Shown here piece after piece: positions 1-53,381 of a stretch of DNA of 53,381 nucleotides. The notes beneath the pieces were generated by a model, which made no database searches, was not told the origin of the DNA, and worked only from the letters and a program-made list of their open reading frames with translations. Source of the DNA: Deltaproteobacteria bacterium (lineage in GTDB: Bacteria; Myxococcota_A; Bradymonadia; REDH01); contig REDH01000095.1 of NCBI GenBank assembly GCA_007693585.1, forward strand, positions 1-53,381, read 5' to 3'. Each line of letters starts with the position of its first letter. The stretch's first letter is position 1. Position numbers and translations under genes: made by a program.

Positions 1-3000
1 ACCGTCAGCGCTCGAGCAGGTTCCAGTCGTTGGCGTCGATCTCCTGGATGCCGAAGCGTCCGCTCGGGATCCACAGGCGGTCGCCGACGGGGACGAAGCT
101 GCTCGGCCACCACCCGCGCAGGCCGGCGTAGGTCTGCGGGAAGGGGGCGGCGGGGTCGTCGAGGTTCAGGATGAGCACGCCCTGCCCGGCGCTGAAGACG
201 GCGCGTCCGGGGGTGGCGGTGCGCAGGTGGGCCCAGTCGTCCACGGGGACGTCGGCCAGCGGGGCGAAGCCGTCATCGGCGATGCGGTAGATGGAGAGCC
301 GCGAGCTGGTGTCGGGCTCCTCTCGTCCATCGCCGTCGCTGACGACCACATCGCCCCAGCCGCCGTGCCGGGACCACCAGGGCTGGTGGTTCACGAGGGC
401 GAGGCCGTCGCCGTCGAGGGCGATGTCGCGGACCCAGGCGTCGCGGAACCGTGCGGTGCCCCGGAGCACGGCGCGGGTGTCGTCGACGAGGTCGAGGCGG
501 TGGATGGCCGTCTCGATGACGCGGGTGCCGTAGAGGTTGTCGCGGGTGAGCAGGGCATCGCCTTCGCGCTGCACGAGCATGCCGGGCACGTTGACCGCCG
601 GCCCGAAGGCCTCGTCGATGGAGTCGGCGCGCAGGTCGACCTCGCGGAAGAACCAGCGGACGTAGCGGCGCGGGTCGTCATCGACGCGCACGGGCTCGGC
701 CCACATCAGGTGGTAGCGTCCGTCGAGGGTGGCGCCGCCCCGGATCTCCTGCTGCGCGTCGGTCTCGAGCGGCGGCAGGGCGCGCGGGCTGGCCGGGCTG
801 GAGAGGTCCACGCGGTGCAGCACCGCGGTCTGCCAGCGCCGGTACTCGGTGTAGGTGTCGCAGGTGCGCCGGAAGAGGCGGTCGATCTCCTCGTCGGTGA
901 GGGGTTCGCAGGCGATCACGTTCCCGTGGGGCATCTCGATGGTGCAGCGGGTGAGCTCACCGGAGCAGGTGGTCCGTCCGAGGTGGTCGGTGTTGCAGTT
1001 GCGGTAGCCCTGGTGGCGGGTGCACTCCCACGTCTCGGGGTCGGCGTCCGTCCCATGCGGATCCTCTCCGTCCCTGCCCTCGCCGGGGCTCGGCCCCGAG
1101 CTCCAGCAGTTCTGGTGCTCGCGGTGGTCCCGCAGGTTCCACCAGCAGCGCTCGGCTTCGCCGAGGGCCTCGCTGTGGTGGCGGGTCTCACGGTGGACGA
1201 GCACGCCGTCGGCGAAGGCGAGCTGTCCGCCGCCGTGGCCGTAGCCGCCGTCCCAGACCATGCCCCGGAAGCCATCGTCATGCCAGGGGCCGCCGTACCA
1301 GCCGCGGTTGTACCAGCCGGGCAGGGTCACGGTGATGGCGTCGCGCAGGGCGGGCCGGCGCGGGTCGTCGAGGTTCACGGTGCGGATCTCGAAGCGGGGG
1401 TGGTTGTCGCCGGAGGTGTGTCCCACGAGGCTCAGCACGGTGAGCGTGTCGCCGGTGCGGGTGACGGTGGCGTTTCCGGGGATGGCGACGGCGCCGACGG
1501 GCTCGGCGATGTCCGGGTCCTCGTGGGTCCGGAAGACTTCGAGGGCGCCATCCGGGTCGTCGCCGCTCCGGTCGGTCCACCAGTAGCGGTTGGGCGAGCG
1601 GTGGCGTACGGCGTGGTCGCCGAAGACCCAGACGTCCTCGTAGTTGGGGGCGAGCTCGACGGCGCCGAGCTGCGCGGGGGCGTCGGGGTCGGCGACGTCA
1701 TGGAAGCGCATCTCGGTCTCGGAGAAGTTGGTGGCGGTCTCGTCCTTCGGGAGGAAGGTGCGGCGCACGGGGTCGGGGTGCTCCATGGTGCCGCGCAGGG
1801 TGAGGGAGTCCGCGGAGAAGCTGAAGATCTGGACGGCGGAGCGGTAGTGGTTCCCGTCCCAGCCGCTGAAGGGCAGCAGGACGAGGCCGGTCTCCTCGAC
1901 GCCGTCCTCACCGGTGACGGAGACGGCGTTCTCGAGCACGCTGAAGGCGCGGTGGTCCCAGTTGGCCTCGCTCCAGGTCCAGCGGCTGGTGCTGACCTCG
2001 GCGCGGGCCATGAGGGGCTCGGTGTTGTACAGGTCGGTGATGTCGTAGAGGCTGACGGCGGCACGGGGCGCGCCGCCCTCGTCGTTCATGCCGATGCCGA
2101 TCAGGCGGGTCTCGCCGGCGACGGGGCGGAAGAAGTCGTTCCATCCCGAGACGATGAACTCGTTTCGCTCGGTGGCGATGCCCTCGTCGGTGATCTCGAA
2201 GGCGTGGAAGGGGTCCACCTGGAAGTAGGTCACGAAGAAGGCCTTGTTGCCCAGGAAGATCGTGGCGTACAGGTCCTCGCTCGGGTCGCCGAAGGTCTCC
2301 TCGTCGATGAGGGTGAGCGAGGAGAGGTCGGAGGCGTCGAAGGTCTGGACCCAGTTGCCCTGGCCGCTGCCCCACCGGTTGCCGCTGACGACGCGCAGGA
2401 CGCCGTTGTACAGGTCCATGTTGAACTGCGACTGCACGCGACCGCGGACGCGCACCTCGTCGCCGCGGGTCATGGTGCCGTCCGGGGCGGAGATGTCCAC
2501 GAGGGTCACGGTGGACCCGTCCCCGCGGCTCCACCAGCGGTGGGTGCCGCGGGCGACCATCAGCACCTCGGGGGTGGCCTGGATGTCGGTGACGTATCCG
2601 CCGAGCTCGAGCTCGGTGCGGTCCTCGATGACGGGCCCGGAGACGTCGAAGCTCTTCACGAAGGTGCGCGTGCCCCACTCCATGTCGCCGGTCTCCGGGT
2701 CCTCGAACTGGCCGTACTCACCGGCGGCGACGTAGAGCGCGGCCTGGCCTCCGCCGCGCACCAGGCGCGAGCGCTGGATGTGGCCGGGGATGTGGGACTG
2801 GCTCAGGAGCACGGGCTTCTCCGGCCGCGAGATGTCGATGATCGCGACGACCCCGCCGTGCACCTCGTCGAGCACCGTGGAGAAGCGCGAGCCGTAGTAG
2901 CCGCGCCAGTTGTTCATCAGCACGATGGCGCGGTCCTCGTAGGCGTAGAGCTCCACGGGAGTGCCGGTGATGCTGTAGCGTCCGATGATCTGCGGGTCGG

Positions 3001-3085
3001 TGACGTCCGCGAAGTCGATCACCTGCAGCCCGCGGTAGGCGTTGAGGTTCAGGATGCGGTCACCGGCGAGCACGCGGTAGATGTC
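1..3085. repeat. Long direct repeat, copy 1 (identical to 3863-6947)
   Basis: This stretch is base-for-base the same as 3863-6947, at a constant offset of 3,862. It starts at the window edge, so the true left end is unknown. It ends inside the coding region of the first beta-propeller gene, where the bases begin to differ although the encoded TVEEGD stays the same. It covers the last 1,026 codons of both paralogues. Confidence 0.95.
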
Positions 3086-3388
3086 CCCTTCCTCTACCGT
3101 GCGGCCGCCGTCCGCTCCGGGGGGCCCGCTGGCGGCATCCTCTTCGGCGAGGTCCGTTCCTCCGGGGTCGGCGCTCTGGCCCTCCTGCGCGTCCGCCGAG
3201 ACGAAGCTGTCCTGCCCGGGGACGGGGTCCGGGGTCTCGGTGCCGGACGGGTCCGGTCCGGGCTCCGAGGGTCCGTGCTCCGACGGATCTGCGCCGGTCC
3301 CGTCCGTGGAGCCACAGGCTGCGGCGAGCACGAGGGCGAGCGTCGAGAGGAGCAGCAGCAGGCGGTGTCTTCGGGCGAACGGTGGCAT
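5..3388 (-). CDS. Beta-propeller lipoprotein, copy 1
   Basis: An exported lipoprotein of 1,127 residues. I chose the ATG at 3388 because a classic lipoprotein signal follows: basic N-end, Leu-rich core and a lipobox (LAAAC) with Cys25. After a Ser/Pro/Asp/Gly-rich linker (about residues 26-100) comes a long Trp- and Asp-rich body. It repeats phrases such as LQVIDFADVTDPQIIGR and VAIIDISRPEKP, as in the secreted beta-propeller family PF09826. About residues 745-845 form an insert with some eight Cys, probably disulfide-bonded. The function is not known from sequence; surface binding or a structural role is plausible. From about residue 102 onward the protein is identical to the next gene. A sigma-54 promoter lies about 90 bases upstream. 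The family assignment is fairly secure and the role is open. Confidence 0.85.
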   Translation of the reverse strand: MPPFARRHRLLLLLSTLALVLAAACGSTDGTGADPSEHGPSEPGPDPSGTETPDPVPGQDSFVSADAQEGQSADPGGTDLAEEDAASGPPGADGGRTVEEGDIYRVLAGDRILNLNAYRGLQVIDFADVTDPQIIGRYSITGTPVELYAYEDRAIVLMNNWRGYYGSRFSTVLDEVHGGVVAIIDISRPEKPVLLSQSHIPGHIQRSRLVRGGGQAALYVAAGEYGQFEDPETGDMEWGTRTFVKSFDVSGPVIEDRTELELGGYVTDIQATPEVLMVARGTHRWWSRGDGSTVTLVDISAPDGTMTRGDEVRVRGRVQSQFNMDLYNGVLRVVSGNRWGSGQGNWVQTFDASDLSSLTLIDEETFGDPSEDLYATIFLGNKAFFVTYFQVDPFHAFEITDEGIATERNEFIVSGWNDFFRPVAGETRLIGIGMNDEGGAPRAAVSLYDITDLYNTEPLMARAEVSTSRWTWSEANWDHRAFSVLENAVSVTGEDGVEETGLVLLPFSGWDGNHYRSAVQIFSFSADSLTLRGTMEHPDPVRRTFLPKDETATNFSETEMRFHDVADPDAPAQLGAVELAPNYEDVWVFGDHAVRHRSPNRYWWTDRSGDDPDGALEVFRTHEDPDIAEPVGAVAIPGNATVTRTGDTLTVLSLVGHTSGDNHPRFEIRTVNLDDPRRPALRDAITVTLPGWYNRGWYGGPWHDDGFRGMVWDGGYGHGGGQLAFADGVLVHRETRHHSEALGEAERCWWNLRDHREHQNCWSSGPSPGEGRDGEDPHGTDADPETWECTRHQGYRNCNTDHLGRTTCSGELTRCTIEMPHGNVIACEPLTDEEIDRLFRRTCDTYTEYRRWQTAVLHRVDLSSPASPRALPPLETDAQQEIRGGATLDGRYHLMWAEPVRVDDDPRRYVRWFFREVDLRADSIDEAFGPAVNVPGMLVQREGDALLTRDNLYGTRVIETAIHRLDLVDDTRAVLRGTARFRDAWVRDIALDGDGLALVNHQPWWSRHGGWGDVVVSDGDGREEPDTSSRLSIYRIADDGFAPLADVPVDDWAHLRTATPGRAVFSAGQGVLILNLDDPAAPFPQTYAGLRGWWPSSFVPVGDRLWIPSGRFGIQEIDANDWNLLER

Positions 3389-3480
3389 GGAAACCTCGCG
3401 TGTGGGGCGGGCGCACGATGGTGTGGGCCTGAGGCGCGCACAGCAGTGCACACCATGAGCGTCGAACGCCTTCCATCGGA

Positions 3481-3497
3481 AGCAAACCACGTGCCAT
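3481..3497 (-). promoter_or_regulatory. Sigma-54 promoter for propeller copy 1
   Basis: On the minus strand the sequence reads TGGCACG, four bases, then TTGCT. This is a full match to the sigma-54 consensus TGGCACGNNNNTTGCW. The -12 element ends about 92 bases before the ATG at 3388. A bacterial enhancer-binding protein would be needed to activate it; its sites were not identified. Confidence 0.8.
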
Positions 3498-3795
3498 GGC
3501 TCGGCCTGCCGCGCGAAGAAGCGCGCATGGCCTTGTGCTGCGGTGCCCTGCCGCCGGACGACAGGGTGGTCGACACGCGGCAGGATCGGGGGAGGCCACC
3601 GGTTGTGCGGGCACGCGGATCGCGGAGCGCCGCACAGGTGACGAATTTCTGAGGGGTGCTGGCGCGGGGCCGCACGGGCCGTGGCACGCCAGCCGGCGAT
3701 GCGCCGTCGCCATTGCTGGTGCGCCTGTGCGGCCGGTGTGGCCTGGAGGGCGCACCGGGCATCGGCGGACCCGGTTTGCGTGCGCCCGAACGACG

Positions 3796-3823
3796 CGCAG
3801 CGCACGGGGGGCCGTGCGCTGCG
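3796..3823 (-). terminator. Hairpin terminator after propeller copy 2
   Basis: A perfect 12-bp stem (3796-3807 with 3812-3823) with a four-base G loop, about 43 bases past the stop codon of copy 2. There is no clear T tract, which is common in GC-rich genomes. Confidence 0.55.
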
Positions 3824-3862
3824 TAGCGGAAGGGGCTCGTGCCGGAGATGCGGCGGTCGGGT

Positions 3863-6800
3863 ACCGTCAGCGCTCGAGCAGGTTCCAGTCGTTGGCGTCG
3901 ATCTCCTGGATGCCGAAGCGTCCGCTCGGGATCCACAGGCGGTCGCCGACGGGGACGAAGCTGCTCGGCCACCACCCGCGCAGGCCGGCGTAGGTCTGCG
4001 GGAAGGGGGCGGCGGGGTCGTCGAGGTTCAGGATGAGCACGCCCTGCCCGGCGCTGAAGACGGCGCGTCCGGGGGTGGCGGTGCGCAGGTGGGCCCAGTC
4101 GTCCACGGGGACGTCGGCCAGCGGGGCGAAGCCGTCATCGGCGATGCGGTAGATGGAGAGCCGCGAGCTGGTGTCGGGCTCCTCTCGTCCATCGCCGTCG
4201 CTGACGACCACATCGCCCCAGCCGCCGTGCCGGGACCACCAGGGCTGGTGGTTCACGAGGGCGAGGCCGTCGCCGTCGAGGGCGATGTCGCGGACCCAGG
4301 CGTCGCGGAACCGTGCGGTGCCCCGGAGCACGGCGCGGGTGTCGTCGACGAGGTCGAGGCGGTGGATGGCCGTCTCGATGACGCGGGTGCCGTAGAGGTT
4401 GTCGCGGGTGAGCAGGGCATCGCCTTCGCGCTGCACGAGCATGCCGGGCACGTTGACCGCCGGCCCGAAGGCCTCGTCGATGGAGTCGGCGCGCAGGTCG
4501 ACCTCGCGGAAGAACCAGCGGACGTAGCGGCGCGGGTCGTCATCGACGCGCACGGGCTCGGCCCACATCAGGTGGTAGCGTCCGTCGAGGGTGGCGCCGC
4601 CCCGGATCTCCTGCTGCGCGTCGGTCTCGAGCGGCGGCAGGGCGCGCGGGCTGGCCGGGCTGGAGAGGTCCACGCGGTGCAGCACCGCGGTCTGCCAGCG
4701 CCGGTACTCGGTGTAGGTGTCGCAGGTGCGCCGGAAGAGGCGGTCGATCTCCTCGTCGGTGAGGGGTTCGCAGGCGATCACGTTCCCGTGGGGCATCTCG
4801 ATGGTGCAGCGGGTGAGCTCACCGGAGCAGGTGGTCCGTCCGAGGTGGTCGGTGTTGCAGTTGCGGTAGCCCTGGTGGCGGGTGCACTCCCACGTCTCGG
4901 GGTCGGCGTCCGTCCCATGCGGATCCTCTCCGTCCCTGCCCTCGCCGGGGCTCGGCCCCGAGCTCCAGCAGTTCTGGTGCTCGCGGTGGTCCCGCAGGTT
5001 CCACCAGCAGCGCTCGGCTTCGCCGAGGGCCTCGCTGTGGTGGCGGGTCTCACGGTGGACGAGCACGCCGTCGGCGAAGGCGAGCTGTCCGCCGCCGTGG
5101 CCGTAGCCGCCGTCCCAGACCATGCCCCGGAAGCCATCGTCATGCCAGGGGCCGCCGTACCAGCCGCGGTTGTACCAGCCGGGCAGGGTCACGGTGATGG
5201 CGTCGCGCAGGGCGGGCCGGCGCGGGTCGTCGAGGTTCACGGTGCGGATCTCGAAGCGGGGGTGGTTGTCGCCGGAGGTGTGTCCCACGAGGCTCAGCAC
5301 GGTGAGCGTGTCGCCGGTGCGGGTGACGGTGGCGTTTCCGGGGATGGCGACGGCGCCGACGGGCTCGGCGATGTCCGGGTCCTCGTGGGTCCGGAAGACT
5401 TCGAGGGCGCCATCCGGGTCGTCGCCGCTCCGGTCGGTCCACCAGTAGCGGTTGGGCGAGCGGTGGCGTACGGCGTGGTCGCCGAAGACCCAGACGTCCT
5501 CGTAGTTGGGGGCGAGCTCGACGGCGCCGAGCTGCGCGGGGGCGTCGGGGTCGGCGACGTCATGGAAGCGCATCTCGGTCTCGGAGAAGTTGGTGGCGGT
5601 CTCGTCCTTCGGGAGGAAGGTGCGGCGCACGGGGTCGGGGTGCTCCATGGTGCCGCGCAGGGTGAGGGAGTCCGCGGAGAAGCTGAAGATCTGGACGGCG
5701 GAGCGGTAGTGGTTCCCGTCCCAGCCGCTGAAGGGCAGCAGGACGAGGCCGGTCTCCTCGACGCCGTCCTCACCGGTGACGGAGACGGCGTTCTCGAGCA
5801 CGCTGAAGGCGCGGTGGTCCCAGTTGGCCTCGCTCCAGGTCCAGCGGCTGGTGCTGACCTCGGCGCGGGCCATGAGGGGCTCGGTGTTGTACAGGTCGGT
5901 GATGTCGTAGAGGCTGACGGCGGCACGGGGCGCGCCGCCCTCGTCGTTCATGCCGATGCCGATCAGGCGGGTCTCGCCGGCGACGGGGCGGAAGAAGTCG
6001 TTCCATCCCGAGACGATGAACTCGTTTCGCTCGGTGGCGATGCCCTCGTCGGTGATCTCGAAGGCGTGGAAGGGGTCCACCTGGAAGTAGGTCACGAAGA
6101 AGGCCTTGTTGCCCAGGAAGATCGTGGCGTACAGGTCCTCGCTCGGGTCGCCGAAGGTCTCCTCGTCGATGAGGGTGAGCGAGGAGAGGTCGGAGGCGTC
6201 GAAGGTCTGGACCCAGTTGCCCTGGCCGCTGCCCCACCGGTTGCCGCTGACGACGCGCAGGACGCCGTTGTACAGGTCCATGTTGAACTGCGACTGCACG
6301 CGACCGCGGACGCGCACCTCGTCGCCGCGGGTCATGGTGCCGTCCGGGGCGGAGATGTCCACGAGGGTCACGGTGGACCCGTCCCCGCGGCTCCACCAGC
6401 GGTGGGTGCCGCGGGCGACCATCAGCACCTCGGGGGTGGCCTGGATGTCGGTGACGTATCCGCCGAGCTCGAGCTCGGTGCGGTCCTCGATGACGGGCCC
6501 GGAGACGTCGAAGCTCTTCACGAAGGTGCGCGTGCCCCACTCCATGTCGCCGGTCTCCGGGTCCTCGAACTGGCCGTACTCACCGGCGGCGACGTAGAGC
6601 GCGGCCTGGCCTCCGCCGCGCACCAGGCGCGAGCGCTGGATGTGGCCGGGGATGTGGGACTGGCTCAGGAGCACGGGCTTCTCCGGCCGCGAGATGTCGA
6701 TGATCGCGACGACCCCGCCGTGCACCTCGTCGAGCACCGTGGAGAAGCGCGAGCCGTAGTAGCCGCGCCAGTTGTTCATCAGCACGATGGCGCGGTCCTC

Positions 6801-6947
6801 GTAGGCGTAGAGCTCCACGGGAGTGCCGGTGATGCTGTAGCGTCCGATGATCTGCGGGTCGGTGACGTCCGCGAAGTCGATCACCTGCAGCCCGCGGTAG
6901 GCGTTGAGGTTCAGGATGCGGTCACCGGCGAGCACGCGGTAGATGTC
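3863..6947. repeat. Long direct repeat, copy 2 (identical to 1-3085)
   Basis: Second copy of the 3,085-bp identical block, separated from the first by 777 bp of unrelated sequence. It covers the last 1,026 codons of the second propeller gene plus four bases past its stop codon. All six frames agree between copies, so even silent positions are identical. Confidence 0.95.
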
Positions 6948-7226
6948 GCCCTCCTCGACCGTGCGATCGTCGTCCCCTTCCGGTGCACCGGCCATCGGCG
7001 GCTCGGCCATGTCGTCGGTCGCGCCGCGTTCGGCGGACTCCCCCGCCTGCCCGTCGGCCGACAGGAAGCTGTCCTGTCCCGGGATCGGGTCGGGATCGGC
7101 GTCGGTGGTGCGGTCGGGGTCGGTGCCGTCGCCGTCCGAGCCGTCGGACGTGCCGCAGGCGCCGGCCAGGGCGAGGGCGAGGGCTGCGAGGAGCAGCAGG
7201 ATGCGGTGTCGATGGAGCGGGCTCAT
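3867..7226 (-). CDS. Beta-propeller lipoprotein, copy 2
   Basis: A paralogue of 1,119 residues. The ATG at 7226 is preceded by a good ribosome site (GGAGGA) and followed by a lipoprotein signal with lipobox LAGAC, Cys24. Residues 25-93 are an acidic linker that differs from copy 1 (GDDDRTVEEGD near its end). From residue 94 the protein is identical to copy 1, including the Cys-rich insert. It probably sits on the outer surface as a multi-bladed PF09826-type propeller. It has its own sigma-54 promoter and its own terminator, so it is not simply read through with copy 1. The different signal and linker show that these are two real genes whose bodies have been made identical, most likely by recent gene conversion. 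Confidence 0.85.
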   Translation of the reverse strand: MSPLHRHRILLLLAALALALAGACGTSDGSDGDGTDPDRTTDADPDPIPGQDSFLSADGQAGESAERGATDDMAEPPMAGAPEGDDDRTVEEGDIYRVLAGDRILNLNAYRGLQVIDFADVTDPQIIGRYSITGTPVELYAYEDRAIVLMNNWRGYYGSRFSTVLDEVHGGVVAIIDISRPEKPVLLSQSHIPGHIQRSRLVRGGGQAALYVAAGEYGQFEDPETGDMEWGTRTFVKSFDVSGPVIEDRTELELGGYVTDIQATPEVLMVARGTHRWWSRGDGSTVTLVDISAPDGTMTRGDEVRVRGRVQSQFNMDLYNGVLRVVSGNRWGSGQGNWVQTFDASDLSSLTLIDEETFGDPSEDLYATIFLGNKAFFVTYFQVDPFHAFEITDEGIATERNEFIVSGWNDFFRPVAGETRLIGIGMNDEGGAPRAAVSLYDITDLYNTEPLMARAEVSTSRWTWSEANWDHRAFSVLENAVSVTGEDGVEETGLVLLPFSGWDGNHYRSAVQIFSFSADSLTLRGTMEHPDPVRRTFLPKDETATNFSETEMRFHDVADPDAPAQLGAVELAPNYEDVWVFGDHAVRHRSPNRYWWTDRSGDDPDGALEVFRTHEDPDIAEPVGAVAIPGNATVTRTGDTLTVLSLVGHTSGDNHPRFEIRTVNLDDPRRPALRDAITVTLPGWYNRGWYGGPWHDDGFRGMVWDGGYGHGGGQLAFADGVLVHRETRHHSEALGEAERCWWNLRDHREHQNCWSSGPSPGEGRDGEDPHGTDADPETWECTRHQGYRNCNTDHLGRTTCSGELTRCTIEMPHGNVIACEPLTDEEIDRLFRRTCDTYTEYRRWQTAVLHRVDLSSPASPRALPPLETDAQQEIRGGATLDGRYHLMWAEPVRVDDDPRRYVRWFFREVDLRADSIDEAFGPAVNVPGMLVQREGDALLTRDNLYGTRVIETAIHRLDLVDDTRAVLRGTARFRDAWVRDIALDGDGLALVNHQPWWSRHGGWGDVVVSDGDGREEPDTSSRLSIYRIADDGFAPLADVPVDDWAHLRTATPGRAVFSAGQGVLILNLDDPAAPFPQTYAGLRGWWPSSFVPVGDRLWIPSGRFGIQEIDANDWNLLER

Positions 7227-7334
7227 GGGGTCCTCCGGGGTCGGCAGGATGACGGGTCGTCGTGGTCGTCGAGGGGGTGGGTCGCGGTGCCGGAGCGGGA
7301 GCCGTCGGGAACACGCGTCCTGCCCCGACAAGGG

Positions 7335-7351
7335 AGCAAGGCCCGTGCCAG
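7335..7351 (-). promoter_or_regulatory. Sigma-54 promoter for propeller copy 2
   Basis: On the minus strand: CTGGCACG, GGCC, TTGCT, a perfect match to YTGGCACGNNNNTTGCW. The -12 element is about 108 bases before the ATG at 7226. The surrounding bases differ from the copy 1 promoter, so the motif has been kept independently of the identical block. Confidence 0.82.
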
Positions 7352-7429
7352 AGGTCATGAGGGGTGCGTCGGAATATCGCAGGTGCCTGCGGAGGAAAGG
7401 GAAATTGTGCAGCTCGGCCCGCGGTTCCG

Positions 7430-7469
7430 GCGGTGCCGGCGTGGTCCATCTCGGGTTTCCCGGCACCGC
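7430..7469 (-). terminator. Possible terminator of the 7.5-10.6 kb operon
   Basis: A perfect 10-bp inverted repeat (7430-7439 with 7460-7469) with a 20-base loop, about 40 bases after the stop codon of the 528-residue lipoprotein and before the sigma-54 promoter of the next gene. The long loop lowers confidence. Confidence 0.4.
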
Positions 7470-7509
7470 TGCCGCGCCGGACGCGGACCGCTCTCGGAAA
7501 ACTGAGGGT

Positions 7510-9096
7510 CTACCAGGGGCCGGGGTCGTCGCTGAAGATCGCCGATCCCACCACGAGCCAGCGCCCGTCCGGGGAGAAGTGCCCCTCGCCGTCCATGGGA
7601 AAGCGGTGCACGGGCTCGACGGTCGCCGGGTCGAGGAGCAGGAGGCGCGTCTCTCCATGGGGGTCGGGGCCCGTGCCGAGGAGGTGGCGTCCGTCCGGGG
7701 TGAACGCCAGCAGCGTGACGTCCGCGGATGGGGTGCGGGCTTCGCCGGTGCGGAGGTCGAGGACGGCGAGGCGCCCGTCGCGCGGGACGAGGGCGAGGGT
7801 TCCGGCGGCCTGGAGCTCTGCGGGCTCCTCGTCGAGGACCGCGGCGAAGGTGCCGCGTTCGACGTGCCAGAGGATGGTGCGCTCGGCGCCGTCGGCGTGC
7901 AGGGTCTGGGCGACGAGGCTGCCGTCCTCGCTGGCGCGCAGGGCGGTGGTCGGGGCGGAGCTCCAGCCCGCGGCGCTGTAGCGGCGGAGGTGCAGGAGGC
8001 GGCCGGACGGCAGCGCCCAGGTGGCGAGGATCGGGTGGCGGGTGTCGACGACGAGGGCGGCGTGGGCGCGCTCGGCTTCGGGGAGGGCGAGGAGCTGCTG
8101 GCAGTCGAGGGGAACGGTGGCGTCGACGAAGCGTTCGAGGGGGAGGGCGGACCCGTCGGCGTTCGGGGCGACGGGGTGTCCGGTGGCGTCGAGGGTGCAG
8201 GGGGCCGATCGGCGCGGGTGGGGAGGCGCCTCGGTGGTGTCGGTGTCGGTGAAGGCGGCGGTGGCGTGGTCGAGGCGGTTCCAGCGGCGGGGGGAGTCGG
8301 CGAGCACGAGGGAGGCCACGCCGCCGTCGAGGAACCCGCGCCACAGGCAGACCGGGGAGGCGCAGCGGAGCTGTCCGCGGGGGTGGGTGAACGCGCGCCA
8401 GTCGGTGCCGTCGAGGCGGGAGGGGGCGAGGTTCGGCCACGCGTCGTCCCGGGCGGCGGCGGGGGCGCTGCAGAAGGCGCGGCGGTGGGCGCGCAGCACC
8501 TGGCAGGGGCTGGCGTCGGGGCAGGCGGTAGCGGACCAGGTGCCGCCGCTGCAGGTCTGCAGCGTGTCGCCGCTGCATCGCTGGTCGCCGTCGGTGCAGG
8601 GGTCGGCGCAGTCCACGGGGCAGGTCGCGGCGGTCTCGCCCTCGTCGCAGACGGCGTTGCCGCAGTCGTCGCCCAGGCCGCACGGGGTGCAGATCACGCC
8701 GTCTGCGGAGACCCGGTCCACGCCGCAGTCGCAGGGGTTGGCCTGGTTGCACGCCACCCGGCAGGGAGCGTCGCCGCGGCAGAAGCCCACCTCCTCGCCC
8801 ACGGCGTACCCATCCCCCGACGCGAGCTGCAGGCGGCATCGTCGCTCGGCCTCCTCGCCGAACACCGGCTCGCTCCCCGCCGGGCATCCGGTGGCGAGGG
8901 CGGCGAGCTCGGCGGGGTCGCAGGCGGCCGCGGTCTCCGGGGGGCGGGTGTCGCCGGACGGAACCGTCGGGTCGGGCGTCGCCGCCGAGCTGGTGTCGCC
9001 GGCGTCCCCCTCGAAGAAGATGCCGCAGCCGGCGACCCCGGCGGTGAGGACCAGCAGCAGCGTCACGGCGCAGGCGAGCGGACGGGGAGGGGTCAT
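7510..9096 (-). CDS. Cys-rich lipoprotein with C-terminal WD40-like repeats
   Basis: A 528-residue exported lipoprotein; the lipobox VAGC puts the lipidated Cys at residue 24. Residues about 55-200 are very Cys-rich and include short modules typical of myxobacterial surface proteins (CGNAVCDEGE...CPVDC and QRCSGDTLQTCSGG). The C-terminal half has WD40/PD40-like phrases (LLAFTPDGRHLLGTG, FSPDGRWLVVG), so a partial propeller is likely. The ATG overlaps the stop of the upstream gene by four bases (ATGA), so the two are translationally coupled. Substrate and partner are unknown. It could form a surface complex with the second lipoprotein of the operon. Confidence 0.75.
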   Translation of the reverse strand: MTPPRPLACAVTLLLVLTAGVAGCGIFFEGDAGDTSSAATPDPTVPSGDTRPPETAAACDPAELAALATGCPAGSEPVFGEEAERRCRLQLASGDGYAVGEEVGFCRGDAPCRVACNQANPCDCGVDRVSADGVICTPCGLGDDCGNAVCDEGETAATCPVDCADPCTDGDQRCSGDTLQTCSGGTWSATACPDASPCQVLRAHRRAFCSAPAAARDDAWPNLAPSRLDGTDWRAFTHPRGQLRCASPVCLWRGFLDGGVASLVLADSPRRWNRLDHATAAFTDTDTTEAPPHPRRSAPCTLDATGHPVAPNADGSALPLERFVDATVPLDCQQLLALPEAERAHAALVVDTRHPILATWALPSGRLLHLRRYSAAGWSSAPTTALRASEDGSLVAQTLHADGAERTILWHVERGTFAAVLDEEPAELQAAGTLALVPRDGRLAVLDLRTGEARTPSADVTLLAFTPDGRHLLGTGPDPHGETRLLLLDPATVEPVHRFPMDGEGHFSPDGRWLVVGSAIFSDDPGPW

Positions 9097-10571
9097 GGCA
9101 TCACCTCGAAGACCTGAAGGGTGCGGGGGGCGGCGGTGCCGGGCCATCGCACGTCGACGAGCACGCGGGACCCGTCCCCGCTGAAGGCGAGGGCGGACGA
9201 GGCCAGCGCGCCGGTCGTGTCGGTCCCCTCCAGCTCGACCGCGAGCGGATGGCTTGCCAGCACCGCGCCGGTCTCCACCTCGACGAGCTCGAGGGTCGCC
9301 GGGTCGGGTCGGATGTGGCCGAGCACGCGGCCGTCCGGGGAGAGGGCCCAGACGCCGGGGAGCTCCAGGTGGGCGAGGCGGACGCGCCGTGCGAGGTCCC
9401 ACACTTCGGCGGCGCCGATGGGCCGGAAGGTTCCGTCCGGCGCGCGCCCCAGCTCGACGAGGAGGCGGTCCGGCTGGCCCGTGAACCACGGCTGGCCCAT
9501 GCTCCGGTCACGGTCCTCGCTGCGGAGGGTGAAGACGCGGGTGCGGTCCCGCAGGTTCCACAGCTCGGTCCAGCGCGTGCCGCTCCCTGCCGGCCGGGGG
9601 CTGGCCCCCGACAGGGTGAGGGCGGCGACGGTCTCCGTGGCGTCGATGGCCAGCTCGATCCCGCCGCCCTGAAGCCGGCCCTGCAGGAACGACCACGGGA
9701 TCGCGGTGCCCGTGGCCGCGTCGACGCGGACCGGCACGTCGGGCCCCGCCGGGGTGTTGCGCGAGGTGGCCGCGGCGCCGGTGCCCACGCGGAGATAGGC
9801 GTTCTCCCGCGCGAGCACCCACACCGCGGCGTCGTCCGCCGGCGGCAGCAGGGCGCCGAGCCAGCGGGTGCCGGAGAGCCACAGCACCTCCGCCTCGAGC
9901 GACCGGAGGTCCACCCGGACCACGGGATCGTCGACGAGGGGGGCGCCCTCCGGCGGATTGGCGCTGCGGGTCCCGACGGGGGGGCTGCGCAGCACCAGCC
10001 ACCGGCCGTCGCGGCTCGACGCGGCGACGTTCCCGACCTGCCCCGGAAGGTCGAGGGCGAGGAGGTCGAGGGGCGCGGGCTCCGTCCGCGGCAGCGCGCC
10101 CGCATCGAGCCGGGTGACCGAACGCTCGTCCAGCTGCGGGTTGAGGGTGGAGGCCCCGCGCGTGCGCCGCCGCAGCAGCGCGAACCCGTCCTCCGGCCCC
10201 GGCAGGAAGACCAGCTCGTCCACCGCGGTGCCGCCGCTCGCCAGCACCGTGTACGCGCAAGGGGCCCCTGCGGGATCCGGAGACGCACAGACGCGGTGCA
10301 CCGCCACGCGCTCGAGCCCCGCGGGAACGGCACCGGGAGACGCCTCGCCGGTGCCGGGCCACGCGCCTTCGTCGTCGAGCACGCGGCCCGCACCACCGCC
10401 CTTGTGCCCGACCGGGGCGGAGGCATCCTCCCCCGCAGCCTCTCCGGCAGGCGCTGCAGACCCCGCCCCCCACGCCTCGTCGTGGTCGTCTCCGAGGCCG
10501 GCGCACGCCACCAGACCGCAGAGGAGCACGGCTCCCGCTCCGAACGGCCAGCGGCGGTCCGCTCGCTGCAC
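9093..10571 (-). CDS. WD40-like beta-propeller lipoprotein
   Basis: A 492-residue lipoprotein if the GTG at 10571 is used. That start gives a short basic N-end, a hydrophobic stretch and a lipobox (LVAC, Cys23). The frame is open to 10886 with other starts, but those put the signal far inside the protein. Phrases such as SSRDGRWLVLRSPP, LSPDGRVLGHI and FSGDGSRVLVDV recur at blade-like spacing, which indicates a PD40/WD40-type propeller. It is the first gene of a two-gene operon with the Cys-rich propeller lipoprotein, sharing ATGA. No catalytic motif is visible. The start is uncertain because the ribosome site is weak. Confidence 0.65.
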   Translation of the reverse strand: MQRADRRWPFGAGAVLLCGLVACAGLGDDHDEAWGAGSAAPAGEAAGEDASAPVGHKGGGAGRVLDDEGAWPGTGEASPGAVPAGLERVAVHRVCASPDPAGAPCAYTVLASGGTAVDELVFLPGPEDGFALLRRRTRGASTLNPQLDERSVTRLDAGALPRTEPAPLDLLALDLPGQVGNVAASSRDGRWLVLRSPPVGTRSANPPEGAPLVDDPVVRVDLRSLEAEVLWLSGTRWLGALLPPADDAAVWVLARENAYLRVGTGAAATSRNTPAGPDVPVRVDAATGTAIPWSFLQGRLQGGGIELAIDATETVAALTLSGASPRPAGSGTRWTELWNLRDRTRVFTLRSEDRDRSMGQPWFTGQPDRLLVELGRAPDGTFRPIGAAEVWDLARRVRLAHLELPGVWALSPDGRVLGHIRPDPATLELVEVETGAVLASHPLAVELEGTDTTGALASSALAFSGDGSRVLVDVRWPGTAAPRTLQVFEVMP

Positions 10572-10949
10572 GCCGGCCCCACACCACCGCCGCTCCGTCG
10601 CTTCGTGCCGGTGACCGCACAGGCCACGCGGGGAGCCGCTCACCGTCCGCTTCCGTTCGGTCCTCCGCCTTCGCCCATGGGTCGTCCTGCACATCGCGCC
10701 TGTCCTCCAGCACGTTCCTCGGCCCAGTCGCCGCCACCAGCCACGGAACAACGCCCTCACCGGGCTCACAATCATCACGCCTTGACACCCGGTGCCTGAC
10801 ACAGGACGCCCCGGCGAGCAATGGCATTGTTGCCCCCCGCTGGCTTCCCATGACAGCCCGCCAGTGCCGTGGTAAGCCTCCCGCACGCGGATGCTCTCCC
10901 CGCCACCGCGCGGGATGTCCGTGCTCGCCCGTCACCCCCCGCACCGACC
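10572..10949. other. Divergent intergenic region
   Basis: This region of about 380 bases separates the lipoprotein operon (minus) from the BtuF-like gene (plus). It must hold promoters for both, but I found no well-spaced -35/-10 pair. It contains a direct repeat TGACAC (8 bases apart) near 10783-10802 and a small palindrome CAATGGCATTG near 10822. Either could be a regulator site. The minus-strand reading frame of the lipoprotein also runs into this region. Confidence 0.35.
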
Positions 10950-11858
10950 ATGCGCATCGTCTCGCTGCTCCCCTCCGCCACCGAGGTGCTGTGCGCCATC
11001 GGCCTGCGCCAATCCCTCGTCGGCCGCTCCCACGAGTGCGACCACCCCGAAGGGATCGACGACATTCCCGTCCTCACCGGCCCCCGACCGGATGAGCGTG
11101 CGCCCGACACCGCCGCCGCCCCCGACACCACCGAACGCGCCACCCGGGTTCTCTCGCCCTACGCCATCGACGCCGAGCTCCTGCGCTCCCTCGAGCCCGA
11201 CCTCGTCATCACCCAGGACCTGTGCGCCGTCTCCACCGCCGACGTGGAGCAGGCCCTCGCCGAGGTGGCGGGCCCCGACGTCACGCTCCTCGCCCTCGCC
11301 CCGACGACCCTGCGCGACGTGATGCACGACATCCTGCGCATCGGGCAGGCGACCGGTGCCGCCCGCAACGCCGAGGCGGTGCTCCGCACCTGCGAGTCGC
11401 GCATTTCGGCCATCCACCAGCGCGCCGCGTCCGCGCCCACCCGCACCGTGCTTACCATCGAGTGGTTCTCCCCGCCCATGCTCGGCGGCCTGTGGACCCC
11501 GGAGCTGGTGTCCCTCGTCAACGGCCGGGCCCTCCTCGCCCGGCCCGGGGTCAAGGCGCCGACGGTCTCCGTGCAGACCATCGCCGGCACGCGCCCCGAC
11601 GTGGTGCTGCTGAAGCCCTGCGGGCTCGCGCTCCCCGCGACCCTCGCCCAGGCCCGCGACTTCCTGCCGCAGCTTCCCGAAGACTGGCCTCCCTTCGCCG
11701 CCCGCACCATCTGGGCCACCGACGGCAACGCCTACTTCAACCGCCCCGGCCCGCGCATCGTGGACAGCCTCGAGATCCTCGCCGCCTGCGTCCATCCGGA
11801 GCGCTTCTCCATCCCCGCCACGAGCGCCGCCGTCCGCGTCCCCGCTCCGGAGCGCTGA
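10950..11858 (+). CDS. Signal-less BtuF-like (TroA-fold) binding protein
   Basis: A 302-residue protein of the periplasmic cobalamin/iron-siderophore binding fold (BtuF/FepB superfamily). The start MRIVSLLPSATEVL is the hallmark N-terminal beta strand of BtuF-like proteins, followed by LVGRSHECDHP and later EPDLVITQDLC. No signal peptide or lipobox precedes it, so as read it is cytoplasmic. Related 'cobalamin-binding proteins' without a signal are known in cyanobacteria and myxobacteria. It faces a second family member (minus strand) across a shared hairpin. There are no ABC permease or ATPase genes beside it. A role as a cytosolic corrinoid or cofactor binder is inferred. Confidence 0.75.
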   Translation: MRIVSLLPSATEVLCAIGLRQSLVGRSHECDHPEGIDDIPVLTGPRPDERAPDTAAAPDTTERATRVLSPYAIDAELLRSLEPDLVITQDLCAVSTADVEQALAEVAGPDVTLLALAPTTLRDVMHDILRIGQATGAARNAEAVLRTCESRISAIHQRAASAPTRTVLTIEWFSPPMLGGLWTPELVSLVNGRALLARPGVKAPTVSVQTIAGTRPDVVLLKPCGLALPATLAQARDFLPQLPEDWPPFAARTIWATDGNAYFNRPGPRIVDSLEILAACVHPERFSIPATSAAVRVPAPER

Positions 11859-11888
11859 GGCGCCCCGCTCCGGAGCGCCGGGGCGCCT
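11858..11888. terminator. Bidirectional hairpin between convergent BtuF-like genes
   Basis: A perfect 10-bp stem (11858-11867 with 11879-11888) that starts on the last base of the upstream stop codon. It lies in the 39-base gap between two convergent genes, so it could stop transcription from both sides. Confidence 0.6.
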
Positions 11889-11897
11889 GCCTTCCCG

Positions 11898-12896
11898 CTA
11901 CTCCGGCGGCGCTACCGGCGCGTGCCGGAGGATGCACCGCTGGTACGCCGCCGCCGCCTCGGCCACCCGCGGGCCCTGACGCGCCGCGATGTCCTCGGGC
12001 ACGCTGCACAGCCCCACGGCCGGAACCGCCCGCCGCAGGAAGGCCCACTGCTCGCGCAGCCGCGACTCCTCGCCGGTGGACAGCAGCAGCGCTGGCCGCA
12101 GGCCGATGACCGCCTCCTGGTCCAGTCGCACCCAGCCCGTGCGCTCGACGACGTTCACGCCGCCGGCGGCCTGCAGCAGGTCGTCGAGGAAGGTGTCCCG
12201 CCCGGCCGCGAAGATCGGGTCCGTGCCCACCACGATCAGGGTGCGCACCGGCTCCGCCGGCTGCCGCAGCGTCAGCAGCCCGATGCTCGCCCCGATGCCC
12301 TGGCCGATCTCCTCCGCCCGAGTCTGCAGCCCCAGCCGCTCCCCGAGCGCGTCGATGCCGGCGAACACGTCCTCGAGCCGCTCGTCGGGCAGCACCATGA
12401 CCTCGACGCCGTGATCGCGCAGGCGCTGCAGCACCGGTTGTCCCGCCTGCATCCGCCCGGCGACCACCAGGTCCGGCCGCAGGCTCAGGAGCCTCTCCAG
12501 GTCCGGCGTCAGTCCGCTGCCCACCGACGGCAGCGCGAGCACCCACGCGGGGTCGTCGCAGTGCATCGTGCGTCCCACGAGCGCCTCCCCCACGCCGAGG
12601 GCCGCCAGCATCTCCGTGGCGGAGGGCAGCAGCGAGACGATGCGCGCGACGGGGAGCCCGTCGGGCGCCGCGGGAACCTCGGGGGTGCGGATCGGCGCGA
12701 CGCCCTCCGTTCCGGACGGGGGGACCTCCGCGGTCGCCGCCGCCGTCCCGCCGCGCTCCTCATGACTCTCCCCCGCGCGCTGCGTGCAGGCGGCGAGCAG
12801 GAGCCCGAGCAGCAGGAGCAGGGCCGGCGTCGCGGCGGGATGCGGGCGGCGTGGTGCGGGGCGGGTACGGGCGTGGCGTCGTGGAGGGGTTCGCAT
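11898..12896 (-). CDS. BtuF-like substrate-binding lipoprotein
   Basis: A 332-residue ABC-type substrate-binding lipoprotein. The ATG at 12896 gives an Arg/Pro-rich N-end, a Leu-rich core and lipobox LLAAC with Cys37. After a linker the TroA/BtuF fold begins with RIVSLLPSATEMLAALG at about residue 88, then LVGRTMHCDDP, RPDLVVAG and, late, ALLLSTGEES. This fold binds B12, haem or ferric siderophores for import. The close match of its N-terminal strand to the convergent plus-strand gene indicates that the two are paralogues. No permease or ATPase lies nearby, so those must be encoded elsewhere. The B12 riboswitch operon at 34-38 kb makes cobalamin an attractive ligand, but this is inferred. Confidence 0.8.
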   Translation of the reverse strand: MRTPPRRHARTRPAPRRPHPAATPALLLLLGLLLAACTQRAGESHEERGGTAAATAEVPPSGTEGVAPIRTPEVPAAPDGLPVARIVSLLPSATEMLAALGVGEALVGRTMHCDDPAWVLALPSVGSGLTPDLERLLSLRPDLVVAGRMQAGQPVLQRLRDHGVEVMVLPDERLEDVFAGIDALGERLGLQTRAEEIGQGIGASIGLLTLRQPAEPVRTLIVVGTDPIFAAGRDTFLDDLLQAAGGVNVVERTGWVRLDQEAVIGLRPALLLSTGEESRLREQWAFLRRAVPAVGLCSVPEDIAARQGPRVAEAAAAYQRCILRHAPVAPPE

Positions 12897-13045
12897 GGGG
12901 GCGGACGATGCCGTGTGTGGGGTGTTGTGTGGCCGGAAGCAGGGCGCGGCGTGTGTGGTGTGTGGGTGCGTGCCGGAGTCGTGTGAATCCGGTGGGGAGC
13001 CCGGCGGCGTGTGCGGAGGTCCCACTGCCGCGGGGGAGGGGGTGT

Positions 13046-15688
13046 TCAGCCGGTGTTGCGCATGCCGGCGGCGATGCCGTTGACGGTGATGACGAGGGCG
13101 TCGAGGAGGTCGGGTTCGGGGTCGTCCTCGGCGCGCAGTCGTCGGAGGACGGCGGCCTGGACGAGGTTGATGGGGTCGACGTAGGGGTTTCGGACGTCGA
13201 TGGAGCGTCTCAGGACGGGGTTTCGCTGCAGGAGGGTGGCGATGCCGCTGACCTCGCGGACGGCGTCTGCGGTGCGTTGCCATCGGAGTCGGAGTTCGGC
13301 GCCGATGTCGCGTTGGTCCTCGGGGACGAGGAGGTCGTCGTAGAGGGCGGCGATGCGGGTGTCGGCCTTGGCGAGGACCATCTCGATGAGGTCGAGGGTG
13401 GACTGGAAGAAGGGCCAGTCGCGGTACATGTCGCGGAGGCCGTCGGGGTCGGCGGCGAGCTCTGCGGCGAGGGCCTCTCCGGTGCCGAGCCAGGAGGGGA
13501 GGAGGAGGCGGGTCTGGGTCCAGGCGAAGATCCAGGGGATGGCGCGGAGGGACTCGACGCCGCCGTCGTTGCGCCGTCGGGCGGGTCGGGAGCCGATGTT
13601 GAGGGCGCCGAGTTCGGGTTCGGGGGTGGCGCGTCGGAAGTAGGGGACGAATCGTGGGTCTTCGCGGACGACGCCGCGGTAGGCGTCCATGGCGGTGCGG
13701 GCGAGGCGGTCCATGCGCGCGCGCCAGGCGGGTTCGGGGTCGCGCGGGGGCTGGACGGTGGCCTGGAGGACGGCGGTGGCGTAGAGTTCGAGGGTGCGCA
13801 GGGCGATGCCGGGCATGCCGAACTTGGCCTGGATCATCTCGCCCTGTTCGGTGACGCGCAGGCGTCCGTCGACGGAGCCCGGGGGCTGGGAGAGGATGGC
13901 GAGCCAGGTGGGTCCGCCGCCGCGTCCGACGGAGCCGCCTCGGCCGTGGAAGAGGGTGAGGCGGACATCGTGGTCGCGGGCGGCGGTGACGATGTTCTCC
14001 TGGGCGACGTAGAGTGCCCAGGCGGCGGCGAGTCGTCCGGCGTCCTTGGCGGAGTCGGAGTAGCCGATCATGACCTCCTGCCGGCCGGCGATGCGGTCGC
14101 GGTAGACGGGGAGGTCGAAGAGGGTGCGCAGGGTGTCGGGGGCGGTGCGGAGGTCGGCCTCGGTCTCGAAGAGGGGGACGACGCGGAGGCGGTGGCGGAC
14201 GTGGCAGGCCTTCTGGAGGAGGTCGACGGCGAGGACGTCGGAGGGGGTGGCGGCCATGGAGATGACGTAGGCGCCGAGGGCGTCGGGGCCGGCCTCGGCG
14301 GCGACGCGGAAGGTGTCGAGGACGTCGCGGACGTCGTCGGAGGGGTCGAGGTCGTCGGGGATGAGGGGTCGGGGGTTCGCGAGCTCGGTGGCGAGCCATC
14401 GCTGGCGTTCGTCCTCGGACCAGGCGAGGTAGCTGCCGAGGCCGAGGTGTCGGGTGATGGCGTCGAGGGCCTCGGCGTGGCGGGGGGCCTCCTGGCGGAG
14501 GTCGAGGCGGACGAGGGTGAGTCCGAAGACGGCGAGTCGTCGCAGGATGTCGGCGAGTCGTCCGTCGGCGACGGGTCCGGCGCCGGTCGCGCACAGGGAG
14601 TCGTGGCAGAGCAGGAGGGGTTCGCGGAGGTCGGCGGTGTCGAGGAGGAGGTTGTCCGGGGCGGTGGGTCGCCCGGCCAGGCGGTCGGCGAGGGCGTCGC
14701 GGGTGCGGCGGAGGCGGTCGCGGACGTCGCGCAGGAGGGCGCGGTAGGGTTCGCGGGCGTCGCCGACCCGTTCGCGCAGGGCGGGGCTGGCCTCGCGCAT
14801 GGAGAGCTCGGCGCGCAGGGCGTCGACCTCGCGGTGGAAGAGGTCGGCGGCCATCCAGCGGCCGAGGAGGATGGTTTCGCGGGTGACGTCGGGGGTGACG
14901 TTGGGGTTTCCGTCCCGGTCGCCGCCCATCCAGGAGCCGAAGCGGATGGGTGCGGCGTCAAGGGGGAGGGGCTGGCCGGTGTGGCGTTCGAGGGCGGTGG
15001 AGAGTTCGCGCAGGTGGGCGGGGACGACGTCCCAGAGGGTGTTCTCGATGGCGACGAGTCCGCCGCGGGCCTCGTCGACGGGGGTGGGTCGTTCGCGCCG
15101 GATCTCGTCTGTGGTCCAGCAGGCGAGGATCTCGCGGAGGAGGGTTCTCTCGGCGTCGCGGCGTTCGTCGGCGGTGAGGTCGGGGCGGTCGCGCTCGGCG
15201 AGGAGGCAGGCGATGCGGTTGTGCTTCTGGAGGAGGGTTCGCCGGGCGACCTCGGTGGGGTGTGCGGTGAGGACGAGCTCGACCTGCTGGTCGCAGACGG
15301 CGGCATGGAGGCGTTCGGGGGAGAGCCCGGAGTCCCGGAGTCGGCTGAAGGTTTCCTCGAAGGAGGCGCGCTGTGGGGAGGCCTCGGGGTCGAGCCGGTA
15401 CTGCCGGCGTCGGCGGACGCGGTGGTGCTGCTCGGCGATGTTGGCGAGGGTGAGGAAGTGGGAGAAGGCGCGGGCGACGGTGACGGCGTCCTCGGCGGCG
15501 AGGCCGTCGAAGAGTGCGCGCAGCCGGGCGAAGGAGGAGTCATCGCCGGCGTGGGCGGCCTTGGAGAGGGTGCGGACGTCCTCGACGAGCTGGAAGAGGG
15601 CTTCGCCGTGCTGCTGGCGGAGGGTGTCGCCGAGGAGTCGGCCGAGGAGCCGGACGTCGTCGCGGAGGGGGGCGTGGGGGTCGGTCAT
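13046..15688 (-). CDS. ppc: Phosphoenolpyruvate carboxylase
   Basis: PEP carboxylase of 880 residues (E. coli: 883). It makes oxaloacetate from PEP and bicarbonate to refill the TCA cycle. Visible family signatures in order: LTAHPTEVARRT with the catalytic His, GSWMGGDRDGNP, MIGYSDSAKDAG, FHGRGGSVGRGGGP (the Gly-rich active-site loop), IPWIFAWTQTRLLLPSWLG, and the strictly conserved C-terminal end GMRNTG. The ATG at 15688 starts MTDPHAPLRDDVRLLG, which aligns with the usual N-end. The gene stands alone in orientation with the Mpo1-like gene upstream. A regulator of PEP-forming enzymes is encoded at 51.8 kb. Identification is secure. Confidence 0.97.
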   Translation of the reverse strand: MTDPHAPLRDDVRLLGRLLGDTLRQQHGEALFQLVEDVRTLSKAAHAGDDSSFARLRALFDGLAAEDAVTVARAFSHFLTLANIAEQHHRVRRRRQYRLDPEASPQRASFEETFSRLRDSGLSPERLHAAVCDQQVELVLTAHPTEVARRTLLQKHNRIACLLAERDRPDLTADERRDAERTLLREILACWTTDEIRRERPTPVDEARGGLVAIENTLWDVVPAHLRELSTALERHTGQPLPLDAAPIRFGSWMGGDRDGNPNVTPDVTRETILLGRWMAADLFHREVDALRAELSMREASPALRERVGDAREPYRALLRDVRDRLRRTRDALADRLAGRPTAPDNLLLDTADLREPLLLCHDSLCATGAGPVADGRLADILRRLAVFGLTLVRLDLRQEAPRHAEALDAITRHLGLGSYLAWSEDERQRWLATELANPRPLIPDDLDPSDDVRDVLDTFRVAAEAGPDALGAYVISMAATPSDVLAVDLLQKACHVRHRLRVVPLFETEADLRTAPDTLRTLFDLPVYRDRIAGRQEVMIGYSDSAKDAGRLAAAWALYVAQENIVTAARDHDVRLTLFHGRGGSVGRGGGPTWLAILSQPPGSVDGRLRVTEQGEMIQAKFGMPGIALRTLELYATAVLQATVQPPRDPEPAWRARMDRLARTAMDAYRGVVREDPRFVPYFRRATPEPELGALNIGSRPARRRNDGGVESLRAIPWIFAWTQTRLLLPSWLGTGEALAAELAADPDGLRDMYRDWPFFQSTLDLIEMVLAKADTRIAALYDDLLVPEDQRDIGAELRLRWQRTADAVREVSGIATLLQRNPVLRRSIDVRNPYVDPINLVQAAVLRRLRAEDDPEPDLLDALVITVNGIAAGMRNTG

Positions 15689-15770
15689 GGCGGGGGCGCG
15701 GGTGCTCGGGGAAGGGGGCCGGGTCTGCACGGGCGGGGTGCCCGCGTCGGGGTCATGCGCCCGTGGGGAC

Positions 15771-16160
15771 TCACTCCGCGGCGTCACGTCCGGGGGCGTC
15801 CGCGGTCGTCTTCGGGGTTCCGATGCCGAGTCGCTGGAGCTCGGCGTCGAGCTGGCCGGTGACGAGGAGTCCGTACATGCGGAAGTCGCCCAAGAGAGAC
15901 CAGCGGGGGTAGGTGAAGGTGGCGGGCCGGTTCTTCTCGACGAGGAAGTGGCCGATCCAGGCGGGGCCGTAGCCGAGGAGCGGGGCGGCGGCGAGGAGTC
16001 GGGGGCGTCGCAGCACGAGGGCCCCTGCGGCGGCGAGGAGTGCGCCGGTGGTGCCGATGGCGTGGAGGGTGCGGTTGGTGGGGTCCGCGTGCTCGGCGAG
16101 GTAGTAGGGCCAGAACTCCTCGAAGGTGTCGAAGTGGGGGACGTTGCCGTGTTCGCTCAT
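15771..16160 (-). CDS. DUF962 / Mpo1-like membrane protein
   Basis: A 129-residue protein of the DUF962 (YGL010w/Mpo1) family. The conserved His/Glu pattern is visible: FWPYYLAEHADP, NRTLHAIGT, then GHFLVEKNRPATF and a terminal SLLGDFRMYGLL. Two hydrophobic stretches (about 35-50 and 55-72) suggest membrane insertion. Yeast Mpo1 is an iron-dependent dioxygenase in fatty acid alpha-oxidation; most bacterial members are untested. It lies 82 bases upstream of ppc in the same direction and could be cotranscribed with it, though no functional link is obvious. Confidence 0.88.
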   Translation of the reverse strand: MSEHGNVPHFDTFEEFWPYYLAEHADPTNRTLHAIGTTGALLAAAGALVLRRPRLLAAAPLLGYGPAWIGHFLVEKNRPATFTYPRWSLLGDFRMYGLLVTGQLDAELQRLGIGTPKTTADAPGRDAAE

Positions 16161-16234
16161 CGGGGGCCTCCGCGGGGGTGGGGGGACGGGGGTGGGCGGT
16201 GCGCGCCTTCGCAGGGGGTGGGGGTAGAACGCGA

Positions 16235-16263
16235 ACGCGCCGGCGACAAGGTCACCGGCGCGT
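16235..16263 (-). terminator. Terminator of the collagen-like lipoprotein gene
   Basis: A perfect 9-bp GC-rich stem (16235-16243 with 16255-16263), with extra GAC/GTC pairing inside the loop, 23 bases after the stop codon. It separates this gene from the DUF962-ppc pair downstream. Confidence 0.6.
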
Positions 16264-16286
16264 CGTTCGGGAGGCGGGGGATCGGA

Positions 16287-17330
16287 CTATTCGCCGTAGA
16301 ACCCGAAGTCGTCGAGGAGGTGGCCGTCGCCTTCGTCGGGGTAGTTCTCGTGCATGACGAAGGTGTCGGTGGTTTCGTCCTCGAGGGTGCAGGTGAGCTC
16401 GAGGAGGAAGGGTCTCACGGGTTCCCCCTCGAAGTACCCGTCCGGCGGGCTGCTGCCGGTGGAGGTCCACCAGCCGCCGAAGAAGAGCGGGCGCATCCCT
16501 CGGCCGACGGGGGGAAGCTCCTCGGCGGTGGCGAGGGTGTTGCCTTCGCTGTCGCGGAAGGCGAGGGCGCACTCCACGAGGCCTCGACCCTGCCAGGCGG
16601 CGGATCCCTCGACATCTCCGCCGTTGCTCCACTCCCAGCTCGCGTAGTAGCCCTCGGCGGTGGCGATCCCGAGGGGGGGCAGGACCTCGGGGAGGGTGAC
16701 ACTGGCGATGTCGAAGGTGCAGCCGTCGGTGGCGAGCACGGACAGGACGAAGGGTCCGCCGGTGGCGACGGCGACGAGATCGAGGCTGAATCCGACGCTC
16801 TCGTTGAGGACGGCGTTGAGGGTGACGGGGGCGCCGAAGACGCGGAACTCGAGCGTCTCGCGGTCGTGCTCACCGTCGAGGAAGGCGCCGATGGTGAAGG
16901 CCTCGTCGATCTCGATTGCCATGGCGGGAGGCGTGAGGGTGAGGAGGACGGGCTCGCGCTCGGCGCACTCGCCGGTGGCGTCCTCGCCGGGGGGGCCGGT
17001 CTCTCCGGGCTCCCCCGCTGGTCCGGGCTCCCCCGCCGGTCCGGGCTCCCCCGCCGGTCCTGCGGGCCCTTCGGCGCCGCGCACGCCGCCCTCGCCGTTG
17101 CAGACGGTGACGGAGCGCTCGATCTCGCCTTCGTCGAGGCGGCCGTTGCCGTTGTCGTCGAGGCCGATGTCGAGGATGACGCCGCCGGCCGGGCAGACAT
17201 CGCCGGCTTCGCGCTCCTCGATGAGGGTGATGGGGGCGTCCTCCCCGGCGCAGGCGCCGAGCATGCCGAGGACGAGGAGGGTGCCGGGGACGGCGACGAA
17301 CCGGCGGAGGCCGGGAAGGGACGCGCTCAT
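16287..17330 (-). CDS. Collagen-like lipoprotein with DUF7151-type module
   Basis: A 347-residue lipoprotein; the ATG at 17330 gives a signal with lipobox LGAC, Cys27. Next is a short module with an EF-hand-like acidic loop (DDNGNGRLDEGE) flanked by Cys, as in the DUF7151 domains of myxobacteria. It is followed by about ten Gly-X-Y triplets (GPAGEPGPAGEPG style) around residues 83-118. The C-terminal 220 residues are Trp-, Gly- and Asp-rich beta sequence with scattered Cys and no recognised domain. The triplets may form a collagen-like stalk that lifts the C-terminal part from the membrane. The function is unknown. It is transcribed away from the caspase-fold gene and ends at its own terminator. 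Confidence 0.75.
   Translation of the reverse strand: MSASLPGLRRFVAVPGTLLVLGMLGACAGEDAPITLIEEREAGDVCPAGGVILDIGLDDNGNGRLDEGEIERSVTVCNGEGGVRGAEGPAGPAGEPGPAGEPGPAGEPGETGPPGEDATGECAEREPVLLTLTPPAMAIEIDEAFTIGAFLDGEHDRETLEFRVFGAPVTLNAVLNESVGFSLDLVAVATGGPFVLSVLATDGCTFDIASVTLPEVLPPLGIATAEGYYASWEWSNGGDVEGSAAWQGRGLVECALAFRDSEGNTLATAEELPPVGRGMRPLFFGGWWTSTGSSPPDGYFEGEPVRPFLLELTCTLEDETTDTFVMHENYPDEGDGHLLDDFGFYGE
17020..17055. repeat. 18-bp tandem repeat coding for the collagen stretch
   Basis: Two perfect 18-bp units (17020-17037 and 17038-17055) with degenerate flanking copies. Each encodes six residues (two Gly-X-Y triplets). Such units can change in number by slippage and so alter stalk length. Confidence 0.8.
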
Positions 17331-17533
17331 GAGGGCTCCATGGTGGCGGTTGAAAGGGGCGATCCACTCGTGGGGGAGGGGAGCAGATTTGCGCATCGGC
17401 TTCAAGGGGGCTGCGCCGGCGACGTCTCGCACGGCTTGCCGGTCGCGTGCCGGCCGTGTGCCCGAATGAAGGTTCCGCGTTGCGGCACGTCGTTCTATGC
17501 TCCGGGGGGATGGGCCGCAGCAGGAGGAGCCGG

Positions 17534-19123
17534 ATGACGAGGCGAGGGATGTGGATGGCGTGGTGGGTGATCGCGGGGGTCTGCCTGGCTCCGGCGCTCG
17601 CTCCGTCGTGGCTGCTGCAGGCCGGGGGTACGGTGGTGGCGCAGGAGGCGCTGCCCGCCGTGTCGCCCGGGGCGACGGTGATGGGTCGCATCGCGCCGGG
17701 GGAGAGCCAGTCGTGGCGGCTGGAGGCGCGCGCCGGGCAGTCGGTGCGGATCGATGCCGACTCGACGGACTTCGACACGGTGCTCACGGTTCGGTTTCCG
17801 GATGGGCGGACCATGGAGAACGACGATCGCGATCCCGGGCGCGATCTCAACAGCACCCTGCGCATGAAGCTGCCGGTGTCGGGGACGTACGTGGTGACGG
17901 TCCGCGCCTTCGGCCGCGCCGAGCAGGGGGTGTATCGCCTCGCGGTGGCGTCGATGGGCGAAGGCGAGCCGGTGGATGCGGTGCCGGGGGCCCCGGCCCC
18001 GGGCGGGATCGGCACGCGCGCGCCGCAGGCGCCCCCGGTGGCGGGGCCCGGGGAGGCGCGGCTGCAGGGCGCCGGGGAGCGCACGGGGAGGCTCGGGCCG
18101 GGGGATGATCGGCTCGACTCGGGCGAGTTCGTCCAGTGGTTCGAGGTGAGCGGGCCGGCGGGCCAGCCGGTGACGTTCACCCTGCGTTCCACGGAGTTCG
18201 ACACCTACCTCATGCTTCGTGGTCCCGGGGACTTTCGCATCGACAACGACGACGGCCCCGGCATGGGAACGGACTCGCGCATCGAGACCGTGCTCCCCAC
18301 CACCGGGGTCTACCGGGTCGGGGTGACCTCCTACCGGCCCGGAGAGGTGGGCCGGTACAGGCTGGAGATCACCGAGGGCACCACGCTCACGAACGCGCGG
18401 CGACCGACGGTCTATGCGGTGCTTGCCGGGATGACCGAGTACCCGAATCCGGCCAGCAACCTGCCCTGGTGCGCCGAGGACGCCATCCGGCTGCACGAGG
18501 CACTCGCCGCGACCGGTCGGCTGGCGCCGGTGAGCGTGCTGCTCACCGATCGGCAGGTCACGCGGGCGAACCTGCGCGACGCGGTGACCCGGGTGGCGGC
18601 GGCGGCGGGTCCCGACGACGTGTTTCTCTTCTTCTACTCCGGGCACGGCAACCAGGTTCCCGCGCTCGCGGACGACGAGCTCGACGGTCTCGACGAGGTG
18701 CTCTCGGTCTGGGACGGCGACGTGCGCGACCGGGAGGTCGCCGAGTGGTTCGATCACTCGCGCGCTCGGCTGTCCATTCTGGCGCTCGACGCGTGCCACG
18801 CCGGCGGATTCGCTCGGGACGTGATCAGCGCTCCGGGCCGGATCGGCATCTTCTCCTCGGAGGAGGACGTGACGAGCCTTGTGGCCCAGCGGTTCGAGGC
18901 GGGAGGCTATCTGTCGCACTTCCTGCGGCAGGCTGTCGAGGGCGCCGCAGACACCGATCCCGCCGACGGGGTGCTGACCGTCGGGGAGCTCACGCAGTTT
19001 CTGCGCCGCCAGTGGGCCGAGCACATGATGGAGACCCGCGCCGACACCGGGGACGGCCGCCGGAGCTACCAGAACCTCGTGATCGTGCGCGGCGCCGTGC
19101 ACGTGGACGAGATCGTGCTCTGA
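17534..19123 (+). CDS. Secreted caspase-fold protein with two PPC domains
   Basis: A 529-residue exported protein. The ATG at 17534 has AGGAGG six bases upstream and starts a signal peptide cleaved near residue 37 (VVAQ). Two pre-peptidase C-terminal type beta domains follow (about 45-140 and 185-282), each with the FDTxLxxR...NDD pattern. The C-terminal part (about 293-529) is a caspase-like peptidase C14 domain. It has the catalytic pair His371 in FYSGHGNQ and Cys421 in LDACHAGG, so it looks active. The PPC-before-protease order is the reverse of that in many secreted proteases. It may be a surface or periplasmic metacaspase/orthocaspase. The gene stands alone, with a weak hairpin at 19124-19140 before the convergent FadR gene. 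Confidence 0.85.
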   Translation: MTRRGMWMAWWVIAGVCLAPALAPSWLLQAGGTVVAQEALPAVSPGATVMGRIAPGESQSWRLEARAGQSVRIDADSTDFDTVLTVRFPDGRTMENDDRDPGRDLNSTLRMKLPVSGTYVVTVRAFGRAEQGVYRLAVASMGEGEPVDAVPGAPAPGGIGTRAPQAPPVAGPGEARLQGAGERTGRLGPGDDRLDSGEFVQWFEVSGPAGQPVTFTLRSTEFDTYLMLRGPGDFRIDNDDGPGMGTDSRIETVLPTTGVYRVGVTSYRPGEVGRYRLEITEGTTLTNARRPTVYAVLAGMTEYPNPASNLPWCAEDAIRLHEALAATGRLAPVSVLLTDRQVTRANLRDAVTRVAAAAGPDDVFLFFYSGHGNQVPALADDELDGLDEVLSVWDGDVRDREVAEWFDHSRARLSILALDACHAGGFARDVISAPGRIGIFSSEEDVTSLVAQRFEAGGYLSHFLRQAVEGAADTDPADGVLTVGELTQFLRRQWAEHMMETRADTGDGRRSYQNLVIVRGAVHVDEIVL

Positions 19124-19142
19124 CGCTCCTCGCGCGAGCGAC

Positions 19143-19883
19143 TCAGGCGCCGGGCGACTGGCTGGCCTCGAGGGCTGCGAGGACCTCGCGGATGCTCGCG
19201 GCGCCCAGCTCGATCAGGCCGTCGGCGATGTCCCGCGCCGCCTCGCCGTCTCCGACCGCGATGGCCTCCCGAAGCTGCGCGAAGCGCGCACGGTCTGTGA
19301 TCTCCGCCGCCATCACGCTCGTGAACAGGTGCCGGTACCGATCGTAGCTCTGGCGCAGCGTGTTGAACGCCAGGCGATAGGCCACGTTGCCGCTCGCGCG
19401 GACCATCTCCTCCCAGTACTCCATGCTGAGCACCTGCAACGCCGCCAGATCCCCGTCGGCAGCGTCCATCCGCTCGATGACCAGCGCGAGCTGCGCCGCG
19501 CAGGCCGCGCCGTCCCGCTCCGCCGCCAGACGGGCGATGTCCCGGCCGATGGCCGCCCGCATCTCCAGCATCGACCGGAAGACCCCCGTGTCGATGGAGC
19601 CGTCCGGACGAAGCAGCAGCTCGACGAGCAGGTCGAGCCCGGCGTGCTCCCGATAGTCGAGCACCGTGGTGCCCCCCCCGTGCTGGATCGACACCAGCCG
19701 CGCCTGCTCCAGACGCTTCAGCGCCTCGCGCACCGCACCCCGGTTCACCGACAGCATCTCGCACAGGACACGCTCCGCCGGAAGCGTCTCGCCCGGGGCC
19801 ACCGAGCCCTCCACGATCTGGTCGCGAAGCTGCTCGTACACGCTGTCGCTGACGCTCTTCTTCTGGATGGGGACGACCTTCAT
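19143..19883 (-). CDS. GntR/FadR-family transcription regulator
   Basis: A 246-residue regulator. Residues about 9-75 are a GntR winged helix-turn-helix (SVYEQLRDQIVEG, LPAERVLCEMLSVNRGAVREALKRLEQARLV), and the rest is a helical FCD-type ligand domain. This class usually senses acyl-CoA or small organic acids. Its ATG overlaps the stop codon of the hydroxylase gene by four bases, so the two are coupled. Two TGGTATGACCA sites lie upstream of that operon and match the FadR-type operator TGGTNNNACCA. Autoregulation and control of the hydroxylase are therefore likely. The fadJ-fadI operon just upstream is a reasonable second target, though I see no matching site there. Confidence 0.9.
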   Translation of the reverse strand: MKVVPIQKKSVSDSVYEQLRDQIVEGSVAPGETLPAERVLCEMLSVNRGAVREALKRLEQARLVSIQHGGGTTVLDYREHAGLDLLVELLLRPDGSIDTGVFRSMLEMRAAIGRDIARLAAERDGAACAAQLALVIERMDAADGDLAALQVLSMEYWEEMVRASGNVAYRLAFNTLRQSYDRYRHLFTSVMAAEITDRARFAQLREAIAVGDGEAARDIADGLIELGAASIREVLAALEASQSPGA

Positions 19884-20593
19884 GGCTTCGCTCCGGCAGG
19901 CTCGTCGTGCAGGATGTCCTTCGCGGACGGGGACAGGGGAACCTCGCGCGAATCTCCGGCCGTGCCGAGCAGCCGATCGCCCATCAGCATCGACACCCCG
20001 TACCAGTGACGCCCGTTGCGGTAGTGGTGCAGGCGATGGTTCTCCCAGAGGCGCCGGTAGAAACGGCTTCGCGGTCGGTACCGCGTGTGCACGAGGTAGT
20101 GGGTCCACTCGTAGGTGAACGCCAGTGTGAAATAGACCGCGATCGTGGTCCACGCGAGCGCGGCCGTCGGCATGATCAGGTGCCATGCCACCAGATGCAC
20201 CGGCAGCAGGGTGAGGACCGTCCGCAGGGGAACGAACACCAGCTCGATCCGTTCCGGCTCCCGGTGGTGCAACCGGTGCTTCTTCGCGTTGTGCAGATCG
20301 AGGGTGAAGCGGCCGATGCGCTTCGGTCGAAAGTGGAGGATCGTCACGTGGATCAACCACTCCTGCACCGGCCACAGGGCCAGGATCGCCGCGACGATCA
20401 GCAGGTCCCACCCCCCGGCCGGACCGGCGAACAGACGGAACCCCCACGCCATCAGTGCACCCCCGCCGATGATCCACGGGGTCGGATACCGGAAGAACGT
20501 GCGCGCCACCTCGGCCAGGCTCGCGCCGCGGGAGGCAGGCCGCGCGGCGGCGGGCGCGGGGGAGACGGTGTGCGGGTCGACGGCGGTGGACAT
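19880..20593 (-). CDS. Fatty acid hydroxylase family membrane protein
   Basis: A 237-residue integral membrane protein of the fatty acid hydroxylase/sterol desaturase superfamily (PF04116). The di-iron His clusters are visible: HVTILH, HNAKKHRLHH, EWTHYLVH and ENHRLHHY. Several hydrophobic segments lie between them (about 35-55, 58-75, 118-135, 140-160). The family hydroxylates fatty acyl chains, sterols or carotenoids with O2; the substrate is not decided by sequence. It is the first gene of an operon with a FadR-type regulator and lies just past the fadIJ terminator, so a lipid role is favoured. The ATG at 20593 was chosen because it precedes a plausible soluble N-end and lies just past the promoter/operator region. 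Confidence 0.88.
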   Translation of the reverse strand: MSTAVDPHTVSPAPAAARPASRGASLAEVARTFFRYPTPWIIGGGALMAWGFRLFAGPAGGWDLLIVAAILALWPVQEWLIHVTILHFRPKRIGRFTLDLHNAKKHRLHHREPERIELVFVPLRTVLTLLPVHLVAWHLIMPTAALAWTTIAVYFTLAFTYEWTHYLVHTRYRPRSRFYRRLWENHRLHHYRNGRHWYGVSMLMGDRLLGTAGDSREVPLSPSAKDILHDEPAGAKP

Positions 20594-20648
20594 GGATGCT
20601 CCAGGTCGGGAGGGCGGACGTCCTGAACGATCCTGTAAAGTCGTCAGG

Positions 20649-20659
20649 TGGTATGACCA
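20649..20659 (-). promoter_or_regulatory. FadR-type operator, site 2
   Basis: TGGTATGACCA fits TGGTNNNACCA. It lies just downstream of the predicted -10 and 55 bases before the hydroxylase ATG. The same 11 bases recur 45 bp upstream. Confidence 0.7.
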
Positions 20660-20663
20660 GTAC

Positions 20664-20692
20664 AGGATGGCGATGCTTTCGCTACTGGTCAA
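20664..20692 (-). promoter_or_regulatory. Promoter of the hydroxylase-fadR operon
   Basis: On the minus strand, TTGACC, 17 bases, CATCCT. The -35 is good and the -10 is weak. The promoter sits exactly between the two TGGTATGACCA sites, an arrangement that suits repression. Confidence 0.5.
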
Positions 20693-20693
20693 G

Positions 20694-20704
20694 TGGTATG
20701 ACCA
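20694..20704 (-). promoter_or_regulatory. FadR-type operator, site 1
   Basis: A second TGGTATGACCA, directly next to the -35 box. It is part of a larger palindrome: ACTGGTCA, seven bases, TGACCAGT. Likely bound by the GntR regulator encoded in the same operon. Confidence 0.7.
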
Positions 20705-20718
20705 GTGGCGCGCGTGAA

Positions 20719-20746
20719 GCGCAGGCACGCGGAGCGTGCCCTGCGC
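20719..20746 (-). terminator. Terminator of the fadI-fadJ operon
   Basis: A strong hairpin: 12-base arms (20719-20730 with 20734-20746), one bulged base, three-base loop. It lies about 95 bases after the fadJ stop codon and just before the operators of the next operon. Confidence 0.6.
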
Positions 20747-20839
20747 GCCAGGGAGCACCGGCCCGGGGCTGTGCCTCGCGCCTCGCGCCTGTCCGGCAGG
20801 GGAGCACCAGCCGCTCCGGGCCTGCGCCCTTTGGCCCGG

Positions 20840-23050
20840 TCAGTCCTTGTGGAACGGCTTCGCGCTGGCTGCGTGCTGCAGGAGCAGCTCGGCGGGTGCG
20901 AAGCGGTCGCCGTGTTCGGCGGCGAAGCCTTCGAGGCGGGCGACGACGCGATCGGCGCCCATGGCGTCGATGAACCGGAAGGGCCCCCCCCGGAAGGGGG
21001 GGAAGCCGAGTCCGAAGATGGCCCCGATGTCTCCGTCGCGGGGGTTCTGGAGGACCTTCTCCTCGAGGCACCGCACGGCCTCGTTGACCATGAGCAGGGT
21101 GCAGCGCTCGGCGATGTCGGTGGGGTCGGGGTTGCGGTCGCCGTCGGTCCCGAGGAGGGCGTAGATGGAGGGGTCCACCGACTTGTCCTTGCCGTCGTAG
21201 GTGTAGAAGCCCCGTCCGTTCTTGCGTCCCTTGCGGTCGTCCTCGACGAGGCGGGCCATGATGGCGGGAGGTTCCATGCGTTCGCCGAAGGCGTCGATCA
21301 TGATGCGGCCGACCTTTTCGCCGACGTCGATGCCGACCTCGTCGAGGAGGGTGATCGGGCCCACGGGGAATCCGTACCGGGTGAGTGCGCCGTCGACGGC
21401 GTCGACGCTGGCGCCTTCGGCGAGGATTCGGGCGGCTTCGTTCATGTAGGGGGAGAGGATACGGCTGGTGTAGAAGCCGACGCCATCGCCGACGACGATG
21501 ACGGTCTTGCCCTGCTGGCGGCCGAAGTGGACGCAGGTGGCGACCACCTTCTCGGCGGTGTCCTTCGTGCGGATGATCTCGAGCAGTGGCATCTTCTCCA
21601 CGGGGGAGAAGTAGTGGAGTCCGATCACGTTGTGTGGGCGGCTGCTCGCTTCGGCGATCTTCGTGATCGGGATGGACGAGGTGTTGGACCCGAAGATGGT
21701 GGTGTCGGGGGTGTGTGCCTCGACGTCCCGGAGGATGCGGTGCTTGAGTTCGAGGTCCTCGAAGACGGCCTCGATGACGAGGTCGCAGCGGGAGAAGCCG
21801 CTGAAGTCGGTGGTGCCGGTGACGCGGTGGAGCTGTCGGGCGGCTTCGGCCTTCGACAGGATTCTGCGCTTTCGCTTCCTGTCGAAGTACTTGTGGATGG
21901 TGGCGAGTCCGCGGCCCAGGCCGTCGTGGTCGCGGTCCTTGAGGCGGACGGGGGTGTCGGCCTTGTCGAGCGTGACCATGGCGATGCCGGCGCCCATGAG
22001 TCCGGCGCCGAGGATCCCGACCTGGTGCACGGGGTTGGGGTTGATCTTCTTTCGGCCGATGCCGGAGCCCTTCTTCAGCTCCTGGGTGGCGAAGAAGATG
22101 CCCATGAGTTGCTCCGCCTCGGGGGAGACGGCCAGCTCGCCGAAGAAGCGCGCCTCGACCTTGAGGCCGTCCTCGAAGCCCTGTTCGATGCCGACCTCGA
22201 CGGCGTCGAGGATGCGTTCCGGGGCGGGGTAGTTGCCGCGGGTCCTTGCGAGGAGCTGCTTTCTCGCCTGCTGGAAGAGGATGCGTCGACCGAGGGTGTT
22301 GTCTTCGAGGACGAGGTCGCGTGCGCCGTCGGCGGAGGCGACTTCGCGGAAGAACTCGCCGAGGCGGTTGAGCGGGTGGACGTGCTCGTCGGCGCGTTCG
22401 GCGAGCCGGAGGGCTTGCGCGGTGGCGGCGCGCATGAGGTTCGCGTGGGGCACGGCTTCGTCGACGAGCCCGAGCGAGCGGGCCTTTCGGGCGCGGACCT
22501 GCTTTCCGGTGAGGAGCAGGTCGAGTGCGGCGGCGATGCCGACGAGTCGGGGCAGGCGTTGGGTGCCACCGGCGCCGGGGAGGAGTCCGAGCTGGACCTC
22601 CGGGAGTCCGAGCACGGTCCTGGGGTCATCGGAGATGACGCGGGCGGTGCAGGCGAGGGCGAGTTCGAGTCCTCCGCCGAGGCAGGGGCCGTGGATCGCG
22701 GCCACGGTGGGGATGCGCAGTCCGCTGAGGCGGTTGAAGGCGGCCTGCCCGCGCTCGCTGATCGCCTGGACCTCCGCCGCGTTGTCGCGTCCGCGGAGCA
22801 TGGTGATGTCCGCGCCGGCGAGGAATCCGCTCTCCTTGCCGCTCGTCACGATGACGGCGCGGGCGTCGGAGGCGTCGATTTCGGCGAGGATGTCCTCGAA
22901 GACCGGGGCGAAGTCCTCCTTGAGGGTGTTCTGCTTCTCCCCGGGCACGTCGATGGTCACTACGGCGACGCCGTCGTCGCGGAGCTCCAGGGTCATGGGG
23001 GGGGCCGGAGCGGCCTTCTTCTTCTTCGCGGTCGGCTTTCGGGTGCTCAT
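20840..23050 (-). CDS. fadJ: Fatty acid oxidation complex alpha subunit (FadJ type)
   Basis: A 736-residue two-domain enzyme. The N-terminal part (about 18-205) is an enoyl-CoA hydratase/isomerase: the oxyanion-hole region [27 protein letters not shown] with the catalytic Glu region, and [14 protein letters not shown]. The C-terminal part (from about 325) is 3-hydroxyacyl-CoA dehydrogenase: Rossmann motif [41 protein letters not shown] and a second helical domain. It hydrates and oxidises acyl-CoA in beta-oxidation. Before the core lies a Lys-rich N-terminal tail ([11 protein letters not shown]) that E. coli FadJ lacks. The ATG overlaps the fadI stop by four bases. The thiolase upstream is FadI-sized, which supports FadJ over FadB. 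Confidence 0.95.
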
Positions 23051-24354
23051 GCGTCCACCTCCAGGATCATGGCGGCGCCGAGCCCTCCGGCGGCGCACGC
23101 GCTGGTGATCGCGGTTCCGCCGCCGCGCCGCTTCAGCTCGCGGAGGGTCTGGGTGATCATGCGGGTTCCCGTCGCGGCGAACGGGTGGCCGAAGGAGATC
23201 GAACCGCCGATGACGTTGAAGCGGTCCATGTCGATCTCGCCGGTCGCCTCCTTGCGTCCGAGGATCTCGGCGTTCCACTTCTTCGAGGCGAGGGCCTTGA
23301 CGTTGGCGAGCACCTGGGCGGCGAAGGCCTCGTGCATGTCCACGAGGTCGAGGTCGGAGAGCTTCATCCCGGCCCGGTCGAGGGCGATGGGCATCGCGTG
23401 GGCGGGCCCCATGAGCAGGTCCGTGCGCGGGTCGCGGGCGGCGAACGCCCACGAGCGAATGTAGCCGATGGGTTCGTGGCCGAGGGCCTTCGCGCGGGAC
23501 TCCTTCATGAGGACCACGGCGGACGCACCGTCGGTGAGCGGGGAGCTGTTGCCGGCGGTGACGGTGCCGTACTTGCGGTCGAAGACGGGGCGCAGTCGCG
23601 CGTAGCCTTCTTCGGTGGTGTCGTGTCGCACGAGGTTGTCCTCGGCGAACGGTTCGCGGTACGGCGGCACGTGAACGGTCATCACCTCGTCTGCGAGCCA
23701 CCCCTGCTTCCACGCTTCGGAGGCGCGGCTGTGGCTGCGGTGGGCGAACGCGTCCTGTTCCTCGCGGGAGATGCCGTGGTCGCGGGCCATCTGCTCCGCG
23801 CTCTCGCCCATGGTGAGTCCGGTGGAGAACTCCCTGATCGCGGGGGGCACCGGCGCGAGGTCCCGCAGGCCGATCGTGCCGAGCACCTTGAGGCGCTGCT
23901 GCATGGTCTTCGCCTTCGACAGGTCGAGCAGCGCGCTGGCGAGCTTCTTCGACACGGTGATCGGCACGACCGAGGCGCTGTCGGCGCCGCCGGCCACGCC
24001 GACCTCGACGTCTCCGGAGAGGATGGCCTGGGCGACGCTCACGGTGCTCTGGAAGCTCGTGGCGCACGCACGGGACACGCTGTACGCGTCGGTGGCGCGG
24101 TCCATGCCGGTGCCGAGCACGATCTCGCGGGCGATGTTCGGGGCCTCGATCGAGGGCAGGACCTGGCCGTACACCACCTGCTCGACGTCCGTGGGGGCGA
24201 GCCCGATTCGGTCCAGCAGCTCGGCCACCACGAGGGTACCCAGCTCGAGAGCCGTGGTGTTCCGGTAGGCCGAGGACTGTCGTGCGAACGGCGTCCTCAG
24301 GCCGGCGACGACGGCGACGCGGTCGCCGTCGGGGGTTCGAATGCTCTTCGCCAT
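23047..24354 (-). CDS. fadI: Acetyl-CoA C-acyltransferase (FadI-type thiolase)
   Basis: A 435-residue thiolase (E. coli FadI: 436). It carries out the last step of beta-oxidation, cleaving 3-ketoacyl-CoA. Visible catalytic motifs: [10 protein letters not shown] with the nucleophilic Cys, [17 protein letters not shown] with His, and [14 protein letters not shown] with the second Cys. The ATG at 24354 follows AGGAGG and begins [16 protein letters not shown]. It is the first gene of a coupled fadI-fadJ operon with a clear housekeeping-type promoter and an 18-bp palindrome in the leader. Identification is secure; the FadI versus FadA choice rests on length and on its FadJ partner. Confidence 0.95.
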
Positions 24355-24380
24355 CGCGTGCCCTCCTGGTGGTGCAGCTT

Positions 24381-24398
24381 CGCCGGTGGCCACCGGCG
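24381..24398. promoter_or_regulatory. 18-bp perfect palindrome in the fadI leader
   Basis: CGCCGGTGG followed directly by its reverse complement. It lies between the predicted promoter (-10 at 24421-24426) and the ribosome site of fadI. It could be a repressor site or an RNA hairpin. It does not match the FadR-type TGGTNNNACCA sites of the neighbouring operon. Confidence 0.5.
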
Positions 24399-24420
24399 GA
24401 AACGTCTCATGACGCACTGC

Positions 24421-24449
24421 ACCTTACGGAGGGCAATTCGGACCGTCAA
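24421..24449 (-). promoter_or_regulatory. Sigma-70-type promoter of fadI-fadJ
   Basis: On the minus strand: TTGACG, 17 bases, TAAGGT. The expected start of transcription is near 24414, giving a leader of about 60 bases. Confidence 0.65.
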
Positions 24450-24468
24450 GGCGGCCCCGCCGGGCCCC

Positions 24469-24687
24469 TCAGGCTTCGCGGTACGTGATCCGCCCGCGCG
24501 TGAGGTCGTAGGGGCTCAGCTCCAGCTTCACCGTGTCCCCGGGGAGGATGCGGATGAAGTGCTTGCGCATCTTCCCGGACACGTGGGCGAGCACTTCGTG
24601 GCCGTTGTCCAGCTCCACGCGGAACATGGCGTTCTTGAGCGGCTCCTTCACGATGCCGGTGACTTCGATTCCTTCTTCCTTGGCCAT
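24469..24687 (-). CDS. infA: Translation initiation factor IF-1
   Basis: A 72-residue protein, exactly the usual IF-1 length. The OB-fold signature is clear: [40 protein letters not shown] and [14 protein letters not shown]. It binds the 30S A site during initiation. The ATG at 24687 begins [11 protein letters not shown] and has a purine-rich ribosome site. A good promoter lies nearly 200 bases upstream. The gene lies in the same direction as topA (upstream) and fadI (downstream) but has its own promoter. Confidence 0.97.
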
Positions 24688-25003
24688 TCTTTTCTCTCTT
24701 CCCGCAAGGGGGTCTTCCGAAGGGGTGATGTGGCGAACGCGAGGTCCGTTCGAGGGGTCCTCCCGGTGGGCCGGCTCAGCCTGTCGCCCGCCCTGTCGAG
24801 GGCTGGACACAGTGCTCCGCAGGCCGGTCCGGGCCGCGGACCGGTCGAGCGTGGACCACACGCCGACCTGTCAACTGCGCGGGGACCCTAGACGCATGTA
24901 CAGCCGGTGTCAAGCACGCCATGGCCCGCAATCCCTTGATTCGCGTACAGTCCCGACCCATCGCCGGGACCGCCGCCGGACGGTGCAGCGTCGCCAACTC
25001 TCC
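24688..25003. other. Leader and promoter region of infA
   Basis: This gap of about 315 bases holds the infA promoter (24885-24913) and a leader of about 190 bases. That is long for such a small gene, so leader-based control is possible, but no known RNA motif was recognised. There is no tRNA or small gene that I can support. Confidence 0.45.
24885..24913 (-). promoter_or_regulatory. Sigma-70-type promoter of infA
   Basis: On the minus strand: TTGACA (perfect -35), 17 bases, TAGGGT (TANNNT -10). This is the best housekeeping promoter in the window and fits a strongly expressed translation factor. Confidence 0.72.
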
Positions 25004-27700
25004 TCACCCCCCCGACGCCGGCTTCTTCGCCGCTGTCTTGCGGGCCGTGGTCTTCTTCGCCGCCGTCTTGCGGGTCGTGGTCTTCTTCGCCGCCGTCTTG
25101 CGGGTCGTGGTCTTCTTCGCCGCGGCCTTCTTCGGAGCGGCCTTGCGTCCGCCGCCCTTCTTCGCCGCCTTCTCGGCGATGAGCGTCAGCGCGGCCTCCA
25201 GCGTCACGTCATCGGGGGACGTGCCCTTCGGCAGGGTGGCGTTGATCTTGCCGTGCTTCACGTAGGGGCCGTAGCGGCCGTCGTGTACCTCGACCGGTCC
25301 CCCGTCCGGGTGGTCGCCCAGGGTGCGGAGCGGGGCACTGCCGCGGCGACCGCCGCGGGCCTTCTTCTCCGCGATGAGCTCGATCGCCCGGTCGAGGCCC
25401 ACCGTGAGCACGTCGTCCGTGGGCTTGAGCGAGGCGTAGAGGGTGCCGTGCTTCACGTACGGTCCGAACCGGCCCAGCCCGGCCTGCACGACCTTGCCGT
25501 CCTCGGGGTGATCGCCGAGCCGGCGGGGCAGGCTGAGGAGGTCGAGGGCCTTTTCGAGCGTCACGTCGGCCGCATCGAGTCCCTTGGGGAGCGAGCTGCG
25601 CCTTGGCTTCTCGTCCCCGTCGGCCTCGCCGAGCTGCACGTAGGGCCCGAAGCGGCCGGTGAGCACGAAGACCGGAAGCCCGCTCTCCGGATCGGTTCCG
25701 ATCGGTGTCTCTCCGCGCGCGGCCTCCTCCACGAGCTTCTCGAGCATCGCGGCGTCCACGTCGGCGGGGGGCACGTCCTCGGGCAGGCTCACGGTCTGCA
25801 CCTCGTCGGCTTCGGGCGAGCGGTACTCCACGTAGGGTCCGTAACGCCCCACGCGGATCACGTGGGGGGCGGTGCGGGGGGAGGCCACCGTGCAGATCGC
25901 CTTGGGGTCGACGTCGTCGCCCCGCCGCACGCTGTCGAGGAGCGACTCCTCGTAGAACTGCTGCAGGTACGCGAGGGAGTCCTCGCTCGTGGCGATGGTG
26001 TCGAGCCGGTCCTCCATCGCCGCGGTGAAGTCGGTGCTGACCACGTCGCCCAGGATCTCCTCGAGGACCTGGGTCACGGCGATGGCGATGAAGGTCGGGA
26101 CGAGCTGGCGTCCGCTCGCGAACACGTATCCGCGGTTCTGGATGGTGTCGATGATCGAGGCGTAGGTGGACGGGCGTCCGATGCCCTCCTTCTCGAGCGC
26201 CTTCACGAGGGTGGCCTCGGTGAACCGGGCCGGGGGCCGGGTCTCGTGGCTCTCCGCGGCGATCTCCTTCGCGTCGAGGGCGTCGGCCTCCCGCAGCGAG
26301 GGGAGGAGCTGGCTCTGGTCGTCGAGGGCGGCCTCGGGATCGTCGGAGCCCTCCACGTAGGCGCGGAAGAAGCCGGGGAACCGGACCTCCTTGCCGCTCG
26401 CCCGGAACGTGACCGGCGTGTCGCCGGCCCGCGCCTCGAGGGTGACGTTCGTGAACGCCAGGCGGGCGTCGGCCATCTGGGTGGCGACCGTGCGCTTCCA
26501 GACGAGATCGTACAGGCGCGCCTCGGGACCGGACAGGCCGAGCTCCGCGCCGGTGGGCATGCGGGTTCCCGCGGGCCGGATCGCCTCGTGCGCCTCCTGC
26601 GCGCCCTTGCTGCTCGTGGTGTAGCGTCGCGGCTTCGGCGAAAGGTACTCACCGCCGTACTTTCGGTCCACGAGACCGCGGGCCGCCGTGACCGCCTCGT
26701 CCGACAGGTGGACCGAGTCCGTTCGCATGTAGGTGATGTAGCCGTTCTCGTAGAGCCGCTGCGCGACCTGCATCGTCATCTTCGCCCCGAAGCCGAGCTT
26801 GCGGTTGGCCTCCTGCTGGAGCGTCGACGTGGTGAACGGCGGGTACGGCGAGCGCTTCGCGTCCCGGGTCTCGACCTCCGCCACCCGGAAGGGCGCGCCC
26901 TCCAGCCCCGCCGCGAGGGTGCGCGCCCGATCGCCGTCGAGCAGGAGCACGTCCCGCCCCTCGATGAGCTGCCCGGTGCGCTCGTCGAAGTCGCGGCTCG
27001 TGGCCACCCGCTTTCCGTCCACGGTGTGCAGCCCGGCGTCGAAGCGCTGGCGGTCCTTCTCGAGGGACGCCTTGAGGTCCCACCAGCTCCCGGACACGAA
27101 CGCCATGCGCTCGCGCTCCCGCAGGACGAGCAGGCGCACGGCCACGCTCTGCACGCGGCCCGCCGAGAGCCGCGGCCGCACCTTCTTCCAGAGCACCGGA
27201 GACACCGTGTACCCCACGAGGCGGTCGAGCACCCGACGGGTCTCCTGCGCGTTCACCAGGGATGCGTCGATGTCCCGCGGGGAGGCCAGCGCCCGCTCGA
27301 TCGCCTCGGGGGTGATCTCGTGGAACACCATCCGGCGCGTCGGCACCTTCGGCTTGAGTACCTCGATCAGGTGCCAGCCGATCGACTCTCCCTCGCGGTC
27401 CTCGTCGGTCGCGACGTACAGCTCGTCGGCGTCCTTGAGGGCCTTGCGCAGCTCCGCCACCACCTTCTTCTTGTCGGGGGGGATCACGTAGACCGGCGAG
27501 AACCCGTCCTCCACGTTCACGCCGAGCCGCGCCCAGGAGCGGCCGCGCACGGCGTCGGGGATCTGATCGGCGTTGGCCGGCAGGTCGCGCACATGGCCCA
27601 TGGAGGCCTCGACGCGGTACTCCTTGCCGAGAAACTTGCGGATGGTGCGCGCCTTGGTGGGCGACTCGACGATCACCAGCTTGGTGGGGGTCTGGGCCAT
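25004..27700 (-). CDS. topA: DNA topoisomerase I
   Basis: An 898-residue type IA topoisomerase that relaxes negative supercoils. The N-terminal Toprim domain is seen in [13 protein letters not shown] and [14 protein letters not shown]. The active-site Tyr324 lies in YITYMRTDS (E. coli Tyr319), and HEAIRP and RPSTYASII follow. Instead of Cys4 zinc fingers the C-terminus has four topoisomerase C-terminal repeats (GRYGPYV, GRFGPYV and so on). It then ends in a basic Lys/Ala/Thr tail of about 55 residues made of 10-residue repeats, which resembles histone H1-like DNA-binding tails. The ATG at 27700 begins [17 protein letters not shown]. Identification is secure. Confidence 0.97.
25020..25109. repeat. 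30-bp tandem repeat coding for the topA basic tail
   Basis: Three 30-bp units (25020-25049, 25050-25079, 25080-25109). The last two are identical and the first differs at a few bases. Each encodes ten residues of the type [10 protein letters not shown]. Copy-number change would lengthen or shorten the DNA-binding tail in frame. Confidence 0.85.
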
Positions 27701-27826
27701 GGGACTGGACTGCCTGCGAAGGAGAAACGCGGGGGGAGGGCACGGGCCGGGGGAGGCGCCGCATCTCCCGGGGTCACGCGAGCCCCGGAAGGATGCCGCC
27801 GGGCCCCGGTGGGGTGCGGTCGGCGT

Positions 27827-27854
27827 TCCATAGTCGGTGCGGGGGGCATTGCAA
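27827..27854 (-). promoter_or_regulatory. Possible promoter of topA
   Basis: On the minus strand: TTGCAA, 16 bases, TATGGA, about 125 bases before the topA ATG. The spacing is slightly short and the -10 lacks its final T, so this is tentative. Confidence 0.35.
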
Positions 27855-27899
27855 GGGCGGTCCTTGCGCGCGCGCTCGCGCGCAGCGTACGCTGCGCCC

Positions 27900-28334
27900 G
27901 TGGATGTCCTCCCCGCATACGACCCCGTCCTCCTCCCGGTCCCGGCCCTCGTCGCCGGTGCCGTGGCCGCGTGCGTCCTCCTCGTCGTCGCCTACCGCCT
28001 GGGCGCCTGGGTGGGACACCGGCGACGCCTCCGCCTCGCGAGAGAAGGCAGCCGCCGCGCCCTCGCCGGACAGGTGGCCGAGCAGTGGGCGCCCTTCGCC
28101 GACGGCTTTCCCGGCCACCCCTCCGACGCCCGGTTCCTCGGCGCCCCCGTCGACTACGTGGTCTTCGACGGCCTGTCCGAAGGCGCGCTCCGCGAGATCG
28201 TCCTCGTGGAGGTCAAGAGCGGCCGAAGCAGCCTGAGCCGAGGCGAACGGCAGGTGCGCGACGCCGTGCACGAAGGACGCGTGCGCTTCGTCGAGCTCCG
28301 CGTGGACGCGCCCCGCCGCAGCCGGGAGGGCTGA
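27900..28334 (+). CDS. Membrane-anchored Holliday-junction-resolvase-related nuclease
   Basis: A 144-residue protein. The GTG at 27900 is the natural start: a hydrophobic segment (about residues 12-32) follows at once, then a basic stretch. The C-terminal part contains DYVVFDGL and [14 protein letters not shown], the D...ExK pattern of the archaeal Hjc-related endonuclease family (PF10107). The N-terminal membrane anchor is typical of this family. The true substrate is not known, and a role in recombination is only suggested by fold. Its stop is two bases before the cardiolipin synthase ATG, so the two are cotranscribed. Confidence 0.72.
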
Positions 28335-28336
28335 CC

Positions 28337-29749
28337 ATGCCCATGGGATACGTCCTGCCGCACCTCCTGGCGATGCTCGGCTTCGCCCTCGCGCTCTTCC
28401 TCGTGGCCCGCATGGTGCGCGAAGACCGCCACCCCGGCAGCAAGATGGCCTGGATCGCCGTCATGCTGCTCGTCCCCTACCTCGGCGTGCCCCTCTATCT
28501 GATGTTCGGCGGCCGGAAGATCCGCCGCATGGCCAGCCGAAAGACCGGGCTTCCCCCCGCGCGCACCGAGCCCTGCCCCCGCGAGGGGCGCCGCCCCACT
28601 CCCGTGGAGCGCATCCTCGTGAGCGGTGGCGGCGCCCCCGCGCGCAGCGGACACCAGGTGCGGCTCGTGGGCAGCGGCACCGAGGCCTGGGAGGCCCTCC
28701 TCGACCAGATCGACCGCGCCGAGCACTCCATCCTCGTCACCACCTTCATCCTCGGTCGCGACCCCATCGGCCGCGCCTTCGTCGACCGCCTCGCCGCGCG
28801 CGCCCGCGAAGGCGTCCAGGTCAACCTGCTCCTCGACGCCCTCGGCTGCTTCCGCACCAGCCGCCGCTTCGTCCAGCCCCTGCGCGACGCCGGGGGCCAC
28901 GTGGGCCGCTTCATGCCCGTGCTCCCCTTCCACCCCCGCGGCAATGCCACCCTCCGCAATCACCGGAAACTCATGATCTTCGACGGCCGCCGCGCCTTCA
29001 CCGGCGGCATGAACATCGGCTGCGAGTACCTCGGCCCCCCCACGCAGGATCTGTGGGCCGACGCAGGAATCCTCTTCGAAGGCCCCGCCGTCCTCGACTG
29101 CTACGAGGTCTTTGCCTCCGACTGGTACTTCACCACCGGCGAGATCCTCCCCGAGCTGCCCCCCGGCGGCTGCCGCCTCGACGCCCTGCGCGTCGAGAAG
29201 CAGGGCGGCGGCGCCCGCCTCCAGGCCGTCGCCAGCGGCCCCGACGTCCCCGGCGACCCCCTCTACGAGGCCATGCTCGCCGCCATCGTCAACGCCACCA
29301 ACCGCATCTGGCTCGTCACCCCCTACTTCATCCCCGACGAGCCCCTGTTGCGCCTCCTCGAGCTGAAGGCACGCATGGGCACCGACGTGCGCCTGCTCGT
29401 CCCGGCCCGCAGCAACCACCTCATCGCCGACCTCGCCCGCGGCAATGCCCTCCGCCGCCTCGTCGCCTCGCAGGTCGGCGTCTTCGCCTACGGCCCCCGC
29501 ATGCTCCACACCAAGCTCGTCGTCGTCGACGACAACCTCGCGATCGCCGGCTCCGGCAACCTCGACATCCGCAGCTTCCACCTCAACTACGAACTCAGCA
29601 TCTTCCTGTCCTCCGCCGCCGAGGTCGAGCTCGTCGCCCGGCACATCGAGGACCTGCTCCACGACTGCACGGAGATCCGGAGCTGGCGGGTGGGCCGCGT
29701 GCGCGGGTGGGCAGAGGACCTCGCGGGCCTGCTGAGCCCGCTGCTCTGA
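28337..29749 (+). CDS. cls: Cardiolipin synthase (phospholipase D family)
   Basis: A 470-residue membrane enzyme that joins phosphatidyl groups to make cardiolipin. Two N-terminal membrane segments (about 5-25 and 37-57, ending PLYLMFGG) form the usual PLDc_N anchor. The two catalytic HKD motifs are clear: NHRKLMIFDGRRAFTGGMN and MLHTKLVVVDDNLAIAGSGNLD, each followed by the Gly-Gly/Gly-Ser pattern. The length matches ClsA-type enzymes (about 480). The start ATG lies two bases after the nuclease stop codon. Downstream is a repeat-rich gap before the convergent lipase gene. Confidence 0.95.
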   Translation: MPMGYVLPHLLAMLGFALALFLVARMVREDRHPGSKMAWIAVMLLVPYLGVPLYLMFGGRKIRRMASRKTGLPPARTEPCPREGRRPTPVERILVSGGGAPARSGHQVRLVGSGTEAWEALLDQIDRAEHSILVTTFILGRDPIGRAFVDRLAARAREGVQVNLLLDALGCFRTSRRFVQPLRDAGGHVGRFMPVLPFHPRGNATLRNHRKLMIFDGRRAFTGGMNIGCEYLGPPTQDLWADAGILFEGPAVLDCYEVFASDWYFTTGEILPELPPGGCRLDALRVEKQGGGARLQAVASGPDVPGDPLYEAMLAAIVNATNRIWLVTPYFIPDEPLLRLLELKARMGTDVRLLVPARSNHLIADLARGNALRRLVASQVGVFAYGPRMLHTKLVVVDDNLAIAGSGNLDIRSFHLNYELSIFLSSAAEVELVARHIEDLLHDCTEIRSWRVGRVRGWAEDLAGLLSPLL

Positions 29750-29780
29750 GACCCCCGTCGCCGCACCCTCCATCTCCCTC

Positions 29781-29865
29781 CATCTCCCCCGCACGGACGG
29801 ACGGCCGGGCCGGTCTGCAGGGCGGGCGCAGGGTCGGTGTCTGCCCATCTCCCCCGCACGGACGG
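29781..29865. repeat. 20-bp direct repeat pair
   Basis: CATCTCCCCCGCACGGACGG occurs at 29781-29800 and again at 29846-29865, with a partial CATCTCCCTC copy just before the first. Confidence 0.8.
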
Positions 29866-29886
29866 CCCGTGCCAGCGGCACCCGGC

Positions 29887-29960
29887 CACGCGCCCCGTGT
29901 CAACCGTCCCCGACAGCCGCCCCCGGTCACGCGCTCCGTCTCAACCGTCCCCGACAGCCG
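29887..29960. repeat. 33-bp direct repeat pair
   Basis: A 33-base unit at 29887-29919 recurs at 29928-29960 with two mismatches. Its core is GTCAACCGTCCCCGACAGCC-like (TCAACCGTCCCCGACAGCCG). Shorter CGTCCCCG fragments follow. Confidence 0.8.
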
Positions 29961-30078
29961 TCGCCGACCAGCCGTCCCCGGTCAGCCGCTCCCGGCCGAA
30001 CCCCTCCGGCGGAACGCCTCCGGTCCGTCACCCTCGGCCCGTTCGCCCCTGCGCCGCTCACGTGCGCGTGCGCCATCG

Positions 30079-31557
30079 TCAGAAGCCTGCAGCCTTCAGC
30101 CGGCGAGCCTCGGACAGGTAGAACGCCCGGTGCACGAAGGGGGCGTTCGGGTTGTCGCGCTTGAACAGGTGCCCCACCTCGCCGAAGTGGTCTGCGTGGA
30201 GCTGGCCCAGGTGGTCGCCCCAGGGCATGGAGTCGGTGGGCACGATTCCGTCGTTGTCGCCCATCTGGTTGGTGAGGGCGAGGTGCGAGGCGATGAGCAG
30301 CGCGTCCACCACGGCGTTGTTCGTCTCGTCCCGGCAGCGGGTCTGGCTCAGCCGGCATGCCCGCGCCGACCACGAGAAGTAGGCGACGTCCGGGTGGTCC
30401 GGGTGCTCGGGGTTGAACTCGTCCTCCATGTACTCGACGCTGAAGTCCTGGACGCTCACGAAGTCCGCGAGGGTCAGGCCGATGCCCCGGTGAGGCGTGG
30501 CGACGGTGGTGAGCGAGGCCACGCGGTCGTGCCAGCCCATTGCGCTGACGAGCACGCGACCATCGAGCCCGCCCTGGCTGTGGGCGATGAGGTTGACGCG
30601 CTCGGCGCCCGACTCCTCGAGGATCGCCTCGAGCTGGGGGGCGAGCTCTCCGGCCCGCCGCTGGCTGGTGGCGATCGCGGTGCTCACGGGGGTGAACGCG
30701 ACGAACCCCGCGCGCTCCAGGGTGGGCACGACGTCCCAGAAGTAGTCGACGACCCCGAAGTAGCTGTCGACCCCGGCGTAGCCGTGCATGAGCACGATGG
30801 GGTAGCGGGTGGCCTCGAGGGTGCATCCGGACTCGCAGGTGACGCGGAGGGCGTAGCGCTGCGCGCCGTCGAGGTCGTCTCGCTCGACGAGGAGGGTGTG
30901 CTGTCCGGCGAGCTCGGCGGTGAAGGTGAGGTGGGCGCGCCCGTCGTCGCCGGCGAAGGCGGAGCTGGCGAGCGGGGGTGGTGAGGCGCCGCCGGCGGAG
31001 GCGCTGCGCCATCGCGGTCCGTGCACGAAGAGCCGCGCGTCCTCGGGCAGGTCCTCGGCGTCGATGCGCCAGCGTGCGGTGGCGGGCACGACGAGCCGGT
31101 GTCCCGTGGGCGCGCAACGTTCCAGCGTGAACTCCGCCCATCCGCCGGGCTCGATGTCCTCGCGGAACACCTCGGGCACGCGACCGGCCGGGCACGGGCC
31201 GTCCGAGGTTTCGACGGTCGACGTCGTGGGCTCGACCGTGGGCTCTCCGCTGCTGCTCCCGCCGTTCCCGGTGGTGGTCTCGGCCCCTGCGCCCGGGGAC
31301 GTGTCGGGGCCGCTGGTCACGGTCGGGTCGGGGGGCAGGGGATCGTCCGCGGTCGTCGCGGTGGATGGGGCGGCGTCGGTGGATTCCGCCGTGGTGCCGC
31401 TGGTCGACGCGGGGTCGGCGGAGATGGCGGCGTCGTCGCCTCCGCATGCGGCGGCGAGGGCGATGGCGAGTGCGCCGAGCAGGGTGGCGACGTGGTGCGG
31501 GTGGAGTCCTGGTCGCCGTGCGTGCGGTCGGCCGGGCTTGCGGAGGTCAGTGGTCAT
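30079..31557 (-). CDS. Lipoprotein lipase/esterase (alpha/beta hydrolase)
   Basis: A 492-residue exported lipoprotein; lipobox LAAAC, Cys38. A Ser/Thr/Pro-rich linker (about 40-120) is followed by a beta domain (about 120-245) resembling PPC-type modules. Then comes an alpha/beta hydrolase: YPIVLMHGYAG (oxyanion loop), AHSQGGLDGR with nucleophile Ser327, and a likely Asp/His pair in GDNDGIVPTD and HADHFGEVGH. This is the triacylglycerol lipase/PGAP1-like pattern. It probably cleaves lipids or esters at the outer membrane. Its ATG overlaps the stop of the epimerase gene by four bases. The substrate is not defined by sequence. Confidence 0.85.
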   Translation of the reverse strand: MTTDLRKPGRPHARRPGLHPHHVATLLGALAIALAAACGGDDAAISADPASTSGTTAESTDAAPSTATTADDPLPPDPTVTSGPDTSPGAGAETTTGNGGSSSGEPTVEPTTSTVETSDGPCPAGRVPEVFREDIEPGGWAEFTLERCAPTGHRLVVPATARWRIDAEDLPEDARLFVHGPRWRSASAGGASPPPLASSAFAGDDGRAHLTFTAELAGQHTLLVERDDLDGAQRYALRVTCESGCTLEATRYPIVLMHGYAGVDSYFGVVDYFWDVVPTLERAGFVAFTPVSTAIATSQRRAGELAPQLEAILEESGAERVNLIAHSQGGLDGRVLVSAMGWHDRVASLTTVATPHRGIGLTLADFVSVQDFSVEYMEDEFNPEHPDHPDVAYFSWSARACRLSQTRCRDETNNAVVDALLIASHLALTNQMGDNDGIVPTDSMPWGDHLGQLHADHFGEVGHLFKRDNPNAPFVHRAFYLSEARRLKAAGF

Positions 31558-32561
31558 GGTTGCGGGCGTCTGGGAAGGAGGGGGGCGTCGAGGGCGTCGG
31601 GGTGGTCGCGCAGCCAGTCGGCGATGCGGTCGAAGCCGTCGTCGAGTTCGACGCGAACGCGCAGGCCGAGGTCGCGTCGGGCGCGTTCGGTGCTGTAGGA
31701 ATGGGGGCGCAGGAGGAAGCGGACGGCGGCGGGGCTGGCCGGGGGGACGCGGTCGAGGGTTCGGCAGACGGCGCCGAGGCCGGCGAAGGCGGTGGAGAGG
31801 ACGGAGCCGGGGAGTGCGGGGACGCGTCGTCCGACGAGGCGGCCGAGTCGGGTGAAGTAGTCGTGGCAGGGGATGGCGTGTCCGTCGGTGACGTTGAAGG
31901 TTTCGCCGTGGGGGCCGCGTTCGAGGGCGAGGAGGATGGCGTCGACGAGGTGGTCGATCCAGAGGAGGTTGAGGACGCCGCGGCCGCCGCCGGGGATGAT
32001 GAAGAGGCGGTGCCGCATGAGCTGGAGCGGTCGGACGACCCAGGGGGGGGAGCCGGGTCCCCAGACGTCGCCGGGGCGGAGGATGGTGAGGGGGAGAGCG
32101 CCGGCGGCGTGGAGGGCGCGCAGGAGGAGCTCGGCTTCGATCTTGGTGCGGCAGTAGGGGTTGTCGTGTCCGGCGAGGGGGCCGTCTTCGGCGACGTTCG
32201 GGGGGTAGAGGAAGCCGTAGACCATCACGCTGGAGAGGTGGACGAGGTGCTCGACCTCGGCCTCGACGGCGGCGTGGGCGATGGTTCGGGTGCCGTGGAC
32301 GTTGATGTGCTGGAAGAGTTCGGCGTCGCCGTCCTCGCCGACGACGGCGGCGGTGTGGACGACGTGGGTGGCGCCGCGGCACAGGGTGTGTGCGGCGTGG
32401 GCGTCGGTGATGGAGCCGCGGAGGTGTTCGCCTGGGGTGTTCGGGGGCGGGGCGCGGAGGTCGAGCCCGCGGATGGCCCAGCCGCGTCGGTGCGCCTCGT
32501 GGCAGAGGGCGCGCCCGATGAAGCCGGCGCTGCCGGTGATGGCGAGGAGCGGGCGGGACAT
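31554..32561 (-). CDS. NAD-dependent epimerase/dehydratase (extended SDR)
   Basis: A 335-residue extended short-chain dehydrogenase. N-terminal NAD(P) motif LAITGSAGFIGRAL (TGxxGxxG), then THVVHTAA, the catalytic HLSSVMVYG and YCRTK (Tyr-x-x-x-Lys), and PGDVWGPG. This class includes sugar-nucleotide epimerases and 3-beta-hydroxysteroid dehydrogenases. The C-terminal half (PHGETFNVTDGHAIPCHDYF) looks more like the sterol/NAD(P)H steroid dehydrogenase-like branch. It is the first gene of a two-gene operon with the lipoprotein lipase, so a lipid substrate is possible. A good promoter lies 42 bases upstream. Confidence 0.85.
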   Translation of the reverse strand: MSRPLLAITGSAGFIGRALCHEAHRRGWAIRGLDLRAPPPNTPGEHLRGSITDAHAAHTLCRGATHVVHTAAVVGEDGDAELFQHINVHGTRTIAHAAVEAEVEHLVHLSSVMVYGFLYPPNVAEDGPLAGHDNPYCRTKIEAELLLRALHAAGALPLTILRPGDVWGPGSPPWVVRPLQLMRHRLFIIPGGGRGVLNLLWIDHLVDAILLALERGPHGETFNVTDGHAIPCHDYFTRLGRLVGRRVPALPGSVLSTAFAGLGAVCRTLDRVPPASPAAVRFLLRPHSYSTERARRDLGLRVRVELDDGFDRIADWLRDHPDALDAPLLPRRPQP

Positions 32562-32602
32562 GACGACCTGGGAGGCGGTGGGGCCGGGGCCGGGACATCG
32601 GC

Positions 32603-32631
32603 AGGATAGCGCAGGACGGCGGCCAGACCAA
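32603..32631 (-). promoter_or_regulatory. Promoter of the epimerase-lipase operon
   Basis: On the minus strand: TTGGTC, 17 bases, TATCCT (TANNNT). Transcription should begin near 32597, giving a short leader of about 35 bases. Confidence 0.6.
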
Positions 32632-32637
32632 TGGTCT
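32625..32637. promoter_or_regulatory. Palindrome overlapping the -35 box
   Basis: AGACCA, one base, TGGTCT: a perfect 6+6 inverted repeat covering the -35 element, placed as a repressor site would be. Confidence 0.4.
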
Positions 32638-32935
32638 CGGGATGCACGGTCGGGGTGCTCGTCGGGATGCGCGGAGGTGAGTTCGGCGGCGTGAATACGC
32701 GGAAGCCGCCGGCGTCTGCTGCGGGGCGTGTTCGAGGCGCCTGACGCGCGGTGTCGTTCGGGGTCCTGGGTTCGCGAGGTTCCTGCTTGACTCCGCGCGG
32801 TCGGGATGGTGGGCTCGCCGTGCTTGATGATGACGCGTGGACCTGCCCTCGGGTGCCTTCGGCGCAGGGGCGGTCCTGAACAGTGCTTCGTGGCCGGGGT
32901 GTCCGGCACGGGCTTCACCCACAGGGAGGTAGAGG

Positions 32936-33916
32936 ATGAGAATCGCAGGTGCAGTGATGGGAGCGGCCCTCGGGGCCGTGCTGATGGCCGGCTCGGCGTC
33001 CGCGCAGAGCAACTTCGGGGACTTCACGCTCTCGCCCGGGTTCCTTCCGGATCCTGCGGTGGTCACGGGCATTTCCGGGGGCAACGTGGATGCGCGCCAG
33101 CACGGCAACACGCCGCACGGCGGGTGCGTGGGCATGATCGCCTCCACCCCGGACCACGTGATGACCCTCGGGGGCGATTTCAGCTACCTGCGCATTCGCG
33201 CGCTCTCGTCCGGGGACACCACGCTCGCGATCCGCGGTCCGAACGGGTGGTTGTGCAACGATGACGGGCCGGGCGCCGGGCTCGACCCGGTCGTCGAGGG
33301 TGCCCTTCCCGCCGGCCGCTACGAGGTCTTCGTGGGCTCGTTCGGTGGCGGAAACCACCAGTACACGCTCAGCGTCACCGAGATCCGCGGCAACGACGCG
33401 GCCCAGGGGGCCACGACCAACGTGAGCACCACCGGTGCCACCATGGGGCAGCAGGCGGGCCAGACCGCCGGCCAGACCGCGGGCCAGCAGGCGCCGTCGC
33501 ACGACGTCGCGCCCTCCACGGGCGCCAACTTCGAGTCCTTCTCCATCGCGCCCGGCTTCATGCCCGATCCGCGGGAGTTCCGCGGCAACTCCGGTGGCAG
33601 CGTGGACGGCACCACCCACGGCAGCACCAGCCACGGTCCGTGCCGCGGCATGATCTCCGTGAACCCGGATCACATCATGACCCTCGAGAGCGGATTCCCG
33701 TACCTGCGCGTGACCGCCACCTCGGAGGCGGGCGACACGACGATGGTCATCCACGGGCCCGACGGCTACCGCTGCAACGATGACTTCGAGGGGCTCAACC
33801 CCGGCATCGAGGGCGAGTGGCCGGCCGGCCAGTACCGCATCTGGATCGGCAGCTACGGCCGGGGATCCACGTCGAACTACCCCTACGTCCTTCGCGTCAC
33901 CGAGTTCCGCCGCTGA
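32936..33916 (+). CDS. Secreted protein with two tandem homologous domains
   Basis: A 326-residue secreted protein. The ATG at 32936 follows AGGGAGGT, and the signal peptide is cleaved after ASA (about residue 23). Two copies of a domain of about 125 residues follow (about 25-150 and 200-326), joined by a Gln/Thr/Gly-rich linker with AGQTAGQ repeats. Each copy has GxVD...HG...HG.C.GMI, PDHxMTL, YLR, a GPDG/GPNG turn, CNDD and PAGxY...GS. The CNDD and GSY features resemble PPC-type domains of myxobacteria. No enzyme motif is seen. The gene is monocistronic, with a very strong terminator. The function is unknown. Confidence 0.8.
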   Translation: MRIAGAVMGAALGAVLMAGSASAQSNFGDFTLSPGFLPDPAVVTGISGGNVDARQHGNTPHGGCVGMIASTPDHVMTLGGDFSYLRIRALSSGDTTLAIRGPNGWLCNDDGPGAGLDPVVEGALPAGRYEVFVGSFGGGNHQYTLSVTEIRGNDAAQGATTNVSTTGATMGQQAGQTAGQTAGQQAPSHDVAPSTGANFESFSIAPGFMPDPREFRGNSGGSVDGTTHGSTSHGPCRGMISVNPDHIMTLESGFPYLRVTATSEAGDTTMVIHGPDGYRCNDDFEGLNPGIEGEWPAGQYRIWIGSYGRGSTSNYPYVLRVTEFRR

Positions 33917-33951
33917 GGCGATCCGCCAGCGCCACGGCGCTGCGCAGGACA

Positions 33952-33987
33952 CGAGGCCCCGATCGCCCCCCGGCGATCGGGGCCTCG
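33952..33987 (+). terminator. Strong terminator of the two-repeat secreted protein gene
   Basis: A perfect 16-bp stem (33952-33967 with 33972-33987) and a four-base loop, 35 bases after the stop codon and followed by CCGTTGTTG. The best terminator in the window. Confidence 0.85.
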
Positions 33988-34075
33988 CCGTTGTTGCCCG
34001 GTGGCCGCCGCGACACTACGGTGGCCGTGTGACGCCCGCGTCATCTCCGATCCTCTCATCCACCCGCCCGACCCC

Positions 34076-34432
34076 ATGCGCACTCTCGTCCCGCTGCTGC
34101 TCGTGCCGATCGTGCTCGTCGTCTCCCTGTCGACCGGCTGTCGCGCCGGGGAGCCCGCCTCGCCGCAGAACGTCTACATGCGGATGAACTATCAGGCGCC
34201 GGTGGCGGGCGACCGGGCGCGCCTGTTCGTGCTCGATGCGGATGCGAACGTCCCCTCGGCCACCATCGGCGTGCAGTGTGACGACGACGCGCAGGAGGTG
34301 CGCGTCACGTCGGAGTTGGGCGAGGAGGAGGTGTGTGGCGTGCGCCTGCGGCTCGACGAGGTGGTGCTCGATGATCAGGAGCAGCCGCGCGGCATTCGGC
34401 TGAGTGTCCACTGGGAGACCGGCGGAGACTGA
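34076..34432 (+). CDS. Small hypothetical lipoprotein
   Basis: A 118-residue lipoprotein; the ATG at 34076 begins a Leu/Val-rich signal with lipobox LSTGC, Cys22. The mature part of under 100 residues is mostly beta and acidic, with two Cys (VQCDDDAQ and EEVCGVRL) that could form a disulfide. No family recognised. It ends 45 bases before the convergent propeller lipoprotein gene. Confidence 0.65.
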   Translation: MRTLVPLLLVPIVLVVSLSTGCRAGEPASPQNVYMRMNYQAPVAGDRARLFVLDADANVPSATIGVQCDDDAQEVRVTSELGEEEVCGVRLRLDEVVLDDQEQPRGIRLSVHWETGGD

Positions 34433-34477
34433 GCGGCCTGCTTCCCGGGTGAACCGCCGGTGGCACCTCGCCGCTGC

Positions 34478-35815
34478 TCAGGGCGTCGAACGCCACCCGC
34501 AGCGCTCCCGGGGCAGCGCCACCAGGGTCTGGGGCATACCGCCCACCGCGAGGGGGCGGCCCCCGTCGAGGCGCGCGCCGGTGGCCGCGTCCACGCGCAC
34601 CAGCCCGGGGCGCGCCGGGTTCCGGTCGGCGATCCACAGCACGCCGTCGAGGTCGATGAGATCCTGCACGCCCTCGCTCGCGTGAATGGGCTCGTTGTCG
34701 ACCACGCCGTGCCGGAGGTCCAGGGAGAACACAGCGGTGGAGAAGCTCTCGTCCGCGGCGAGGACCCATGCCTGCCCGGGTGCCGACGCGGGGCGGAGGA
34801 GCACCACGTCGCGGTCGCCGAGGTCGGCCTCCGTGGCCAGCACGGCGCGGGTGCCGTCGTGGCCGAGCCACTCGATGCCGCCGTCGTCCTCGCGCTGTCC
34901 GCGGACGCGGTAGTTGCCGGCGCTGCCGACGAGCAGCCCGTCCGCCACGGGAATGGCGGTGACGGGGTTGCAGAAGGACAGCGTGATCTCGGTGGGTGCC
35001 GGCAGGTCGACGGTCCCGGCGTCGGCGGGCTGTGCGAAGGCTTCGGCGGGCCAGCGGAGGACGGCGCCCGCCGTGTCGTCCCCGCAGGAGAACCGGCGCA
35101 GGCGCTGGAGGACGACATGCACGGCGCCATCGGCCGGGAGGAGGAACGCCGGAAGCGCGTCTCCGCCAGCGGGGGCCCAGGGGGAGACGTCGACGCTGGT
35201 CCCCGAGCGCGCGGGGCCGCCGGGGTCGAGGTGCACCTGGGCGATGCGGTCCTCACCGTAGAGGGAGATCCAGCCGTGGGCGTCGTCCTGGGCGATGATG
35301 TCCCACGGGTTGCTGCGGCTGCCCAGGGAGCGCTGGCTATGCACGGCGAAGCTGCGCTCCGGATCGAGCTCCACGAGGGTGTCGGCGCCGAGGCGCTCGA
35401 GCGCGAAGAGGCGGTCGCCCACGCGCCGGATCACGGTGTCGGCGAAGAGCGAGGTGAGGTTGCGCTCGACGGTGAGCGAGTGGGCGTCCACGCGGGAGAG
35501 GGAGGCGGTCTGGGTGTAGTCGCCGACGAGGACGGCGAGGCAGGAGCGATCGTCTTCGGGGGCCGTGTTGTCCGGGCCGGAGGAGTTGTTGGGTCCGGAG
35601 GAGGGGATGGTGCCGGGCGAGGGGGTCGTGGTGGGGTCGGCGACGTCGTCGCGGGTCGTCCCGGGGTCGGAGGCATCGGGATGCGCGTCGTGGACGTCGG
35701 TCGGGTCGGGTGTGTGGGGGTCGGTGGCGGCATCGAGGCGGCAGCCGGCGAGCAGCACGGCGGCGATCGCCGTGGCGATCGCGAGGGAAATGCGCTGGGG
35801 TGCGTGGCGGCTCAT
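34478..35815 (-). CDS. YncE-like beta-propeller lipoprotein in the B12 operon (BtuG-like)
   Basis: A 445-residue lipoprotein; lipobox LLAGC, Cys25, then a Thr/Pro/Asp-rich linker to about residue 90. The body has blade-like repeats of the YncE/SMP-30 type: DRLFALERLGADTLVELD, SNPWDIIAQDDAHGWISLYG, VHVVLQRLRRF and GVLWIADRNPARPGLVRVD. Its ATG overlaps the stop of the TonB receptor gene by four bases, so it is translated with the receptor and lies under the same cobalamin riboswitch. In Bacteroides, BtuG is a surface propeller lipoprotein that binds B12 tightly and hands it to BtuB. The gene order and fold here suggest an analogous role. That is inference: I cannot show sequence homology to BtuG beyond the propeller pattern. 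Confidence 0.8.
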   Translation of the reverse strand: MSRHAPQRISLAIATAIAAVLLAGCRLDAATDPHTPDPTDVHDAHPDASDPGTTRDDVADPTTTPSPGTIPSSGPNNSSGPDNTAPEDDRSCLAVLVGDYTQTASLSRVDAHSLTVERNLTSLFADTVIRRVGDRLFALERLGADTLVELDPERSFAVHSQRSLGSRSNPWDIIAQDDAHGWISLYGEDRIAQVHLDPGGPARSGTSVDVSPWAPAGGDALPAFLLPADGAVHVVLQRLRRFSCGDDTAGAVLRWPAEAFAQPADAGTVDLPAPTEITLSFCNPVTAIPVADGLLVGSAGNYRVRGQREDDGGIEWLGHDGTRAVLATEADLGDRDVVLLRPASAPGQAWVLAADESFSTAVFSLDLRHGVVDNEPIHASEGVQDLIDLDGVLWIADRNPARPGLVRVDAATGARLDGGRPLAVGGMPQTLVALPRERCGWRSTP

Positions 35816-37923
35816 GGCAGCGGGGCCTCGTGGTGGAGGGTGAGGAGCACGGTGCGCCCGGGCAGGGGGAAGCCGAGGAGGTCGGAGACCGGCTGGGGGA
35901 GGTGGAGGGTCTCTCCGCCGGAGCGGAAGGGTGCGTCGGCGATCCGGTGGTCGAGGACGTTGCGCACGGTGGCGCCGAGGGCGAAGCGTCGCCGGCGGTC
36001 GAGGTGGAACTGGGCGTGGGCGCGGTGGGTGATGCGGGGGGGGAGGGCGCGGGTGTTGGCGGCGTCGACGAAGAAGGGGCCCTGGGCGTGCACGTCCCAG
36101 CCGGTGCGGAGGCGTCCCCATTCGGAGCGGAGTCCGGCGTGGCCTTCGAGCTCGGGGACGAAGGGCAGGCGTCGGCCTTCGAGGTCGGGTCCTCCGCTGC
36201 GCTGGATGGCGTCGAGGAGGGTGCCGGAGGCGTGGAGTCCGAATCCGGCCGGGAGGCTGGCGTCGAGTCGGGCCTCCCAGCCGCGGAAGCGTGCGCGTCC
36301 GATGTTGATGGGGCGTCGTGCGCCCTGGCTGTTGCGCACCCAGGCGATGAGGTCGTGGGCGACGGCGTCGAAGACCGCGAGCTCCAGGGACAGGCGGGTG
36401 TGGTGCTGCGGGAGGTGGAGGGTGGTGCGGAGGACGGCGTCGACGGTGTCGCGGCGTTCGGGGGCGAGGGTGGGATCGCCGACGCTCCAGCCGCGGTCTC
36501 CGTGGAGCTCGTGGAAGGCGGGGATGCGTCCGAGGCGGGTGAGGCCGAGGCTGGCGGAGATGTCGAGGGGCCGGCTTCCGGAGGTGGCGGCGAGCCGGGC
36601 GGCGGCGGAGGGCAGGAGGTGTTCGCCGGGGGGGTGCGGGTCCGGGGCTGTGGTCCGGGTGTAGTCGGCGCGCGCGCCGGCGCGCAGGTGGAGGTGCTCG
36701 GGGAGGAGTTCGAGGTCGGCCTCGGCGCCGGCGCCGGCGCCGGTGCGGGTGACGCGGAAGGTGTCGGGTTCGCGGGAGCGGTCCTCGTCGCGGAGCTGTT
36801 CGGCGTGGAGGTCGGCGAAGGTGTCGAGGTTGAGGGCCGGGGCGGCGGCCCAGGCGAGTCGGGCGTGTGCGGCGCCGCGTTCGGTGCGGGTGGTGCGGGT
36901 GGTCCCTCCCGGGGTGAGCTCGCCGAGGGGGTCGTCGAGGCGGGAGCGGTCGAGGGCGAGGATGGCGTTTCCGTCGAGGTCGAGGTTGGCGTGTGGCCAG
37001 CGGGTGCGTCTCGCGGACACCATGAGGTCGGCGTGGTGGTCGGCGAGACGGGTGCGTGTGCTCGGGAGTCCGGCGGGTCCGGGGAGTCCGGCTTCGCGTG
37101 CTCCGGCGAGGAGGAGGGCGGTGGTGTGCCAGGGGCCGATGCGGCGGCGGTGTCGCAGGAGGGTGCTGGCGCTGGCGTGGTCGTTGTTTCGTCGGCGGGC
37201 GTCGGGTCGGTCGTCGGAGGGGTCGAAGGGGGTACCGCCGTCGTCGAGGTAGCGCCAGTTGCCGTGTCCGCCGGCGAGGAGGAGTCGGGCGTCGGTGCGC
37301 CGTTCGTGGTCGTCGACGAGCTGGAGGACGCCGAGGGCTTCGCGTTCGAGGTGGCTGCCGAGGGTGAGTCGTCCGGTGGCGCGGGACTGCTGAGCATCGG
37401 GGGAGTGGAGGGCGATGGCGCCGCCCGGGAGGGGTGGGCCGTGGCGGAGGGGTGGGGCGGTGCGGTGGAGGGTGAGGTCGCCGAAGAGGGCGAGGGGGAC
37501 GCGGGAGAGGTCGACGGCGGGTCGGGCGCCGCCGTGCAGGGGGATGCCGTCGAGGAGGACGCGGGTCTGATCGGGGTTGGCGCCACGGATGGAGAGGAAG
37601 GCGGGGGCGACGCCGGAGCCGCCCTGGCGGAGGTGGACGCCGGCGCGTCCGCCGAGGGCATCGTGGACGTCGGTGGGCTGGTGGAGGGCGCGTTCGAGGG
37701 GGATGCGTTCGCTGGCGCCGTCGCGGGGGTCGGTGCCGTCGTGGTCCGGGGCGACGGAGCGGGTGACGGGGGTCGCGTGGGCGGTGGCGTGGGGCAGGTG
37801 GGGGATGGCGAGGAGGAGGAGCGGGACGAGGAGGATCAGGCTGTTCGTGGCAGCGGGCGCGTGCGGCCGGCGGGGTGCTCGGGCACGGGTGGAGGGCAGG
37901 GATGTCCGCGGGGCGTCGGGCAT
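35812..37923 (-). CDS. btuB: TonB-dependent outer-membrane receptor, cobalamin type (BtuB-like)
   Basis: A 703-residue TonB-dependent receptor. The ATG at 37923 gives a basic N-end and a signal peptide ending near ATAHA (about residue 50). The plug domain (about 70-175) shows DVHDALGGRAGVHLRQGG, FLSIRGANPDQTRVLLDGIPLH and PGGAIALHS. The rest is a 22-strand-type barrel with many Arg/His/Asp, and motifs such as ADYTRTT, FHELHGDRGW and RFRGWEARLD. Plug phrases alone fit BtuB/FepA-like receptors. The cobalamin riboswitch directly upstream is the evidence for vitamin B12 as cargo. No clear TonB box was found. Coupled by ATGA to the propeller lipoprotein. Confidence 0.88.
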   Translation of the reverse strand: MPDAPRTSLPSTRARAPRRPHAPAATNSLILLVPLLLLAIPHLPHATAHATPVTRSVAPDHDGTDPRDGASERIPLERALHQPTDVHDALGGRAGVHLRQGGSGVAPAFLSIRGANPDQTRVLLDGIPLHGGARPAVDLSRVPLALFGDLTLHRTAPPLRHGPPLPGGAIALHSPDAQQSRATGRLTLGSHLEREALGVLQLVDDHERRTDARLLLAGGHGNWRYLDDGGTPFDPSDDRPDARRRNNDHASASTLLRHRRRIGPWHTTALLLAGAREAGLPGPAGLPSTRTRLADHHADLMVSARRTRWPHANLDLDGNAILALDRSRLDDPLGELTPGGTTRTTRTERGAAHARLAWAAAPALNLDTFADLHAEQLRDEDRSREPDTFRVTRTGAGAGAEADLELLPEHLHLRAGARADYTRTTAPDPHPPGEHLLPSAAARLAATSGSRPLDISASLGLTRLGRIPAFHELHGDRGWSVGDPTLAPERRDTVDAVLRTTLHLPQHHTRLSLELAVFDAVAHDLIAWVRNSQGARRPINIGRARFRGWEARLDASLPAGFGLHASGTLLDAIQRSGGPDLEGRRLPFVPELEGHAGLRSEWGRLRTGWDVHAQGPFFVDAANTRALPPRITHRAHAQFHLDRRRRFALGATVRNVLDHRIADAPFRSGGETLHLPQPVSDLLGFPLPGRTVLLTLHHEAPLP

Positions 37924-37989
37924 TGCGTGCGCGGCGGGGAGGAGTCGGGTTGTGCGGGTGGCGACCCGGAACGCGGGGTCGACTCCACC

Positions 37990-38018
37990 GATGCCGCCCG
38001 GGTGGGGTGGGCGGCATC
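37990..38018 (-). promoter_or_regulatory. Candidate expression-platform hairpin of the riboswitch
   Basis: A perfect 10-bp stem (37990-37999 with 38009-38018) with a nine-base loop, starting five bases after the B12 box. It could act as a terminator or compete with the riboswitch core. No T tract follows, so control of translation or Rho-dependent termination is also possible. Confidence 0.5.
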
Positions 38019-38023
38019 GCCGT

Positions 38024-38200
38024 GGCAGGTCTTCGGGCTTCGGGGTTCGGGGCGTTGGGCCCGCACCGCGCGCGACTCCTTCCCGGTGTGTGTGTGCACC
38101 AGTGGGCTCGTCGTTCGCGTCGTCCGTCACCGCTGCGCGTCAGCTCCGGAATTGCACCGGATTCCCTCTTCACCCGGGCCCGCGTCGCCTCTTCGGGGGC
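38024..38200 (-). ncRNA. Cobalamin (adenosylcobalamin) riboswitch
   Basis: The conserved cobalamin riboswitch elements appear in order on the minus strand. First GGGTGAAGAGGGAATCCGG, with the GGGAATCCGGTGCAATTCC core (38149-38166) and GACGCGCAGCGGTGACGG. Then GCCCACTGG (about 38099-38106) and GGGAAGG (38078-38084). Last is the B12 box AGCCCGAAGACCTGCC (38024-38039). Spacing and order fit a class I element of about 180 bases. It should switch off expression of the downstream receptor and propeller lipoprotein when B12 is plentiful. The 5' boundary is approximate. Confidence 0.93.
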
Positions 38201-38232
38201 GGCGCGGTGCGTCCGGGCACCACGGCAGGCTG

Positions 38233-38262
38233 GGCATAGCCGCTGGAGGGCGAGGAGTGCAA
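38233..38262 (-). promoter_or_regulatory. Promoter of the riboswitch operon
   Basis: On the minus strand: TTGCAC, 18 bases, TATGCC. Predicted transcription start near 38226, about 25 bases before the riboswitch, which is where it should be. Confidence 0.5.
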
Positions 38263-38318
38263 GCTCGGGGTGGCGGGGAGCGGGCCGCGTGGAAGCGGGA
38301 CCGGCGGGGGACGATGGT

Positions 38319-39083
38319 TCAGGGACGGGGGGGCGCGGTCACCGTGACGTCCTGAAGGGGCGCGCGGTCCGGGGCGCCGTGGGCGAAGGCCCAACTCGGG
38401 GGCTGGTCGGGGTGGGCGGGGAGGCTGATCAGGGAGGAGGAGACGGTCCGGAATCCGCTGTCGGTGGCGATGTTCATGGCGCTCAGCGGGTCGTCGGCGA
38501 GGAGCGGTGTGCGGTCGGAGAGCAGGGCGATCCACGGGGACCAGTCGATCCGATTCGCGTCGCTGGTGGGCGGGATGGCGAGCATGCGCGGGAAGACGCG
38601 CCGGAGGCGGGGCATGCGGGGGTCGTTGCGCTCGCCGGCGGCGAGGGCGTGGCGGCCGGGCGGAATGCGCTCGTGGGTGGTGTGGCCGGAGGCGAAGCGC
38701 TGGACGAAGTGGGCCTCGCGGCGGTCGACGAGCACGAGGTTGCACGGTTGCCAGCGGTCGGCGGGCTCGGCGGTGACGGATCGGGCGGCCTCGGCGGCGG
38801 AGTCGCTCCGGAGGGCGACGAGGGGGAGGGTGCCGCGGCTCTCGCGCCCGGAGACGGGGCCGAGGGTGAAGGGCCGGTTGAGGAGGATGGCGAGGAAGCC
38901 GTCGCGCCGGAGGGCGAGCCAGGTGCCGCCACCGAGGAGGTCGAGGCCTCCGATGACGTCGGGCTGATCGTCCCAGTGGGGGGCGGGTGGGGCGAACGGG
39001 CGGTCGGCCATCTCGTCGCGGTTGGCGGCGACGAGGGTGGGGCGCGCGGGATCGTCGGAGAGGTCGAGGAGGACCGTGCACAT
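38319..39083 (-). CDS. NRDE / TANGO2 family protein
   Basis: A 254-residue protein of the NRDE (DUF833, TANGO2) family. It begins MCTVLLDL with the conserved Cys2, followed by VAANRDEMADRPF, which carries the Asn-Arg-Asp-Glu motif that names the family. Next come GGTWLALRRDGFLAILLN and a central CNLVLVDRREAHF. Eukaryotic TANGO2 is linked to haem and acyl-CoA handling; bacterial members are largely uncharacterised. The ATG at 39083 is well placed for the N-terminal Cys. The gene lies upstream of, and in the same direction as, the B12 operon, but that operon has its own promoter. Confidence 0.9.
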   Translation of the reverse strand: MCTVLLDLSDDPARPTLVAANRDEMADRPFAPPAPHWDDQPDVIGGLDLLGGGTWLALRRDGFLAILLNRPFTLGPVSGRESRGTLPLVALRSDSAAEAARSVTAEPADRWQPCNLVLVDRREAHFVQRFASGHTTHERIPPGRHALAAGERNDPRMPRLRRVFPRMLAIPPTSDANRIDWSPWIALLSDRTPLLADDPLSAMNIATDSGFRTVSSSLISLPAHPDQPPSWAFAHGAPDRAPLQDVTVTAPPRP

Positions 39084-39250
39084 GGTCGGTATGGCGGGGG
39101 CGGGTGCTGGTGGCGCGCGGGTGTGGTCGGGTACGGAGCGGGTGCGGGTTGCGACCGCGGTGAGCCGCCGGTAGTCAGGGCGGTGGGCGCTGGCAACGTG
39201 GCGTCGGAGTCGACCGGCGCAGTGGGCGCGTGTTCGGGAGCGGAGGACAG

Positions 39251-40024
39251 ATGCAGGATGTCGTGGTGATGGGGTTGGGGGAGATGGGGCAGTTCATGGC
39301 GGGGGGCGCGCTTCGTGCGGGGGCTCGGGTGACGCCGCTGGTGCGGGGCGCGGACGTCGGCGCGGTGCTGTCGACAGTGGCGGAGGGCGTGCCGTTGTGG
39401 TGCGCGGTGGGCGAGTCCGATCTGGAGGGGGCGGTGGGGACGATCCCGGCGGAACGTCGCCGGGACGTGATCCTGGTGCAGAACGGATTGTTTCCGGGAC
39501 GGTGGCATGCCCTGGGTCTGTCCGATCCGACGGTGGCGGTGGTGTGGACGAACCGGAAGCGGGTGCTGCCGACGGTCGTGCTGCGTCCGACGGCGGTGTA
39601 CGGGCGCCATGCGGCGCACGTGGCGGCGGTCCATGGGGCGCTCGACGTTCCGTGCGTGACGCTGGAGAGTGAGCGGGCGCTCGGGGAGGAGCTGGTGGCG
39701 AAGTTCGGGCTGATCCTCGCGGTGAACCTGCTCGGGGTGCTGTCCGCGCGAACGGTGGGCGAGTGGTTGTCGGGGGCGCCGGAGGAGGTGGCGGCTGCGG
39801 TGGAGGAGTCGCGGCGGCTCGGGGAGGCGCTGCTGGGTGAAAAGACCCATGCCGGGACGGTGGAGCGTGCGATTCACACCGCCCTGGAGTCGATGGCTCC
39901 GCTTCCGGCGCGGGGGCGCACGGCGGGGGCCCGGGTTCGCGAGGCGATCGGTCTCGCGGGGGAGCATGGGCTCGCCCTGCCGCTGCTGGAACGTGCAGCC
40001 GAGTGCCTTGCCAAGTCGGGCTAG
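39251..40024 (+). CDS. Ketopantoate-reductase-like NAD(P)-binding protein
   Basis: A 257-residue protein with an N-terminal Rossmann motif VVVMGLGEMGQFMAGGAL (GxGxxG) and an all-helical C-terminal half (AVNLLGVLSARTVGEWLSG, then a helix with GRTAGARVREAIGLAGEHG). This two-part plan is that of the ketopantoate reductase/6-phosphogluconate dehydrogenase superfamily. It is shorter than typical PanE (about 300), and the usual catalytic Lys/Glu positions are not obvious, so the substrate is open. The ATG at 39251 was chosen over an upstream GTG because GGAGGA precedes it. It may be cotranscribed with nothing; the UspA gene starts 211 bases on. Confidence 0.65.
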   Translation: MQDVVVMGLGEMGQFMAGGALRAGARVTPLVRGADVGAVLSTVAEGVPLWCAVGESDLEGAVGTIPAERRRDVILVQNGLFPGRWHALGLSDPTVAVVWTNRKRVLPTVVLRPTAVYGRHAAHVAAVHGALDVPCVTLESERALGEELVAKFGLILAVNLLGVLSARTVGEWLSGAPEEVAAAVEESRRLGEALLGEKTHAGTVERAIHTALESMAPLPARGRTAGARVREAIGLAGEHGLALPLLERAAECLAKSG

Positions 40025-40235
40025 CCGATCGAAAGTCCCTGCCCGAGCACCGTGTGTCCCGATCGGCACGGATGTTGCTGCACGCATGGCTTGTCGCCGA
40101 GTGCGGAGGGCTGTCGTCCAGCGAGACATGCTCGCCAGGCCCGTCGGTCCCGGGAGAGGGGTCGAGGGTTGATCGGGAAGCCCCATCATCGTTCGTGTCG
40201 CGCGTGTCGCGCGTCCCCCCCAGCAGGAGAACAGC

Positions 40236-41180
40236 ATGCCAGACCGTTTCAAGAACATCACCGTCGGTTTCGACTTCTCCCGGGGCTCGGCTCTTGCGCT
40301 CGAGGCTGGCTTCGCGCTGGCGAAGCAGTTCGGTGCGCGCATCACGGTGACGACGTCGGTGCCGCGCGCGCTGGATCCCGAGCTTCTGTCGGCGCTGGAG
40401 TCGCAGCACGCCGAGGCGACGAAGCTGCTTCGCGGCGCAGCCGTGCTGGCGGATGCCGAGAAGATCGTGCGCGAGGCGGTGGAGCGGCTTCGCCCACCGG
40501 AGATCGAGGTGGACTACGACATGGGCGAGCTGCCGGTGGACAGCCAGCTCAACCAGTCGGCATTCCAGACCGGTGCGGACCTCATCGTGGTGGGTGCGAC
40601 GGGCATGGAGGGGGGCGAGGAGGCGATCATCGGCCGCGACACCGAGCGGCTCATCCGGCGCTCCTCGGTTCCGGTGTTGGTCATCAAGGACACCATGGCC
40701 GCGCTGCCGAAGAAGATCATGTGTGCGACCGACTTCTCGGAGGCGTCCGAGCGGGCGTTCGAGCTGGCGCTCGCCTTTGCCCGGGCCTTCGGCGCCCGGC
40801 TGGACATCGTGCACGTGGTGAGCGGACCGTCGAAGTCCATGCGGAAGATCTTCGGCCGTGGCTACCCCGAGGGGTTCATCGAGAGCGCCGCCGCGCTCGG
40901 CTCCCAGGAGCTCGACGAGTTCATCGAGAAGTTCGACACGAACGGGGTGCAGCTCGGGCGTGAGGTCATCTTCGGAGCGCCGTGGTGGGAGATTCTCTCG
41001 GCCACCCGCGCGTCCGGTGCCGAGCTTCTGGTTCTCGGCAGCCTCGGTCGAAGCGCCGTCAAGGAGCTCCTGATCGGCGGGACCGCGGAGCGGGTGATCC
41101 GGGCGCTGCCGACCAGTCTGCTCGCGGTGAAGCCGGACAGCTTCGTGATCGATCTCGAGAAGGGCAGCGGCGCCATCTGA
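40236..41180 (+). CDS. Tandem universal stress protein (two UspA domains)
   Basis: A 314-residue protein with two UspA domains: residues about 4-157 and 160-305. Domain 2 has the classic ATP-binding pattern (GSLGRSAVKELLIGGTAERV, that is G-2x-G-9x-G-S/T). Domain 1 has a near match, VGATGMEGGEEAIIGRDTERL. Such proteins bind ATP and help cells survive stress, energy limitation or starvation. The ATG follows AGGAG. The leader holds a small GTGTCGCGC direct repeat (about 40196-40213). It ends six bases from the convergent 922-residue lipoprotein gene. Confidence 0.92.
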   Translation: MPDRFKNITVGFDFSRGSALALEAGFALAKQFGARITVTTSVPRALDPELLSALESQHAEATKLLRGAAVLADAEKIVREAVERLRPPEIEVDYDMGELPVDSQLNQSAFQTGADLIVVGATGMEGGEEAIIGRDTERLIRRSSVPVLVIKDTMAALPKKIMCATDFSEASERAFELALAFARAFGARLDIVHVVSGPSKSMRKIFGRGYPEGFIESAAALGSQELDEFIEKFDTNGVQLGREVIFGAPWWEILSATRASGAELLVLGSLGRSAVKELLIGGTAERVIRALPTSLLAVKPDSFVIDLEKGSGAI

Positions 41181-41186
41181 GCCGGT

Positions 41187-43955
41187 TCAGGGAGCGGCGA
41201 CGATGCGGTGGGCGAATCCGGCCGCGTCCCGCCCGAGCCCGGAGAGCCCGCCGCGGTTCCCGGACAGCCGTCGCTCCCAGTCCTCCTCCGGGACGTCCCA
41301 CCACAGGATCTCTCCGGCCACGGAAGGCAGCTCCTCGAGCACGCCGAAGGTGCTTCCCGCCTCCGCGCTCCGGATGCCGGGAGCCCACCACACCTCGAGC
41401 CGATTCGAACCCGTTCCGAGGGTCGTGCGGACCGCGGCCGTGGCGGGGATTCCCTCGGCCGTCAGGACAAGGCGATCTTCCTCCAGCGCGGGCCAGGCCT
41501 CGACGGGGACGGGCCAGACGCGGTCGGCGAGATCGACGGTTCGCTGCCCGGGCTCGAGGGTCACGACGAGGCCGGTGGTGGCCAGGGGCAGCGTGCGGCC
41601 AAGCCCCGTCCCCTCGTGGGGGGAGACGGGCCAGGACAGGACCACGAGCCTGGCTGCTCGCCCGCGGAATTGCCGAGGAGGGGCGAGGCTCGCGACCCAG
41701 GTCACGGCGCCGGCCTCGACGCGCTCGAGCCCCGTGGGGATCCAGCCGTGGAGCGGGTGGTCCTCGAGCAGCAGCACGAAGTGCCGGCTGTCGGCGGAAG
41801 CGGCGGGCTCGGCCGGGGGCAGCGAGACGAGACGGCGGTTGAGGCGCGCGGGCTCCGTGGTCACTCGCCCCGGTGATTCCTGCGGGGCGCTGATCCAGGC
41901 GGCGTGCGGATCCGGCCGGGTGAGGGTGGTGACGTGTTCGTGCATGAGCTCGACCAGGGACCAGGACTGCTCGACCCGGAACAGGTCGAGCAGCGTCTCC
42001 GCCTTCAGGGAACTGGCGTGGAGCACGACGAGTGGGTCGAGGGGGCGAGCGGTGCTGCGCAGGCTGGTCCGGAGGGGGCCGATGCCGAGGAAGTCGAGCT
42101 CGAGGTAGATGGTCTCGGGGAGGTGCAGATCGGGGTCGCCGAGTTCCGGCAGGGCGCGCTCCAGGCCGCGGACCGGGCCGAGGAGGTGAGGAGCCGCCAG
42201 ATGGGCGGGATCGGTCGGCATCGCGGCGAGGGCGAGGGCGCCGTGGGCATCGTGGAGGGCCACGGGGTCGGCGACGGCGATGGAGGCTTCGAACGCGATG
42301 TCCTGCCGGCGCGTGTTGCGCAGGGGGACGGCGACGGTCCGGGTGTCGGGGGGAAGGAGCATGAGGGCGGGGACGTGTCCGGGGGCCCGGATCTCGATCG
42401 CGAGGGGAGCCGGGTCGGTTGCGGGGCTGGAGCCCGTGCTGCGCTGGCTGCCGTCCTCCCCGGAGGCTTCGTCCGGCGCCGACGGGTCGCCTTCCGTGGG
42501 CGGCGCGTCGCTGGGGATCGCCGTGGGTTCCGTGGGTTCCGTGGGTTCCGTGGGGTCTTCGGTGGGGGCGGGGAACGTCGCGACGCCGGAGGGGTCGGTG
42601 GTTCGGGAGCGGTCGCCGATGCGGACGAGGGCCTGGTCGACGGGCATGAGGGTGTCGGCGTCGTGGACGAGGACGGTGATGGTGTTGCTTTCGACCGCGG
42701 GGCGGGGGGTCAGGGCGATCTCTCCGCTGATGTCGGGCGCGTCGGCGAGCTGGACGCGCAGTCGAGCCGGCCCGGGTGTTTCTCCGGCCTGCACGCTGAT
42801 TTCCTCGCTGTTCGCGCTGGTCACGACGCGGAGGGCGCCTGGCGGGTCGACTTCGACACGGAGGGCGGGCAGGGTGCCGGGGATGGGCCGGCCGTCGGCG
42901 TCGGCGGGCAGCACGAGGAGTCGGATGGAGGTGGAGCGGGAGGGAGCGGCGATGTCGAGCGGGACGATGCGCAGCGACTCGGCGGTGGCGGAGGTCCTGG
43001 ACCTGCACCGTCCGAGGTCGCAGCGCTCCGTGTCGACGCACTCGGTGTCATCGAGGCAGCCGTCGGCGAGGCACCAGCCGGCGATGCAGGACTGGCCGGA
43101 GGGGCATTGTGGTGCGTCCGGGTCGCAGGGGGGCGGTGTGGCGCAGGCGTTGTTGCGGCAGAACTGGCCGAGCGTACCGTCGCAGTCGACATCGGCTCGG
43201 CAGCGGATGCGCGGTTCGCAGAAGCCGTCGACGCAGTGCTCCTCGGGGGTGCAGCTCTCGCTCGAGCTGCAGGCGACGGCGTCGATGCAGCGGCCGTCGC
43301 CGTCGCAGCGTTGGCCGTCGGGGCAGCCCTCGGCGCCGAACCCGGAGCACTCCTCGGCTGTGCATACGCCGTCGCGGCAGCGCTCGCCTGCGGAGCACTC
43401 GCCGTCTCCGCCGCAGGTGGCGGCGCAGCGGTTGTCCATGCAGCGGAAGAGCGAGGTCCCTCCGCATCCGGCGTTGTTCTCGCATCCCGGGTTGCAGCGA
43501 CCATCCTCGCACCAGCCGGTGGGTCCACAGGTGGCGTCGCTGGCGCAGGGGGGCGCGGCGCGGCAGATGGTTCCGAGGCAGCGGCTGTCGATGGGGCAGT
43601 CGATGTCGCCCGTGCACTCGAGGGTGCGGCAGCGGCCGGCGAGGCAGACGGTGGTGGTGTCGCAGTCGGTGGAGCGGTTGCAGATCTCGCCGCCGTCACC
43701 GGCCGGGATGGCCTGGCAGGCGTTGTCCTGGTTGCAGAAGTACCCGTTGGGGCACGGCTCGTCGGGGGAGCAGGCGGCTCCGGCGGCGGGGACACAGGCG
43801 CCGGATGTGGAGCAGGCGAAGCCGACCGGGCAGTCTCCCGGTCGTTCGCATCGTCCGCCGGGGCCGGCGTCTTCCGCGGGGTTGCCGCACCCGGTCAGCG
43901 CGACGCCGAGCAGCATCAGCAGCGCTGCGGCGAGCGGGGTGGCGCGGGATAGCAT
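41187..43955 (-). CDS. Large Cys-rich lipoprotein
   Basis: A 922-residue lipoprotein; the ATG at 43955 gives a compact signal with lipobox LTGC, Cys23. Residues about 30-350 hold more than 50 Cys in repeated short units of the form C..D.DC....RC..G.C (for example DGGEICNRSTDCDTTT and CTPEEHCVDGFCEP). These are small disulfide-rich modules common in myxobacterial surface proteins. The middle has an Ig/carboxypeptidase-regulatory-like beta domain (TVLVHDADTLMPVDQALVRIGD) and a TEP repeat linker. The C-terminal 400 residues are beta-rich with no recognised family. It is probably a surface adhesin or binding protein. It starts in a shared divergent region with the FHA-ABC gene. Confidence 0.78.
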   Translation of the reverse strand: MLSRATPLAAALLMLLGVALTGCGNPAEDAGPGGRCERPGDCPVGFACSTSGACVPAAGAACSPDEPCPNGYFCNQDNACQAIPAGDGGEICNRSTDCDTTTVCLAGRCRTLECTGDIDCPIDSRCLGTICRAAPPCASDATCGPTGWCEDGRCNPGCENNAGCGGTSLFRCMDNRCAATCGGDGECSAGERCRDGVCTAEECSGFGAEGCPDGQRCDGDGRCIDAVACSSSESCTPEEHCVDGFCEPRIRCRADVDCDGTLGQFCRNNACATPPPCDPDAPQCPSGQSCIAGWCLADGCLDDTECVDTERCDLGRCRSRTSATAESLRIVPLDIAAPSRSTSIRLLVLPADADGRPIPGTLPALRVEVDPPGALRVVTSANSEEISVQAGETPGPARLRVQLADAPDISGEIALTPRPAVESNTITVLVHDADTLMPVDQALVRIGDRSRTTDPSGVATFPAPTEDPTEPTEPTEPTAIPSDAPPTEGDPSAPDEASGEDGSQRSTGSSPATDPAPLAIEIRAPGHVPALMLLPPDTRTVAVPLRNTRRQDIAFEASIAVADPVALHDAHGALALAAMPTDPAHLAAPHLLGPVRGLERALPELGDPDLHLPETIYLELDFLGIGPLRTSLRSTARPLDPLVVLHASSLKAETLLDLFRVEQSWSLVELMHEHVTTLTRPDPHAAWISAPQESPGRVTTEPARLNRRLVSLPPAEPAASADSRHFVLLLEDHPLHGWIPTGLERVEAGAVTWVASLAPPRQFRGRAARLVVLSWPVSPHEGTGLGRTLPLATTGLVVTLEPGQRTVDLADRVWPVPVEAWPALEEDRLVLTAEGIPATAAVRTTLGTGSNRLEVWWAPGIRSAEAGSTFGVLEELPSVAGEILWWDVPEEDWERRLSGNRGGLSGLGRDAAGFAHRIVAAP
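42523..42549. repeat. 9-bp tandem repeat in the lipoprotein gene
   Basis: Three perfect GTGGGTTCC units coding for Thr-Glu-Pro repeats in a linker; a degenerate fourth unit follows. Confidence 0.8.
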
Positions 43956-44109
43956 GGAGCGGAGCGCGGTCAGGATGGTCGGGAGGGCGCGGGGGGTCAC
44001 GGTCACCGGACGAGCTGCGGGGTGCGGGGCGTGTCTGCTCCGGGCGGCCCCGGTCGCTGGAGCGCTAGCAGATGTGCGCGGTCCGGACAAACGTGGGCGT
44101 TCGTCGGCA

Positions 44110-44139
44110 TTGCGTCGCTTTCCTGCCTCGGCGTACAGT
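44110..44139 (+). promoter_or_regulatory. Possible promoter of the FHA-ABC / PP2C operon
   Basis: TTGCGT, 18 bases, TACAGT (TANNNT). Transcription would start near 44146, leaving a leader of about 170 bases that includes the 12-bp repeats. Confidence 0.42.
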
Positions 44140-44268
44140 GTGCGGGAGACGGTGACCGGTGGCGGGTCGTGCCGGGAGGTACGCGGGCGCCGTGCGTGCG
44201 TCGACCGGCCGCGCGGGGCCCGCAGGTGCCTTCTCCGCCGGTGTCCGGAGGGATGATGCAGGGGTGGT

Positions 44269-44316
44269 GCGAGGTGCGGCGCGAGGTGCGGCGAGGAGTG
44301 CAGCGAGGAGTGCAGC
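44269..44316. repeat. 12-bp near-tandem repeats carrying the ribosome site
   Basis: About four units: two of GCGAGGTGCGGC and two of GCGAGGAGTGCA. The last ends at the GTG start codon of the FHA-ABC gene. Each later unit carries GAGGAG, so the ribosome site is duplicated. Confidence 0.7.
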
Positions 44317-47300
44317 GTGGATCACCCACAGTCGTCGGAAGAGCAGGGAGAAGGGGTCGTCGTCGGTTCGGATCCGGATCGGGCGGATGTGCTCGCGGAC
44401 GTTCCGACGGTCTCGGGGGAGCACCTTCGTCTCGCTCCGTGTCCGGACAGCGGTGGGGTCCGCGTGGAGGATCTCGGCAGCACGAACGGGAGCTGGTTGG
44501 GGCCGCATCGGCTGGCGCCCGGCGAGGTGCACGAGGCGCAGCCGGGGGACTTCATCCGGTTGGGGCGAAAGTGGGGGGTCCGGGTCGACGATGCGCTTCT
44601 GGAGCTGCTGGAGCAGGCGCGGTGGGGGCAGGTCGTCCTGCCGCTGGTTCGCCCGCCGGCCCCGGGGGCGCACACGACGGCGCTGGCGCCCCCGACTCGG
44701 CCCGAGCGGCAGACGGCACCGGGGACGCTGGCCCCGGCCGAGCCCTCCGGGGAGTATGGCGCGGACGACACCCGGATCACGCGGTTGCCCGCGATGCCCG
44801 GCGACGCGGCCGAGACCCCGGCGCCGGGACCGGAGGCGGTGCATGTGTCGCTGGGGTTCTCGCCGGAGAACGACTACGTCATCTCCAACCCGACGGTGAG
44901 CCGGCGCCACGCGCGGCTGTACCTGGAGGGGGGGCGATATCTCCTCGAGGACCAGCGCTCGACCAACGGGACGTGGGTGGCCGGAGAGCGTGTGGAGCGC
45001 GCCCGGATCGCGCCGGGATCCGCGTTCACTCTCGGGTCGGTGCAGGTGGTCTTCGATGCCTCCCTCGAGTCCATGTTGCGCGAGCGCGCCGATCGACGGA
45101 GCGGAACGGACCGGGCGGATCGGCAGAAGATCCGGATCGGCCGGGATCGGGGCAACGAGATCGTGGTGGATGCCGAGATCGTCTCCGGTCAGCACGTGGA
45201 GCTCGAGCGGCTGCCGGATGGATCGTGGTTCTTCCGCGATCTGGGCAGCACCAACGGGACGTTCCTGAATACCCGCCGCAACCGGATCGAGCAGGGTGTG
45301 GTGAGCGGGGAGGATGTCCTCTTTCTCGGCAGCTACCGCCTGCCCATCGGCCGCCTGCCCGACCTTCTCGGCGAGCGATCCGGCTCGCAGGCCCGGGAGG
45401 GATGGTCCACCCGTGGCGTGCTCGTGCTCGGGCGCGATCCGGAGCGCTGCGACATCGTGCTCGACGACGTCCAGATCAGCCGGGAGCACGCGCGCATCGC
45501 CCGGCTCGACGAAGGGCGGTTCCGCATCGAGGACCTGGGCAGTGCCAACGGCACCTTCGTCGATGGCGTCCGGATCGACGCGCCGGTGGAGGTGGGGATC
45601 GACGCCCGGGTCGCCCTGGCGTCCCTCGTGGTCCGACTCGACGCCGAGGCGGGCGTGGTGCGACGCCAGTACCGCGGCGACATGCTGCTGCAGGCGGAGC
45701 GCGTGTGCGTCGACGTGCCGGATCGGCAGGACCCGGACGGTCGCAAGAGGATCCTCCACGACATCAGCTTCACCGCCTACCCCACCGAGTTCGTGGGCCT
45801 CATGGGCCCGTCCGGGGCCGGGAAGACCACCCTCATGCTCGCCCTCAACGGCTACGTTCCGCCGTCCGCCGGGCGTAGCGTGGTCAACGGGATGGACCTC
45901 TACGAGCACTACGACGCCTTCCGGGGGAACATCGGGTACGTCCCCCAGGACGACATCGTGTTCCCGCAGCTCACCGTGCACGAGTCGCTCTACTACACCG
46001 CTCGGCTGCGGCTCCCCGCCGACACGTCCCCGGAGGAGATCGAGTCCCGGATCGACCGGATCCTGCAGACACTCGAGATCCGCGAGACCCGCGACGTGCG
46101 CATCGGCGATGCTGTCCGGCGAGGCATCTCGGGCGGCCAGCGAAAGCGGGTCAATCTCGCCCAGGAGCTCATCACGGAGCCGAGCCTCCTCCTTCTCGAC
46201 GAGCCGACGAGCGGTCTCGCGTCCGAGGACACCATCAACGTCATGCGTCTGCTCCGGCGCCTGGCGGACAGCGGAAAGACCGTCCTGCTCACGATCCACC
46301 AGCCGTCCCTCGACGCCTACCGGATGATGGACAACGTGCTGTTCCTTCTCCAGGGGCGGCTCGTCTACTACGGACCCGCCTGGCCCGACTCCATCCTGCA
46401 CTTCCACCCCGAGGCCGCGGACGACCAGCACGTGCGCGAGGAGCTCCTCCTCGACCCGGGCAACGCCCTCAAGCCCATCAGCGCCGACCAGCGGAAGGCC
46501 CTGGAGGTCGCCCCCGAAGATGCCCGCAAGAAGGCGCTCCGCGAGGCCGTGGACCGGCGCCGTCAGGAGTACCAGAACTCGGAGTACTATCGGGAATTCG
46601 TCTACGAGCGCGCCTCGAGTGAAGTGCGCGCCAACGTCGATGTCCACGCCGGGAGCAAGCAGAAGACCACCCGGCGGGGCATGCTCCGCCAGCTGGCGAT
46701 TCTCACCTCGCGCAACACCCGAATCAAGCTGCAGGATCGCCTCAACCTGGCGATCCTCCTCGTCCAGGCCCCCATCATCGCGCTCGTCCTGGCCTTCGTC
46801 TTCTCCGGGACCTCGGACGACCCCCTGCAGCAGCTCGAGCGCGGGCCCGCCGCCCTGTTCCTGCTCGTCGCCTCCGCCGTCTGGTTCGGCTGCTCCAATG
46901 CCGCCCGGGAGATCGTCGGGGAGCAGGCGATCTACCGGCGCGAACGCATGGTCAACCTGATGATCCCCAGCTACGTGCTGTCCAAGTACGCCGTGCTCGG
47001 GGCGCTGTGCATCGTGCAGTGCCTGATCCTGCTGGGGATCGCCTGGTTCCCCCTCGCGTTCGACGGCTCGTTCGCCCTGCACCTGGTCATCCTCGTGCTC
47101 GTCTCCTGGGCCGGGCTCGGCATGGGACTCACCCTCTCGGCCTTCGTCTCCTCCGGTGAAGCCGCCGTCGCCCTCGTCCCGCTCCTCCTCATCCCGCAGA
47201 TCATCCTCGGCGGGATCATCATGCCCATCCACGAGCTCTCCCCCCCCATGAAGGTCCTCTCCAGCGCCATGGTCGCCCGCTGGGGACTCGAAGGGGTGCT

Positions 47301-47769
47301 CACCGCCGAGTACGTCGACGATGACCTTGATGCGCTGCGGCAGGAGTGCGGCATTCCCGGCTGCGCCTGGGGCATCGGGCCCACCGGGCTGGGATACCAC
47401 CCCGGCGAGCTCGGCCGGGAGGAAGGGACCACGACCGGCGGCGTCACCGCCACCCGCGGCGGACTCGTCGAGCCGTCCGCTCCCGACCGCAATGACCCGA
47501 TCTGCCACGGCTTCTGTGCCGGCCTGCAGCGTTCGCGCGCCCTCACGCCCCTCGAACGAAGCTTCGGCCCCGATCCCGACGATCCCCTGCGCGTCGCTGC
47601 CCACGAAGACATCGTCGTCCGCGCCGGGCTGCCCCACGAGCTGGTCCGCGCCCACCGGAACGAGCGGGTCGGACTCACCGGATCTCTCCTGATTCTCGTG
47701 CTGATGAACCTCTTTCTTGCAGGACTCGTCTGCGCCGCCCTAAAATACCGGGACGTCGAGGTAGGCTGA
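44317..47769 (+). CDS. ABCG-type ABC transporter with four FHA domains
   Basis: A 1,150-residue fusion. The GTG at 44317 follows GAGGAG. Four FHA-like domains come first (about residues 13-90, 174-247, 271-345, 367-441), each with the phosphothreonine-binding signature (for example SGEHLRL...GSTNGSW, SRRHARL...STNGTW, SGQHVEL...GSTNGTF, SREHARI...GSANGTF). An ABC ATPase follows: Walker A GPSGAGKTT (about 497), VPQDDIVFPQLTV, signature ISGGQRKRVNLAQE (about 604), Walker B LLLLDEP (about 624). The rest is an ABC2/ABCG permease with six membrane segments and a large loop before the last. This is the half-transporter White/ABCG plan. FHA domains suggest control by Ser/Thr kinases. A PP2C gene follows 16 bases later. 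The exported substrate is unknown. Confidence 0.92.
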   Translation: MDHPQSSEEQGEGVVVGSDPDRADVLADVPTVSGEHLRLAPCPDSGGVRVEDLGSTNGSWLGPHRLAPGEVHEAQPGDFIRLGRKWGVRVDDALLELLEQARWGQVVLPLVRPPAPGAHTTALAPPTRPERQTAPGTLAPAEPSGEYGADDTRITRLPAMPGDAAETPAPGPEAVHVSLGFSPENDYVISNPTVSRRHARLYLEGGRYLLEDQRSTNGTWVAGERVERARIAPGSAFTLGSVQVVFDASLESMLRERADRRSGTDRADRQKIRIGRDRGNEIVVDAEIVSGQHVELERLPDGSWFFRDLGSTNGTFLNTRRNRIEQGVVSGEDVLFLGSYRLPIGRLPDLLGERSGSQAREGWSTRGVLVLGRDPERCDIVLDDVQISREHARIARLDEGRFRIEDLGSANGTFVDGVRIDAPVEVGIDARVALASLVVRLDAEAGVVRRQYRGDMLLQAERVCVDVPDRQDPDGRKRILHDISFTAYPTEFVGLMGPSGAGKTTLMLALNGYVPPSAGRSVVNGMDLYEHYDAFRGNIGYVPQDDIVFPQLTVHESLYYTARLRLPADTSPEEIESRIDRILQTLEIRETRDVRIGDAVRRGISGGQRKRVNLAQELITEPSLLLLDEPTSGLASEDTINVMRLLRRLADSGKTVLLTIHQPSLDAYRMMDNVLFLLQGRLVYYGPAWPDSILHFHPEAADDQHVREELLLDPGNALKPISADQRKALEVAPEDARKKALREAVDRRRQEYQNSEYYREFVYERASSEVRANVDVHAGSKQKTTRRGMLRQLAILTSRNTRIKLQDRLNLAILLVQAPIIALVLAFVFSGTSDDPLQQLERGPAALFLLVASAVWFGCSNAAREIVGEQAIYRRERMVNLMIPSYVLSKYAVLGALCIVQCLILLGIAWFPLAFDGSFALHLVILVLVSWAGLGMGLTLSAFVSSGEAAVALVPLLLIPQIILGGIIMPIHELSPPMKVLSSAMVARWGLEGVLTAEYVDDDLDALRQECGIPGCAWGIGPTGLGYHPGELGREEGTTTGGVTATRGGLVEPSAPDRNDPICHGFCAGLQRSRALTPLERSFGPDPDDPLRVAAHEDIVVRAGLPHELVRAHRNERVGLTGSLLILVLMNLFLAGLVCAALKYRDVEVG

Positions 47770-47785
47770 CCCTGTTTCCGGCGAC

Positions 47786-49015
47786 GTGAACGACGACGCC
47801 GAGCAGGACCTCCGCCCATCCCCACGCCGCACCCCCGGATGGACCCCACGGGAAACTCCCCCACGCGGGGATGAACCCCTCAAGGAGCGCACCGTCATCG
47901 ATATCGAATCCCAGAACACGGTGAACCTCCACGTCGTCTGCGACACCGACGTCGGCCGGGAGCGCACCGAAAACCAGGACGCTTGGGGGTTCGTCGACCT
48001 CGATGGCGTGTTCTTCCTCATCGTCTGTGACGGCATGGGAGGACACAACGGCGGCTCCACCGCCTCCAGACTCGCCGTCCAGACCATCGAGCAGACCCTC
48101 GAAGCCGAGCAGGGGGACATCCCCGCTCGGATGACCGCGGCGATCTCGAAGGCCAACCTCCGGATCTTCCAGTGGGCCAGGCGGGATCCCGCCCTCTACG
48201 GAATGGGCACCACCGTCGTCCTCCTCGCCATGGACCGGCAGTCCGGCTTCGCGCACCTCGCCCACGTCGGCGACAGCAGGGCATACCTCCTCCGGGACAA
48301 CGTCTTCGAACGACTCACCCGCGACCACACCATGGTCCAGCGACTCGTCGACGACGGACTCCTCACCCCGGAAGCCGCCGAGAACCACCCGCACTCCAAC
48401 ATCATCTCCCGATCCCTCGGGGGCGGCGAGACCGTCGAGGTCGAACACCACCCCGATCCCATCTCCATGCGGAACGGAGACATCTTCCTCCTGTGCTCCG
48501 ACGGCCTCACCGGCATGGTCCCCGAGTCCTTCGTCCCGAGATACCTCGCGCGCCACGGGATCGATGACCTCCCCAAGGTCCTCATCGACGAGTCCAACGC
48601 CCAGGGCGGCCTCGACAACATCACCGTCGGACTCGCCCTCGTCGGCGACCCCCCGGAACCCCGCACCAACTACCAGCTCGTCACCCCGAAGATCCTCCGT
48701 GGGCGCAAGCCCCACGAAACCTCGCAGACCATCAGGGCCCTCGACGAGACCGCGCGCACACGACCGAACACCCTCACCGGACCCGCCGGACAGACCCTGA
48801 TGATCCCTACCCCCGCGGAGGGAATCCCCGTCCCCACCCATCCACAGGACTCCAGCGCCGGGCCCGCCGTTCCCCCGCCCGGAGCAGACGTCTCCGCCAT
48901 CGCGCCCCCCGGACCACAGCCCGCACGACGCTCACGCGACCTCATGCTGCTCCTCGTCATCGCCGGGCTCGGCGCACTCGTCATCGGCGTCGCCGCGCTG
49001 CTCTTCCTGCGATAG
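47786..49015 (+). CDS. PP2C-type Ser/Thr protein phosphatase with C-terminal membrane anchor
   Basis: A 409-residue phosphatase if the GTG at 47786 is right; no good ribosome site is seen, so coupling to the upstream gene is likely. The PP2C/PPM motifs are present in order: RTENQDAWG, VCDGMGGHNGG, GMGTTVVLL, HVGDSRAYLL, RDHTMVQRLV, LCSDGLTGMV and GGLDNITVGL, with all metal-binding Asp in place. After the catalytic domain (about 46-285) comes a Pro/Thr-rich linker and one hydrophobic segment at about 388-408, so it is probably tail-anchored. It is likely to remove phosphates that the FHA domains of the neighbouring ABC transporter read. Confidence 0.93.
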   Translation: MNDDAEQDLRPSPRRTPGWTPRETPPRGDEPLKERTVIDIESQNTVNLHVVCDTDVGRERTENQDAWGFVDLDGVFFLIVCDGMGGHNGGSTASRLAVQTIEQTLEAEQGDIPARMTAAISKANLRIFQWARRDPALYGMGTTVVLLAMDRQSGFAHLAHVGDSRAYLLRDNVFERLTRDHTMVQRLVDDGLLTPEAAENHPHSNIISRSLGGGETVEVEHHPDPISMRNGDIFLLCSDGLTGMVPESFVPRYLARHGIDDLPKVLIDESNAQGGLDNITVGLALVGDPPEPRTNYQLVTPKILRGRKPHETSQTIRALDETARTRPNTLTGPAGQTLMIPTPAEGIPVPTHPQDSSAGPAVPPPGADVSAIAPPGPQPARRSRDLMLLLVIAGLGALVIGVAALLFLR

Positions 49016-49027
49016 CAGACACCCCGC

Positions 49028-49336
49028 TCAGGGCGTCTCCTCCCCCTCTTCGAACAGCGCCTCGACCCGCTCCGCGAACGCCACGTCCCGGGCTGTCACT
49101 CCGCCCGCATCGTGCGTCGTCATCGACAGCGCCACCTCGTTGTACACGTTGAACAGCTCCGGATGATGATCCATCTCCCGGGCGATGTCCGCCACCTCGA
49201 GGATGAACGACATCGCCTCGTCGAAGTCGTCGAAGATGAACTTCCGGCTGATGGCCCGGTCGTCGCCGTCGTACGCCCAGCCATCCAGCCGCTCCACCGC
49301 TTCCGCTATCTCCGCCTCGCCCAGTCTGCTGGCCAT
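49028..49336 (-). CDS. phhB: Pterin-4a-carbinolamine dehydratase
   Basis: A 102-residue enzyme that regenerates the tetrahydrobiopterin-type cofactor used by aromatic amino acid hydroxylases. The family signature is clear: FDEAMSFILEVADIAREMDHHPELFNVYNEV and LSMTTHDAGGVTARD, with the catalytic His pair in DHHPE and the later THD. The ATG at 49336 follows GGAGG, and the length matches PCBD/PhhB (about 100). No phenylalanine hydroxylase lies in the window. It is convergent with the PP2C gene across 12 bases. Confidence 0.95.
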   Translation of the reverse strand: MASRLGEAEIAEAVERLDGWAYDGDDRAISRKFIFDDFDEAMSFILEVADIAREMDHHPELFNVYNEVALSMTTHDAGGVTARDVAFAERVEALFEEGEETP

Positions 49337-49383
49337 TCGTCCTCCAGTGTGTGATCGTTCGCCCCCCACCCTGATGGCGAGCA

Positions 49384-51807
49384 TCATGGTCCTGCCCCTC
49401 CGGGCTGGCAAGCGGCAGGCTCCCTCCCACCGGCCAGGCAGACGGCGACCACCCCGCGCGGTGCGCCCCGAAGCAACGCCTCGGAAGCCGCCCACCGCGC
49501 CCCCGGGACGTCGCCGTCCGCCGATCCGGCCACCGCCATCGCCATCCATGCCCGCCACTCCCCGGGGGTCAGGACCGCCGCTTCCACCGCCACCGCTCTC
49601 GCGCGCGAGGCCTCCCCACGCTGGACCTGCGCCGCCACCTGTCCCCACACCCCTGCCCACTCCGCGTCACCCACGCAGGGCGTGGCGGCCTCCTCCCCCC
49701 GGTCGCCTGCCTCGGGCCGGAGCAGGGCCGACGCCGCACGACCGTCCCGCCCGATTCCCCCCCGGGCGCCGGTCCACCGCAGGCGCCGCTCGTCCAGTCC
49801 GGAGACGCCGCAGCGCCATCGCCGAAGCTCCGAATCCGGCGCCCCGCCCGGTCCATCCGGTGCCGACGGCCCGAGACGCCTCGCCTCCACGGGACGCTGC
49901 ACTGCGCGAAGAAGGGCACGCGTGCCCTCGATCTCCGGCCCCTCCCCGACCGCGGGGGGGCGTCGGGCAAACCAGCGCCGCAGCGACGCCTCGTCGTCCA
50001 GGGTGACCGCCAGCCGGATCCCCAGCACCCACCCGTCCCCGTCCACCCGCGGCAGCCCCTCCAGCCATGCGAGCGCGCACCCGTAGCGGCCCACCCGGGC
50101 CAGCGACTCCGCCAGCAGCGTGTGCGCCGCCGGAAGATCCGCTGACCAGCGACGCCACGCGTCGAAGGCAACGACATCCCCACAGTCGTCCGCGCCCTCC
50201 GCCACGTCGAGCGCGATCCACAACGCCGTCTCGGGGGACACCCGATCGCGGCGGGGAACGACCTCCATCAGGCCACTCGCCCGCAGGGCCTCGGGACCCG
50301 CCATCGCCGCATCGCGAAGCAGCGAGATGCGCGCGTCCGGGGAAAGGTCGTTCAGCGCCATGCGCACCGCGTCCGGAGTGGCTTCCTGCGTCGACCGGGG
50401 ACCGGACAGTGCGAGGGCGACGAGACTGCGCGCGGGCACGTCCCGGACTGGTTCCCCGTCGGACGCTCCGGCCGGGGGAGCCCCGTCACCCTCCGGCGGA
50501 CGAGGGTCATCCCGAATGACCTCCTCGAGGCTCGCCGCACGCGCCGCGCCGTGCAGCCGCGCACGGCGGCCGAGCGCAAGCTCCAGTGCCGGGGACGCAG
50601 GACCTCCCTGCGCCGCCAGCGCCGCGCGCAGCAGCTCGGGGAGCTCGGTCTCGGAGGCGACCAGGACTGCGTCGAGCCACGCGTCGTGCGCCTGTTCGGT
50701 CGATCCTTCCGCCGCATGAACACGCGCCCGGATCACGAGGAGATCGGCCCGCTCGCCCCCGAGGAGGATCAGCCGATCCACGGCGCTCAGGGCGAGGGCG
50801 AGGTGGCCGGAGGTCAGGGCCTCCTCCAGGAGCCGGGACCAGGACGAGACGCTCCCCGGGGTCTCCGCGAGCAGCGGTTCCAGCGTGCGCAGGTCAAGGC
50901 CGTCCTCCTCGAGCAGGGTGTGCAGGGCGAGGTGCAGCGTGCTGGCGACCTCGTCCGGAGCACTCGCGACCAGCGCGATCCGCCACGCATCGCGTTCGCG
51001 CTGCGTCTCCCCGATGGCGTGCCACCAGCGCGCCGCGAGGATGGCGTGCTCGCGCGCGGCCACCCGATCCTCCCGCGGTGGAGGGGAGTCGAACACATCG
51101 TGGCGCAGCAGCGCCTCGGCCCGCTCGTGGAGCGCCGTCCGGACGCGTTGGGCGATCTCCTCGTCCGATGCGCGCGGGAGGCGCTGCAGCAGCTCGGCAT
51201 GGACGAGTGCGGGGCCCAGGTCGGAGGGACCGAGGTCCCTCGCGTCCAGGACCTCGCGCAACGCGTCGGGAAGCGCCGTGCTGCTGGCGGCGCGGAGGCG
51301 GCCCGCGAGCTCGGCCCGTGCAGGGGGGCGCTCCTCGCGGATCACGGGCAGCAGGATGCGCTCGATGCTGTCCCAGGGGCGCTCCGCGCGCAGCGAGTCC
51401 ACCGCCCACTGGTAGATCGTCTCGCGCAGGACCCCCGGCGTGCGCTCCATCTCCTGCCGGAGGGCGTCGGCGGCGAGGTCGAACTGGCCGGCGTCCCGCA
51501 GGCCGCGGATGGCGGACCGCCGCAGTGGCGGGCCATCCTGCAGGCGGCGCAGCACCTCCTGTCGCGCGGCCGTGAGCCGCTCGACCCGGCGGAGCGGATC
51601 CGGCTGCGCGGCCTCCTCGATCAGTCGGGCCAGCGTCCGGTCCGCATCCTCCGGATCGGGCAGGCTGCTCGGCCCGGGAGCACCGGAAGCAGGATCGACC
51701 GGGTCGGCTCCGGCGGGCTGCGCGAGGATCAGGAGCGCGACGGCCAGCAGGGCTGCCGCCGTTCCCCTCGTGCAGGGGCACCTCGCGGGATGTCGGACAG
51801 GCTTCAC
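49384..51807 (-). CDS. Secreted helical-repeat (TPR-like) protein
   Basis: An 807-residue exported protein. The GTG at 51807 overlaps the stop of the regulator gene (GTGA), and the signal peptide ends near AGA at about residue 34. The mature part is almost wholly Ala/Leu/Arg-rich helix with repeated pairs of about 35 residues, which fits a TPR/HEAT-like solenoid (for example FDLAADALRQE and LALALSAVDRLILLGG). No catalytic motif is seen. It may be a periplasmic scaffold. The tight coupling to a cytoplasmic PEP-metabolism regulator is odd and probably only reflects cotranscription. Confidence 0.72.
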   Translation of the reverse strand: MKPVRHPARCPCTRGTAAALLAVALLILAQPAGADPVDPASGAPGPSSLPDPEDADRTLARLIEEAAQPDPLRRVERLTAARQEVLRRLQDGPPLRRSAIRGLRDAGQFDLAADALRQEMERTPGVLRETIYQWAVDSLRAERPWDSIERILLPVIREERPPARAELAGRLRAASSTALPDALREVLDARDLGPSDLGPALVHAELLQRLPRASDEEIAQRVRTALHERAEALLRHDVFDSPPPREDRVAAREHAILAARWWHAIGETQRERDAWRIALVASAPDEVASTLHLALHTLLEEDGLDLRTLEPLLAETPGSVSSWSRLLEEALTSGHLALALSAVDRLILLGGERADLLVIRARVHAAEGSTEQAHDAWLDAVLVASETELPELLRAALAAQGGPASPALELALGRRARLHGAARAASLEEVIRDDPRPPEGDGAPPAGASDGEPVRDVPARSLVALALSGPRSTQEATPDAVRMALNDLSPDARISLLRDAAMAGPEALRASGLMEVVPRRDRVSPETALWIALDVAEGADDCGDVVAFDAWRRWSADLPAAHTLLAESLARVGRYGCALAWLEGLPRVDGDGWVLGIRLAVTLDDEASLRRWFARRPPAVGEGPEIEGTRALLRAVQRPVEARRLGPSAPDGPGGAPDSELRRWRCGVSGLDERRLRWTGARGGIGRDGRAASALLRPEAGDRGEEAATPCVGDAEWAGVWGQVAAQVQRGEASRARAVAVEAAVLTPGEWRAWMAMAVAGSADGDVPGARWAASEALLRGAPRGVVAVCLAGGREPAACQPGGAGP

Positions 51808-52634
51808 GGTCGGGCGAGCAGGAGGTCACGTTGGCGGAGGATCTCGGCGGCGGTCTCCTCGACCGCCATCCGTGTGACGTCGATCACCGGCCATCGGGTG
51901 CGCGTGCGGAAGAGCCGCAGGGCCCACTGGACCTCCTCGAGCACGGCGTGGCGGTCGGTGTACGCGCCCTGGCCGTCCATGCCGAGCTGGGCGAGCCGGC
52001 TCCGGCGGATGGAGAGCAGGGTGCCGGGATCGATGGTGAGGGCGAAGACACGGCCCGGGGGCAGGGCGAACAGCTCGGGGGGAGGGTCGACCCCGTGGAC
52101 GAGCGGTATGTTGGCCACCTTGAACCCCTTTCCGGCGAGCACGGCGGAGACCGGCGTCTTGGAGGTGCGGCTGACGCCGACGAGCAGGATGTCCGCACGG
52201 TGCAGGCCGACCGGGTTCTTGCCGTCATCGTTGCGGACGGCGAACTCGACGGCCTCGATGCGCCGGAAGTAGGACTCGTCCATTCGGTGCAGCAGGCCGG
52301 GGATGCCGTCGGGGGACGTACCGAGGACTTCGGTCAGTCGGTAGAGCAGGGGGCTGAGGAGGTCCACGTGGGGGAGCTGTCGCCGCTCGGCCTCCACCTG
52401 GAGGTGTTCACGCAGGTCGTGGTTGACGAGGGTGAAGACGAGGAGCGCGTCGTCGGGGACCTGGGCGAGGAGGTCGTCGATGCGTTCGCGGCTGCGGACC
52501 TGGGGGAACACCCGGAGCTGGGCGGACTGGTGCCCGAACTGCAGCAGCGCGGCCCGCACCACGTTCTCGGCCGTGTTTCCGGTGGCGTCGCTGATGACGT
52601 AGATCGTGGGCCGGGAGAGGGCCTTGGGGTCCAT
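51804..52634 (-). CDS. ppsR: PEP synthase / PPDK regulatory kinase-pyrophosphorylase
   Basis: A 276-residue protein of the DUF299 family. These bifunctional enzymes inactivate PEP synthase or pyruvate phosphate dikinase by ADP-dependent phosphorylation of a Thr and reactivate it by phosphorolysis. The family starts with IYVISDATGNTAENVVRAAL, and the nucleotide loop GVSRTSKTP is intact (about residues 153-161). The ATG at 52634 gives the normal length. Which target (PpsA or PpdK) it controls cannot be told here, since neither is in the window. With ppc at 13-15.7 kb it marks PEP as a controlled node. Confidence 0.94.
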   Translation of the reverse strand: MDPKALSRPTIYVISDATGNTAENVVRAALLQFGHQSAQLRVFPQVRSRERIDDLLAQVPDDALLVFTLVNHDLREHLQVEAERRQLPHVDLLSPLLYRLTEVLGTSPDGIPGLLHRMDESYFRRIEAVEFAVRNDDGKNPVGLHRADILLVGVSRTSKTPVSAVLAGKGFKVANIPLVHGVDPPPELFALPPGRVFALTIDPGTLLSIRRSRLAQLGMDGQGAYTDRHAVLEEVQWALRLFRTRTRWPVIDVTRMAVEETAAEILRQRDLLLARP

Positions 52635-52679
52635 GGGCGTGCCTCGGGGGAAGGCGGAGGGCGTTGCGTGTCGGTCTGC

Positions 52680-52700
52680 GGGGCGCTAGACCAGCGCCCC
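52680..52700. promoter_or_regulatory. Inverted repeat in the ppsR/transaldolase divergent region
   Basis: A perfect 8-bp stem, GGGGCGCT and AGCGCCCC with a five-base loop, in the 109-base gap between divergent genes. It may be an operator shared by both or a leader hairpin of the transaldolase mRNA. Confidence 0.4.
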
Positions 52701-52743
52701 ATCAGGGCCAGGCCGGCCCGCTCCCCGCACCAGGACAGTAACC

Positions 52744-53381
52744 ATGAAGTTCTTCATCGACAGCGCCGACATCGTCGAGATCCGCGAAGCCTGGGACATG
52801 GGGGTGATCGACGGCGTCACCACCAACCCCTCCCTCGTGGCGAAGAGCGGCCGTGCCTTCGACGCGGTGCTCCACGACATCTGCGAGACCGTCGATGGCC
52901 CGATCTCCGCCGAGGCCGTCTCCGAGAAGGCCGAGGATCTTCTTGCCGAGGGCAGGGACCTCGCGCGGATCCACCCGAACATCGTGGTCAAGCTGCCGCT
53001 CACGGTGGACGGGATCAAGGCGTGTCGGGCCCTGACCCGGGAGGGGACGCGGACCAACGTGACCCTCTGCTTCTCCCCGGCGCAGGCCCTGCTGGCGGCC
53101 AAGGCCGGCGCGACGTACGTCTCGCCCTTCGTGGGTCGGCTCGACGACATCGCCCACATCGGCATGGACCTGATCTCGCAGTGCGTGACCATCTTCCGCA
53201 ACTACGAGGCGCTCGAGACCGAGGTGCTGGTGGCCTCGATCCGCAACCCGGTCCACATCGTCGAGGCGGCCATGATGGGCGCCCACGTGGCCACGATCCC
53301 GTTCGGCGTCATTCGGCAGCTTGCGAAGCACCCCCTGACCGACATCGGGATCGAGAAGTTCCTCGCGGACTGGTCGAAGGT
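52744..53381 (+). CDS. Transaldolase, TalC/Fsa type (cut off by window end)
   Basis: The first 212 codons of a small transaldolase-family protein; the usual length is 214-220, so it is nearly complete. It begins [27 protein letters not shown] follows, then the Schiff-base Lys in [11 protein letters not shown] (about residue 86), and [28 protein letters not shown]. Transaldolase moves a dihydroxyacetone unit in the pentose phosphate pathway; the near-identical fructose-6-phosphate aldolases share this fold. The residues seen do not settle which activity it has. The start follows AGGACAG. It is divergent from ppsR. Its end lies outside the window. Confidence 0.92.

Follow-up and report, generated by a model that had tools for sequence, protein, structure and literature searches.

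A two-gene operon in the genome of a Deltaproteobacteria bacterium assigned to the phylum Myxococcota very probably encodes a divergent BtuB-BtuG-type pair for the uptake of vitamin B12 (corrinoids). The operon, which lies within a stretch of 53,381 nucleotides analysed as a whole (the window), consists of a cobalamin riboswitch followed by a TonB-dependent receptor and a lipobox lipoprotein, all on the minus strand. Because the sequence profiles pick out BtuG among solved propellers and BtuB1 among solved TonB-dependent transporters, the comparison comes down on relatedness by descent to the BtuBG systems of Bacteroides; a sequence-only reading of the same DNA had left the choice between descent and convergence undecided.

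Riboswitch, operon and host

The riboswitch aptamer (RF00174; 38007..38238, minus strand) was identified using Rfam and aligned over the full model (1-189), with a score of 61.6 bits against a gathering cut-off of 31.5 and an E-value of 6.8e-13. It was the sole gathering-level Rfam match within the window and is one of two RF00174 riboswitches in the host genome. An 11-bp hairpin, CGAUGCCGCCC / GGGCGGCAUCG (37989..38019, minus strand), which occupies the final bases of the aptamer's closing helix, is a candidate expression platform identified by sequence and folding (-28.7 kcal/mol, z -2.9 versus shuffles). No U-run follows the hairpin, which is a candidate for either transcription or translation control.

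The receptor (P0002, 703 aa; 35812..37923, minus strand) and the lipoprotein (P0001, 445 aa; 34478..35815, minus strand) are joined by an ATGA in which the receptor stop overlaps the lipoprotein start (35812..35815, minus strand), and translational coupling of the two genes is likely from this arrangement. The order of riboswitch, receptor, and lipoprotein, together with the overlap, had been proposed in the sequence-only reading and was borne out by Rfam, Pfam, and the sequence itself.

P0001 begins with a signal peptide, MSRHAPQRISLAIATAIAAVLLAGC (35741..35815, minus strand), whose lipobox LAGC spans residues 22-25; the predicted lipidation site is Cys25, the +2 residue is Arg, and the residues following the cysteine are RLDAATD. 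A low-complexity tether rich in Asp, Pro, and Thr (residues 26-90; 35546..35740, minus strand) runs from the lipid anchor to the propeller domain (34511..35545, minus strand), which was defined by sequence, AF2, and Foldseek and includes the motifs SNPWD and VLQRL. Asn92-Pro93 of the propeller (numbering from 35584) was invariant in 55 relatives.

The host carries a B12-dependent MetH, and a BtuC/BtuD-like permease-ATPase pair is located at a contig end, away from the two-gene unit. CobS was not found in the host genome. Judged from gene content, this combination would be as in a B12 scavenger.

Kinship of the receptor and the lipoprotein

P0002 was recognized as a BtuB-like TonB-dependent receptor using Pfam, profile, AF2, and Foldseek comparisons. 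It matched the Pfam families TonB_dep_Rec_b-barrel (PF00593, 4e-25) and Plug (PF07715, 1.4e-9), and the plug and barrel were modelled from position 37740 down (AF2 pLDDT 90.5, pTM 0.89). The name BtuB-like, rather than equivalog of E. coli BtuB, was chosen because the protein scored 38.6 bits against TIGR01779, the NCBIfam B12-receptor equivalog, and thus below its cut-off of 599.7. A receptor profile (A6) found BtuB1 (8blw_A) as the best match in the PDB with an E-value of 5e-62; further matches were XusA (9gbc, 3e-52) and E. coli BtuB (9e-50), and among receptors belonging to neither the B12 nor the Xus group, the best reached 7e-48. E. coli BtuB (1NQE and others) is likewise a B12 TonB-dependent receptor, but it has no propeller partner and ranked below Bacteroides BtuB1 and BtuB3 with this profile. 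When the P0002 model was searched using Foldseek, the top five matches were BtuB3 and BtuB2, followed by XusA.

P0001 alone had no Pfam match, DUF4374 (the XusB family) included among the models, and single-sequence searches of NCBIfam and the PDB gave nothing useful; only profiles were informative. The profile A5 was built from 55 members of several phyla, namely P0001 and the propellers of loci found by their receptor alone, and was compared against 177,635 distinct PDB sequences. Its nine best matches were all BtuG (E 3.1e-11 to 2.8e-10), the next was NirF (2e-7), and XusB was not among the matches up to an E-value of 0.001. With a profile restricted to Myxococcota (A1), BtuG1 (8ptd, 8ptf, 8blw_B) was matched over nearly its full length at about 1e-12, with a generic YVTN S-layer protein as the one match ahead of it. 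Kinship to just some propeller was thus ruled out, since A5 places BtuG above every other solved propeller. Some relatives of P0001 match YncE or YVTN models weakly, and a member from Latescibacterota weakly matches DUF5074 (PF16819), a propeller family reported beside genes for the B12-binding DUF4465.

Structure prediction of the lipoprotein alone, which the sequence-only reading had proposed as a check, gave a confident propeller (AF2 pLDDT 92.3, pTM 0.90) of the BtuG type; the AF2 input comprised the window and its related loci, with the public-genome loci from the receptor-profile search left out. The 'YncE-like blades' of that reading were therefore right as to the kind of protein, which is a propeller by profile and by predicted structure, although searches of Pfam and NCBIfam gave no propeller model for P0001 itself. 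The 19 best Foldseek matches of the model in the PDB were all BtuG1-3 or XusB, with XusB the single best, and because XusB heads this list the ligand cannot be told from the fold alone. Identity in the structural alignments to BtuG was only 10-15%. The alignment column of Trp194, a pocket residue of BtuG2, most often holds Gln (30/55), and the contact chemistry in this family would therefore differ from that of BtuG2 at this position.

Conservation across phyla and rival explanations

A search of public genomes by the receptor alone (alignment A4) yielded 80 loci. RF00174 was present upstream in 65 of the 73 testable receptor loci, the propeller gene was next in 66 of 72, and 56 loci had both; riboswitch and propeller occurred together in nine named phyla, Myxococcota included. 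One bacterium with riboswitch, receptor, and propeller, Desulfonema magnum 4be13 (L190), is in culture. In eight loci (L188, L194, L195, L197, L202, L203, L204, and L218), a second RF00174 lies between the receptor and propeller genes, and the propeller gene, having a cobalamin riboswitch of its own, is itself in the B12 regulon. A separate genome-wide search of 96 relatives for the propeller, made without riboswitches as a criterion, found RF00174 on the same strand within 6.5 kb upstream of 31 of the 56 strongest matches. Certain receptor-propeller pairs had no riboswitch detected nearby, and several receptors without one simply lacked upstream sequence. Such receptors were considered as a separate functional clade, which was rejected since they were scattered in the tree (FastTree, weak at deep forks). 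The receptor-propeller pairing is recurrent and not due to chance, and the recurrence of the pair behind cobalamin riboswitches in relatives, anticipated in the sequence-only reading, was confirmed. In members from the FCB group, a T9SS sorting domain replaces the lipobox; because such domains mark surface-exported proteins, they support display of the propeller on the outer surface.

An unrelated propeller could have been recruited beside BtuB and act like BtuG without being homologous to BtuG in particular. The low pairwise identity (only 10-15%) and the chance sharing of blade motifs that is possible in repeat propellers would fit such convergence, but all nine top PDB matches of the profile were BtuG among many propellers, the best matches of receptor and lipoprotein, found independently, lie in the same solved complexes, and intermediates exist, such as the Latescibacterota protein described above. 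Convergence is thus very unlikely. Even less likely is a XusAB-like system, in which the propeller binds a siderophore or another metal chelate and the link to the riboswitch is secondary. The XusA-XusB xenosiderophore system (9GBC, 9HQE; PMC13142918) also combines a TonB-dependent transporter with a propeller lipoprotein, P0001 has XusB as its first match by fold, XusA is among the matches of the receptor, and P0002 weakly matches the NCBIfam siderophore-receptor model MxcH (56 bits, cut-off 925). The sequence profiles, however, rank BtuG and BtuB1 above their Xus counterparts, the upstream cobalamin riboswitches and those directly before the propeller gene argue for B12 rather than a siderophore as the presumed ligand, and the riboswitch-less receptors form no tree cluster of their own.

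The least likely of these explanations has the receptor transporting B12 while the lipoprotein is in the operon as a bystander, namely a YncE-like propeller that is periplasmic or structural. Propellers of the YncE and YVTN families are common, and the weak matches of several relatives to such models agree with this. Nevertheless, it is the same particular propeller that adjoins the receptor in nearly all loci, the profile puts several orders of magnitude between BtuG and YncE, and the T9SS sorting domains and separate riboswitches of the propeller gene also speak against a bystander.

Proposed uptake and relation to known systems

For the favoured BtuB-BtuG-type pair, a mechanism is proposed by analogy with the solved BtuBG complexes of Bacteroides (PMC10404256). 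At low intracellular cobalamin, the riboswitch would permit expression of the two-gene message. The receptor would be embedded in the outer membrane as a beta-barrel closed by its plug. On the outer surface, the lipoprotein would form a complex with it, the propeller placed over the receptor as a lid and held by the lipid and by some 65 residues of flexible linker. The propeller may then bind and capture the corrinoid and hand it over to the receptor for TonB-driven import.

In Bacteroides thetaiotaomicron, the corresponding pairs (BtuB1G1, 8BLW; BtuB2G2, 8BMX; BtuB3G3, 8P97/8P98; PMC10404256, PMC6143338) are likewise encoded by a TonB-dependent receptor and a propeller lipoprotein side by side in corrinoid-riboswitch loci. 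The pair described here differs in its host outside Bacteroidota, its low identity of about 10-16%, its long Asp/Pro/Thr tether, and a unit of just two genes, the inner-membrane transporter being encoded at another site of the genome. The lipoprotein export signal of Bacteroidetes has been described as exclusive to them (PMC6143338) and is not to be assumed in Myxococcota.

BtuG has likewise been called exclusive to Bacteroidetes, with a key role when these bacteria compete for B12 in the gut (PMC6143338). The present results suggest that propeller-assisted B12 capture is probably an old and widespread means of import in diderms and no invention of gut Bacteroidetes, with a lid anchored by lipid or T9SS according to lineage and often assisted in capture by a second protein, a lipoprotein of the LIC_13355 type. 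The sequence-only reading had proposed that this lineage has its own surface B12-capture complex; profiles, folds, and conservation uphold a BtuBG-type pair with a presumed role in capture, whereas 'own' does not hold given the many phyla. If phyla of soil, sediment, and aquatic habitats use the same pair, high-affinity capture would be a general strategy where B12 is limited, and models of B12 sharing in soil and sediment communities would have to count such scavengers. Lipoproteins annotated as 'YncE-like' or 'hypothetical' beside TonB receptors would gain a testable function, and such divergent pairs may help to find the residues that truly hold and release corrinoids.

The diderm phyla for which propeller-assisted capture is proposed comprise Myxococcota, Thermodesulfobacteriota, Spirochaetota, Latescibacterota, Eiseniibacteriota, Krumholzibacteriota, Gemmatimonadota, Calditrichota, and others. 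These B12 loci often include a LIC_13355-family lipoprotein (NF033170) as their third gene, although it is absent from the two-gene unit of the window; in Leptospira, LIC_13355 is a putative lipoprotein with host-binding activities and is not known in B12 uptake (PMC11891782). The lipoprotein behind the other riboswitch of the host has a C-terminal LIC_13355-family domain.

Organization of the riboswitch-headed unit

A full-length cobalamin riboswitch (RF00174, 61.6 bits versus a gathering score of 31.5) was located at 38238-38007 on the minus strand and was followed, on the same strand, by a TonB-dependent receptor of 703 residues (37923-35812) and a lipoprotein of 445 residues (35815-34478), with the receptor stop and lipoprotein start overlapping in ATGA. 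All of the elements named in the sequence-only reading were present, in this order, at 38238-34478. An 11-bp strong hairpin (-28.7 kcal/mol, z -2.9), which lies 3' of the aptamer, incorporates the final bases of the aptamer's closing helix and has no U-run, is a candidate expression platform. The lipoprotein comprises a lipobox (LAGC), a stretch of about 65 residues enriched in Asp, Pro, and Thr, and a domain for which the Pfam search returned no match. As judged from open frames, the next gene downstream is likely at 34001-34432 on the opposite strand, so the riboswitch unit appears to comprise two genes. Upstream, the frame at 38319-39083 on the minus strand is, by inspection of its sequence, a candidate NRDE/TANGO2-type protein.

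Relationship of both partners to solved complexes

A profile of 55 propellers from several phyla was searched against 177,635 distinct PDB sequences, and nine BtuG sequences ranked first (E 3.1e-11 to 2.8e-10), with NirF next (2e-7). Using a Myxococcota-only lipoprotein profile, BtuG1 was retrieved at 6e-13 to 1.6e-12, behind one generic YVTN protein; the BtuB1G1 complex is PDB entry 8BLW. The lipoprotein alone, modeled by AlphaFold2 with the 55-member alignment (mean pLDDT 92.3, pTM 0.90), was predicted to fold as the propeller anticipated from sequence, and its first 19 Foldseek matches were BtuG1, BtuG2, BtuG3, and XusB (TM approximately 0.6-0.75, identity 10-15%). The receptor profile matched BtuB1 first (5.1e-62), followed by XusA (3e-52), BtuB3 (6e-51), and E. 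coli BtuB (about 9e-50), and the best fold matches of the receptor model (pLDDT 90.5) were BtuB3 and BtuB2. Both partners lead independently, by profile and by predicted fold, to the same solved complexes; on these comparisons, of descent and convergence, the two options named in the sequence-only reading, descent is the better supported.

The BtuG2 pocket is narrowed by Trp194, Trp272, and Tyr316. Residue spacing in the aligned BtuG2 chain places Trp194 at the Trp of NCWSYQ. In the present family, this segment aligns with the motif V-x-L-Q-R-L-D and the commonest residue in the corresponding column is Q; thus, the BtuG2 contact chemistry has not simply been retained. Asn92-Pro93 (numbered from 35584) are invariant in the family, and Asp49, Arg64, and Gly88 are nearly so.

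BtuG was reported as Bacteroidetes-only on the basis of BLASTP among 313 gut strains (PMC6143338), and none of the openly accessible published papers examined that mention BtuG describes it outside Bacteroidetes. B12-binding DUF4465 proteins have been described in several phyla, Myxococcota among them, and propeller genes (PF16819) are often their neighbors, so the broader pattern had already been partly visible.

Conservation and anchoring of the pair

The genome of the window and those of 95 relatives from its phylum (96 in total) were searched in six frames with the lipoprotein alone. Relatives at about 30% identity were detected within the same family and in one other family, five of them behind a same-strand RF00174. 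The surroundings of nearly all RF00174 riboswitches in these genomes were then fetched and the profiles iterated. Among 98 riboswitch loci, many of which end at contig ends, the receptor was present in 45, the propeller in 34, and both in 29, so the same pair does recur behind cobalamin riboswitches in other Myxococcota. As an independent check, the propeller profile, which is blind to riboswitches, was run genome-wide; of 56 strong matches, 31 had an RF00174 on the same strand no more than 6.5 kb upstream. Sixteen of the remaining propeller loci were checked and none had a riboswitch at gathering score; since the same kind of receptor lay directly upstream on the same strand in eight of these, the receptor-propeller pairing is more constant than the riboswitch link. 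This constancy makes it unlikely that the lipoprotein is a bystander YncE-like protein.

A collection representing 84,980 species by a single genome each was scanned with the receptor-only alignment, which yielded 80 loci with named organisms (three, L147, L158, and L173, duplicate earlier records). RF00174 was found upstream on the same strand in 65 of 73 loci having upstream sequence, the propeller was the next gene in 66 of 72 with room downstream, and 56 loci had both. By record titles, several of which are coarse labels of draft genomes, riboswitch and propeller occur together in Myxococcota, Latescibacterota, Pseudomonadota, Eiseniibacteriota, Thermodesulfobacteriota, Krumholzibacteriota, Spirochaetota, Gemmatimonadota, and Calditrichota. 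Eight loci (L188, L194, L195, L197, L202, L203, L204, and L218) carry one riboswitch before the receptor and a second between receptor and propeller, before the propeller gene, which is direct evidence that this gene is itself part of the B12 regulon.

Anchoring differs within the family. Many of its propellers have a lipobox, whereas those of Eiseniibacteriota, Latescibacterota, and Krumholzibacteriota carry a C-terminal T9SS type A sorting domain, which scored above the curated cut-off in five of eight propellers tested (L157, L164, L172, L174, and L225, all of the FCB group) and replaces the N-terminal lipobox. T9SS cargo is destined for the cell surface or beyond, which argues that the propeller works outside the outer membrane. 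One Deltaproteobacteria-labelled propeller protein (L198:5824-7443) has a C-terminal CFI-box-CTERM domain (108 bits), possibly another anchoring or processing signal.

Proposed role in the host and associated lipoproteins

With the solved Bacteroides BtuB-BtuG complexes as the model (PMC10404256), low cobalamin would release the riboswitch, receptor and lipoprotein would be produced together, and the propeller, seated over the receptor mouth, would capture a corrinoid and deliver it to the barrel, through which import would be TonB-driven; by this analogy, we infer corrinoid binding, complex formation, and topology in the host organism. The pair could instead serve siderophore uptake, a reading that we keep open because XusB is the top fold match of the propeller and some pairs have no detected riboswitch; however, the sequence profiles and the riboswitch placement argue against it, and so does the scatter across the tree of receptors with no detected riboswitch. 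At L233, L234, L236, L237, and L244, a receptor and a propeller of these families are paired and no RF00174 reaches the gathering score; these may be B12 pairs from which the switch has disappeared, or they may serve a different ligand.

The host resembles a B12 scavenger, since B12-dependent MetH was found, CobS was not found in the assembly (97.7% complete), and a BtuC/BtuD-like permease fragment and ATPase lie at a contig end. Absence of B12 synthesis is likely, although one partial GATase_3 match was obtained.

Besides the copy in the window, the host genome has only one other RF00174 riboswitch (about L018:9615-9824, minus strand, contig C24), behind which lies a 736-residue lipoprotein (L018:7256-9466, minus strand) that combines a weakly Big_2-like region, a propeller-like region (8.6e-7 with the 55-member profile), and a C-terminal LIC_13355-type domain; it is possibly a second, multi-domain B12-capture lipoprotein. 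This last domain, with the motif DGPGxDxxVFEN, was found in 52 frames of loci L011-L221 (e.g., L158:2980-4761 and L147:8103-9326, minus strand); 31 of 33 members were assigned to the NCBIfam LIC_13355 family lipoprotein, and no relative was found in Pfam or PDB. LIC_13355 itself has been described in Leptospira as a putative lipoprotein that has binding activities (PMC11891782). A gene of this type is commonly present as the third member of B12 loci, in many cases lying between the riboswitch and the receptor, and the domain may have a B12-related role. In a same-family relative (L147/L011, contig C211 of G002), the order is changed: the riboswitch precedes overlapping genes for a LIC_13355-type lipoprotein and a propeller lipoprotein, and the receptor lies on the other strand, convergent with them.
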